From contig NZ_JASBQE010000107.1 of NCBI RefSeq assembly GCF_029960785.1, positions 1 through 38,693 on the forward strand: a stretch of DNA of 38,693 nucleotides, in the 5' to 3' direction. Origin of the DNA: Polyangium sp. 15x6. Lineage in GTDB: Bacteria > Myxococcota_A > Polyangia > Polyangiales > Polyangiaceae. The position numbers were made by a program, and so were the translations under genes. Under the pieces are notes generated by a model. That model did no database searches, had not been told where the DNA came from, and was given only the letters and a program-made list of their open reading frames with translations. Below are positions 1 to 38,693 of the stretch, piece by piece (position 1 is the stretch's first letter; every line of letters begins with the position of its first letter).

Positions 1-2
1 CG

Positions 3-2078
3 CCACCTCCGCCGCCTGCGCCCGTGGCCGCTACGCCGCCCCCCGCCGCTCCGCCGCGTCCCGGTGGATCCGCGACCGCGACGCCTCCGCGTCCGACCGC
101 CGCGGCGCCCGCGCCTGCCACGACGCGCTCGGTGCCTCCGCCCGCGGCGCCCTTCCGCGCGAGTGAGCGCCCGCCGGCCCCGCAAACGGTGGACACGGCG
201 GAGCTCGATCGACTCCGCGCGGAGCTCACGCGCAGCAAGGAAGAGCTCACGCGCAGCAAGGAAGAGAGCGCGCGGAGCCGCGACGAGCTCACGCAAGCGA
301 AGGAAGAGCTCACGCGTGCCAAGGGCGAGTTCGCGCGCCTCGAAGGCGACGCCCCGCGTGTCCAGCAAGAGATCGAGGCGCTCCGAGGCGAGCTCGCGCG
401 GACGCGAGACGAGAGCACGCGCCTCGATCAGGAGCTGCAAACCTCGCGCGCCAGCGTGGCGAAGCTCGAGGCCGATCTCGCCAAGGCGAGCGAAGGATCG
501 GCCGACGTGGCGCGGCTCAAGCGCGAGGCCGAGGAGCTCAAGGCGAAGCTCTCCGCGGCCATCGCGGCGACGGCGGCCGTGCAAGGCGGAGGCGGTTTGA
601 CGGGCACGGCGGCGCTCACCGCCACCTCGCGCCTCGGCGGCGTGTCGAGCCGCGAGTTCCTCGATCTGCGCGAGGCCCTGAACAAGAAGGACAAGGAGAT
701 CCTCGCCCTGCGTGAGCAGGTCTCGCAGCGGGACAAGGAGATCATCGAGCTCAGGGATCAGGCGCTCGTGCTGGAGCGCGAGAAGGCCGATCAGCTCGAT
801 CGCATGATCGAGTTCGAGGGCTCGCGTGAGCAGAACGACGCGGAGCTGAACAAGCTGCGCGACGATCGTTCGGCTCTCGAGCAGCGCGTGCAGAACTTCC
901 AGCTCTTGCTCGAGCGTGTCGAGGAGAAGCTCGCGACGCGGGACGCGGAGCTCGCGGCGGCGCGGCTCGATCGAGAGGCCGCGATCGCAATGCGGGAGGA
1001 GCAGCTCCGGACGTCGAGCGAGACGCTCTCGCAAGCCGTCGCGGACGCGGAGGCGCGGACGCGCGCGAGCGAGGCCGAGCGGTTCGGGAAGGAGCACGCG
1101 GCGGAGATCACGCGGCTCGGCGAGGAGCACGCGGCCGCGATCAAGAAGCTCGGCGAGGAGCACGCGGCGGCGATCGCGAAGCTGCGCGACGAGCACGCGG
1201 CCGAGATCGGCGAGCTCAGCGCGGAACAGGGCGCGGAGCTCGGCAAGGCGCGCGAGGAGCACGCGGCGGAGATCACGAAGCTCCGCGAGGAACACGCGGC
1301 CGCGATCGAAGCGCTGCGCTCGGCGGGCGCGAGCGAGGCGGAGCGCACGCGGCAAGAGGAAATCACGAAGCTCCGCGAGGAGCACGCGGCCACGCTCGCG
1401 CGGATCGAAGCCGAGCACGCGAAGGCCCTCGAAGCGGCGAGCGCCGAGAAAGCGCAGGCGATCGAGGCAGCGACGCGCGCGGCAGACGAGCGGATCGCGG
1501 CGCGCGTGCAAGAGCTCGAGGACGAGCACGCGCACGCCCTGGGAGCGCTCGAAGCGCGTCACGCCGCGGCGATCGCGAGCGCAGAAGAGGCCAAGCGGAA
1601 GGCCGTCGCGGAGCAGGAGGAGCGATCGCGCGCGGACGAAGCGGCGCGCGCCGCGGAGGTCGAGGAAGAGCGCGAGGTCCGCAAGCGCGCGCTCGCCGAG
1701 CAGGAGACGACCCTGCGCGCCGCCGCGGCCGAGCTCGAAGCGCGCATCGCCGCGCTCGGGACCGAGCTCGAAGAGGCCCGCGGGGCGATCGAGTCCGCGC
1801 GCCGGGACGAGGGCACGCTGCGCGCGGATCTCGCGGCGCGCGTGGCCGACGTCACGAGGCTCGAAGAGGAGCTGCGCAAGCGCGAAGAGGAGCGCGACGC
1901 GCTCGTCGCGGAGAAGGCGACGCTCGTGGCCGACGGTGTCAACGCCGCCGCGCGCCTCACGCGCGTCCGCGCACGGTGGGACGAGGACAAGCTCGCGCTC
2001 GAACGCGCGCGCGAGTCGCTCCTGCAGGCCGTGCAGCGAATCCAGGAAGTCGAGTCGCGGTCGATCGACGCGGAGTGA
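3..2078 (+). CDS. Large coiled-coil protein, 5' end outside window
   Basis: The reading frame is open to the left edge and already codes for Pro/Ala-rich sequence there, so the true start probably lies upstream; GTG at 24 is only the first start codon inside the window. About 60 residues of Pro/Ala/Thr-rich linker are followed by some 600 residues of almost pure charged coiled coil (Glu, Ala, Arg, Lys, Leu). Early in the rod there are clear heptads (222-347); in the middle there is an 11-residue EEHAAxIxxLR repeat (1089-1475). I see no catalytic motif, membrane segment or signal peptide in the visible part. An N-terminal domain upstream may define the function. The rod suggests a scaffold, cytoskeletal or polarity protein; that is inference. 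It converges on cdd with 21 bp between stops. Confidence 0.85.
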   Translation, partial: PPPPPAPVAATPPPAAPPRPGGSATATPPRPTAAAPAPATTRSVPPPAAPFRASERPPAPQTVDTAELDRLRAELTRSKEELTRSKEESARSRDELTQAKEELTRAKGEFARLEGDAPRVQQEIEALRGELARTRDESTRLDQELQTSRASVAKLEADLAKASEGSADVARLKREAEELKAKLSAAIAATAAVQGGGGLTGTAALTATSRLGGVSSREFLDLREALNKKDKEILALREQVSQRDKEIIELRDQALVLEREKADQLDRMIEFEGSREQNDAELNKLRDDRSALEQRVQNFQLLLERVEEKLATRDAELAAARLDREAAIAMREEQLRTSSETLSQAVADAEARTRASEAERFGKEHAAEITRLGEEHAAAIKKLGEEHAAAIAKLRDEHAAEIGELSAEQGAELGKAREEHAAEITKLREEHAAAIEALRSAGASEAERTRQEEITKLREEHAATLARIEAEHAKALEAASAEKAQAIEAATRAADERIAARVQELEDEHAHALGALEARHAAAIASAEEAKRKAVAEQEERSRADEAARAAEVEEEREVRKRALAEQETTLRAAAAELEARIAALGTELEEARGAIESARRDEGTLRADLAARVADVTRLEEELRKREEERDALVAEKATLVADGVNAAARLTRVRARWDEDKLALERARESLLQAVQRIQEVESRSIDAE
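222..347 (+). repeat. Six in-frame 21-bp (heptad) repeats
   Basis: Six consecutive 21-bp units encode variants of ELTRSKE. The first two units (222-242, 243-263) are identical; the others diverge while keeping the charge pattern. The seven-residue period is that of a classical left-handed coiled coil. Confidence 0.85.
1089..1475 (+). repeat. Ten in-frame 33-bp (hendecad) repeats
   Basis: Units of 33 bp encode 11-residue variants of EEHAAAIKKLG. Seven units run from 1089 to 1319, a 57-bp interruption (1320-1376) follows, then three more (1377-1475). An 11-residue period gives a straighter or right-handed coiled coil than heptads. Confidence 0.85.
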
Positions 2079-2099
2079 GCCGAGCGGCCGCGCGGCCGC

Positions 2100-2546
2100 T
2101 CAGCTCGATTTCGCGCGGAACGCCTCGGGCAGGAGCGCCGCGAGCGACGTCCTGCGCGAGAGCCCTTCCTGACCGGCGACCGACATCAGGATGTTCAGAT
2201 CGTCCGCGAACTCGGCGAGCGTCTGCCGGCACATCCCGCACGGCGCGCCGATCGGCGGGCTCTCCACGCCGGGACCGAGCTTCGACGTCCCCGGCGTCAC
2301 GACCACGAGCGCGATCGGATCACGCTCGCCCGCGGCCACCATCTGCACGATCGCCGAGCGCTCCGCGCAGATCGACAGCCCGTACGACGCGTTCTCCACG
2401 TTGCAACCGGTGAAGATCCGACCCGACGCGGTGAGCAGCGCGGCGCCGACGTGGTACGTCGAGTACGGCGCGTGCGCGCGCGTCTGCACGTCGAGCGCCG
2501 CCTGCTCGAGCGCGGTCCAATCGATGTTCGTTCGCGGATCGGTCAA
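2100..2546 (-). CDS. cdd: Cytidine deaminase
   Basis: Predicted to deaminate cytidine and deoxycytidine to uridine and deoxyuridine in pyrimidine salvage. The 148-residue product has the small zinc deaminase signature: NVENASYG substrate loop, CAER (zinc-ligand Cys plus catalytic Glu) and PCGMCRQ with the other two zinc cysteines. Length fits the homotetrameric family (about 130-150). The start is TTG at 2546-2544, overlapping the stop of the upstream phosphorylase in TTGA; a GAGGAGG ribosome site sits 6 nt before it, which decides this start. The frame stays open further upstream, but there it only shadows the phosphorylase. Overlap implies translational coupling in one nucleoside-salvage transcript. 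Confidence 0.93.
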   Translation of the reverse strand: MTDPRTNIDWTALEQAALDVQTRAHAPYSTYHVGAALLTASGRIFTGCNVENASYGLSICAERSAIVQMVAAGERDPIALVVVTPGTSKLGPGVESPPIGAPCGMCRQTLAEFADDLNILMSVAGQEGLSRRTSLAALLPEAFRAKSS

Positions 2547-3406
2547 GCGGCGCCTCCTCGCCAGCTCCCGCCGCCGGTGATCGCGGCGCCGACCTTCTTC
2601 ACCCAGGCCGAGAGCAGCGTCGTGAACCGCTCGCGCGACTTCTGCGCCGTCTCCTCGACCTCGGCGTGATCGAGCGGCGTCGGGCTCAGGCCCGCGGCGA
2701 GGTTCGTGATGCACGACATCGCGCCGCACCGCACGCCCATGTGCCGCAGCGCGATCACCTCGTGCACCGTGCTCATCCCGACCGCGTCCGCGCCGAGCGT
2801 CCGCAGCATCGCGATCTCCGCCGGCGTCTCGTACGACGGACCGAGCAGCCCCGCGTACACGCCCTCGTGGATCGACACGCCCGTGTCCGCCGCTGCCTCG
2901 CGCGCGAGCGCCGCGATGCGCCGATCGTAGGCGTGCGTCATGTCCGGAAAGCGCGGCCCCATGCCGGCTTCGTTCGGCCCGACGAGCGGGTTTTGCCCCG
3001 TCAGGTTCAGGTGATCGCGGATGAGCATCAGGTCCCCGGGCTGGAACGTGGGCCTCGTGCCGCCGGCGGCGTTCGTCAAGAGCGTGGCACGACACCCGAG
3101 CCGCGCGAGCAACCGCGCGCCGAACACCGCGCGCTCGGGCGCGTGGCCCTCGTAGAGGTGCACGCGGCCTTGGAGGCAAGCGACCGGCACTCCGTTCGCG
3201 AGGCCGATCCAGAGCTTACCCGCGTGCCCGACGATGGTGGACACGGGCATGAACGGGATTTCGCTGTAGGGGAGCACCACGTGCTCCTCGAGGCTCTCGG
3301 CCCACGCGCCGAGCCCCGAACCGAGCACCACGCCGACCACGGGGGTGAGCGGGCTCTTCGATCGGATGACGGAGACGGCCTCGTCGAGGTGGGAGATCAG
3401 GCTCAT
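2543..3406 (-). CDS. Purine nucleoside phosphorylase (trimeric type)
   Basis: Cleaves purine (deoxy)nucleosides with phosphate to free base and (deoxy)ribose-1-phosphate. The 287-residue protein carries the family landmarks in order: GSGLG near residue 30, GHAGK, QGRVHLYEGH, TNAAGG, GLLGPSYETPAE, GMSTVHE and a late TNLAAG. Length is typical of the trimeric inosine/guanosine-specific class (about 270-290). It starts at ATG 3406. The leader lacks a good Shine-Dalgarno site, and an almost perfect palindrome lies 29-48 bp upstream. It is first gene of a two-gene operon with cytidine deaminase, so purine and pyrimidine nucleoside salvage are probably co-regulated. Confidence 0.95.
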   Translation of the reverse strand: MSLISHLDEAVSVIRSKSPLTPVVGVVLGSGLGAWAESLEEHVVLPYSEIPFMPVSTIVGHAGKLWIGLANGVPVACLQGRVHLYEGHAPERAVFGARLLARLGCRATLLTNAAGGTRPTFQPGDLMLIRDHLNLTGQNPLVGPNEAGMGPRFPDMTHAYDRRIAALAREAAADTGVSIHEGVYAGLLGPSYETPAEIAMLRTLGADAVGMSTVHEVIALRHMGVRCGAMSCITNLAAGLSPTPLDHAEVEETAQKSRERFTTLLSAWVKKVGAAITGGGSWRGGAA

Positions 3407-3434
3407 TTGTCGGAGGTTAGTACAGGCCGGCGGG

Positions 3435-3454
3435 GCGGGTAAACGTTTGCCCGC
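3435..3454. promoter_or_regulatory. Candidate LacI/PurR-type operator
   Basis: A 20-bp palindrome with 9 of 10 symmetric pairs, centred on AAACGTTT and flanked by GCGGG/CCCGC. The central CG within AAACGTTTGC is the pattern of LacI-family operators, notably the E. coli PurR box. It lies just upstream of the phosphorylase start, where a repressor would block transcription. No regulator gene of this family is in the window. Confidence 0.55.
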
Positions 3455-3609
3455 GCTCGCTCCGCCGTCCGTCCTTTCCTTCGTCGGTTCGAGAAGGGTG
3501 CAGGGTTCGGGCGTCCGTGATAGGGTGCGCGCCCTCCTGCGTGTTGAGGGGTGTTCGCGCCCAACCTCGCGCGTAGCCCGCTCCTCCAGAAGCTTCCAAG
3601 GTGAATCCG

Positions 3610-3963
3610 ATGAGCACGTTCGAAGAGTTCCTCAAGGCCAAGGCGATCGACCCGCGCAGGATCATCGCGGCGTCCCAGAAGATCGAGAAGCTGCGCCCCG
3701 AGGATCGGGCGATTCGTCTGACCAAGCGCCTCGCCCGCAAGAGCGAGGACGGCGCGAAGAAGAAGGAGGGGCTCAAGAAGCCCCGCAGCGGCCGCCCCGT
3801 GACGGACCGCGCGATCGCGTCGGCGATCGCGGGCAAGCCCGTCAGCGGCCCCTCCAAGACGCGCATCCTGCGCGCGGTCAACCACATCCTCGAGCAGAAG
3901 AAGCAGGAGAAGGTCGACCTCAAGGCGCTCTTCCCCGGCGAGAAGAAGGCCGCGGCGGCCTGA
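3610..3963 (+). CDS. Small basic protein of unknown function
   Basis: A 117-residue hydrophilic, Lys/Arg-rich protein I do not recognise. It begins MSTFEEFLKAKAID, has a basic centre (KKKEGLKKPRSGRP) and ends in a Lys/Ala tail. There is no signal peptide, membrane segment or cysteine pair. A GTG at 3601 could add three residues, but AAGGTGA just before ATG 3610 makes an acceptable ribosome site for the later start. It is transcribed alone, divergent from the salvage operon, and closed by a strong terminator. Composition suggests nucleic acid or ribosome contact; that is inference only. Confidence 0.75.
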   Translation: MSTFEEFLKAKAIDPRRIIAASQKIEKLRPEDRAIRLTKRLARKSEDGAKKKEGLKKPRSGRPVTDRAIASAIAGKPVSGPSKTRILRAVNHILEQKKQEKVDLKALFPGEKKAAAA

Positions 3964-3972
3964 GGGACGAGG

Positions 3973-4019
3973 CGGGGGCGAGGCTTCGCGAGACGCGAGC
4001 TTCGCCCCCGAATCTTTTT
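3973..4019 (+). terminator. Rho-independent terminator
   Basis: A long GC hairpin (arms 3973-3990 and 3994-4010, one bulged T, AGA loop) is followed by a T run at 4015-4019. It begins 10 bp after the stop of the small basic protein and is among the strongest terminators in the window. Confidence 0.85.
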
Positions 4020-4055
4020 CGAAGGGTGCGTCGCGGGCGGCGCTTGGGCCGTCCG

Positions 4056-4157
4056 TCACAGATCGCCGAGACGTCGGCGGGCGGGCTTGCGCGACGACAG
4101 GTCGAGCAAGTCGGCGGCGACGAGGGCGACGGTCAATCCCACGGCGATGTAGAGCAT
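4056..4157 (-). CDS. Possible 33-residue membrane peptide
   Basis: A short ORF starting ATG at 4157 would encode one hydrophobic helix (LYIAVGLTVALVAADLL) followed by a basic tail (SSRKPARRR), a plausible single-pass membrane microprotein with inside-positive topology. There is no convincing Shine-Dalgarno site, and in this GC-rich DNA such an ORF can arise by chance. It lies in the otherwise empty gap between a terminator and the sigma factor gene. Confidence 0.25.
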   Translation of the reverse strand: MLYIAVGLTVALVAADLLDLSSRKPARRRLGDL

Positions 4158-4220
4158 GCGCCGACGTTGGGGCCGGCCGCGGGAAATGGACAAATTTCGT
4201 GCAAAAGGGCGGCCTCGTGA

Positions 4221-5027
4221 ATGCGGCCCCGCCGCCGCGCAACGGAGCCGTTCGTGTACCCCGTGGCGCTGCCGCGCGCGATCTCCTCGCTGGTCTCGGC
4301 GCCCGCTGTCGCTCCATCCCCGTCGTTTTTCGCATGGCCGAGCGCGAGCCTGGCCACTCGGGCCTTCGTGGACACCGCCGACGTAGACGAGCTCGTCCGG
4401 CGCGCCCGGAGCGGCGACAGGGGCGCCTTCTCGTCCCTCTACCGGATGCACCGGGAGGCCGTGGCGCGGCTCGTCTTCCGCATGCTCGGCCGCGCGAGCG
4501 ACATCGAGGACGTGGTGCAGGAGGTCTTCCTCCAGGTGCACCGGAGCCTCGGTGACTTCCGCGGGCAATCGAAGTTCTCCACCTGGATTCACCGCATCAC
4601 GGTGAACGTGGTGCTCATGATCCGCAGGGCCGAGCGCAGCCGGCCGGTGTTCGCCGACGAGCCGCTCGCGACCGAGCACGAGAGGGACGCGGGCCTCTTG
4701 CCGGACGAGGAGGCGACGCTCCGGCGCCGGCTCGACGCGTTCAAGCGGCTGCTCGATCGGATCTCCGAGAAGAAACGCACGGTCTACGTGCTGCACGACA
4801 TCGAGGGCTTGGCGCCGGCCGAGATCGCGACGATCGTGGATGCTCCCGTGCTCACGGTGCGAACGAGGTTGTTTTACGCGCGGCGCGAGCTCGCCGAGCT
4901 CATGAGGGAGGAGCCTGCGCTCGCGCAGCTCGTGGATGAAATCGGGGGGCTCGGGGCGCAGCTCGGCGCGTCCGAGCAGAGCCCTCGAACGTCGAACGCT
5001 CTTCCGGCGGAGGGGAAAGCCACGTGA
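4221..5027 (+). CDS. ECF-family RNA polymerase sigma factor
   Basis: Sigma-70 family, group 4. Region 2 is clear (DIEDVVQEVFLQVHRSL then FRGQSKFSTWIHRITVN), and region 4 has a helix-turn-helix (LAPAEIATIVDAPVLTVRTRLFYARREL). The 268-residue product exceeds the usual 170-210: about 50 N-terminal residues are low complexity, so the real start may be downstream, for example GTG 4368; neither start has a strong ribosome site. A roughly 40-residue tail follows region 4. The stop overlaps the next gene, a FecR-type membrane protein, in GTGA, a classic sigma/anti-sigma arrangement. Its signal and regulon are not evident. Confidence 0.92.
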   Translation: MRPRRRATEPFVYPVALPRAISSLVSAPAVAPSPSFFAWPSASLATRAFVDTADVDELVRRARSGDRGAFSSLYRMHREAVARLVFRMLGRASDIEDVVQEVFLQVHRSLGDFRGQSKFSTWIHRITVNVVLMIRRAERSRPVFADEPLATEHERDAGLLPDEEATLRRRLDAFKRLLDRISEKKRTVYVLHDIEGLAPAEIATIVDAPVLTVRTRLFYARRELAELMREEPALAQLVDEIGGLGAQLGASEQSPRTSNALPAEGKAT

Positions 5028-6247
5028 GCGACAACGACCCCAGCACGCGCGCCCTCGAGGTGATGCGCGGCGCGCTCGCCGACGAGAAGCCGCCCGAGCT
5101 GCCCTGGGATGCGATCGAGCAGAAGCTCGAGGAGCGCATCGCAGAGGACGAACGAGCGCGCGCGTCCCGAGCGCTCCCTCGCATCGGTCGCGGCGCGCGC
5201 GTGGGCCTCGCGCTTTGCGCGGCCGCTGCGGCGGTGATCGCGGTCGCGAGCTTCGGCGCGCGATCGAAGGACGATACGCCCGCGGGCTTTGCCGTCCGGT
5301 GGCGCGCGCCCGAGACGATCGCGTTCCTCGCGGGCAGCGAGTCCGAGCGTGATCTCTCGCTCCTTCGCCCCGGTGACGGCGTCGAGGCCGGCGAGGCGCC
5401 GCTCACGCTCGTGCAACGTGGCATCGTCCGCGTCACGCTCGCGCCCGGCGCGCGCGCGACCGTCGTCGCCGCGGCCTCCGAGGCCGGTGGTGCGCTCGTC
5501 CTCGGCCTCGAACGAGGCTCGCTGCGCGCCGACGTGACGCCACGAAAAACCGCGGAGGGCCTCGTCGAGACCTTCGCCGTCGACGTCGGCCGCACGCGTG
5601 TCGCCGCGCATGGCACCGCGTTCACCGTCGTCCGCGGGAGCGACGACGTCCTCGTCGATCTCGAGCACGGCGCGGTCGCCGTCGGCCCCGCGGGCCGCCC
5701 CGGCGTCACCACCGGCCGTCTCCTCGTCGGCCGCGCGCGCGCCTCGTTCTCGCTCGACGGCGGCGAGACCGCGCGCATGCTCACCGTCGAAGACGCGCCC
5801 CCCGCGCCGCCTGCGCCGGTGGAGACCACGCCTCCGCCGAAGCCCGCGATCGCGCCGCCGCCTCCGAGCGTCGCCGAGCGCCCGCACCTGCACGCCCCCG
5901 ATCGTCCGGACGCACCCCCTGCGCCGCCTGCGCCTGTGCCCACGCCCTCCGTCGAGCCCGAGGCGCCGCCTCCGCCCAAGCCCGCGCCCGTGCTCACGCG
6001 CGCCTCCGTGCAGGCGGGCCTCTCGGGCTGCTTCGAAACGCACTACCGCGGCGGCGACCCTTCCGTGCGCCTCTCGGTCGCGGCCACGGTCACCGTCTCG
6101 CTCGACCCGGAAGGCGCCGTCTCGACCGTGCGCTTCGACCCGCCGCTCGAGCCCCGGTTCATGCAGTGCGTCTTCGACTCGCTGCGCCCGGGCAAGTTCG
6201 TTGGGACGAACGGACCTGTCTCCGTGCCGTTCCAGCTCGGTCAATAG
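5024..6247 (+). CDS. FecR-type membrane anti-sigma factor with AgmX/PglI-like C-terminus
   Basis: A 407-residue single-pass protein: cytoplasmic N-terminus of about 57 residues (likely sigma-binding), a membrane helix near 58-77, and a FecR-like periplasmic beta domain (about 85-265, with the GTAFTVVRGSDDVLVDLEHGAV segment). A Pro-rich linker (about 270-325) follows. The final 80 residues (GCFETHY ... VTVSLDPEGAVSTVRF ... CVFDSLR) resemble the AgmX/PglI C-terminal domain of myxobacteria, with a Cys pair. The GTG start overlaps the sigma stop and follows GGAGGGG. It probably tethers the sigma factor and releases it on an envelope cue. The linker plus C-terminal domain resembles TonB-like, envelope-spanning designs. 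Confidence 0.85.
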   Translation: MSDNDPSTRALEVMRGALADEKPPELPWDAIEQKLEERIAEDERARASRALPRIGRGARVGLALCAAAAAVIAVASFGARSKDDTPAGFAVRWRAPETIAFLAGSESERDLSLLRPGDGVEAGEAPLTLVQRGIVRVTLAPGARATVVAAASEAGGALVLGLERGSLRADVTPRKTAEGLVETFAVDVGRTRVAAHGTAFTVVRGSDDVLVDLEHGAVAVGPAGRPGVTTGRLLVGRARASFSLDGGETARMLTVEDAPPAPPAPVETTPPPKPAIAPPPPSVAERPHLHAPDRPDAPPAPPAPVPTPSVEPEAPPPPKPAPVLTRASVQAGLSGCFETHYRGGDPSVRLSVAATVTVSLDPEGAVSTVRFDPPLEPRFMQCVFDSLRPGKFVGTNGPVSVPFQLGQ

Positions 6248-6256
6248 CAGGGCGCT

Positions 6257-6296
6257 GAGAAAGGTTTGCCCGGGCAGAACCCTGCCCCGACAAACC
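6257..6296 (-). terminator. Probable terminator downstream of PilZ gene
   Basis: Inverted repeat GGTTTG...CAAACC (6263-6296) with inner stem GGGCAG/CTGCCC. Read on the minus strand it is followed by CCTTTCTC, so it best fits termination of the PilZ gene; it may also slow the convergent sigma operon. Confidence 0.5.
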
Positions 6297-6305
6297 CCGC
6301 CCGCT

Positions 6306-6629
6306 TCAGCGGATCGAAGGCGGCGCGCCCGTGAGGAGCTGCATCAGCGCGTGCGTCTCGCGCGCGCCCATCAGCCCGAACTGCACGCCCATCCCGTCAG
6401 GCTCGGTCCAGCGCACCGTCGACTTCACCATGACCTCTTGCTTCACGCCGGGAAGCTGCATGTAGAGGTTCACGCTCGCGTTGAAGGGCGCGGGTTTGTC
6501 GGTGACGATGAACATGCCGCCGATGCTCAGGTCGCGTGAGAAAGCATCGATGCGCGGGCCATCCCCCACCTGGAACGCGACGGACAGTCGAACGACCCTT
6601 CGCGCGTGTTTTCGCTTCTCGGCCAACAC
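6306..6629 (-). CDS. PilZ-domain protein
   Basis: A 107-residue single-domain protein with both PilZ signatures: the N-terminal basic RKHARRVVR segment (RxxxR type) and DLSIGGMFI (D/NxSxxG), followed by the beta-barrel strands. PilZ domains with both motifs bind cyclic di-GMP and alter partners in motility, polysaccharide or virulence systems. Myxobacteria carry many short variants. The start is GTG 6629 or TTG 6626, with GAGGAG just upstream. It is monocistronic, convergent with the anti-sigma gene and divergent from the next membrane protein gene. Its partner cannot be inferred from context. Confidence 0.88.
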   Translation of the reverse strand: MLAEKRKHARRVVRLSVAFQVGDGPRIDAFSRDLSIGGMFIVTDKPAPFNASVNLYMQLPGVKQEVMVKSTVRWTEPDGMGVQFGLMGARETHALMQLLTGAPPSIR

Positions 6630-6686
6630 TTTCTCTCCTCGTGTCCCGACGGCGTCCTACAATAAACGGTCGGAGGTCGGAGCGCG

Positions 6687-7616
6687 GTGGCAAAAAACGA
6701 GGCGCGCGTCGCCAAGGGGTTCGGCCGGCTCCTCGAGGGCTGGCAGCCGGGCCTCGTCGCCGTCTTTCTCGCCGGCAGCGCTGCCCTCCTCGCCGTCCCG
6801 CGGTCGGTCCCGCCCGAAGGCCTGCCCGCCCCCCTCGTCGAGCCCAGAATGCTCGCCGAGGCCGCGGCGCTCGACGACGCCCGCGCCCGCGCCGTGGAGA
6901 CGAAACCCCTCGACGCCGACGTCCGCGCGCTCGGATCGCTCCTCCGCGCCTTTGGACGCGCCGACGCGCGCGGCGACGAGGCCATGCTCGCCGAGCTCCG
7001 CCGCCAGATCGGCCCCGCCGCTGCCCGCGCCCTCGCCCAGGGGGAAGACGCCGTCCTCGCGCTCCGCGCCTACCAGCTCCGCTCCTTCCTCCGCGAGGTG
7101 CGCCGCTTCGTTTCGACCGGCGAAACCTCGGACGAGCTCGTCGAGCTCGGCGGCCCCTTCGCCGACGTCCTCACCCGCAACGGCTGGTGCGAGGGCGCCC
7201 CGCCGTGCGTCATGCACATGGACGAACGCGCGCTCCGCGCTTCCTTCAAGCGCCGGTGGAACGAGATCAGCGGCCTCTCGGGCAGCACGCTCGCCCTCGG
7301 CATCGACGAGCAGCGCGCGCTCTTCGGCTTCCTCCTCGCGCACCCGCCTCGATCGAATCCGGGCCGCGACGACGGGCGCGGTGCGCAGGACCAGACGGCC
7401 TTCCTGCTCCGCAAGATCGACGAGCTCTCGGCCCTCGATCCCTCGTACCCGCGCGAGCTCGCGCGCGGCATCGTCCGGTATCGCAAGGGCGAGTTCGGCC
7501 GCGCGGCCGAGCATTTCGCGACGCACCTCGAGATCTCGCCCGACGGACCGTATGCGCTTCGCGCGCAAAACCACCTCCGCGCCGCGCTCGAACGCTCGCT
7601 CGAAGGCGCGCCGTAG
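6687..7616 (+). CDS. Uncharacterised membrane-anchored protein
   Basis: I do not recognise this 309-residue protein. A basic N-terminus is followed by one hydrophobic helix (about 21-38) and a soluble, mostly helical remainder. The last 70 residues (DPSYPRELARGIVRYRKGEFGRAAEHFATHLEISPDGPYALRAQNHLRAAL) read like a tetratricopeptide hairpin with a GxFxxAxxxF core. A WCEGAPPCVMHMDE segment near 170 holds a Cys pair. The start is GTG 6687 with GGAGG upstream. Topology predicts the bulk outside the cytoplasm. A scaffold or envelope-stress role is possible but unsupported. Confidence 0.75.
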   Translation: MAKNEARVAKGFGRLLEGWQPGLVAVFLAGSAALLAVPRSVPPEGLPAPLVEPRMLAEAAALDDARARAVETKPLDADVRALGSLLRAFGRADARGDEAMLAELRRQIGPAAARALAQGEDAVLALRAYQLRSFLREVRRFVSTGETSDELVELGGPFADVLTRNGWCEGAPPCVMHMDERALRASFKRRWNEISGLSGSTLALGIDEQRALFGFLLAHPPRSNPGRDDGRGAQDQTAFLLRKIDELSALDPSYPRELARGIVRYRKGEFGRAAEHFATHLEISPDGPYALRAQNHLRAALERSLEGAP

Positions 7617-7673
7617 CCCCATTTCGGTCCCCGCGCCCCTTGCGGTTCGAACTGCCTGGCAACACGTCCCGCC

Positions 7674-8639
7674 GTGATGTTCCGCCGCACGGTTGATGCA
7701 ATCTCGTCCTCCGGGACGCCACGCTCGCTCGACACGACGCGGCTCCCGCTCCCCCAACCCAGGACCACTTGCGCCCCCGCACCGAGCGCGCCCGTGGAGC
7801 CCACGCTCGCGTTGCCTTGCGACGCCGATCCGAACGCGGTCCTCGCGCTCGACATGACCCCCGAGGCGCGCGACTTCTTCGCGTCGGCGCTCCGCGCGCT
7901 CGCCGCGTCCGACGTTCCTTTCCTCGTCGGCGGCGCCTACGCGCTCGCGCACCACGCCGGCATGCGACGGCGCACCCGCGACCTCGACGTCTTCGTCCGC
8001 CGCCGCGACGTCGGCGCGGCTCTCCTCGTCCTCGAAAACGCGGGTTACCCGACCTGCATCGCGTTCCCGCACTGGCTCGCCAAGGCGTACTCCGGGGACG
8101 AGCACGTCGACGTCATCTGGAGCTCGGGCAACGGCCTCGCCGAGGTCGACGATCTCTGGTTCGAGCACGCGGGCCGCGGCGAGGTCTTCGGCGTCGAGGT
8201 CGGCCTCTGCCCTGCGGAAGAGACCATCTTCGCGAAGTCCTTCATCCAGGAGCGCGAGCGATACGACGGGGCCGACGTCGCGCATGTCCTCCGCGCGCGC
8301 TGCGAGGATCTCGACTGGCCTCGGCTCGTCGCGCGCTTCGGCGATCACTGGCGGGTGCTCTTGAGCCAGCTCATCCTCTTCGGCTTCATCTATCCGACGG
8401 AGCAGCGCCGCATCCCGCCGTGGGTCATGCGCGATCTCGTCGCGCGCCTCGAAGCCGAGTACGCGTCGCCTCCCGAAGTGGGTCACGTCTGCCGGGGCAC
8501 GCTCCTCTCGCGCGCGCAGTACCTCGCCGATGTGAGCGAGGGCTGGGACGACGCGCGCCTCTGGCCCGCGGGCAGCATGACGTCCGAGGAGATCGCGCAC
8601 TGGACCGCCGCGATCGACCAGCCGCCCCCGCACCCTTGA
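7674..8639 (+). CDS. Nucleotidyltransferase-fold protein
   Basis: The core has the minimal polymerase-beta-type nucleotidyltransferase signature: LVGGAYALAHHAG (Gly86-Gly87), then TRDLDVFV with the metal-binding Asp103/Asp105, and a third carboxylate in EHVDVIW (Asp146). That arrangement is shared with AbiEii-like and MNT-type enzymes that move NMP groups onto protein, RNA or small molecules. The first 60 residues are Pro/Thr-rich and may not be translated; ATG at 7854 begins exactly at the folded part. No antitoxin-like partner is adjacent, so a toxin-antitoxin role is not indicated. The substrate is unknown. Confidence 0.75.
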   Translation: MMFRRTVDAISSSGTPRSLDTTRLPLPQPRTTCAPAPSAPVEPTLALPCDADPNAVLALDMTPEARDFFASALRALAASDVPFLVGGAYALAHHAGMRRRTRDLDVFVRRRDVGAALLVLENAGYPTCIAFPHWLAKAYSGDEHVDVIWSSGNGLAEVDDLWFEHAGRGEVFGVEVGLCPAEETIFAKSFIQERERYDGADVAHVLRARCEDLDWPRLVARFGDHWRVLLSQLILFGFIYPTEQRRIPPWVMRDLVARLEAEYASPPEVGHVCRGTLLSRAQYLADVSEGWDDARLWPAGSMTSEEIAHWTAAIDQPPPHP

Positions 8640-8666
8640 GCCTCGCCAACGCGAGAGCACGACTAC

Positions 8667-8696
8667 GGTTGGCGTGATTCGAGCGATCTGCCAACC
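8667..8696. other. Inverted repeat in the AT-richer leader of the VWA gene
   Basis: The 200-bp gap 8640-8840 is AT-richer than its surroundings. It contains GGTTGGC...GCCAACC separated by 16 bp, and an A/T-rich stretch around 8700-8750 that probably includes the promoter of the VWA lipoprotein gene. I cannot name a convincing -35/-10 pair. Confidence 0.35.
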
Positions 8697-8840
8697 ATGT
8701 TGCCAAAATTTCCGTGTAACTGAACAAATCCACCGAAAAACGACAAAACAGGACGGCATCCCTTTTGCGAAGAGGGGGAGGCGCTGCTGCTGAGGCAGCC
8801 AACTCGCCAGGCACCTCGCAAATCAGGAAAGGGAGCCCCC

Positions 8841-11144
8841 ATGAACCGCCGTCCTCTTCGTCCAGGTCTTCCGGGCGTCTTCGCTGCCACCTCCGCGATC
8901 GTCCTCCCCGGCCTCGCCGCCATCGGTTGCCTCGACCGACCCATCGACGTCGTCGACCCGCGCATCACGTCGACCATCGTCGAGGTCGTCCCGCACAGCG
9001 GCGTCGACAAGATCGACCTCATCCTCGGCATCGACAACTCGGCCTCCATGGCCGACAAGCAGCAGATGCTCGCCCAGGCCATCCCCGATCTGGTCGAGAG
9101 CCTCGTGAATCCGCCGTGCATCAACGAAGCGGGCACGCCCCTCCCGAGCGCCGAGCAGCCGAAGGGCCCCAGCGATGATTGCCCCACGGGTTCGCGCCGC
9201 GAGTTCGAGCCCGTGCTCGACATCCACATCGGCATCGTCTCGTCGAGCCTCGGCGGCCACGGCGGCGGGCATTGCCCCGACCTCCAGACCGACCCGAGCT
9301 GCAACGACGAGAAGGTCTCGAAGAACGACCGTGGTCACCTCCTCTCGCGCGCCGATCCCTGCGTCGCCGCCGAGGTCGTGCCGACGTACGCCGACAAGGG
9401 CTTCCTCGCGTGGGATCCGAAGGAGCAACTGAGCCCGCCTGGAGAGACGAACCTCGGCACGCTCGACGGCTCCGAGCCCGGCCTCGTGCCCGCGCTCGCC
9501 GACATGGTCCGCGGCACCGGTCAGGTCGGCTGCGGCTACGAGTCGCAGCTCGAGAGCATCTACCGCTTCCTCGTCGACCCCGAGCCCTACGACACCATCG
9601 ACGCCTCGTCGGGTAACGTGAAGGTGAGCGGCACGGACGACGCCCTGCTCGATCAGCGCAAGGACTTCCTCCGCCCCGACTCGCTCGTGGCGATCCTGAT
9701 GCTGAGCGACGAGAACGACTGCTCGATCAAGGAGACGGGCTTCAACTTCGTCGCCTCGCACACCGCAGCGCTGCCGCGCCCGCGCGCCGAGTGCGCGATC
9801 GATCCGAACGACAAGTGCTGCTCCTCTTGCGGCCTGAACCCGCCCGCGGGGTGCCCCGTGGATCCGGGATGCTTTGACGCCAAAGGAGACGTCATGGTGC
9901 TGACCCAATCCGAAGATCCCGTCGACCTGCGTTGCTTCGACCAGAAGCGCCGCTTCGGCGTGAACTTCCTCTACCCGACGGATCGCTACGTGAAGGCGTT
10001 CTCGAGCCCCGAGATCACGACGCGCAGCGGTGAGGTCGTGCAGAACCCGCTCTTCCCGAAGGCGGATCCCGCCGGGGGCGTGCCCGTCGTGCGCACGCCG
10101 GACCTCGTCTTCCTCGCCGGCATCGTCGGCGTGCCGTGGCAGGACATCGCCCGCGATCCGGCGGACCTGACGAAGGGCATCAAGAATGCGCGCGAGATGG
10201 GCGAGGACGGGACCTGGGACGTGATCGTCGGCGACCCCGCGAAGGGCATCCTGCCGACGGATCCGCTCATGCACGAGTCGCCCGATCCGCGCGCCGGAAA
10301 GCACCCGATCACCGGCGAGCAGACCGACATGGACCCGAGCTCGCCGCTCGGTAACTCGATCAACGGGCACGAGTACGACACGCTCGGCGAAGACCTCCAG
10401 TACGCGTGCATCTTCAAGCTGCCCGAGGCGACCGATTGTCCGAACGATCCGAAGTGCGCCGAGTGCCGCGACGGCACCGCGGGCAATCCGCTCTGCGATC
10501 CCGCCACGCCCACGATGCGCGTCCGCGCCAAGGCCTACCCCGGCCTGCGCCAGCTCGACGTGCTCCGCGGCCTCGGTGATCAGGGCATCGTCGGATCGGT
10601 TTGTCCGAAACAGGTCAACGATCGCACCAAGGCCGACTACGGCTACCGCCCCGCGATCGGCGCGCTCGTCGATCGGCTGAAGGCCAAGATCGGCGGCCCG
10701 TGCCTGCCGCGCACGCTCGACCGCGACGACAAGGGCGCCGTGAACTGCCTGCTCCTCGAGGCGCGCGCGACCGGCGGAGCTTGCTCGTGTGATCCCGAGC
10801 ATGCCCGGCTCCCCGTCGATAGCAAGCACGCCGCCGCGATCGACGAGGCCAAGGCGCGTTCGCCCGAGGCGGGCTGGGATTGCTTCTGCCAGATCCCGCA
10901 GCTCGAAAAGGAGGAGCTCTCCATCTGCCAGAACGACGTCTCGGACGACCCGGTCACGCCCGCCGGCGAACCCGTCAGTGGCTTCTGCTACGTCGACGCC
11001 TCGACCGACCCGGCCATCGGAAACCCGGCGCTGGTCGCCCGCTGCGCCGATGCCGAGCGCCGCACGATCCGCCTCGTGGGTGAGGGCGAGCCCTCCAAGG
11101 GCGCCACCCTGTTCGTCACCTGCTCGGGTGACTCCAGCCCCTGA
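8841..11144 (+). CDS. VWA-domain surface lipoprotein
   Basis: A 767-residue exported lipoprotein. The signal peptide ends in LAAIGC, with Cys30 as the lipidated residue. A von Willebrand factor A domain starts soon after: LILGIDNSASM supplies the DxSxS metal-ion site (Asp65, Ser67, Ser69), and LVAILMLSDENDCS is a later core strand. The middle and C-terminal parts are Cys-rich (CCSSCGLNPPAGCP; CPNDPKCAECRDGTAGNPLC; CSCDP; CFCQIP), pointing to several disulfides outside the cytoplasm. There is no transmembrane anchor. VWA lipoproteins mediate metal-dependent adhesion or complex assembly; the ligand is unknown. It stands alone with a 100-bp gap to the epoxide hydrolase gene. Confidence 0.85.
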   Translation: MNRRPLRPGLPGVFAATSAIVLPGLAAIGCLDRPIDVVDPRITSTIVEVVPHSGVDKIDLILGIDNSASMADKQQMLAQAIPDLVESLVNPPCINEAGTPLPSAEQPKGPSDDCPTGSRREFEPVLDIHIGIVSSSLGGHGGGHCPDLQTDPSCNDEKVSKNDRGHLLSRADPCVAAEVVPTYADKGFLAWDPKEQLSPPGETNLGTLDGSEPGLVPALADMVRGTGQVGCGYESQLESIYRFLVDPEPYDTIDASSGNVKVSGTDDALLDQRKDFLRPDSLVAILMLSDENDCSIKETGFNFVASHTAALPRPRAECAIDPNDKCCSSCGLNPPAGCPVDPGCFDAKGDVMVLTQSEDPVDLRCFDQKRRFGVNFLYPTDRYVKAFSSPEITTRSGEVVQNPLFPKADPAGGVPVVRTPDLVFLAGIVGVPWQDIARDPADLTKGIKNAREMGEDGTWDVIVGDPAKGILPTDPLMHESPDPRAGKHPITGEQTDMDPSSPLGNSINGHEYDTLGEDLQYACIFKLPEATDCPNDPKCAECRDGTAGNPLCDPATPTMRVRAKAYPGLRQLDVLRGLGDQGIVGSVCPKQVNDRTKADYGYRPAIGALVDRLKAKIGGPCLPRTLDRDDKGAVNCLLLEARATGGACSCDPEHARLPVDSKHAAAIDEAKARSPEAGWDCFCQIPQLEKEELSICQNDVSDDPVTPAGEPVSGFCYVDASTDPAIGNPALVARCADAERRTIRLVGEGEPSKGATLFVTCSGDSSP

Positions 11145-11244
11145 GCGGACCCGGACGCACCTTCTTGTCACTGCCCAGCGTTGACGCGCGCCCCGTCCCG
11201 GGGGAGACGGGAGGAGAGCAGCGCGAGACCGGAGTCTTCACCGC

Positions 11245-12207
11245 ATGGGCACGATCATCCGCCATACCTTCCTGGACTCGAACGGCATCCGCATGCACGT
11301 GACCGATGCGGGCCGCGGCTATCCGATCCTCCTCTGCCACGGCTTTCCCGAGCTCTGGTACTCCTGGCGTCGCCAGATCCACGCTCTCGCCGAGGCTGGT
11401 TTCCGCGTCCTCTGCCCGGATCTTCGTGGGTACGGGGGGACGGACGCGCCCGAGGAGATCGAGAGCTACGTGATGCGCGAGCTCGTCGAAGACATCCACG
11501 GCCTCTTCGACGCGCTCGGCATCGACAAGGCGGGCGTGGTCGGGCACGACTGGGGCGGCTCGCTCGCGTGGCAATTCGCGCTGCGCCACCCCGAGCGCAC
11601 CGAGCGCGTGGCGAGCCTCAACACCCCGTACGTCCCGCCGGGCCCCGTGGCCCCGAGCGTCATGTACCGCGACGCCTTCGGCCTCACGGACAAGACGTTC
11701 TACATGCGTTACTTCCAGGAGCCGGGCGTCGCGGAGCGCGAGCTCGAGGTCGACGTGCGCGACACGTTCCAGAAGATCATGCGCCCGGCGAAGTACGCCG
11801 ATTCCCTCGCCACGTTCATGACCGTCGGTGATGGTACGTCGCTGCTCGGCAAGATCGGCCCCGGCGAGACGTTCCTCTCGAAGATCGACCTCGACACGTA
11901 CGTGCGCATCTACAAGCGCACGGGCTTCCGCGGCGGCCTCAACTGGTACCGCGCGATGGATCTTTCGTGGGAGGAGGATCGCTCGCTCCCGTCCCACGAG
12001 ATCGACCTGCCCGCGTTGCTCGTGGTCGCGGACAAGGACCCCGTCCTTCGGCCGCAGATGGCGGAGCTCTCGATGCCGTACGTGAAGAACCTGCGCGTCG
12101 CGCGCGTCGCGGATTGCGGCCACTGGACGCAGCAGGAGAAGCCCGCCGAGGTCGCGAACCTCCTCATCGACTTCTTCGGCGACCTCCGCGATCCCTCGAT
12201 GGAGTGA
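11245..12207 (+). CDS. Epoxide hydrolase (alpha/beta hydrolase fold)
   Basis: Likely opens epoxides to vicinal diols. The 320-residue cytoplasmic protein shows HGFPELWYSWR (residues 32-42, oxyanion hole), nucleophile Asp102 in GHDWGG, an acid in VVADKDPV (Asp263 or Asp265) and His293 in DCGHWTQQEKP. A cap with candidate ring-opening tyrosines lies between (TFYMRYFQEPG). Asp rather than Ser at the nucleophile separates it from esterases; haloalkane or fluoroacetate dehalogenases are close relatives, but HGFPELWYSW is more epoxide-hydrolase-like. There is no signal peptide. Its stop abuts the stop of the convergent GMC oxidoreductase with no base between them. Confidence 0.88.
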   Translation: MGTIIRHTFLDSNGIRMHVTDAGRGYPILLCHGFPELWYSWRRQIHALAEAGFRVLCPDLRGYGGTDAPEEIESYVMRELVEDIHGLFDALGIDKAGVVGHDWGGSLAWQFALRHPERTERVASLNTPYVPPGPVAPSVMYRDAFGLTDKTFYMRYFQEPGVAERELEVDVRDTFQKIMRPAKYADSLATFMTVGDGTSLLGKIGPGETFLSKIDLDTYVRIYKRTGFRGGLNWYRAMDLSWEEDRSLPSHEIDLPALLVVADKDPVLRPQMAELSMPYVKNLRVARVADCGHWTQQEKPAEVANLLIDFFGDLRDPSME

Positions 12208-13770
12208 TCACGCAGAGCGCGCGAGCCGCCGGAACCTCTCCGCGAGGCGCCAGGCGATGCGCGTCGCCATGGCCATGATCGGCTCCTGCGAATTCACGCC
12301 GATGCTCGTCGGCAAGATCGAGCCGTCGGCCACGAAGAGCCCCGGCAGCTCGTACGTCTGGCCGTCCGGATCGACGACCCCGCGCCGCGGATCGTTCGCG
12401 GCGCGCGCGCTCCCGAGCGGGTGGAACGCCATGCATTCGAGGCGGCGCGCGTCGTAGTTCGACCGTTCGAGCGCGAGCGCATCGTCCATCGTGCGCACCG
12501 GACCCGCGCCCGTCACCGACGTGTAGACCTCGCGCGCGCCGGCCGCGAGCGCCATCTCCGACACGATCGTGATCCCACGCCGCAGCCGCGCGAGGTCCTG
12601 CGGCGCCATCTCATACGTCAGGATCGGCTCGCGCCCTGGACCCGCCCGCACCGTGCCTCCGCCTTCGTCGTGCACCATCGCGCCGAACACCGCGAGCCTC
12701 CGGACCTCGCGCGCCATGCGCCGGAGCCGCGGGCCCACGCCCGGCATGCCCGCCGCGAGCACGTTCACGCTGCTGTACACGCCGACGAGCTTGATCCCCT
12801 CGGGCGCGAAATCGTCCGAGTACACGCTCTGCATCGCGCCGTCCCAGCCGCCGATCTCCTCGTCGAACACCGCCACGCAGCGCACGGCTGGGTGGAGCGT
12901 CACCCGCCGTCCGAGCTTCTCGCTCGTCCGCCCCACGCCGCTCGCCCCGAGCAAGAGCGGCGTGTGCAGCGTCCCGCAAGCGGCCACGACGACCGGCGCG
13001 CGCACGACGAACCGGAACGACGGCCGCCCGCCCTCGCCGCCGAGCAGCCACCCCTCGACGCCGGCCGCGCGCCCGTTTTCGACGCGCACCCGCGTCACGA
13101 GCGCGTCCGACACGATGCGCGCTCCGCGCGCGAGCGCGCTCGGCAGATACGACACGTCCACCGAGCGTTTCGCGCCTGCCGGACATGTAAAGTTGCACCG
13201 CGCGTTGCCCTCGCACGCCTCGGCGTTGCGGCGCATGGGCTTCATCGTGAGCCCGAGCTTCTCCGCGCCCTCGACGAACTTCATCGTGGAGCGCGAGCGC
13301 AACGTGGCCGGCACCTCGCGCACGGACAGCCTGCGCTCGACGTCCTCGTATGCCGGTTCGAGCGCGCGCTCGGAGAGCGCGTCGAGCCCGAGATCGGCGA
13401 CCCACTGATGATGCACGCTGCTCGGGATCCGGAAGCAAACGCCGCCCGTCAGCAGCGACGAACCTCCCACGGCCCGCCCCATGGTGATCGCGATGATCGG
13501 CGTCTGCCCGATCCCGAATGCGGTCGCCATGCCCGACTCGCGGAACAGCCGGCGCAGCGCCTCGCTCGGCCGGAACCGCTGGTACTCTTCAGGCCGGTAA
13601 TACGGCCCCTCTTCGAGCACGATCACCCGCAGGCCCGCCTCGGCGAGCAGCGTCGCGACGACCGAGCCGCCCGCCCCGGACCCGACCACGACCACGTCGC
13701 ACGACGCCTCGAACGGCCCCGACAAGTCCCGCCCGTGGACGACACTCTCGCCCGATGGAACGTCGCTCAT
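12208..13770 (-). CDS. GMC-family FAD oxidoreductase
   Basis: A 520-residue flavoprotein of the glucose-methanol-choline family, oxidising an alcohol or sugar hydroxyl. The FAD-binding VVVGSGAGGSVVATLLAEAG is near residue 27, followed by LEEGP, the MGRAVGGSS loop and a C-terminal active-site region with HPLGSAR and NSQEPIMAMA. The segment CEGNARCNFTC contains three cysteines typical of the branch related to long-chain alcohol and sterol oxidases, possibly structural. The start is ATG 13770, overlapping the stop of the upstream small gene in ATGA; longer upstream frames shadow that gene. The substrate is not predictable. Confidence 0.9.
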   Translation of the reverse strand: MSDVPSGESVVHGRDLSGPFEASCDVVVVGSGAGGSVVATLLAEAGLRVIVLEEGPYYRPEEYQRFRPSEALRRLFRESGMATAFGIGQTPIIAITMGRAVGGSSLLTGGVCFRIPSSVHHQWVADLGLDALSERALEPAYEDVERRLSVREVPATLRSRSTMKFVEGAEKLGLTMKPMRRNAEACEGNARCNFTCPAGAKRSVDVSYLPSALARGARIVSDALVTRVRVENGRAAGVEGWLLGGEGGRPSFRFVVRAPVVVAACGTLHTPLLLGASGVGRTSEKLGRRVTLHPAVRCVAVFDEEIGGWDGAMQSVYSDDFAPEGIKLVGVYSSVNVLAAGMPGVGPRLRRMAREVRRLAVFGAMVHDEGGGTVRAGPGREPILTYEMAPQDLARLRRGITIVSEMALAAGAREVYTSVTGAGPVRTMDDALALERSNYDARRLECMAFHPLGSARAANDPRRGVVDPDGQTYELPGLFVADGSILPTSIGVNSQEPIMAMATRIAWRLAERFRRLARSA

Positions 13771-14282
13771 GGCGCGCGCTCCGGCGCGACCGGAAGCCGC
13801 CTTCGTGCCGTCGTGCTCGGCCGATCGAATCCTGTCGACGCGAGCTCCTCGCCCTCCTCGAACACGGCCACGCTCGTCGGCACCTTGAAGGCCACGAGCA
13901 GCAGCGCGAAGAACCCGAACTGGCTTTGCTCGAGCGCCTCCAGGTAGCCGACCCGCCGCGCGATGGGCAGGCGGCTCATGCGGGAGAAGGCGCCGATCAC
14001 GAAGAGCGGCATCATCTCGAGCAGCCACGTGAGCACCGCGAAGCCGCGGCGCAGATCGCTGCTCGCGCGGCCCACGGAGTGGTCGAGCCACGCCGTGGCG
14101 CGCTCGCAGATGGCCGGGCTCGCCGGCACGATCGCGCCCTTTTCGTCCTCGTCCGCGTACATGGCCTCTGCGTAGGCGAAGACCACCCGACGCGCCCGGG
14201 GCGAGAGGCCCCGCACGGGCCAATCGAGCCGATCGAGCGCGACTTCGGTCCCCGACGACTGTCCCGAAGCGACGTCCGACAT
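13767..14282 (-). CDS. Small accessory subunit of the GMC oxidoreductase (probable)
   Basis: A 171-residue protein translationally coupled to the GMC enzyme (ATGA overlap). It is mostly helical, with two hydrophobic stretches (VLTWLLEMMPLFVIGAF and FGFFALLLVAFKVPTSVAVFE) that could associate with the membrane or the enzyme. There is no signal peptide. GMC dehydrogenases are often paired with a small subunit (for example gluconate 2-dehydrogenase subunit 3 types), and position and size suggest the same here. The Ser/Gly N-terminus resembles the start of the downstream gene (both begin MSDV), likely coincidence. Family assignment is inference from context. Confidence 0.7.
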   Translation of the reverse strand: MSDVASGQSSGTEVALDRLDWPVRGLSPRARRVVFAYAEAMYADEDEKGAIVPASPAICERATAWLDHSVGRASSDLRRGFAVLTWLLEMMPLFVIGAFSRMSRLPIARRVGYLEALEQSQFGFFALLLVAFKVPTSVAVFEEGEELASTGFDRPSTTARRRLPVAPERAP

Positions 14283-14353
14283 TGGGCGAAGCCTAGCACC
14301 TGTTTGGAAGGATACAGGCTCCAGGTCCGACGAAATTGCGCTGTGGGGTGGAC

Positions 14354-14387
14354 AAACGCAAAACGCCCCGGGTTTTCCCGGGGCGTT
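14354..14387 (-). terminator. Rho-independent terminator of the Cys-rich lipoprotein gene
   Basis: A perfect 11-bp stem (14362-14372 with 14377-14387) and 4-nt loop. On the minus strand the stem runs into TTTTGCGTTTG. It lies 31 bp after the lipoprotein stop and isolates that gene from the GMC operon. Confidence 0.9.
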
Positions 14388-14417
14388 CGGCGGGGTGTAC
14401 TCGCCGAGGTCAGATCA

Positions 14418-14993
14418 TCAGTAGGGGAGGACGCACTGCGTGCTGCAGCCGCTGCCACCACCCCAGATCTGGGAAGCACCCCTCGGCGCGATGATGCCGC
14501 CGCAGGTGGTGACCTGAACGGCGTGCGGCGGGCAGGGGGGCTCTTCATCCGGAACGCAGACGCACTCGGGCGGGGCGATGATCGACTGAACGCCGCCCGG
14601 CGCCTTGACACTGCACTCCTCATGCTCGCCAGGCGGGCATGCGGGGGGCTCTTCGTCCGGAACGCAGACGCACTCGGGCGGGGCGATGATCGACTGAACG
14701 CCGCCCGGCGCCTTCACGCTGCACTCCTCGTGCTCGCCAGGCGGGCACGCGCTCGGCGGCTCCTCGACGGGCGGCTCCTCGACGGGCGGCTCCTCCGGCG
14801 GAGGCTCGCACTCGCAAGGGGGCGCGACGAGGTTCGACGAGCCGGCGACGACCGTCGGGCACTCGCAGGGCGCGGCGAGCGACTGCTCGCTCTGCCCGAT
14901 CAGCTCCTCTTTCTCGCTGACGCTACACCCAGCGGCGAACGCGAAGAGAGAAGCCATCGCAAAGAGCCCGGTGATCGAACGAAGCGTATTCAT
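14418..14993 (-). CDS. Cys/Pro-rich repeat lipoprotein
   Basis: A 191-residue exported lipoprotein of unknown function. The signal peptide ends FAFAAGC (lipid Cys23). A Glu-rich neck (EKEELIGQSEQSL) is followed by a Pro/Glu spacer with VEEPP repeats. Two near-identical 36-residue repeats come next (CPPGEHEECSVK ... IIAPPECVCVP); a degenerate third unit (CPPHAVQVTTCGGIIAPRG) and a Gly/Ser/Cys tail ending CVLPY close the protein. Cysteines are paired, as in disulfide-stabilised secreted proteins. The start is ATG 14993 with AGGAGT 7-8 nt upstream; an upstream in-frame TTG (15065) has no comparable site. It is a single-gene unit with its own terminator, divergent from a two-component system across 401 bp. 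Confidence 0.85.
   Translation of the reverse strand: MNTLRSITGLFAMASLFAFAAGCSVSEKEELIGQSEQSLAAPCECPTVVAGSSNLVAPPCECEPPPEEPPVEEPPVEEPPSACPPGEHEECSVKAPGGVQSIIAPPECVCVPDEEPPACPPGEHEECSVKAPGGVQSIIAPPECVCVPDEEPPCPPHAVQVTTCGGIIAPRGASQIWGGGSGCSTQCVLPY
14541..14750 (-). repeat. Two tandem 108-bp in-frame repeats
   Basis: Copy 1 begins at 14541 and copy 2 at 14649. Over about 100 aligned bases I count five differences, and each is synonymous (Asp GAT/GAC, Ser AGT/AGC, Val GTC/GTG, His CAT/CAC, Ala GCA/GCG). Confidence 0.9.
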
Positions 14994-15394
14994 GAGATGA
15001 CTCCTACGCGCATTCTCTCGCGCGTCATGAGAACCAGACACGTCGGATACACGTTCCCCCAGCAACAGCGCGGCGAGCTGTGAATCCGAATACCTGCGGA
15101 GACCAATTTGGAGTTCCGCGATGACTCTTCTACTTACCAGTTCACCTCCCGGAAGAGCAAGGACTTTCGTTTTCCAGCGCTCTGATCCAGGGCAGGGGAG
15201 CAGGAATGCGTCGCCGGCCCCGTTCCGTACGTTTTCCCTTCCGGAATGGGTTTCCGTGCGGGCATCATGAAGGGTTTCGTTCTCGCCGCGCGGCCCCTTT
15301 GCATTTCTTCATGGAAGGCCTCGCAGGCGCTTCACGAGGCGCGCGCAAGCTCGGGTGACGGCCGCTTTCGTGGCCCTGGTACTCTGCCAACGCC
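14994..15394. other. 401-bp divergent intergenic region, no gene
   Basis: Upstream region of both the Cys-rich lipoprotein gene (-) and the response regulator gene (+). It is AT-richer than the genes around it. On the minus strand TTGCTC-N18-TAAGTA (about 15133-15162) is a weak sigma-70-like candidate. TTCCGGAA, flanked by CCC and TGGG, near 15236-15250 is a short palindrome that could bind the response regulator. Short ORFs here look like chance. Confidence 0.4.
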
Positions 15395-16081
15395 ATGGCG
15401 CTCCGCGTGCTCCTCATCGACGACGACGTCCGGCTCTTCGACCTCCTGTCGAGTTACCTCGAGCAGAACGGTTTTCACGTGACCGGAGCCCCGGACGGAC
15501 CCCGCGGGCTCGCCGCGCTGGAGGCCGGCACCTTCGACGTGGTGCTGCTCGACGTGATGATGCCCGGGATGGATGGGATCGAGGTCTGTCGCCGGATCCG
15601 ACAGAAAAATACGATCCCGGTCCTCATGCTCACGGCGCGCGGCGACGAGACGGATCGTGTCGTCGGCCTGGAGATCGGCGCCGACGACTACATCGCCAAG
15701 CCCTTCAGCCCGCGCGAGCTGCTCGCACGGATCAAGGCCGTCTTGCGCAGGGCAAGGCCCGAGGTCGCCGGAGAGCGGATCGTCGCGGGCGACATCGTGA
15801 TCGACGTCCCCGGACGCGTGGTCACGCGCGACGGAGAGCTCGTGGAGCTCACGGGCCTGGAGTTCGATTTGCTCTGCGCGCTCGCGAGGCGCCCGGGACG
15901 CGTGGTCGCCCGGGACGCGATGCTCTCGGAGGCGGGGCGCGGAGACGTGATCGTTGGAGAACGAACGGTCGACGTGCACATCTCGCACCTGCGGCAGAAG
16001 CTCGGTGACGACCCGCGCTCGCCGCGGCTCATCAAGACGGTGCGCGGCGTGGGGTACGTTCTCGCGAAAGAAAAGTCGTGA
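15395..16081 (+). CDS. OmpR-family response regulator
   Basis: A 228-residue regulator. The receiver domain (1-120) has the acidic pocket IDDD (9-11), phospho-acceptor Asp53 in LLDVMMPGMDG, the Thr of MLTARGD and the conserved Lys of AKPFSP. The C-terminal winged helix (about 128-225) ends with TVDVHISHLRQKL and the typical RLIKTVRGVGYVL. It is the DNA-binding half of a two-component system; its stop overlaps the kinase start (GTGA). The closest general type is CpxR/RstA-like, but the signal and regulon are unknown. The neighbouring divergent lipoprotein gene is a natural target to test. Confidence 0.95.
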   Translation: MALRVLLIDDDVRLFDLLSSYLEQNGFHVTGAPDGPRGLAALEAGTFDVVLLDVMMPGMDGIEVCRRIRQKNTIPVLMLTARGDETDRVVGLEIGADDYIAKPFSPRELLARIKAVLRRARPEVAGERIVAGDIVIDVPGRVVTRDGELVELTGLEFDLLCALARRPGRVVARDAMLSEAGRGDVIVGERTVDVHISHLRQKLGDDPRSPRLIKTVRGVGYVLAKEKS

Positions 16082-17364
16082 ATCGGCTGTCGTGTTACGT
16101 GCGCGCCCGGCTGCAGCGCCGTCTGTTCCTCTGGTTCGGCGTGGCGATCCTCCTCTCGGGCGTGGCGTTCTCGATCGTGATGCTGCTCGTCTCGGCCCCG
16201 GGCGGCCCGGCCTGGGCGCGCGAGATGAGCCGCGCGCGCGCCTTCCTCGGCGCGCGCTTCGGCGAGGTGTGGCACGACGACCGCGCACGCGAGGCGCTCG
16301 CTCGCGCCATCGCCGACGACCTCGACGTGAGCGTGACCTTGCGAGACCCGAGCGGCGCCGCGCTCCAGGCGTTCGGCCACGGCTGCGGGCGGAGGGCGTG
16401 GACGCTCGACGCGCCCGCGATGCGCGAGGGCCACAGGCTCGGCGTCGTCTCGATCTGCGCCGAGCGGACGCGCACGGGGGGGCCGCTGCGCTGGCTCGCG
16501 CCGCTCGTGGCGGCGGGCATGATCCTGTGGGCGCTCTCGGGTACGGTGGCGCGCAGGCTCTCGCGCCCACTCGAGGAGCTCGCGCGCGTCGCGGGCGAGA
16601 TCGGGCGGGGCAACTACGGCGCGCGGGCGCGGATGGGGCGGCACGTCCACGGCGAGGCTGTCGTGCTCTCGATGGCGATGAACGAGATGGCCGCGCGGAT
16701 CGAGCGGCAGATGAGTGATCAGCGGGAGCTGCTCGCGGCGGTCTCGCACGAGCTGCGCACGCCGCTCGCGCGGATCCGCCTGCTCACGGAGCTCACGCGG
16801 GACGGCGTTTCCGTGCAGAAGAACCTCGACGAGCTCGATCGCGAGGTCTTCGAGATCGACGCGCTCGTCGGGGATCTGCTCGCGCAGAGCCGGCTCGATT
16901 TCACGGCGCTCGCGAAGGAGCGGCTCGATCCCGTGGAGACGGGCCTGCGCGCGCTCGAGCGCGCCGGGATCGGCGCCGAGGCGCTCGTCGTCGAGGGCAA
17001 ACCGGAGCCCGTGCTCGCCGATCCGACGCTCTTCGCGCGCGCGCTCGCGAACCTGCTCGACAACGCGAAGAAGCACGGCGGCGGCGTGGTCGCGCTGCGG
17101 ATCACGGCCGCTACCGACGCGGTCGCCTTCGAGGTCGAGGACGCGGGCCGCGGACTCGAGCCGGGCGAGGAGAAGCGGATCTTCGAGCCGTTCTACCGGC
17201 GTCCGGACGAGAAGGCGCGGGAGCAGGGCTCGCTCGGGCTCGGGCTCTCCTTGGTCTCGCGGATCGCCGAGGCGCACGGCGGCCGCGCGCGAGCGGCGAA
17301 CCGGGAGGAAGGCGGCGCGCGGATCGGGCTCGAATTGCCCGTCGCCCCGCGCCAAACGGCGTGA
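16078..17364 (+). CDS. Sensor histidine kinase
   Basis: A 428-residue membrane kinase that would phosphorylate the preceding regulator. It has TM1 (about 17-39), a short 100-residue extracytoplasmic sensor with two Cys (HGCGRR, SICAER), TM2 (about 139-156) and HAMP (about 157-212). The HisKA domain has phospho-His224 in VSHELRTPLARIR, and the ATPase domain has N-box LLDNAKKHG, VEDAGRGL, EPFYR and GLGLSLV. The GTG start overlaps the regulator stop. The sensor's two cysteines could form a disulfide, but the stimulus cannot be deduced. The gene ends 23 bp before the favoured start of the epimerase. Confidence 0.95.
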   Translation: MNRLSCYVRARLQRRLFLWFGVAILLSGVAFSIVMLLVSAPGGPAWAREMSRARAFLGARFGEVWHDDRAREALARAIADDLDVSVTLRDPSGAALQAFGHGCGRRAWTLDAPAMREGHRLGVVSICAERTRTGGPLRWLAPLVAAGMILWALSGTVARRLSRPLEELARVAGEIGRGNYGARARMGRHVHGEAVVLSMAMNEMAARIERQMSDQRELLAAVSHELRTPLARIRLLTELTRDGVSVQKNLDELDREVFEIDALVGDLLAQSRLDFTALAKERLDPVETGLRALERAGIGAEALVVEGKPEPVLADPTLFARALANLLDNAKKHGGGVVALRITAATDAVAFEVEDAGRGLEPGEEKRIFEPFYRRPDEKAREQGSLGLGLSLVSRIAEAHGGRARAANREEGGARIGLELPVAPRQTA

Positions 17365-17387
17365 CGGGTGTGCTAAGCGTGGCGCCG

Positions 17388-18518
17388 ATGTTCCACGTCG
17401 AGGCCATCTCGGTTCGCCCGCTATCGGTCCCGCTCCACGATCCGTTCGTCATCGCGACGGGGCGCGTGACCGTGACGCGCTCGGCGGAGGTGCGGGTCAC
17501 GCTCGCGGCCGGCGGCGCGCGGGCCGAGGGGCTCGGCGAGGGCGCGGCGCTCTGGCCGGTGACGGTGGAGGATCAGCCGGACGTGCTCGCGGCGCTGGGG
17601 GCGGCCTCGGAGCGTTTGTCCGGGCAGACGATCGTGCTCCCGGACGTGGACGGCGAGCACGGGGTGTCGCTCGCGGGGCTCGTCGAGCTCGGCGCGGCGC
17701 TCGACGGCGTGCTTTCCGGCAAGCCGGTGGCGCGGGCGGCGCTGGAGACGGCGATCCTCGACGCGTGGGCGCGGCTCCTCGGGATGCCTCTCCGGCGCCT
17801 GCTCGGCGGGGCGCGGGGCGAGGCGACGCGCACGCTCACGACGGACATCACGATCCCGATCGCGGAGCCCGCGCGCATGGCCGAGCTCGCGCAGGGCTGG
17901 GCGGCGCAGGGCTTTCGCCATTTCAAGGTGAAGGTCGGCAAGGACATGGATCAGGACCTCGCGGCGCTGTTCGCGATCCGGAACGCCGTGCCCGACGCGC
18001 GGTTTCGGATCGACGCGAACGCGGGGTTCTCGGCGGCGCAGGCGATCACGATGGGGCGCGCCGTGGAGGCGAGAGGGCTCGTCGTCGAATGTTGGGAGCA
18101 GCCCTGCGCCGCGGACGATCTCGAGGGAATGGCGGAGGTCGCCGACGCGCTCGCGCCGCCGGTGATCGCGGACGAGTCCGTGAAGACGCTCGCGGACCTC
18201 GGGCGCGTGCGCGCGGCGCGGGCCGCGGACGGGGTGAACCTGAAGCTCGTGAAATCGGGCGGGCCGCTCGGGGCGCTCGCGATCGGGCGGGCAGCGAAAG
18301 AGGCGGGAATGCCGATCATGATCGGCGGCATGGTGGAGACGCGGCTCGGCATGACGGCCGGGGCGCACGTGGCGGCGGCGCTCGGGGGCGTCGATTTCGT
18401 CGATCTGGATACGGCGTGGCTGCTCGCCGGGGATCCGTACCGCGGCGGATACGAGGCGGACGGCCCGCGCTACGAGCTGCCGGCGGAGCCGGGGCTCGGC
18501 GTGACGGCTATCGCGTGA
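17388..18518 (+). CDS. Enolase-superfamily dipeptide epimerase (L-Ala-D/L-Glu type)
   Basis: A 376-residue member of the muconate lactonising/dipeptide epimerase branch. The catalytic KxK lies in FKVKVGKD, metal ligands in RIDANAG (Asp), EQP (Glu) and IADES (Asp), and the second base Lys in LKLVKSGG; the GGMVETRLG loop follows. The L-Ala-D/L-Glu epimerase function (murein peptide recycling) is the common one for this layout, but other dipeptides are possible. ATG 17388 is chosen because MFHVEAISVRPLSVPL matches the family N-terminus; GTG 17361 would overlap the kinase stop and add nine residues. The 3' end overlaps the convergent gene by 11 bp. Confidence 0.87.
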   Translation: MFHVEAISVRPLSVPLHDPFVIATGRVTVTRSAEVRVTLAAGGARAEGLGEGAALWPVTVEDQPDVLAALGAASERLSGQTIVLPDVDGEHGVSLAGLVELGAALDGVLSGKPVARAALETAILDAWARLLGMPLRRLLGGARGEATRTLTTDITIPIAEPARMAELAQGWAAQGFRHFKVKVGKDMDQDLAALFAIRNAVPDARFRIDANAGFSAAQAITMGRAVEARGLVVECWEQPCAADDLEGMAEVADALAPPVIADESVKTLADLGRVRAARAADGVNLKLVKSGGPLGALAIGRAAKEAGMPIMIGGMVETRLGMTAGAHVAAALGGVDFVDLDTAWLLAGDPYRGGYEADGPRYELPAEPGLGVTAIA

Positions 18519-19794
18519 TCAGGACGGGCAAACCGTCCGCGTCGTCGAGCACGCGGCCGAGGACCACGTCGCGATAACCTTCGCCCGCCGTCCGTTCTTG
18601 CCCGGCGGTGCCCCAGGCCTCGATTTCGTCGCCTTCTCGAAGGCAGGCCTCGCCGAGATCCGCGAATCGCGGCTGGGCCTGGATTCCGCGCGCGGTGAGA
18701 AAGGCGGTCACACGCGCGGTGGCCTCGGTATCGAGGGACCGCGCCCGCTCCTCGGGCTTCCCGAGCGCAATCGAAAAGCGTTCGCCGCGGATCTCCACCG
18801 ATTCGGCGCCGTTCACGACGGTCATGGGGACGGCGTCGCCGTCGTCGAGGACGACATCGTCGATGCGGCCCACGAGCCGGAACGCGAGGCAAGGTTTGCC
18901 CGAGAGCGGGGCGACGAGCGCGGGCTTCTGGCCTCGCGACACGCGACCACGCGCCGAAGCGCGCCCGGCGCGGAGGGGCTCGACCGAGGGTTCGTCCTCG
19001 ATGAGCGCGCTGTTTCGTTCATCGATCCGCCGGAGGGCCGCGACCAGCCGTTCGGTGATGCGGTTCGCGGCATAAAGCGGGAACATCGAGGTGATCCTCG
19101 CCACGACGGCGATCGGGATCATCATGATGAGCAGCGGGCCGACGGAGTTCGCGAAAGCCTTCAAGCTCGTGAGCTCGATCGTGGGGTTTTTCGCGAAAAC
19201 CTCGGCGATGACCGTCGCCGTCAGGAGCACGAGCAGCGGGATGCGCAGGCTCGGCTTCTCTCTTCCGTCGTGCCACGCGTCGAGCTTCTTGGAGAGGTCG
19301 GCGAGGCGCTCGGTGGCGCGACGCAGCAAGCTCGGGCGAAGGGGCGCGGGCAGGGGCAGCGGCAAGAGGAGGGGCGGGGGCGCGGGATTTCCGCGAACGT
19401 GTCGGTAGACGGCGAACGTGAGGACGACGAGCCCTGCCCAAAGGCCCCACGGCAGGGCGAGGACCAGGCACCAGATGCCGAAGAAGCTCAGGCCCGCGAG
19501 CATCCCGAGCCCGACCCCGAGGGCGTTTGGCTGAAAGGACGGCGAGCCGATCACCTCTTCCCACAGGAAAAGCGCGTCGACGACCACCGAGGCGAAGAGG
19601 CCGAGGGCCGCGGGCACGTAGAGCGCGAGCGTGCGCGGGACGTCGAGCCACGCGTCCTTTCCGACGCGCCCGCGCAAGCTCCGGAGTGCGTCCGCGACGG
19701 GCACGGTCGCGGCACGGCAACGCGGGCAAACCGAATCCGTCGCCGGGAGCCGGAGCTTGCAGGAGGCGCAGGCCTTTTCGAGATCGTTTCGCAC
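18508..19794 (-). CDS. Zinc-ribbon multi-pass membrane protein with GIDE-like C-terminus
   Basis: A 428-residue protein: N-terminal zinc ribbon CASCKLRLPATDSVCPRC (CxxC-x11-CxxC), four to six hydrophobic segments (LYVPAALGLFASVVVDALFL; MLAGLSFFGIWCLVLALPWG and onward; IPLLVLLTATVIAEVF; GPLLIMMIPIAVVARI), then a soluble C-terminus. That part (APLSGKPCLAFRLVGRI, SVEIRGERFSIAL, ACLREGDEIEAWGTAGQE) resembles the GIDE/MULAN-type domain, without a RING finger. Function is unknown. The start is uncertain: GTG 19794 precedes the ribbon directly; an ATG at 19938 would cross the promoter of the divergent gene and add an unlikely 48 residues. Confidence 0.75.
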   Translation of the reverse strand: MRNDLEKACASCKLRLPATDSVCPRCRAATVPVADALRSLRGRVGKDAWLDVPRTLALYVPAALGLFASVVVDALFLWEEVIGSPSFQPNALGVGLGMLAGLSFFGIWCLVLALPWGLWAGLVVLTFAVYRHVRGNPAPPPLLLPLPLPAPLRPSLLRRATERLADLSKKLDAWHDGREKPSLRIPLLVLLTATVIAEVFAKNPTIELTSLKAFANSVGPLLIMMIPIAVVARITSMFPLYAANRITERLVAALRRIDERNSALIEDEPSVEPLRAGRASARGRVSRGQKPALVAPLSGKPCLAFRLVGRIDDVVLDDGDAVPMTVVNGAESVEIRGERFSIALGKPEERARSLDTEATARVTAFLTARGIQAQPRFADLGEACLREGDEIEAWGTAGQERTAGEGYRDVVLGRVLDDADGLPVLITR

Positions 19795-19940
19795 GCGATG
19801 CGTCAGTCTACCGCCCTGAACAGGTGAAGCGCGAGAGCGCGTTGACGCGTGCCGTCTGGGCAAATTTCCGCCCTCCGCGCCGTCTTGTGAGAGCGCGCGA
19901 CCCGTGTACGCTCCTCTTGATCTCGTTCCTGGAGGCATGG

Positions 19941-20636
19941 ATGTCCGAAGGCCCGCTCGTCTCGCCGCAGCTCGTCATCCACAGTCGCATGCTCTACACG
20001 AGCTGGATCCCCGCCGATCCCAAGGCTTGTGCGCGCCTCTTGCCGGCCACGCTCCGCCCGGCGAAGAACAATGCCATCTACATGAACCAATACGTGGTCG
20101 ATACACCCGAGCAAACGACGGGGTTCGGCGCGTATTCGCTCACGTACCTCGGCCTCGATCTCGACGGCCACGTCGCGCCCGACGGCGTGACCCCCGGCCG
20201 GTTCTTCACGCATTACCTGAACTCGTCCGAGCGCGTCCGCGGCTACGCCCGCGAGCGCGGCGTCCCGGCCTCGTCCGGCGAGACCACGCTCGAGATCGAG
20301 AACGACGTCCTCACGGCCACGACAACCGTCGACGGCGTCCCCGTGATCCGCTCCCGCGCCCGCGTGGGCAAGGAGATCGGCATGGTCGCTCGTGGCCATC
20401 TGTTTTATTTGACGCGGCTCGGCAATCGCATCCTGGGCGGCCGATATCCGTACATCGGCGATCTCGTGACCCCGTTCGAGGTGCTCTCGATCGAGATGCT
20501 CGCCTCCGATCACCCGGTGTATGCGCTGCGGCCCGCCTCGCCGCTCCAGGTCGTGCCGGGCGCCTGTTTTTATTCGCCCAGCGATTCGTTCGTCTACCCC
20601 GGCGGCGAAGTCGACCTCGGCCCCGCCGGCCACTGA
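19941..20636 (+). CDS. Acetoacetate decarboxylase-like protein
   Basis: A 231-residue protein whose pattern (LYTSWIPADPKACARLLPATLRP, YMNQYVV, GAYSLTYLGLDLD, VGKEIGMVARG) fits the acetoacetate decarboxylase-like beta-barrel family. In true decarboxylases a Lys forms a Schiff base; the Lys in VGKEIG is a candidate but I cannot confirm alignment. Other members act as aldolase-dehydratases or cyclases. The start is ATG 19941 after GGAGG with a 5-nt spacer. It is divergent from the zinc-ribbon gene and converges on the polyketide operon with 34 bp between stops, so it may act on related metabolites; this is inference. Confidence 0.72.
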   Translation: MSEGPLVSPQLVIHSRMLYTSWIPADPKACARLLPATLRPAKNNAIYMNQYVVDTPEQTTGFGAYSLTYLGLDLDGHVAPDGVTPGRFFTHYLNSSERVRGYARERGVPASSGETTLEIENDVLTATTTVDGVPVIRSRARVGKEIGMVARGHLFYLTRLGNRILGGRYPYIGDLVTPFEVLSIEMLASDHPVYALRPASPLQVVPGACFYSPSDSFVYPGGEVDLGPAGH

Positions 20637-20670
20637 CCGGCGAGGACCGAGGCCCGGACGACGTGGTGGA

Positions 20671-21108
20671 TCAGTCCTCGTTGTGCACGAACGCGGAGTT
20701 GATCTCGCCGCCGCAGAGGAAGGCCTGGACGGTCACCACGTCGTAGGCGTTTTCCCAGTGCTCCGTGATGCGCCCGTCGCGGAAGCGCCACACCCCGCAG
20801 AACGGTACCGCGAGCGTCGCCCCGTCGCGGCTGGCCCGCAGGACGCCGAAGACGGCCCCGAAGTGGTCGTTCGCGGTGATGTGCTGCACGTCCATCACCA
20901 GGGTATTGCCGGTCATGCGGATGAGCTCGCACTCGTGAGCGACCGCGGCTTCCCTGCCGACGACACGGCCGGCCATGGCATCACGAAAGAATGCCCGATC
21001 GGCCTTGTGCAGGATCATATCGTCGGCGACGTACTCCCCGATGCGCGACAGATCGGCATACAAGGTGCGCAACATCCGGACGTTCGGGTGAAGGGCTGTG
21101 GTATTCAT
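20671..21108 (-). CDS. NTF2-like (SnoaL-type) protein, candidate dehydratase/cyclase
   Basis: A 145-residue protein with the cone-shaped NTF2-like pattern: N-terminal helix with LRTLYADL, DDMILH early, HITANDHFGAVFGVLRASRDG in the middle, and FCGVWRFRDGRITEHWENAYD near the end. This fold includes polyketide cyclases (SnoaL), ketosteroid isomerase and scytalone dehydratase. His and Asp residues line these segments, but specific catalytic roles cannot be assigned here. It starts at ATG 21108, overlapping the aldo/keto reductase stop (ATGA), with GGAGG just upstream. As last gene of the rppA operon it probably dehydrates or cyclises a product of the upstream enzymes. Confidence 0.82.
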   Translation of the reverse strand: MNTTALHPNVRMLRTLYADLSRIGEYVADDMILHKADRAFFRDAMAGRVVGREAAVAHECELIRMTGNTLVMDVQHITANDHFGAVFGVLRASRDGATLAVPFCGVWRFRDGRITEHWENAYDVVTVQAFLCGGEINSAFVHNED

Positions 21109-22058
21109 GCGACCTCCTTCGTGGTGGAAGTTGCGGTGGGCGACGGACGCCACGTCGGCACGCTCGCGGCGAGGTCCGCGAGCTCGGTCATTTCCTTCTC
21201 GCTCAGCGTGATCTGGGCGGCGCGGAGGTTCTCCTCCAGGTGCGTGAAGGAGGAGGTGCCGGGGATCGCGAGAATGGCCGGCGACTTGTGCAGGAGCCAG
21301 GCGAGGGCGAGCTGGGCGGGCGTGGCGCCGCGCTTCTTGGCAAACCCGGCGAGGATGCTGTTCGGCCCGGCGAGGGCGCCGTGGCCCATGGGGAACCACG
21401 GAATGAAGGCGATGCCGCGCTCTTCGCAATAACGCAGGACCGGCTCGCCGGCGCGGTCCGCGACGTTGTAGAGATTCTCCACGGCGACGATCTGGGTGAT
21501 CGCGCGAGCTTTTTCGAGCTGCTCGATGGTGACCTCGGGCTGCCCGGAGAGCGCGATATGGCGGATCTTGCCCTGCTCCCGGAGCCGGACGAGCTCGCCG
21601 AGCTGATCGGCCAGCGGGACGGCCGGGTCGATGCGGTGGAGCTGATAGAGCTCGATGCGCTCGAGCCCGAGGTTGCGCAGGCTCAGCTCCACCTGCTGGC
21701 GGAGGTACGCGGGGCGTCCGCAGGGGACGATGTACGGTTTGTCCCGGTTCGTCCAGTCCTCCGGTCCGGAACGCAAAAGCCCGCCCTTGGTGGTGATCAC
21801 GAGCCCCGCAGGGTAGGGATGGAGCGCGCGACGGATGATCTGCTCATTGGCCGCCGGACCGTAGGAATCGGCCGTGTCGATGAAATTGACGCCCAGGTCG
21901 ACGGCGCGGCGGAGCAGCCGGATCGCCGCGTCCGGGTCGGTCGGCGGGCCCCACATGCCGGGCCCCGTCAAATACATGGCGCCATAACCGAGGCGCCGCA
22001 CGGGAAGGTCGCCGCCGAGGTTGAACGTCGACGACGGAGCTTTGAGTGCTGTATTCAT
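21105..22058 (-). CDS. Aldo/keto reductase
   Basis: A 317-residue NAD(P)H-dependent oxidoreductase of (beta/alpha)8 fold. The catalytic tetrad is visible: Asp61 and Tyr66 in DTADSYG, Lys91 in ITTKGG and His141 in YQLHRID. The C-terminal cofactor region contains IPGTSSFTHLEENLRA, as in the family. It starts at ATG 22058 with AGGAGGGG upstream and lies 54 bp after the type III polyketide synthase gene. Position suggests reduction of a ketone tautomer of the polyphenol made by that synthase; direct evidence for the substrate is lacking. Confidence 0.92.
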   Translation of the reverse strand: MNTALKAPSSTFNLGGDLPVRRLGYGAMYLTGPGMWGPPTDPDAAIRLLRRAVDLGVNFIDTADSYGPAANEQIIRRALHPYPAGLVITTKGGLLRSGPEDWTNRDKPYIVPCGRPAYLRQQVELSLRNLGLERIELYQLHRIDPAVPLADQLGELVRLREQGKIRHIALSGQPEVTIEQLEKARAITQIVAVENLYNVADRAGEPVLRYCEERGIAFIPWFPMGHGALAGPNSILAGFAKKRGATPAQLALAWLLHKSPAILAIPGTSSFTHLEENLRAAQITLSEKEMTELADLAASVPTWRPSPTATSTTKEVA

Positions 22059-22112
22059 TGCAGTCCCCTCCTGTCCTTCTCGATCACGACAGCGGCAGAA
22101 TGCGCGCCGTCC

Positions 22113-23171
22113 CTACCGGCCTTCCTTGGTCGTCCAGGAACCGACGTTCATTTCCGCCGTGATTCCGGGGCCGAACCCTGCGATGATTCCCTTGCCGCCG
22201 TTCTTGACCTGGTCGTCCGCGAACAGGCGGCCGATGGAGTCGAGCACGACCACGCTGGCGATGTTGCCGTATTCCGTCAACGTGGCCCTGCTGTACCGGA
22301 ACGCCTCGAGCGGTACGCCCAGGTACTTGCAAAGATCGTTGAGGATGCGCGGCCCGCCGGCGTGAATGATGTAGAAATCCAGATGGCCAACGTCCCAGCC
22401 GTGACGCGCGGTGAGATCGCGCAGCACGGGGGCGAGGGGCTTCATGGTCCCGGGGACCCGCTTGTCGAGTCTGAAATGGAATCCCGTTTCCTTCACGGCG
22501 TACGAGATCCATTCCTCGGTGTCCGGGATGATGTAGGCGGCGTTTCGCTCGAGCCGGATGCCGGTGCCTCCGCGGCCCCGGACGACGACCGCGCCCACCG
22601 CGTCCCCGAAGAGCCCGTCGGACAGGAGCGACCCGACGTCGTCGTCGGGCGGCTGGTAGCATAACGAGCAAAACTCGCAGGCCACGATGAGGACGTTGGC
22701 GCCGGGGTGCGCCATGCAGAAATCGTGGGCGCGATTGATGGCCGCCGCGCCGGCCGCGCAGCCGAGCTGCGCGATCGGGATCTGCCGCGTGTCGTGACGG
22801 AATCCCATGGTATTCACGAGCCAGGCCGTCATGGCCGGCATCATGAAGCCGGTGCACGAGACATAGAGGATGGCGTCGATGTCCTGCGCCGTGAGCTCTG
22901 CGTGCTCCAGCGCTCGCTGAATCACGGGCGGTACGCGGCGTTTGGCCTCGCTCACGTAGACCTTGTTGCGGACCTCGAACCCAGGGTGCTCGAGGGTCTG
23001 CTCCAGGGGCTGAATGATGTGCCGCTTCCGCACCCCGGTGCTGCTGATGAGCCGCATGGCGAGCTTGAGCTGCGGTTTGCCCGCGTGCAATCGCTCGGCC
23101 AATTTCAGCGTATCTTCCATCGTGACGATGTACTCCGGAACCGCGACTTCCGGCCTGCACAAGGTGGCCAT
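22113..23171 (-). CDS. rppA: Type III polyketide synthase, 1,3,6,8-tetrahydroxynaphthalene synthase
   Basis: Predicted to condense five malonyl-CoA into 1,3,6,8-tetrahydroxynaphthalene. The 352-residue protein matches Streptomyces RppA as I remember it, in sequence and numbering: catalytic Cys138 (QLGCAAG), His270 (YIIHAGGPRIL) and Asn303 (LTEYGNIAS), plus Cys106 (YVSCTGF) and Cys171 (EFCSLCYQP), features of the RppA pocket. It has EHPGFEVRNKVY and ends in GFGPGITAEMN. The C-terminus is about 20 residues shorter than that Streptomyces protein. It starts at ATG 23171 with GGAGGGG close upstream. It lies 118 bp after a small gene and 54 bp before the reductase gene. No P450 or quinone-forming monooxygenase, the usual bacterial partners, is in the window. 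Confidence 0.95.
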   Translation of the reverse strand: MATLCRPEVAVPEYIVTMEDTLKLAERLHAGKPQLKLAMRLISSTGVRKRHIIQPLEQTLEHPGFEVRNKVYVSEAKRRVPPVIQRALEHAELTAQDIDAILYVSCTGFMMPAMTAWLVNTMGFRHDTRQIPIAQLGCAAGAAAINRAHDFCMAHPGANVLIVACEFCSLCYQPPDDDVGSLLSDGLFGDAVGAVVVRGRGGTGIRLERNAAYIIPDTEEWISYAVKETGFHFRLDKRVPGTMKPLAPVLRDLTARHGWDVGHLDFYIIHAGGPRILNDLCKYLGVPLEAFRYSRATLTEYGNIASVVVLDSIGRLFADDQVKNGGKGIIAGFGPGITAEMNVGSWTTKEGR

Positions 23172-23289
23172 ATCCCCTCCGTGTGTTTTTCTGTCCGAGA
23201 AAGTCCCGCTCGAAGAAAAATGGGCGCTCGGTCAGCGATGGTGCCCGCGATATCTCATGAAAATGGGAGATTGGTCACGTTCGTGCGGC

Positions 23290-23529
23290 TCATTTCGTGT
23301 CTTCATCCGCCGCATTTCGCGGCTGCCTCGGGGCGGCTGCATCCGACTTCGCGCATCGGAGGCTCGCGAGAACCAGCTCCAGGAGCTCGGTCGCGAACGT
23401 GATGACGTCGCGAGATTCGTATCCGGCGCTCATCAGATCACGGAACATGGTCCTCGCGAGGACCGAGATCTCCGTGCCCGGCGTCGATCCTCGTACGGAG
23501 CGCGGGTTCTGACTGTCCGCCGGCGGCAT
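23290..23529 (-). CDS. Small helical protein heading the rppA operon
   Basis: A 79-residue protein with a disordered start (MPPADSQNPRSVRGSTPGTE) and one folded-looking helical core (ISVLARTMFRDLMSAGYESRDVITFATELLELVLASL), then a charged tail. The pattern of a short Arg/Asp-rich helix, GYESRDV turn and Leu-rich helix suggests a small regulatory or adaptor module, and I believe similar short proteins occur in this bacterial group, though I cannot check that here. The start ATG 23529 follows CGGAGAG; a longer frame to 23619 adds low-quality sequence. It may be cotranscribed with rppA across a 118-bp gap. No DNA-binding motif is evident. Confidence 0.65.
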   Translation of the reverse strand: MPPADSQNPRSVRGSTPGTEISVLARTMFRDLMSAGYESRDVITFATELLELVLASLRCAKSDAAAPRQPRNAADEDTK

Positions 23530-24209
23530 GGCATTGCTCTCCGATTTCTCCGCTCGTGGGAGGAGCCGTCGATTGCACGACCGAGCAAGCTCCAGACCAC
23601 GCGAGCGCTCACCTAGCATTCATGAAATTGCGGTTGCCAGACTCCAGCGTTGCCGCGCATTCATCGATGCAAACGAGCTCGACTATGTCTGGTGCGGCAA
23701 GGTGGGATACCGCATGTGCCGGCCGGGTAAATGCTGCCCGGTTTCATTCGCGGCATATGGGTGTGCCTTGCCCGGCCCGCTCCGCCGCCATGGCCGAATC
23801 CAAACGCGACGTCGGGAACGCGCGGCGCCTCGTTTTGCACGAGGAAGATCCCGGCTCGGAGGAGCGGCGTCGTAGGCAGCCTGCGCGCGCGCCGGGGGGC
23901 CTTCCTCGCGGCGCCCGCGTCGACGGGTCGGGAGCCGCCCCCTCCACGACGCCCGCCCCCCTCAGCCGCGTCGAACGGCGCCGTCCTCCTCCCCGAAGGC
24001 GCGCCGTCGGGTTCGGCAACGTGATCACGGGGCAAACCCTCGTCCACGCCATGCGCGCGTCGGGAGCCCTGGACGGACGGCCGTCCGCGTGGTCCGGCCG
24101 ATGCTCCAGCGCGGCGCTTTTCAATCACGCGGAGGCGGAAAACGACGACAAAAGAACGAGCGCCCTTCGGCGGAAGGGCGCTCGCGGTGCAGCCTCGGGG
24201 ATTCGTCGA
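23530..24209. other. 680-bp gap, no confident gene
   Basis: It holds the leader of the rppA operon on its left and the terminator of the hydrolase gene on its right. ORFs crossing it are Arg/Pro/Gly-rich chance frames. The segment 23600-23760 is AT-richer than the surroundings, with a small CCGGG/CCCGG hairpin near 23724-23742; promoters for the minus-strand operon probably lie here, but I cannot place one. Confidence 0.5.
24146..24184 (-). terminator. Rho-independent terminator of the transporter operon
   Basis: A perfect 12-bp stem (24157-24168 with 24173-24184) and GGCG loop. On the minus strand the stem is followed by TTCTTTTGTC. It lies 26 bp past the dienelactone hydrolase stop and closes the operon. 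Confidence 0.9.
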
Positions 24210-24914
24210 TCAGAGGTGCGACTTCAAGAACGCGAGCGTGAGCGCCCAGGCCTGGGACGCGGCGGCCGCATTGTAATTGCTGCGCGCGTCGCAGAAGAAG
24301 CCGTGGTCGTGCTCGGAGAACTCGATGTTCACGAAGGGCTTTTCGTGCTTCCGCAGCGCGTCCACCACGCTCTGCGCTTTCTCGTTCGAGATGAACGGAT
24401 CCTTGCCGGCCCAGATGAGCAGGATCTTCCCCGATTGCGTGGCGGCATAGGGCAGTTTGTCCGGCGCGATGCTGCCGTAAAAGGAGACCGCGCACTTGAG
24501 CTGGGCGACGCCGTTCGTCACGAACGCGAGGCGCCCGCCCATGCAGAACCCGAGCGCGGCGACGCGGCCCGCCTCGACGGCCGGGTGCTTTCCGAGGTAT
24601 TCGGCGGCGGCGCGCACGTCGGCCTCGCTCTCTTCGGCCTTGTACTGGACCGCGAGCTTCATGCTCGGGGAGTAGTCCTCGTAGCTTCCCTCGTAGCCGG
24701 GCGCCGCGCGGTGGAAGAGGTCCGGCGCGAGCGTCACGTACCCCTCGCGGGCGAAGCGCTCGGCGACGTCGCGGATGTGCGCGTTGACGCCGAAGATCTC
24801 CTGCAGGACGAGGATGGCGGCGCGGGGCGCGTCGCCCTCGGGCCGGCAGAGGTAGCCGGCCATCGTGGTGCCGTCGGCGACGGGGATCTGGACACGCTCG
24901 GTGCGAATGGTCAT
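24210..24914 (-). CDS. Dienelactone hydrolase family protein
   Basis: A 234-residue cytoplasmic alpha/beta hydrolase. The catalytic triad is Cys124 (LGFCMGG), Asp172 (WAGKDPF) and His204 (EHDHGFF), with Glu39 (LQEIFG) as in classical dienelactone hydrolases, which open lactone rings in chloroaromatic or hydroxylated aromatic degradation. Many homologues act on other esters. The start ATG 24914 has GGAGAG upstream. It follows the RND transporter gene by 28 bp and is the last gene before a terminator, so it is probably cotranscribed with the transporter. A link between a lactone or ester substrate and the exporter is inference. Confidence 0.92.
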   Translation of the reverse strand: MTIRTERVQIPVADGTTMAGYLCRPEGDAPRAAILVLQEIFGVNAHIRDVAERFAREGYVTLAPDLFHRAAPGYEGSYEDYSPSMKLAVQYKAEESEADVRAAAEYLGKHPAVEAGRVAALGFCMGGRLAFVTNGVAQLKCAVSFYGSIAPDKLPYAATQSGKILLIWAGKDPFISNEKAQSVVDALRKHEKPFVNIEFSEHDHGFFCDARSNYNAAAASQAWALTLAFLKSHL

Positions 24915-24942
24915 CGGTCTCTCCTTCGAGGGTTTGGCAGGG

Positions 24943-27321
24943 TCAATTCGCCGCGGGGGTTTGTCCGGGCGCCTTCGCCGGGGAGGGCTCGGCGTCGGGC
25001 TTCGTGCGGAAGACGAGCCAGAGCGCCGCGGGGAGCGCGGTGAAGTCCGCGATCATCGAGAGGACGAAGGCCACGGCGGAGAGGATGCCGAATTGCCGGA
25101 TCGGCGGCAGATCCGCCATTCCGAAGGCCACGAAGCCGCCGGCGTTGATGAGCGTCGCGAAGAAGATCGCCCGGCCCGACACGAAGAGCGTGTGCCGGAG
25201 CGCCTGCTCCACGGAGCCTTCCTTTCGGCCCTCCTGGAAGTGATAGAAGAAATGGATCTGGTCGTTCTCGCTCGTCCCGAGCACGGTCGACGCGATGAGG
25301 ATCGTCGCGACGTTCAGCGTCATGCCGGTGATGCGCATGACGCCGAACATGACGAGGATCGCGAAGAGCGAGGGGATCATGGCCATGAGCCGCGCCGCCC
25401 CGCTGCGGAAGACCACGAGGAACGTGACGAAGATGATCCCGACCGTGAGCTCGAAGCTCTCGACCAGCGTGGGCACGAGGCTCTGCGAGACGCGCGCCTG
25501 GAGCGGCGCCATGCCCACGGTGCGGAGCTCGAACTCCCTGAGCGCCGGGTTCGCCTCGGCCGCGGCCTTCCAGTGCTTGTCGATGCTCGCCTGGAGCCTC
25601 TGGAACGCCTCGTGCTCGGTCGCCTTCGAGATGACCGTGAAATGCGTCTGACCGAGGCCGTTTTTCTGGACGAACCGACCGAGCAGCGGGTCCACGGGCG
25701 CGAGCGATTCCAGCGTGCCCGCGAGCTCGTCGAGCGCCTCGGCGTCCTTGGGGAACGCGTCGCCCGCGCCGCCGAGGTACTGCATCATGCGCAGGATCGT
25801 GGTCGGTCCGATCGCCGCGCCGACCTCGGGATCGGCGACGAGCGCCTCGTGAAACGCCTGGAAACCCTTGAGCGCGTCGGGCTCCGAGACGCTGCCGACG
25901 CTGCCCTTGAGCCAGACCTCGGTGATCGAGAGGCCGGGCATCTTCGACTCGATGGCCTTCGTGTCCGCATAGAGCCGTGATCCCGAATTGATGTATTCGA
26001 CGGGATCGGTGAGCAGCCGCATCGGCTTGACCACGCCGGGCAGCCCGAAGAGCGCGACGCCGCCCGCGAAGGAGAGCACGATCGAGCCGAGGACGAGCGG
26101 CCAGCGATAACGATAACTCCAGCGGGGCAGCGCCTCCGTGAGGCGGACGAACCACGCGGCCGCGACCTTCTGCTCGATCGCGGTCGGGGTCTTCAGGATC
26201 TTCTGGAGCGCAGGGAAGAGCGTGAAACAGACGATGTAGCTGAGCGCGAGGCCAACCGCGACCCAGACGCCCATCTGCCGGATGGGCTGGATGCTCGATA
26301 CGACGAGCGCCGCGAAGCCCACGGCCGTCGCGAAGACCGAGGCCGTACAAGCGAGCCACTTGTTGGCGAAGGAGAAGACCTGGTGGTCGTCGACGCTGCG
26401 ATCCGCGGGGCGCTCGACGAAGCGCGACTGCAAATAGACGAGCGTCGCCGTGGTCGTGACGAGGATCGTCATCGGCACCATCGGCGAGACGATCGTGAGG
26501 ATGCCGCCCGTGAGGCCGATGTAGCCCATGGCGAGGGCGATCGAGACGCCGAGCGTGATCAAGAAGGCCGCGAGCGTGCGCGCGGAGCGATAGAGGAAGA
26601 GGCAGAGGCCGATGATGAACGCCGCGAACATGCCGAAGTACTTCGGCCCGGTCTTCTGCATGTCCTCGTCGAGGTAGATGTTGACGTAGGGCTGGCCGAC
26701 CTGGCGCAACGTCTTCAGCGGGGCGCCGTCGCCGCCCGTCGTCTCGATCGCGCGGCGCACGGCCCCGAGGGTCTCGCGGCGCTCCTGGCTCGTGTGCACG
26801 TCGAGGATGAGCGCGATCGCGAGGTAGCCGTCGCCGGCGAGGCCCTGATCCTGGAAGAGCTTCGTGCCCGAGACGAACTTGCGGAGCGCCTCGGATTGCT
26901 CGGGGGTCGGATCGAAGCCGGCCTTGGCGCGGCGATAAATCGAGAGCGCGGAGTTCGGCTCGACGCGCGGGATCTCCTTCAGCGCGCGCTCGAGTTTGTC
27001 GAGACGCTCGAGCACCGCAGGCGCGAAGGGATCGTCGGCCTCGGCGAGCAGGACGGCGAACTCGCCGGCGCCGAAGATCTTCTCGAACTCGCGTGTCTTG
27101 ACGAAGTCGGTGTCGCTCGTCGCGATGAGGCGCTCGATCGCGTTGTCCTGCTGGACGCGCGCCGCGAACCAGGCCGCGGGCGGCAGCACGAGCGCATAGA
27201 GGGCGATGATGATCCAGCGGGCCGCGATGATGCGGGAGAAGAGCCGCACGAGCCAACCGGGCGCGTCGTGGCTCGGGCTCGTGGGGCCGTTCGAAGAGCT
27301 CGAAGAGGTCGACACGGGCAC
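24943..27321 (-). CDS. RND/MMPL-type membrane transporter
   Basis: A 792-residue transporter of the RND superfamily, HpnN/MMPL-like. An N-terminal helix (RIIAARWIIIALYALVLPPAAW) precedes a large periplasmic loop, then five helices (FAAFIIGLCLFLYR to VCFTLFPAL). The second half repeats the plan: a helix at LVLGSIVLSFAGGVALFGL, a second loop, and TM bundle FELTVGIIFVTFLVVF to VLSMIADFTALPAALWLVF, about 12 helices in all. The GTSENDQIHFFYHF motif is typical of lipid- and hopanoid-transporting members. The start is GTG 27321 or 27315; the Ser-rich leader lacks a good ribosome site. It sits between a TPR lipoprotein gene and a hydrolase gene. Cargo is probably hydrophobic; no partner membrane-fusion or outer-membrane channel is nearby. 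Confidence 0.9.
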   Translation of the reverse strand: MPVSTSSSSSNGPTSPSHDAPGWLVRLFSRIIAARWIIIALYALVLPPAAWFAARVQQDNAIERLIATSDTDFVKTREFEKIFGAGEFAVLLAEADDPFAPAVLERLDKLERALKEIPRVEPNSALSIYRRAKAGFDPTPEQSEALRKFVSGTKLFQDQGLAGDGYLAIALILDVHTSQERRETLGAVRRAIETTGGDGAPLKTLRQVGQPYVNIYLDEDMQKTGPKYFGMFAAFIIGLCLFLYRSARTLAAFLITLGVSIALAMGYIGLTGGILTIVSPMVPMTILVTTTATLVYLQSRFVERPADRSVDDHQVFSFANKWLACTASVFATAVGFAALVVSSIQPIRQMGVWVAVGLALSYIVCFTLFPALQKILKTPTAIEQKVAAAWFVRLTEALPRWSYRYRWPLVLGSIVLSFAGGVALFGLPGVVKPMRLLTDPVEYINSGSRLYADTKAIESKMPGLSITEVWLKGSVGSVSEPDALKGFQAFHEALVADPEVGAAIGPTTILRMMQYLGGAGDAFPKDAEALDELAGTLESLAPVDPLLGRFVQKNGLGQTHFTVISKATEHEAFQRLQASIDKHWKAAAEANPALREFELRTVGMAPLQARVSQSLVPTLVESFELTVGIIFVTFLVVFRSGAARLMAMIPSLFAILVMFGVMRITGMTLNVATILIASTVLGTSENDQIHFFYHFQEGRKEGSVEQALRHTLFVSGRAIFFATLINAGGFVAFGMADLPPIRQFGILSAVAFVLSMIADFTALPAALWLVFRTKPDAEPSPAKAPGQTPAAN

Positions 27322-27370
27322 GCTGCTATCACGATCCCGCGCAGGCCGCCCGTCGATCCCGCGCGGCGTT

Positions 27371-28057
27371 TCAAGGCGTGGGCGCGGTCGCCGCAGGCTT
27401 CGGGCATGTGGGGTTGCCCGCGTCCTTGAGGAGCTGCGCGAGGAGCGCCTGATCGTCGCGTCGGAGCTTCGCGCGGTCGGCCGAGCAGCGGCAGAGGTGG
27501 GGCTTGGCAGGATCGACGTCGCCGAGCGCGATGTAGGCCTCGGCGACGCGCAGGTGGTTCTCGATGACGTCGGGATCCTTCTGCACGAGGCCTTCGAGCA
27601 GCTCGAGCCCGGTCTCCGAGTCTCCATTTCGGAGCAACGCGGAGGGCGCGACCACGTAGAGCGTGCCGAGCATGCGCGTGGCGGCGCCGTTCCGGAACTT
27701 CGGATCGAGCTCGCGGCTGCGGCGCGCGTAGTGCTCGACTTCGCCGACCATGTCGGCCCCGAGCAAGCCCTTGAGCTGCACGAGCCTCCCTGTGACGACG
27801 GCGCGCGCGTACGTGTACGCGGCTGTGTCGACCGCGCGCGTGCGCACCTCCGCGTAGGCGAGCTGGCGATCCTCCGGGGTGTCCACGCCCGCGGCGATGA
27901 GGTCTTCGAGCGTGTCGGCGATGAGGAGCGCGTCTTTCGTGGCGACGGCAATCTTGAGCGCAGCGTTGACGGCGGGGCCCTGCGCGCCGGTCACGCCGCC
28001 CCAGCACGCGGGCAACACGCCCAGGGCAGCGACGAGGAGGAGAAAGGACCAGCGCAC
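27371..28057 (-). CDS. TPR-type lipoprotein, TatT-like
   Basis: A 228-residue lipoprotein: short signal with lipobox LPAC (Cys18), then helical repeats. The segment DPKFRNGAATRMLGTLYVVAPSALLRNGDSETGLELLEGLVQKDPDVIENHLRVAEAYIALGDVDPAKPHL reads as TPR-like hairpins, and overall layout recalls TatT-type periplasmic lipoproteins associated with transport systems. The start is GTG 28057, directly preceded by eight cytosines on the coding strand and without a Shine-Dalgarno site. It lies 49 bp before the transporter gene and 62 bp after a binding-protein gene, so it may form an envelope complex with both. Confidence 0.8.
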   Translation of the reverse strand: MRWSFLLLVAALGVLPACWGGVTGAQGPAVNAALKIAVATKDALLIADTLEDLIAAGVDTPEDRQLAYAEVRTRAVDTAAYTYARAVVTGRLVQLKGLLGADMVGEVEHYARRSRELDPKFRNGAATRMLGTLYVVAPSALLRNGDSETGLELLEGLVQKDPDVIENHLRVAEAYIALGDVDPAKPHLCRCSADRAKLRRDDQALLAQLLKDAGNPTCPKPAATAPTP

Positions 28058-28119
28058 GGGGGGGGAGAAATAACACCGCCTGGGGGGAGAAGCGCCCCGC
28101 GTAGGCGAGCGAAGAGGCG

Positions 28120-28947
28120 CTACTTGTCGTACGCAGCGACGACGCCGGCGTAATCGGCGGTCGTCGCGGACTTGAGGGCGAGGATGCCTACCTCGCCGCA
28201 CGTCGCTTTGCCCTCGCCCTCGCAAATCTTGCCGAGGTTTGCCTGGAACGCTTTGCGCGCGTCCGCGGGCGCGGAGGGGAAGGCGACGACGACCATGGGC
28301 GGGAGTTTGTCGCTCGACCAGACGGACTTGATGCCCGCGTCGATCTTGGTGGCCTCGGCGAGCTGGGCGTCGTCGATGAGCGCGCACGTGGCGTCGCCGC
28401 TCACGACCTTCTTGATCGTCTGGATCGGACGGGTCGTCGCGACCAACGTGAAATCACCGAGCTTGAAGGCGCCCTTCGAGACGACCTTGTCGATGAACTT
28501 GGGATCGTCGGCGTGGTCGCTGGCGAGCGCCTTGCCCTTGCAGCCGGCGAGGTCCGAGGCGGCCTTGCTGATGAGGTGATACTGCTGGCCGCCGGCGCGA
28601 TTGACCGCGACCTGGCCGATGATGTCGAGGTTGTGCTTGGCCTTGAGGCCGAGGAAGGCGCCGAGCGAGAGGATGCCGAACTGAGGTTTCTGGGCGGAGA
28701 TGAAGGCCTCGGCGTTGCCGCGGCTCGTGTGATACTCGCCCTTCGCGCCGCCCCAGCCGTTCTGCTTGGCCGCGACGGACACGAACTTGTCGACATAAGG
28801 CTGGGCTTGCGCCGCGCTCCCCACCCCGTGCTCCCGGAGCACGAGGACCCCGACCGTCCCCTCCGCGGCCGCGTCCGCGCACAAGAAACCAGAGGCGGAA
28901 GCGATCACAGAAGTGGCGAGCAGGGAGCGAATGACAGTCGTTCGCAC
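28120..28947 (-). CDS. PhnD-like periplasmic substrate-binding protein
   Basis: A 275-residue exported protein: signal peptide of about 28 residues (ending near DAAAEG), then the two-lobe binding-protein pattern of the phosphate/phosphonate (PhnD) family: PYVDKFVSVAAKQ, PQFGILSLGAFLGLK, VNRAGGQQYHLISKAASDLAGCKGKALA, then VVSGDATCALIDDAQL in the second lobe. It starts at GTG 28947 after AGGAGGT. No ABC permease or ATPase genes accompany it; an RND transporter follows instead, so it may be a binding subunit for that system or a sensor. The ligand is unknown. It heads the minus-strand operon ending at 24210. Confidence 0.82.
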   Translation of the reverse strand: MRTTVIRSLLATSVIASASGFLCADAAAEGTVGVLVLREHGVGSAAQAQPYVDKFVSVAAKQNGWGGAKGEYHTSRGNAEAFISAQKPQFGILSLGAFLGLKAKHNLDIIGQVAVNRAGGQQYHLISKAASDLAGCKGKALASDHADDPKFIDKVVSKGAFKLGDFTLVATTRPIQTIKKVVSGDATCALIDDAQLAEATKIDAGIKSVWSSDKLPPMVVVAFPSAPADARKAFQANLGKICEGEGKATCGEVGILALKSATTADYAGVVAAYDK

Positions 28948-29086
28948 GGGTAGACCTCCTGGCAGACTTGGACGAGGGAGCCGGGAAGGTATGCATCGAA
29001 GGCTGTACGGACATCGGAAAAAATGAAGGGAGGGAGCTTGCTCGGGTGCGTGAAGGTAGGATAGCGGCGCCGAGACCCGAAAAACT

Positions 29087-31375
29087 TCACGGATTCGCAG
29101 GGTTGGGTGGGTATGTCGTGTCCTCTTCCCAGGTGTCCACGAAAGTCACCCTCACATCCCCCCGCATCGCAGCGACGTCCACGGCAGTATGCTCTTCCAC
29201 ACGCTGGTACCGAAGGTCGACTTCCCCACGGCCGACCGAGAGGCGCTTGACCTCGACCCAGTGCAGCCAGCGAGGAAGGGTGGGGCGGACGATCCGAAGC
29301 TCGCTGCCCGGCGCGTTGGGGGAGAGGCCGAGGAGGGAGGCGAGGAGGGCCGCCCAAGAAGCCGCAGCCCAGGCCTGGGGGCTGCACGCGACGGGGTAAC
29401 GGACAGGGACGGCGAAGGCGCTGCGCGCGAAGCCGCAGAAGAGCTCGGGCATGCGATACGCAGGGAAGTGCTGCGCGGCCTCGAAGAGCGCCGTGACGAG
29501 CTCGAGGGCGAGGGGCTCCTGGCGGTAGCGCTTGAAGCCGAGCGCGATGAGGGCGTTGTCGTGCGGCCAGACGGTGCCGAGGTGGTAGCCCGTGGGGTTG
29601 TACCGAGCCGCGCGCGTGGAGAGGGTGCGGATGCCCCAGCCGGAGAAGAGGTCCTCTTCCATGAGGCGCCGCGCCATGAGCTCACCGCGCGCGTGCGGGA
29701 CGGCGCCGGCCCAGAGCGCATGGCCCGCGTTCGAAGAGACGGTCGCGACTTGCCGTTTGTCGCCGTCGAGCGCGATGGCGTACGCGTTCTCCGCAGGCAT
29801 CCAGAAGGCCGCGTCGATGGCGTCGCGGAGCGCAGCGGCGCGTAGCTCTTCGGAGGCGGCGCGCGCAGGATCGCCGAGCACGCGGTAGATGCGCGCCGCG
29901 GCGCGGCGGCTCGCGTAGGCGTAGGCCTGCACTTCGACGAGCGCGATCGGAGGTTTGGCGAGGGTGCCGTCGGGATGCGTGATCGCGTCGGTGGAGTCCT
30001 TCCAGCCCTGGTTGACGAGTCCCGCGTCAGAGCGGCACGCGTACTCGAGGAAGCCGTCGCCGTCGCGATCGCCGTAGCGATCCATCCAGAGGAGCGCGGC
30101 GTCGAGGTTCGGGCGGAACTCGCGGACGAGGTCGAGATCGCCGGTCGCGCGGTAGTACTCGGCGAGGAGGATGATCCAGAGGGGCGTCGCGTCGACGGTG
30201 CCGTAGTACGGCGAGAAGGGGACGACGCCGAGGTGCGCGAGCTCGCCGCGGCGAAGCTCGTGCATGACCTTGCCAGGCTCCTCGTCGCGCGCGGGATCGT
30301 CGCGGCTGCCCTGGTGGTGGTTGAGCAAGCGGAGCGCCTGGCGCGCAGGCTCGGCGGAGATCCAGAGGTAGAGCAGCGCGGTGATGATGGTGTCGCGCCC
30401 GAAGAGGCACGCGTACCAGGGGATGCCCGCCGCGATGAAGGGCGCGTCGGGATCGCCGGAGAGCAAGACGCGGAGGTCGTTGCGCGCCTTCGCGAAGACC
30501 GCGTTGAAGAGGCTGTTGCTCGTCTCGACGCCGACCTGGCCCGCGAGCCACTGCTTGTAGCCCGTGAGCGCGCGGCGCGGCATCGAAGGGCCGTTCGTGT
30601 TCGTCATCGGCGAGGTGTCGACGCTGACGCCAATCGTGATGCACGTGGAGCCGCCCGGGCGGAGCTCGATGCGGTAGCTCGCGGTGCACGACGCGAGCCT
30701 GTCGGGCGTGGGATCGAAGCGGACCTCGGTGCGCCGCGCGAGGCCGTCGGCGCCGTCGTAGCGGAAGCGCAAGACGCTCGGCATGTGCTCGGGCACGTGC
30801 GGTTTGCCTTTGCGCGCGCCCTTCACGATGCCGCGGACCTCGAACATGTCGGAGAAGTCGGCCTCGAAATGGAGCTCGACGTCGAGCGTGACGGGGAAGC
30901 GGTTGTAGTTCTGGAACGTGAGCGACTCGCTGACCTCGGTGGGGCGAACGAGGCGGTAGCGTCGGATCTGGATGGTCTGCTCGTGGACGGCCTGGCCCTC
31001 GGGCGTGACGAGGTTCGGGTTCGTGAGGACCTGCGCGCCGAGGAAATGCGCGTGGTCGCTGGAGAGGAGGATCGTCGGGCGGAGGCCCTGGATGGCGAGC
31101 TCGTAGCTGCTCAAGAAACGCGTGTCGCCGAGGTAGAGGCCGTAGCCCTCGCGGTTCTTGCGCGGGACGTTGCCCTCGGCGTCCGTGAGGAGGAAGAGGT
31201 CGCCTTCCTTGAGGAGGGTGGCGTCGCGGATGTCACGCGCAGACGGCGGCGCGTCGAGCGAGACGATGCCAGCAGGCTGGTTCGGCTGCGACGCGGGCGA
31301 GGGAGCAGGAGCGTCGAGGTCGACGGCGAGCGAGGCGAGGCCACGCGCAGATCCGTCGTCGTGAGGGCCGTTCAT
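29087..31375 (-). CDS. Amylo-alpha-1,6-glucosidase / glycogen debranching family glycosidase
   Basis: A 762-residue two-domain protein. The N-terminal beta domain (about 45-310) matches the bacterial glycogen-debranching N-terminal domain (LFLLTDAEGNVP, GLYLGDTRFLSSYEL, ESLTFQNYNRFPVTLDVELHFEADFSDMFEVRG). The C-terminal (alpha/alpha)6 glycosidase has WYACLFGRDTIITALL, FLEYACRSDAGLVNQGWKDS, GHALWAG, GWGIRTLS and YHLGTVWPHDNALIALG. It probably hydrolyses alpha-1,6 or related alpha-glucosidic bonds in the cytoplasm; no signal peptide. ATG 31375 shares one base with the receiver gene's stop (TGATG), indicating coupled translation. Exact substrate is uncertain because the family is broad. Confidence 0.88.
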   Translation of the reverse strand: MNGPHDDGSARGLASLAVDLDAPAPSPASQPNQPAGIVSLDAPPSARDIRDATLLKEGDLFLLTDAEGNVPRKNREGYGLYLGDTRFLSSYELAIQGLRPTILLSSDHAHFLGAQVLTNPNLVTPEGQAVHEQTIQIRRYRLVRPTEVSESLTFQNYNRFPVTLDVELHFEADFSDMFEVRGIVKGARKGKPHVPEHMPSVLRFRYDGADGLARRTEVRFDPTPDRLASCTASYRIELRPGGSTCITIGVSVDTSPMTNTNGPSMPRRALTGYKQWLAGQVGVETSNSLFNAVFAKARNDLRVLLSGDPDAPFIAAGIPWYACLFGRDTIITALLYLWISAEPARQALRLLNHHQGSRDDPARDEEPGKVMHELRRGELAHLGVVPFSPYYGTVDATPLWIILLAEYYRATGDLDLVREFRPNLDAALLWMDRYGDRDGDGFLEYACRSDAGLVNQGWKDSTDAITHPDGTLAKPPIALVEVQAYAYASRRAAARIYRVLGDPARAASEELRAAALRDAIDAAFWMPAENAYAIALDGDKRQVATVSSNAGHALWAGAVPHARGELMARRLMEEDLFSGWGIRTLSTRAARYNPTGYHLGTVWPHDNALIALGFKRYRQEPLALELVTALFEAAQHFPAYRMPELFCGFARSAFAVPVRYPVACSPQAWAAASWAALLASLLGLSPNAPGSELRIVRPTLPRWLHWVEVKRLSVGRGEVDLRYQRVEEHTAVDVAAMRGDVRVTFVDTWEEDTTYPPNPANP

Positions 31376-31752
31376 CAAGCCACCTCTTCGCGGGGACGCT
31401 CGACCTCGCGCGCGACGGCGTCGAGGAGATCACTCACGTCGAACGGCTTGGAGAGGACGCGGCGGACCTGCGGCGTGAGGCGGAGCTGCGCGAGGAACGC
31501 GGAGACGACGATCACGGGCGTGGGCCGCGTCTCCGGCTCGGCCGCGAGCTCTTCGAGGACCGCGTTGCCATCCTTGCCCGGCAGCATGAGGTCGAGCAGG
31601 ACGAGGTCGGCACGCTCGCGCTTGACGATCGCGGCGGCGTCGATGCCATCGGCGACGCCGACGACGTCGTAGCCCTCGGCGCCGAGCAGGAAGGTCTCGA
31701 GATCCCGGAGCTCGGGGTCGTCCTCCACGACGACGATCTTCTTCCTCGGCAC
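31375..31752 (-). CDS. Stand-alone receiver-domain response regulator
   Basis: A 125-residue CheY-like protein with no output domain: acidic VVEDDP (Glu10, Asp11, Asp12), phospho-acceptor Asp54 in LLDLMLPGKDG, VVSAF with the switch Ser, and Lys in LSKPFDVSDLL. The start is GTG 31752, supported by GGAGGAG 7 nt upstream; the frame extends to 31914, but upstream residues are unlike the family. It is coupled through TGATG to the debranching enzyme gene. No histidine kinase is adjacent. Output must be through protein contact. Confidence 0.9.
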   Translation of the reverse strand: MPRKKIVVVEDDPELRDLETFLLGAEGYDVVGVADGIDAAAIVKRERADLVLLDLMLPGKDGNAVLEELAAEPETRPTPVIVVSAFLAQLRLTPQVRRVLSKPFDVSDLLDAVAREVERPREEVA

Positions 31753-32121
31753 GAATAGGCTCCTCCCATCGGGGGGTGAGGCAGCGACGCTCGCAACGCC
31801 GAGCGGACCGCCGGTCGCAGCACGAGCCACCGCCGGAGACCCAAGGTGCTCGCGCCTCGCCATCGGGGGTTCGCGGAGCACGTACGGTGCCGCGCCCGTG
31901 TGGCGGACGCGCACGTGCAGGCGTGCTCGGCGAGGAGCGAGCGCTCCGGGGCGTCGAGGAGGGGCGCGCGGCGCGGTTTTTCGCGGCGCTTCGGGGCGCC
32001 CGGCACGAAGGAGACGAAAAGCGAAAATCGTCCTTGCGCGCAGGGCTTCGGCCGATCTATCTATACGCCCCCGCTGGCCGAACGGCCGGCGGAACGATGT
32101 CCTTCACGGGAAGGCATCACG
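31753..32121. other. 369-bp gap between receiver gene and tRNA
   Basis: It contains the leader of the receiver gene (-) and, at 32034-32063, a candidate promoter for the tRNA (+). The central part (31800-32000) is very GC-rich with no protein-coding signal I trust. Confidence 0.5.
32034..32063 (+). promoter_or_regulatory. Candidate sigma-70 promoter for tRNA-Leu
   Basis: TTGCGC (32034-32039), an 18-nt spacer, then TATCTA (32058-32063). The AT-rich TCTATCTATAC stands out in this GC-rich region. Predicted initiation near 32070 gives a short 5' leader before the tRNA. Confidence 0.55.
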
Positions 32122-32204
32122 CGAAGATGGCGGAATTGGCAGACGCGCTGGATTCAGGTTCCAGTGCCCGCAAGGGCGTGGAGGTTCAAGTCCTCTTCTT
32201 CGCA
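32122..32204 (+). tRNA. tRNA-Leu(CAG)
   Basis: A full cloverleaf can be drawn: acceptor GCGAAGA/TCTTCGC with discriminator A, D stem GCG/CGC, anticodon stem CTGGA/TCCAG with loop TTCAGGT (anticodon CAG, reading CUG), long class II variable arm GCCC-GCAA-GGGC, and a T arm with loop TTCAAGT. The long variable arm and A discriminator fit leucine. CCA is not encoded (CTG follows), so it must be added enzymatically. Confidence 0.97.
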
Positions 32205-32344
32205 CTGTTTGTAAGCGAAAGCACATTGAGGGATCGCGACTTCGCTTGATGGGATAGGCTGCCGTGGTCCCTCTTCGTGGATCAGGTGCCGGCCTTGTCG
32301 AGGTTGATCCAATGTCGCATGGCGCGCCGGGGGGCTCGGCGGGG

Positions 32345-33703
32345 ATGAAGCAGATTCGCTCCCCAGAGATCGCGACCAGCGCGTGGTCCCTCGGGTTCGT
32401 CGGCATGACGATGAGCCTGGTCGTCGGTCTCGTTTCCGTCGGATGCGGGCGGAAGACGGAAGGCGGCTCCACGCCGGCCCCGAGCGCTTCGGTCGCGCCG
32501 AGCGCGTCGGCCGCGACGAGCGCCGCCGCGGATCCGCCCGCGACCTCGGCGAGCGCGGTTCAAGCGCCGCCTCCCGCGAGCGAGCCCGTGGGCTCCGGTG
32601 TGTCCTCGTTCGTCGCGGCCGCGCAGACCGAGGCGTGCAAGGTACAGACCGGGGAGATCGCGACGTACTTGCAACGCGGCGAGGTGACGGCCGCAGGGCA
32701 AGAGGGAGCGATCGCCGCCGCGTGGCTCATCAAGCTCGCCGCGAACAAGCCGGGCGCGCAGCTCGCCTTCGCAGGGTTCGCCCTCGACGCGAAGCAGGTG
32801 GCGCGGGCGCGCGGCATCGGGACGGCGAACGAGACGGCGCCGCGGATGTTCGCGAACGGCGCGGGCTGGACGCTCGTGTGGTTCGACGCCGACGGCCTCG
32901 CGTACACGAAGCCGCGCTGGGAGACGTCGCCCGCGCCCGTGATCGAGCACCTCAGCACGGTGAACGCCGCGAACGCGGACGACGTGGCGCTCGCCGCGAC
33001 GCCCGCAGGAGCGATCGTCGCGGTGGCGCCGTTCAACATGGAGAAGGCGCAACTCGGGTTGTTCCAGTTCGCCCCGACGGACGCAGCCGCGCCGGCCGTG
33101 CAGGCGCTCGGCGCGACGCACCACGCCCACGAGCCGCGCAGGCCCGCCGTCGCCGCGGATGGAACCGGTTACACGCTCGCCTGGCACGAGGGAGACGGGC
33201 GGATCGTCGTCTCGCGCTTCGATCTCGCGGGCAAGGAGATCGACGAGGCCCACACCCTCGCTGCAGTCCCGCCGGCCGGCGCGCCCGCGCGCGAACGCGT
33301 GAACCTCGTGGCCACGACGAAAGGCGCGATGGCCGTGTGGATCGAGGGCGACAAGATCCTCGCGCGCGCGGTCGACGCGGCTGCGCGCCCCGGCGAAAAG
33401 ACGTGGCTGGTCGGGCGCGGTCGGGCCCCGGCGCTCGCGCCGATTGGCGACGGCGCGCTCGTCGTGTTCCTCGGTCAAGAGGGCGGCAAGGACGATCAGG
33501 TCCTCGCGGTGAAGCTCTCGGAGAGCGGGGAGCCGTCGGCCACGGGCATGCGGGTCAGCGACGGGACGGGCGCGGTGAAGGATCCGGCTGCCGTCACGCC
33601 CGCCGGCCCGCGCATGGGCTTCCTGTGGGCCGAGCCCATGAGCGGCGGCGTGAGCACGAAGCGCGCGGTGCTGCGCACGCTCGAGTCGAGCTGCATCCCC
33701 TGA
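32345..33703 (+). CDS. Lipoprotein with Ala/Ser/Pro linker and propeller-like domain
   Basis: A 452-residue lipoprotein I cannot assign to a named family. The signal ends LVSVGC (lipid Cys34), followed by about 60 residues of Ala/Ser/Pro-rich linker. The globular part has repeating strand patterns (GAGWTLVWFDADGLAYT; GAIVAVAPFNM; GTGYTLAWHEGDGRIVVSRFD; GAMAVWIEGDKILARAVD; GALVVFLGQEGGKDD) suggestive of beta-propeller blades. The start is placed at ATG 32345; ATG 32405 would also give a short signal, and the frame opens upstream at 32264 with unlikely sequence. It is a single gene downstream of the tRNA and converges on the ATPase-like gene with 89 bp between. Confidence 0.75.
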   Translation: MKQIRSPEIATSAWSLGFVGMTMSLVVGLVSVGCGRKTEGGSTPAPSASVAPSASAATSAAADPPATSASAVQAPPPASEPVGSGVSSFVAAAQTEACKVQTGEIATYLQRGEVTAAGQEGAIAAAWLIKLAANKPGAQLAFAGFALDAKQVARARGIGTANETAPRMFANGAGWTLVWFDADGLAYTKPRWETSPAPVIEHLSTVNAANADDVALAATPAGAIVAVAPFNMEKAQLGLFQFAPTDAAAPAVQALGATHHAHEPRRPAVAADGTGYTLAWHEGDGRIVVSRFDLAGKEIDEAHTLAAVPPAGAPARERVNLVATTKGAMAVWIEGDKILARAVDAAARPGEKTWLVGRGRAPALAPIGDGALVVFLGQEGGKDDQVLAVKLSESGEPSATGMRVSDGTGAVKDPAAVTPAGPRMGFLWAEPMSGGVSTKRAVLRTLESSCIP

Positions 33704-33792
33704 GCGCGGCAGAACGTGTCGTTCGAGCGCACGCGCGTGCGCGGGCCCTGCTCGCGCGGGTGACGAGCGCTCGGCCGCGTCGACGTGCGTGA

Positions 33793-34971
33793 TCAGGACG
33801 CGAGGAACGCCGACAGCTTGCCGCCGGCCGCGACGTGGGCCTGCGCGGCGCCGAGCTCGCTGAAGTCGAGGCCGCGCACGGAGAGATCACGATACCGGTT
33901 CGTCTCGACGAGCCGGAGCTCTTCGGGGCGCGCCCAGTCGACCACGTGCGGCGACTTCGTCGAGACGATGATCTGCCGGTGATCGGCGCAAGCCTCGATC
34001 ACGTCGAGCAGCTCGCCGATCTTGCCGGGGACCGCGGAGACCTCGGGCTCCTCGAGGAGCAGCGCCGTCGACTCCGGATCCACGAGCGCGACGAGCAGCT
34101 CGAGCCGGCGGATCACGGTGTCGGACAGGCGTCCGAAATCCACGCCCTCGAACGTGATGCTGGCGCGGTCCTGCGGCGCGACGTCCGCGCGCGCGGACGG
34201 GTCGCGCGTGATCTGCACCGCGAGCTCGCCCGGCGCGCCGATGCGCTGGCAGAGTTCGACGACCTTGTTGTACCGCTCGCGGTAGAGCTCGAACCAGATG
34301 ACGAGCGTCGACGCGAGCGAGAGCAGGCGCGCGTCGAGGCCACGCGAGGTCCAGAGGACGCCCGATCGACCCGTGAGCGTGACGCCCGCGCGATCCTCGA
34401 TCGACGGGCGCGAGAGGGCGAGGCCGAGCCAGCGGATGCCTTCGAGGTAGGCGCGGATGCGGCGCGCGTCCTCGGGCACGCGATCGGCCGACTCGCCCGC
34501 GAGCGCGAGCGCGCCGACACCCGAGGGGAGCGAGATGCGGCTGCCGTCGCCGAAGACGGCGCGCCGATCGCGCACCGTCCAGAGATCCACGTTCGCATTG
34601 TCGGTGCGGGCCGCGTGTTCTTCCCAGCGCATCGAGGGCGGGAAGGGTTCGTCGTCGTCTTCGAGATCGTGGAAACGGCGATCGTAGGCGTAGACGAGGT
34701 GCTCGCCGGCGTCGCCCTCGAACTCGCAGCGGAAATGGCGAGGTTTTTCCGGGTCGCTCAGCGCGTGGACGGCGATGTGCGCGCCTTCGGCGATGCCCTG
34801 GACGAGCAAGGACGCGAGGGACCCGCCCTTCGCGTGGAGCACGGTGCGGCGCGCGCCGATGGAGAGCTCGATCGTGCTGCTCCCGAGCGCCTGGTAGTCA
34901 CCGATCGTCACGGACACGAGCCGGGCGGCCGAGGCTCGGGGAAAGACGGAGGAGCGGGCCGGTTCGATCAT
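33793..34971 (-). CDS. RecF/OLD-like ATPase homologue lacking a Walker A motif
   Basis: A 392-residue protein laid out like SMC/RecF/OLD-type ABC ATPases. Where GxxGxGKS should be (residues 44-55) it has VLHAKGGSLASL, with no GK[ST]. Later features look intact: a signature-like FGRLSDTVIRRLELLVAL, Walker B LLLEEPE (304-310, Glu307/Glu308) and a switch region IIVSTKSPHVVDW with His342. No C-terminal TOPRIM motif is evident. It may bind without hydrolysing ATP, or not bind nucleotide at all. The start is ATG 34971 with AGGAGG and AAGG upstream; an earlier GTG/ATG frame reaches 35028. No nuclease or helicase partner adjoins it. Confidence 0.78.
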   Translation of the reverse strand: MIEPARSSVFPRASAARLVSVTIGDYQALGSSTIELSIGARRTVLHAKGGSLASLLVQGIAEGAHIAVHALSDPEKPRHFRCEFEGDAGEHLVYAYDRRFHDLEDDDEPFPPSMRWEEHAARTDNANVDLWTVRDRRAVFGDGSRISLPSGVGALALAGESADRVPEDARRIRAYLEGIRWLGLALSRPSIEDRAGVTLTGRSGVLWTSRGLDARLLSLASTLVIWFELYRERYNKVVELCQRIGAPGELAVQITRDPSARADVAPQDRASITFEGVDFGRLSDTVIRRLELLVALVDPESTALLLEEPEVSAVPGKIGELLDVIEACADHRQIIVSTKSPHVVDWARPEELRLVETNRYRDLSVRGLDFSELGAAQAHVAAGGKLSAFLAS

Positions 34972-35086
34972 GAGAGGGCACCTTCCTCCTACCACGCTGC
35001 GCGGGGGTATGGCGTATCCCTTCTGCACGGGCGGGACGCTTCATTCCGTCCATCCTTGGTTTGCGAGCGTAAGCGAGATTAGGCGC

Positions 35087-35092
35087 TAGAAT
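35087..35092 (+). promoter_or_regulatory. Candidate -10 box for a leaderless transcript
   Basis: TAGAAT (five of six to TATAAT) ends 6 nt before the GTG at 35099, so initiation at the usual distance would fall on the start codon itself. No Shine-Dalgarno site precedes the GTG. TTGCGA at 35061 is too far (20 nt) to be an ideal -35. Confidence 0.45.
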
Positions 35093-35098
35093 TCGTGG

Positions 35099-36037
35099 GT
35101 GAGCGAGGCCATTTCCCCGAGGTCCGCGCTTTCGCGCGTCGCCCGAGCCGAGGGCCCGACGGAGCTCCCTCCGCTCTCGGACCCGTACCTGCGGGGGCCC
35201 AGGCCGCCCCAAAAAAAGCCCCTCTCGACGCTGGCCCTGACGTCGATCCTGGCGCCGTTCGTGGGCGGACCGCTGGGCTCGGTCGCCGCCATCGTCTTCG
35301 GCTGGGCCGCGCGGCGAGAGCACGCCGGCGTGGGCGCCGAGCGCCGCGGGTACGTCCTGGCAACGCTGGGAATGGGGCTCGGGATTTGCCTGACGGTCGC
35401 CTGGGGCGCGGCCATCGCATTTGGCGTGTGGACGATGGAGCGGCGCGACGAGGCGCAGCTCGCGTCGATCGCCAACGTCGTGACGGTCGGGGACACCGCC
35501 ACGCCGCCCGAGGGAACGGTGGACACCACGGATCCCGCGTCGCCGCCTTCCAAGGCCGTGCCGGTTTTCCAGAAAGAGACGATGGTCCGCAAGGAGGGCA
35601 CGGTCACGGTCGTGGACGTCGGCGTGTCGGTGTCGTCGCTCTCGCAGGAGATCGCGAAGCAGCGCGCGGCCGCGGCCGCGGCGGGCGAGACGCTCGTCGT
35701 GATGACGACGAAGAGCGAGTGCATCTCGTGTCGCAGCTTGTCATCGTCGCTCGGGCATTCGCTCATGCAGACGGCGCTCGCGCACGTGCGGCTCGTCCGC
35801 GTGGACATCGACGCGTTCGACGAGGACCTGACGGGGCTCAAGATGCCGCACGAGCGTCTGCCGAGCTTTTTCTTGCTCGCGCCGGATCTCTTTCCGCGCG
35901 ACGCGATCGACGGCGGCGAGTGGGACGAGGACGTGCCGACGAACATGGCGCCCGTGCTCGGCGCGTTCGTGCGCGGGAAGTACGAGACGCGGCGGCAGAG
36001 CTTCGAGCCGATTCAAAACGGCGGGATCAAGCTCTGA
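35099..36037 (+). CDS. Membrane thioredoxin-like protein with DUF4190-type N-terminus
   Basis: A 312-residue fusion. Residues about 42-70 (STLALTSILAPFVGGPLGSVAAIVFGWAARREH) and 84-112 form the paired helices of a DUF4190-like domain. After a Thr/Pro-rich linker, residues 165-305 look like a thioredoxin fold: LVVMTTKSECISCRSL with CxxC at Cys208/Cys211, then VRLVRVDIDAF and RLPSFFLL, where the Pro matches the cis-Pro. CISC differs from the usual CGPC. The side of the membrane is ambiguous because the inter-helix loop is positively charged. It may exchange thiols on membrane or envelope proteins. The start is GTG 35099, probably leaderless. Confidence 0.78.
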   Translation: MSEAISPRSALSRVARAEGPTELPPLSDPYLRGPRPPQKKPLSTLALTSILAPFVGGPLGSVAAIVFGWAARREHAGVGAERRGYVLATLGMGLGICLTVAWGAAIAFGVWTMERRDEAQLASIANVVTVGDTATPPEGTVDTTDPASPPSKAVPVFQKETMVRKEGTVTVVDVGVSVSSLSQEIAKQRAAAAAAGETLVVMTTKSECISCRSLSSSLGHSLMQTALAHVRLVRVDIDAFDEDLTGLKMPHERLPSFFLLAPDLFPRDAIDGGEWDEDVPTNMAPVLGAFVRGKYETRRQSFEPIQNGGIKL

Positions 36038-36104
36038 GGGAGAGGCGCGTCGAGGGCTCGGATCTCGGGCGCGGCGCGGCCTTCCGCTGCTAGGATGCGC
36101 GGTC

Positions 36105-36380
36105 ATGAAGCGCGCCGGGCAGATCACGATCTTCGTCCTCTGCGTCTTGTTCAGCGTCTCCGCCGCGGTGAACGTGATGGCGGACAACAGCGAGGTCGAG
36201 CGCGCGGCCGCGGCGGTGGCGTGCGGGGAGCAGGGGCCGAACTGTCGCGCGCAGGTGACGCGGCTCGAGCGGACGCCGTTCGGGCAGACGTTCGAGATGG
36301 TGACGCCGAAGCGGACCGTGGACGTGGTCTGCCGGCGCGCGTTCGTGATGGTGGGCGAGCACGCCTGCAAGCTTCGCTGA
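36105..36380 (+). CDS. Small exported or membrane-anchored protein
   Basis: A 91-residue protein of unknown function. A hydrophobic segment (ITIFVLCVLFSVSAAVNVM, about 7-25) ending in VMADNS may be a signal peptide or anchor. The short mature part has four cysteines (VACGEQGPNC, VVCRR, HACKLR) spaced for two disulfides, suggesting an extracytoplasmic location. ATG 36105 is the only reasonable start. Its stop shares a base with the start of the kinase gene (TGATG), so the two are probably cotranslated. Confidence 0.75.
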   Translation: MKRAGQITIFVLCVLFSVSAAVNVMADNSEVERAAAAVACGEQGPNCRAQVTRLERTPFGQTFEMVTPKRTVDVVCRRAFVMVGEHACKLR

Positions 36381-37534
36381 TGGGGAGGCCCGCGCTGCGG
36401 TCTTTGACCGGGCTCGTTTGCCCGCGCTGCCGGGAGCCGAAGCCCGAGGCGACCGAGGGGAGAGCAGTCCCCGTGTTTTGCCCGCGCGACGGGTTTGCGC
36501 TCGTCGCCGCGTCGGTCCTCGCCGACGCAGATGGAGATCCGTTCCTCGGGACGACGATCGCGGGTCGGTACGTGGTGCTCGGTCGGATCGGCGCGGGTTC
36601 GATGGGCGCGGTGTACCGGGCGCGGGACGCGACGCGGGGGCAGGACGTCGCGGTGAAGGTGTTTCGCGGAGATCGAGGGCTCGGCGCGCGGGCGCTTTCG
36701 CGGCTCGATCGAGAGGCGCGGGTCCTCTCGATGTTGCGCTCGCCGCACACGGTGCAGGTGCTCGACGTGGGCGAGATCGTGCAAGGCGGGGAGGACGCGC
36801 TCGTCTCGCCCACGGTGTCGCGGTTCCTCGTGATGGAGATGCTCGAAGGCGAGCCGCTCGGCGTCCGGCTGCGTCGGGAAGGGCGGCTCTCGATCGCGGA
36901 GGCGACGCGGCTCGCGACGCACGCGCTCACGTCGCTGGCCGAGGCGCACGAGAAGGGGATCGTCCACCGGGACCTGAAGCCCGACAACGTGTTCATCGCG
37001 CGCCTCGAAAGCGGCGCCGAGGCGGGAAAGCTGCTCGATTTCGGGCTCGCGGACCTGGGGCTTCGGCCGCGCGATCCAAAAGAGGCGGCGCTCGGGTGGG
37101 GGAGCGGTCCCGTCGGTACGCCGCGGTACATGTCGCCGGAGCAGGCGCTGGGCGAGCCGGTGGATGCGCGGAGCGACCTCTATGCGGTGGGCGCGCTCCT
37201 TTACCAGATGCTCGTGGGCAGGCCCCCGTTCGTCGAGCGGGACGCGGCGCGTGTGATGGCCAAACACGTGCACGAGCCGCCGATCGCGCCCTGCGAGGCG
37301 GCGCCGGAGGCGGGGATCCCGCGGGCCTTGTCGGACCTCGTGGTGCGGGCGCTCTGCAAGCGGCCGGAGGATCGGCCAAAGAGCGCGCGGGCGTTCATCG
37401 CGGCGATCGAGGCGGCGCTCGTCGGAGGGCCCGGGGGCGGCGCGGCGCGGCATGCAGCGGGCGGGCGCGAGGCGACTATACGGCGCCCAGAGAGCCGTGT
37501 ACCTTCGCGCACGGACAACGATGGATCCTCGTGA
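36380..37534 (+). CDS. Hanks-type Ser/Thr protein kinase with N-terminal zinc-ribbon-like segment
   Basis: A 384-residue soluble kinase. An N-terminal Cys segment (Cys14, Cys17, Cys34: CPRC ... FCPRDG) precedes the catalytic domain: glycine loop GAGSMG (71-76), Lys93 in VAVKVF, HRDLKPDN with catalytic Asp198, DFGLAD (Asp220) and the activation-loop end GTPRYMSPEQ, then DARSDLYAVGALLYQML. The C-terminus is a short disordered tail with no transmembrane helix or PASTA repeats, so this kinase is cytoplasmic, unlike PknB-type receptors. The start ATG 36380 overlaps the small protein's stop. The TPR gene begins inside its last codons, suggesting an operon partner or substrate. Confidence 0.93.
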   Translation: MGRPALRSLTGLVCPRCREPKPEATEGRAVPVFCPRDGFALVAASVLADADGDPFLGTTIAGRYVVLGRIGAGSMGAVYRARDATRGQDVAVKVFRGDRGLGARALSRLDREARVLSMLRSPHTVQVLDVGEIVQGGEDALVSPTVSRFLVMEMLEGEPLGVRLRREGRLSIAEATRLATHALTSLAEAHEKGIVHRDLKPDNVFIARLESGAEAGKLLDFGLADLGLRPRDPKEAALGWGSGPVGTPRYMSPEQALGEPVDARSDLYAVGALLYQMLVGRPPFVERDAARVMAKHVHEPPIAPCEAAPEAGIPRALSDLVVRALCKRPEDRPKSARAFIAAIEAALVGGPGGGAARHAAGGREATIRRPESRVPSRTDNDGSS

Positions 37535-38693
37535 AATCGAAATGCTCGTCCAGCGCCTCCTCGCGAACCCCCACGACCAGGAGGCGCTCGCGTACGCGCA
37601 TCGCGCAGGCGCGCAGGACCCTCGCTCGTACGCCATGCTGCTGGAGCGCGTCGGGACGCAGACGCCGGATCCCGCCTACGGCGCCCATTGGCTGAGCGAG
37701 GCCGCGAACGTCTGGCAAGCGGCGTTCGGCGACATGAACAATACCGTGCGCACGCTGTTGCTCGCGGTCGACCGGGATCCGATGCATCGCTCGGCCGAGC
37801 GGCTCGCGCAGCTCTTCCGCGAGAAGGGCGACGTGATGTCGCTCATCCAGCTTTACGAGCGGCAAGCAAAAGGGCTCGCGCCCGCCGCCGCGAAGCCGGA
37901 GGTGCGGACGATGCTCCTCAAGCTTCACGAGGAGCTTGGACGGATGTGGAGCGAGCCGCAGCTCGCGCGCCCCGATCGCGCGGTGGAGAACTGGCGCAAG
38001 GTCGCCGAGCTCGATCCCCGCAACGTGTACGCGATTTACGCGGCGCGCGAGATCCTGAAGTCGCAGCAGCAGTACGCGGAGGCGATTCCGTACTTCGCGA
38101 TGGAGCAGGCCATCGCCGAGGATCCCGAGCGCAAGCTCGCGCTCTATCGAGACGAGGCCGACATCCGCAAGCGCGCGGGTGACATGCCGGGCGCGACGCA
38201 GGCGCTGCGCTCGGCGCGCGCGGTGCGTCCGACCGACGTCGCGCTCACGCAGGAGCTCGGCGTGAGCGTGCTCGAGCGCATCAACGCGGGCGAGAACGTG
38301 CCGCAGCCGGAGCGCGACGAGACCGCCGGTATCTTCGTGCAGCTCGCGGAGACGTACGACGGAGAGTACGGGCTCTCGTACTCGCTGTCGGCGCTCGGCG
38401 CTTCGCCGGGGCACGATCGCGCGATGCAGCTCGCGGATCACTTCGCGGCGCTGCTCGGCCGCACGGGCGAGCTCGGTCCGCAGTACGCGGCGTACCTGAA
38501 GGCAAACCCGAACGGGTTCATGGCGAACGTGGCGCGGATGAAGGCCGGGAGCGCGCAGCCCCCGCCGCCGCCGATGCCCGCCGCGCAAGCCGCGCCGCAG
38601 CCTGCGCCGCCCGCGCAGCCGGTGCAGCCAGTGCAAGCCGCGCCGCCCGCGCAGCCCGCGTCCGTCGCGCAGCCCTCGCAGCCCCCCGCGGCC
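37521..38693 (+). CDS. TPR-repeat protein, 3' end outside window
   Basis: The frame is open from ATG 37521 to the right edge (391 codons). Helical tetratricopeptide-like repeats fill residues 1-340 (for example ALAYAHRAGAQDPRSYAMLLE; WRKVAELDPRNVYAIYAAREIL; YAEAIPYFAMEQAIAEDPERK; AGDMPGATQALRSARAVRPTD). A Pro/Ala/Gln-rich linker follows and runs off the window, so a further domain may exist. There is no signal peptide. The start overlaps the kinase gene by 14 bp without a clear ribosome site, consistent with translational coupling. It may scaffold or be a target of the kinase; that is inference from position. Confidence 0.85.
   Translation, partial: MDPREIEMLVQRLLANPHDQEALAYAHRAGAQDPRSYAMLLERVGTQTPDPAYGAHWLSEAANVWQAAFGDMNNTVRTLLLAVDRDPMHRSAERLAQLFREKGDVMSLIQLYERQAKGLAPAAAKPEVRTMLLKLHEELGRMWSEPQLARPDRAVENWRKVAELDPRNVYAIYAAREILKSQQQYAEAIPYFAMEQAIAEDPERKLALYRDEADIRKRAGDMPGATQALRSARAVRPTDVALTQELGVSVLERINAGENVPQPERDETAGIFVQLAETYDGEYGLSYSLSALGASPGHDRAMQLADHFAALLGRTGELGPQYAAYLKANPNGFMANVARMKAGSAQPPPPPMPAAQAAPQPAPPAQPVQPVQAAPPAQPASVAQPSQPPAA

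Follow-up and report, generated by a model that had tools for sequence, protein, structure and literature searches.

Gene content of the Polyangium locus

The window analyzed here is a stretch of 38,693 nucleotides and forms part of a 13.4-Mb Polyangium genome. ORF analysis places three genes on its minus strand, contiguous and co-directional, in the transcription order RppA, aldo/keto reductase (AKR), and NTF2-fold protein. The gap between rppA and the AKR gene is 54 bp, and the start codon of the NTF2 gene overlaps the AKR stop codon in an ATGA at 21108-21105. The genes and neighboring features are summarized in Table 1.

Table 1. Features of the operon and its upstream region in the window
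Feature	Position	Strand	Remarks
RppA-type type III PKS, THN synthase	22113..23171	minus	352 aa; Chal_sti_synt N and C, 1u0m match
Aldo/keto reductase (AKR), predicted THN/1,3,8-trihydroxynaphthalene reductase	21105..22058	minus	317 aa; PF00248
SnoaL_2/NTF2-fold protein, predicted scytalone/vermelone dehydratase	20671..21108	minus	145 aa; PF12680
109-aa ORF, no family match	23290..23619	minus	118 bp upstream of rppA, same strand
Terminator-like hairpin, 13 pairs then T-rich tail	24156..24185	minus	consensus match only

The 109-aa ORF upstream of rppA has 0 Pfam or NCBIfam matches at E up to 1. It is 58–90% identical in all five of the other same-genus loci (L012-L016), the differences between copies being mostly third-position, and has no match in L017, which comes from another genus of the same family, or in the loci of other genera. 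The hairpin lies between a dienelactone-hydrolase gene on its upstream side and the 109-aa ORF, and may delimit the transcription unit at its upstream end; terminator-like sites, identified as consensus matches only, number 3 against a shuffle mean of 2.0. Downstream of the operon, a convergent gene resembles acetoacetate decarboxylase at a score below the Pfam cut-off. A GMC oxidoreductase gene is located at 12208-14223, ~6.4 kb past the operon end and with several other genes in between.

The best solved relative of the PKS is 1u0m, the THN synthase of S. coelicolor, with an E value of 2.8e-172 and 576 bits over residues 1-350, the next entry scoring 126.5 bits. Cys106, Cys138, His270, and Asn303 are present in all 23 aligned rows, the window included; we assume that Cys138, His270, and Asn303, as the Cys-His-Asn triad, and Cys106 have their usual roles in RppA. 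The AKR matches PF00248 with an E value of 2.4e-62 and carries the tetrad D61/Y66/K91/H141, and D-Y-K-H occurs in 26 of 26 aligned rows. An SDR-type hydroxynaphthalene reductase is absent, in that the AKR gene gives, at E up to 1, only Aldo_ket_red and a Sel1 match below cut-off.

The third protein matches PF12680 (SnoaL_2) above cut-off with an E value of 2.7e-11; SnoaL and LEH fall below cut-off, and Scytalone_dh (PF02982) is not matched at E up to 1. Fold searches with an AlphaFold2 model of the protein (mean pLDDT 85.7) retrieve Bal32a (1tuh; Z 15.4, rmsd 2.9, 124 aligned), a SnoaL-like protein (3kkg; Z 15.2, rmsd 2.8, 124 aligned), and TerC (6d34; Z 13.8, rmsd 2.6, 121 aligned), where rows within 1 Z are tied and function is not given by fold alone. 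The model also resembles limonene epoxide hydrolases and ketosteroid isomerases. Scytalone dehydratase does not occur in the best 50 matches of each fold search, an absence that proves nothing. Among NTF2 rows found by profile, Tyr17, His34, Cys104, Trp107, Arg108, and the EHWEN motif are kept in 6/6 rppA-linked rows and in 6/6 rows without rppA; in the rppA-linked set, two or more rows are repeats or near repeats of genes found by pattern. The second NTF2 copy of G800 was left out of this comparison. Tyr17, His34, His117, Glu119, and Asn120 are invariant in every row compared, and Tyr122 is replaced by Ala in the homologues linked to type II PKS genes. The invariance of EHWENAY over the 24 loci described below is partly by construction, since EHWENAY is one of the two search patterns.

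The gene content thus bears out the original prediction of an rppA gene with all catalytic residues, followed in the operon by an AKR and by an NTF2-like protein coupled through the ATGA overlap.

Distribution and co-inheritance of the three genes

RppA (E up to 1e-60) is found in 7 of the 183 genomes of the order, six of them from the same genus, that of the window included, and one from another genus of the family. AKR and NTF2 genes adjoin rppA in all seven, so that the trio, whose conservation in related genomes had been put forward as a check, is indeed retained there, with the AKR split in one genome. The contiguous co-directional arrangement is common to the window and its six relatives in the order. 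In the other-genus genome (G162) the identities of the trio are 82/86/74%, and the split AKR aligns as two pieces in different frames (86% and 68%).

An NTF2 search of genome contigs yielded 24 loci in three phyla. Three belong to Polyangium and 21 to others: Inquilinus, Kutzneria, Dyella, Luteimonas, Luteibacter, Pseudomonas, Amycolatopsis, Streptomyces, Pseudonocardia, a Propionibacteriaceae MAG, Mycobacterium, Mycolicibacter, and Actinoallomurus. RppA is encoded within 19/24 loci and the AKR within 22/24; the arrangement departs in gene order or strand at L025, L030, and L038, and L023 and L027 contain inserted genes. Three of the five loci lacking RppA are in genomes with RppA elsewhere, and the other two are in a Mycolicibacter kumamotonensis draft and Pseudomonas sp. 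v388, genomes without RppA at E up to 1e-60. Where the other genera's loci (L021-L041) have an AKR, it is 61–73% identical to that of the window.

This linkage bears on the reading that the adjacency is coincidental and that the AKR is a housekeeping enzyme of the pyridoxine-dehydrogenase type. Such an enzyme would suit the affinities of the AKR, which is nearest to the AKR13/YdbC group (PRK10376, 269.1 bits vs a cut-off of 280) and has AKR13B2 (8hnq) as its best solved relative, with 8te8 also near. However, AKR and NTF2 occur together in 22/24 loci across the three phyla, and the best paralogue of the AKR in its own genome is 39% identical over part of the length. These two observations rule out the AKR as a chance neighbor, and we give the housekeeping reading almost no credence.

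The cassette is rare, where "no match" is provisional to the extent that the genome search scores only part of its first-pass candidates in large genomes; the loci it reports have 1.5-kb flanks. NTF2 occurs in 1/298 genomes of Kutzneria's order, namely Kutzneria itself, and in 6/377 genomes of the window's phylum. Two of these six are weak matches (G240, E 5.9e-16; G478, E 1.3e-11) with neither RppA nor AKR in the 1.5-kb flanks, and were set aside as distant SnoaL proteins. In Dyella's family, rppA and NTF2 are each present in 4/147 genomes; these are the same four, and in each the two genes share a contig and strand and lie within ~5 kb of one another. In Kutzneria's family, 21/200 genomes contain rppA (E up to 1e-80), with 23 copies in all, and 7/200 contain NTF2; Kutzneria, with two complete trios, is the only genome with both, 20/21 rppA genomes being without NTF2 and 6/200 genomes having NTF2 without rppA. 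Because only Kutzneria has both in that family, rppA does not generally come with NTF2, and the counts from the two families argue that the NTF2/AKR pair does not simply reflect a common rppA.

Across 17 loci, among which the window is the sole Polyangiales row, the protein distances are correlated: 0.83 for AKR/NTF2, 0.70 for RppA/AKR, and 0.64 for RppA/NTF2, values each reached by 0/2000 permutations. In a tree of 52 RppAs, those of the trios do not form one clade, and supported branches force at least five label changes; several RppA lineages have thus gained, exchanged, or lost the AKR/NTF2 pair. The RppA tree left out hits of <300 aligned positions and loci repeating others (L050-L053, L055, L058, L059, L093), and four RppAs without shown linkage were labeled unknown. 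For the split AKR of L017, the residue comparison, tree, and distances used the longest piece alone. Trees and distances exclude L018-L020, which duplicate L012, L015, and L013; the 24-locus counts include every locus.

These patterns also weigh on a different role for the NTF2 protein, namely that it assists the PKS as a cyclase or aromatase, that the substrate reduced by the AKR is a quinone such as flaviolin, and that there is no deoxygenation. The polyketide cyclase IdmH is among both the fold and the sequence neighbors of the NTF2 protein, which would fit such a role. Yet Streptomyces RppA works without a cyclase, most rppA genomes of Kutzneria's family lack NTF2, and NTF2 tracks the AKR more closely than it tracks RppA, so that we regard the helper role as very improbable.

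A Pfam scan of 20 neighboring proteins, chosen by hand, identified accessory genes in the other loci. Among complete trio loci, that of Kutzneria (L022) has a multicopper oxidase; those of Inquilinus (L021), Dyella (L023), and Pseudomonas sp. C2B4 (L028) have O-methyltransferases; and those of Amycolatopsis pretoriensis (L025), A. antarctica (L030), and Mycobacterium simulans (L032) have P450s. Two further complete trio loci, in Actinoallomurus (L041) and Luteibacter (L027), have a C-terminal P450 match and a berberine-bridge-type oxidase, respectively. At loci without RppA, the AKR-NTF2 pair is followed by an Orf2-type aromatic prenyltransferase in Streptomyces huiliensis (L031) and by a P450 in Streptomyces sp. 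RP5T (L026), and in Mycolicibacter (L035) a P450 lies near a lone NTF2.

Proposed route to 1,8-dihydroxynaphthalene

It is highly probable, in our judgment, that the Polyangium operon makes 1,8-dihydroxynaphthalene (DHN), from which a black pigment familiar chiefly from fungi is built. This reading is based on the families to which the proteins were assigned and their catalytic residues, and on the observed linkage and co-inheritance of the genes. The Polyangium reactions themselves, the use of the enzymes in two rounds, and the final pigment are proposed by analogy with the Sorangium enzymes. RppA would convert five malonyl-CoA to THN, which the AKR would reduce with NADPH to scytalone, and the NTF2-fold protein would remove water from scytalone to give 1,3,8-trihydroxynaphthalene. 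In a second round, the same AKR and NTF2 enzymes would carry 1,3,8-trihydroxynaphthalene through vermelone to 1,8-DHN, which may then be oxidized to a dark pigment by oxygen or by unlinked oxidases. Polymerization would be unlinked or spontaneous because no P450 or multicopper oxidase is found among the Pfam-scanned genes (~12.2-31.4 kb of the window). Cu-oxidase_2 has 11 matches on other contigs of the genome; as evidence they are weak, since the family is also matched in 9/14 control genomes.

Sorangium is a related myxobacterium. Its operon, soceCHS1-bdsA-bdsB, reportedly comprises a type III PKS, an AKR (BdsA), and a SnoaL2-like dehydratase (BdsB), and because the Polyangium operon matches this reported composition family by family, it is taken as a further example of a known pathway. 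The predicted reductase and dehydratase are presumably BdsA-like and BdsB-like, respectively. The likeness is by family; the Polyangium system differs from that of Sorangium in belonging to another genus and in having the additional conserved 109-aa ORF upstream.

The pathway might instead run through a single round of reduction and dehydration, or stop at a naphthalenone, so that the product would be scytalone, 1,3,8-trihydroxynaphthalene, or a non-melanin naphthalenone metabolite. That no laccase or P450 is linked among the scanned genes of the window would agree with an early stop, as would the fact that other lineages carry O-methyltransferase, P450, or prenyltransferase genes at their loci. 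Against it, the Polyangium operon has the same set of families as is reported for Sorangium. Moreover, the Sorangium cellulosum enzymes are published as bacterial enzymes for the synthesis of 1,8-DHN (Sone et al. 2018, AEM 84:e00258-18), and a later paper, PMC7154522, states that the Sorangium naphthol reductase is an AKR, not an SDR, acting on both T4HN and T3HN. We therefore consider a one-round outcome improbable and prefer the two-round route to DHN.

The proposed intermediates are those of the fungal DHN-melanin pathway, and fungal scytalone dehydratase has the NTF2 fold, as does the predicted dehydratase of Polyangium. The enzyme families differ: the fungal PKS is a type I non-reducing enzyme, whereas that of Polyangium is type III; the fungal T4HN/T3HN reductases are SDRs, whereas Polyangium has an AKR; and the fungal dehydratase is an NTF2 protein of the Scytalone_dh type, whereas that of Polyangium is of the SnoaL_2 type. 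The Polyangium operon thus resembles the fungal pathway in its working without being a member of it. In Streptomyces, RppA together with a P450 leads to flaviolin and hexahydroxyperylenequinone pigments. The Polyangium RppA is closely related, but there is no P450 among its scanned neighbors and the AKR and NTF2 protein are found instead.

A fungal-like reduction and dehydration of THN, as originally predicted, holds as a mechanism in view of the families, residues, linkage, and co-inheritance. The accompanying claim that such a route would be new for a bacterium does not hold, since the enzymes from Sorangium cellulosum were published in 2018. In their accessible parts, a survey of conserved BGCs in Myxococcota (PMC12766979) does not mention melanin and mentions type III PKS twice, both with alkylpyrone-type products, and PMC12842502 does not mention Sorangium. 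Among the matches listed, there was no relevant TerB/TerC paper to serve as a functional parallel. No literature was found on the cross-phylum distribution of the trio; most subscription papers lay outside the search, and thus we do not claim that it is unpublished.

Possible lineage-specific tailoring and significance

Since loci carry O-methyltransferase, P450, or prenyltransferase genes, the end products probably differ between lineages, and the accessory genes suggest lineage-specific DHN-derived products. A broader reading, for which we see even chances, is that the RppA-AKR-NTF2 trio is a DHN-making module of at least three bacterial phyla, into which different tailoring enzymes are plugged in each host, and that certain genomes of Kutzneria's family use relatives of the dehydratase in a separate type II PKS operon as well. 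If so, the Kutzneria multicopper oxidase would lead to melanin and the Streptomyces huiliensis prenyltransferase to DHN meroterpenoids, and a class of bacterial DHN-derived metabolites would await isolation.

With this operon, Polyangium would be a second genus of myxobacteria in which the DHN-melanin route of fungi has a bacterial equivalent, one assembled from other enzyme families. Within Polyangium the cassette is conserved; in distant phyla it is present but uncommon. Should its products be confirmed, it would be worth looking for DHN-type pigments and DHN-derived metabolites well beyond fungi, and the bacterial AKR and SnoaL-type enzymes would be handles for making 1,8-DHN, the precursor of allomelanin, in simple hosts.

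Genes accompanying the cassette in the window

Upstream of rppA, the 109-aa open reading frame displays a coding-like substitution pattern among the loci of the same genus. The window also encodes a repeat protein, whose N-terminal stretch appears lipoprotein-like when judged by eye and which gave no match in a Pfam search at E values up to 0.001.

Features in the window and in loci (L) of other genomes
Feature	Locus	Positions	Strand	Remark
109-aa ORF	window	23290-23619	-	upstream of rppA; conserved in 5/5 other same-genus loci
Repeat protein	window	14418-15065	-	repeats almost identical to one another, with many Pro, Glu and Cys residues
Type II PKS operon	L097	3608-11045		with NTF2 homologue
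Orf2-type aromatic prenyltransferase	L031 (Streptomyces huiliensis)	4782-5891		immediately 3' of AKR and NTF2
NTF2 gene	L040 (Pseudomonas sp. v388)	10001-10381
AKR	L017 (genome G162)	11840-12774		two-piece alignment

NTF2 homologues in type II PKS operons

In the family of Kutzneria, a type II PKS operon houses an NTF2 homologue in genomes G901, G923, and G908 (loci L097, L098, L099, and L083, G888 included). The homologues of the first three genomes match the NTF2 protein of the window at 42-48%, and their operons encode an actI-like KS, a second KS with an actIII-like ketoreductase, an amidohydrolase_2 protein, a second SnoaL/DUF4440 protein, and an FAA hydrolase. A metallo-beta-lactamase-fold protein is present in the operons of G901 and G923 and was not found in G908. 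In G888, the middle part of the operon is visible at the end of a contig. Where the DHN-linked NTF2 proteins have Tyr122, all four homologues have Ala, and an RppA search of these four genomes at E values up to 1e-80 gave no match.

Variants of the RppA-AKR-NTF2 trio

Kutzneria buriramensis carries two complete trios in one genome (L022 and L057), one of them followed by a multicopper oxidase gene. Streptomyces huiliensis has three RppA genes elsewhere in its genome, all outside L031. The only trio found outside Polyangium within its order is L017, in which the AKR alignment breaks into two pieces in different frames, reflecting either a sequencing error or a decayed gene.

In Pseudomonas sp. 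v388, the locus lacks both RppA and AKR, and RppA is absent from the whole genome at E values up to 1e-60. Since the NTF2 gene is retained in a neighbourhood common to the P. cichorii/P. capsici trio, it appears that the cassette has been partially lost in this strain.
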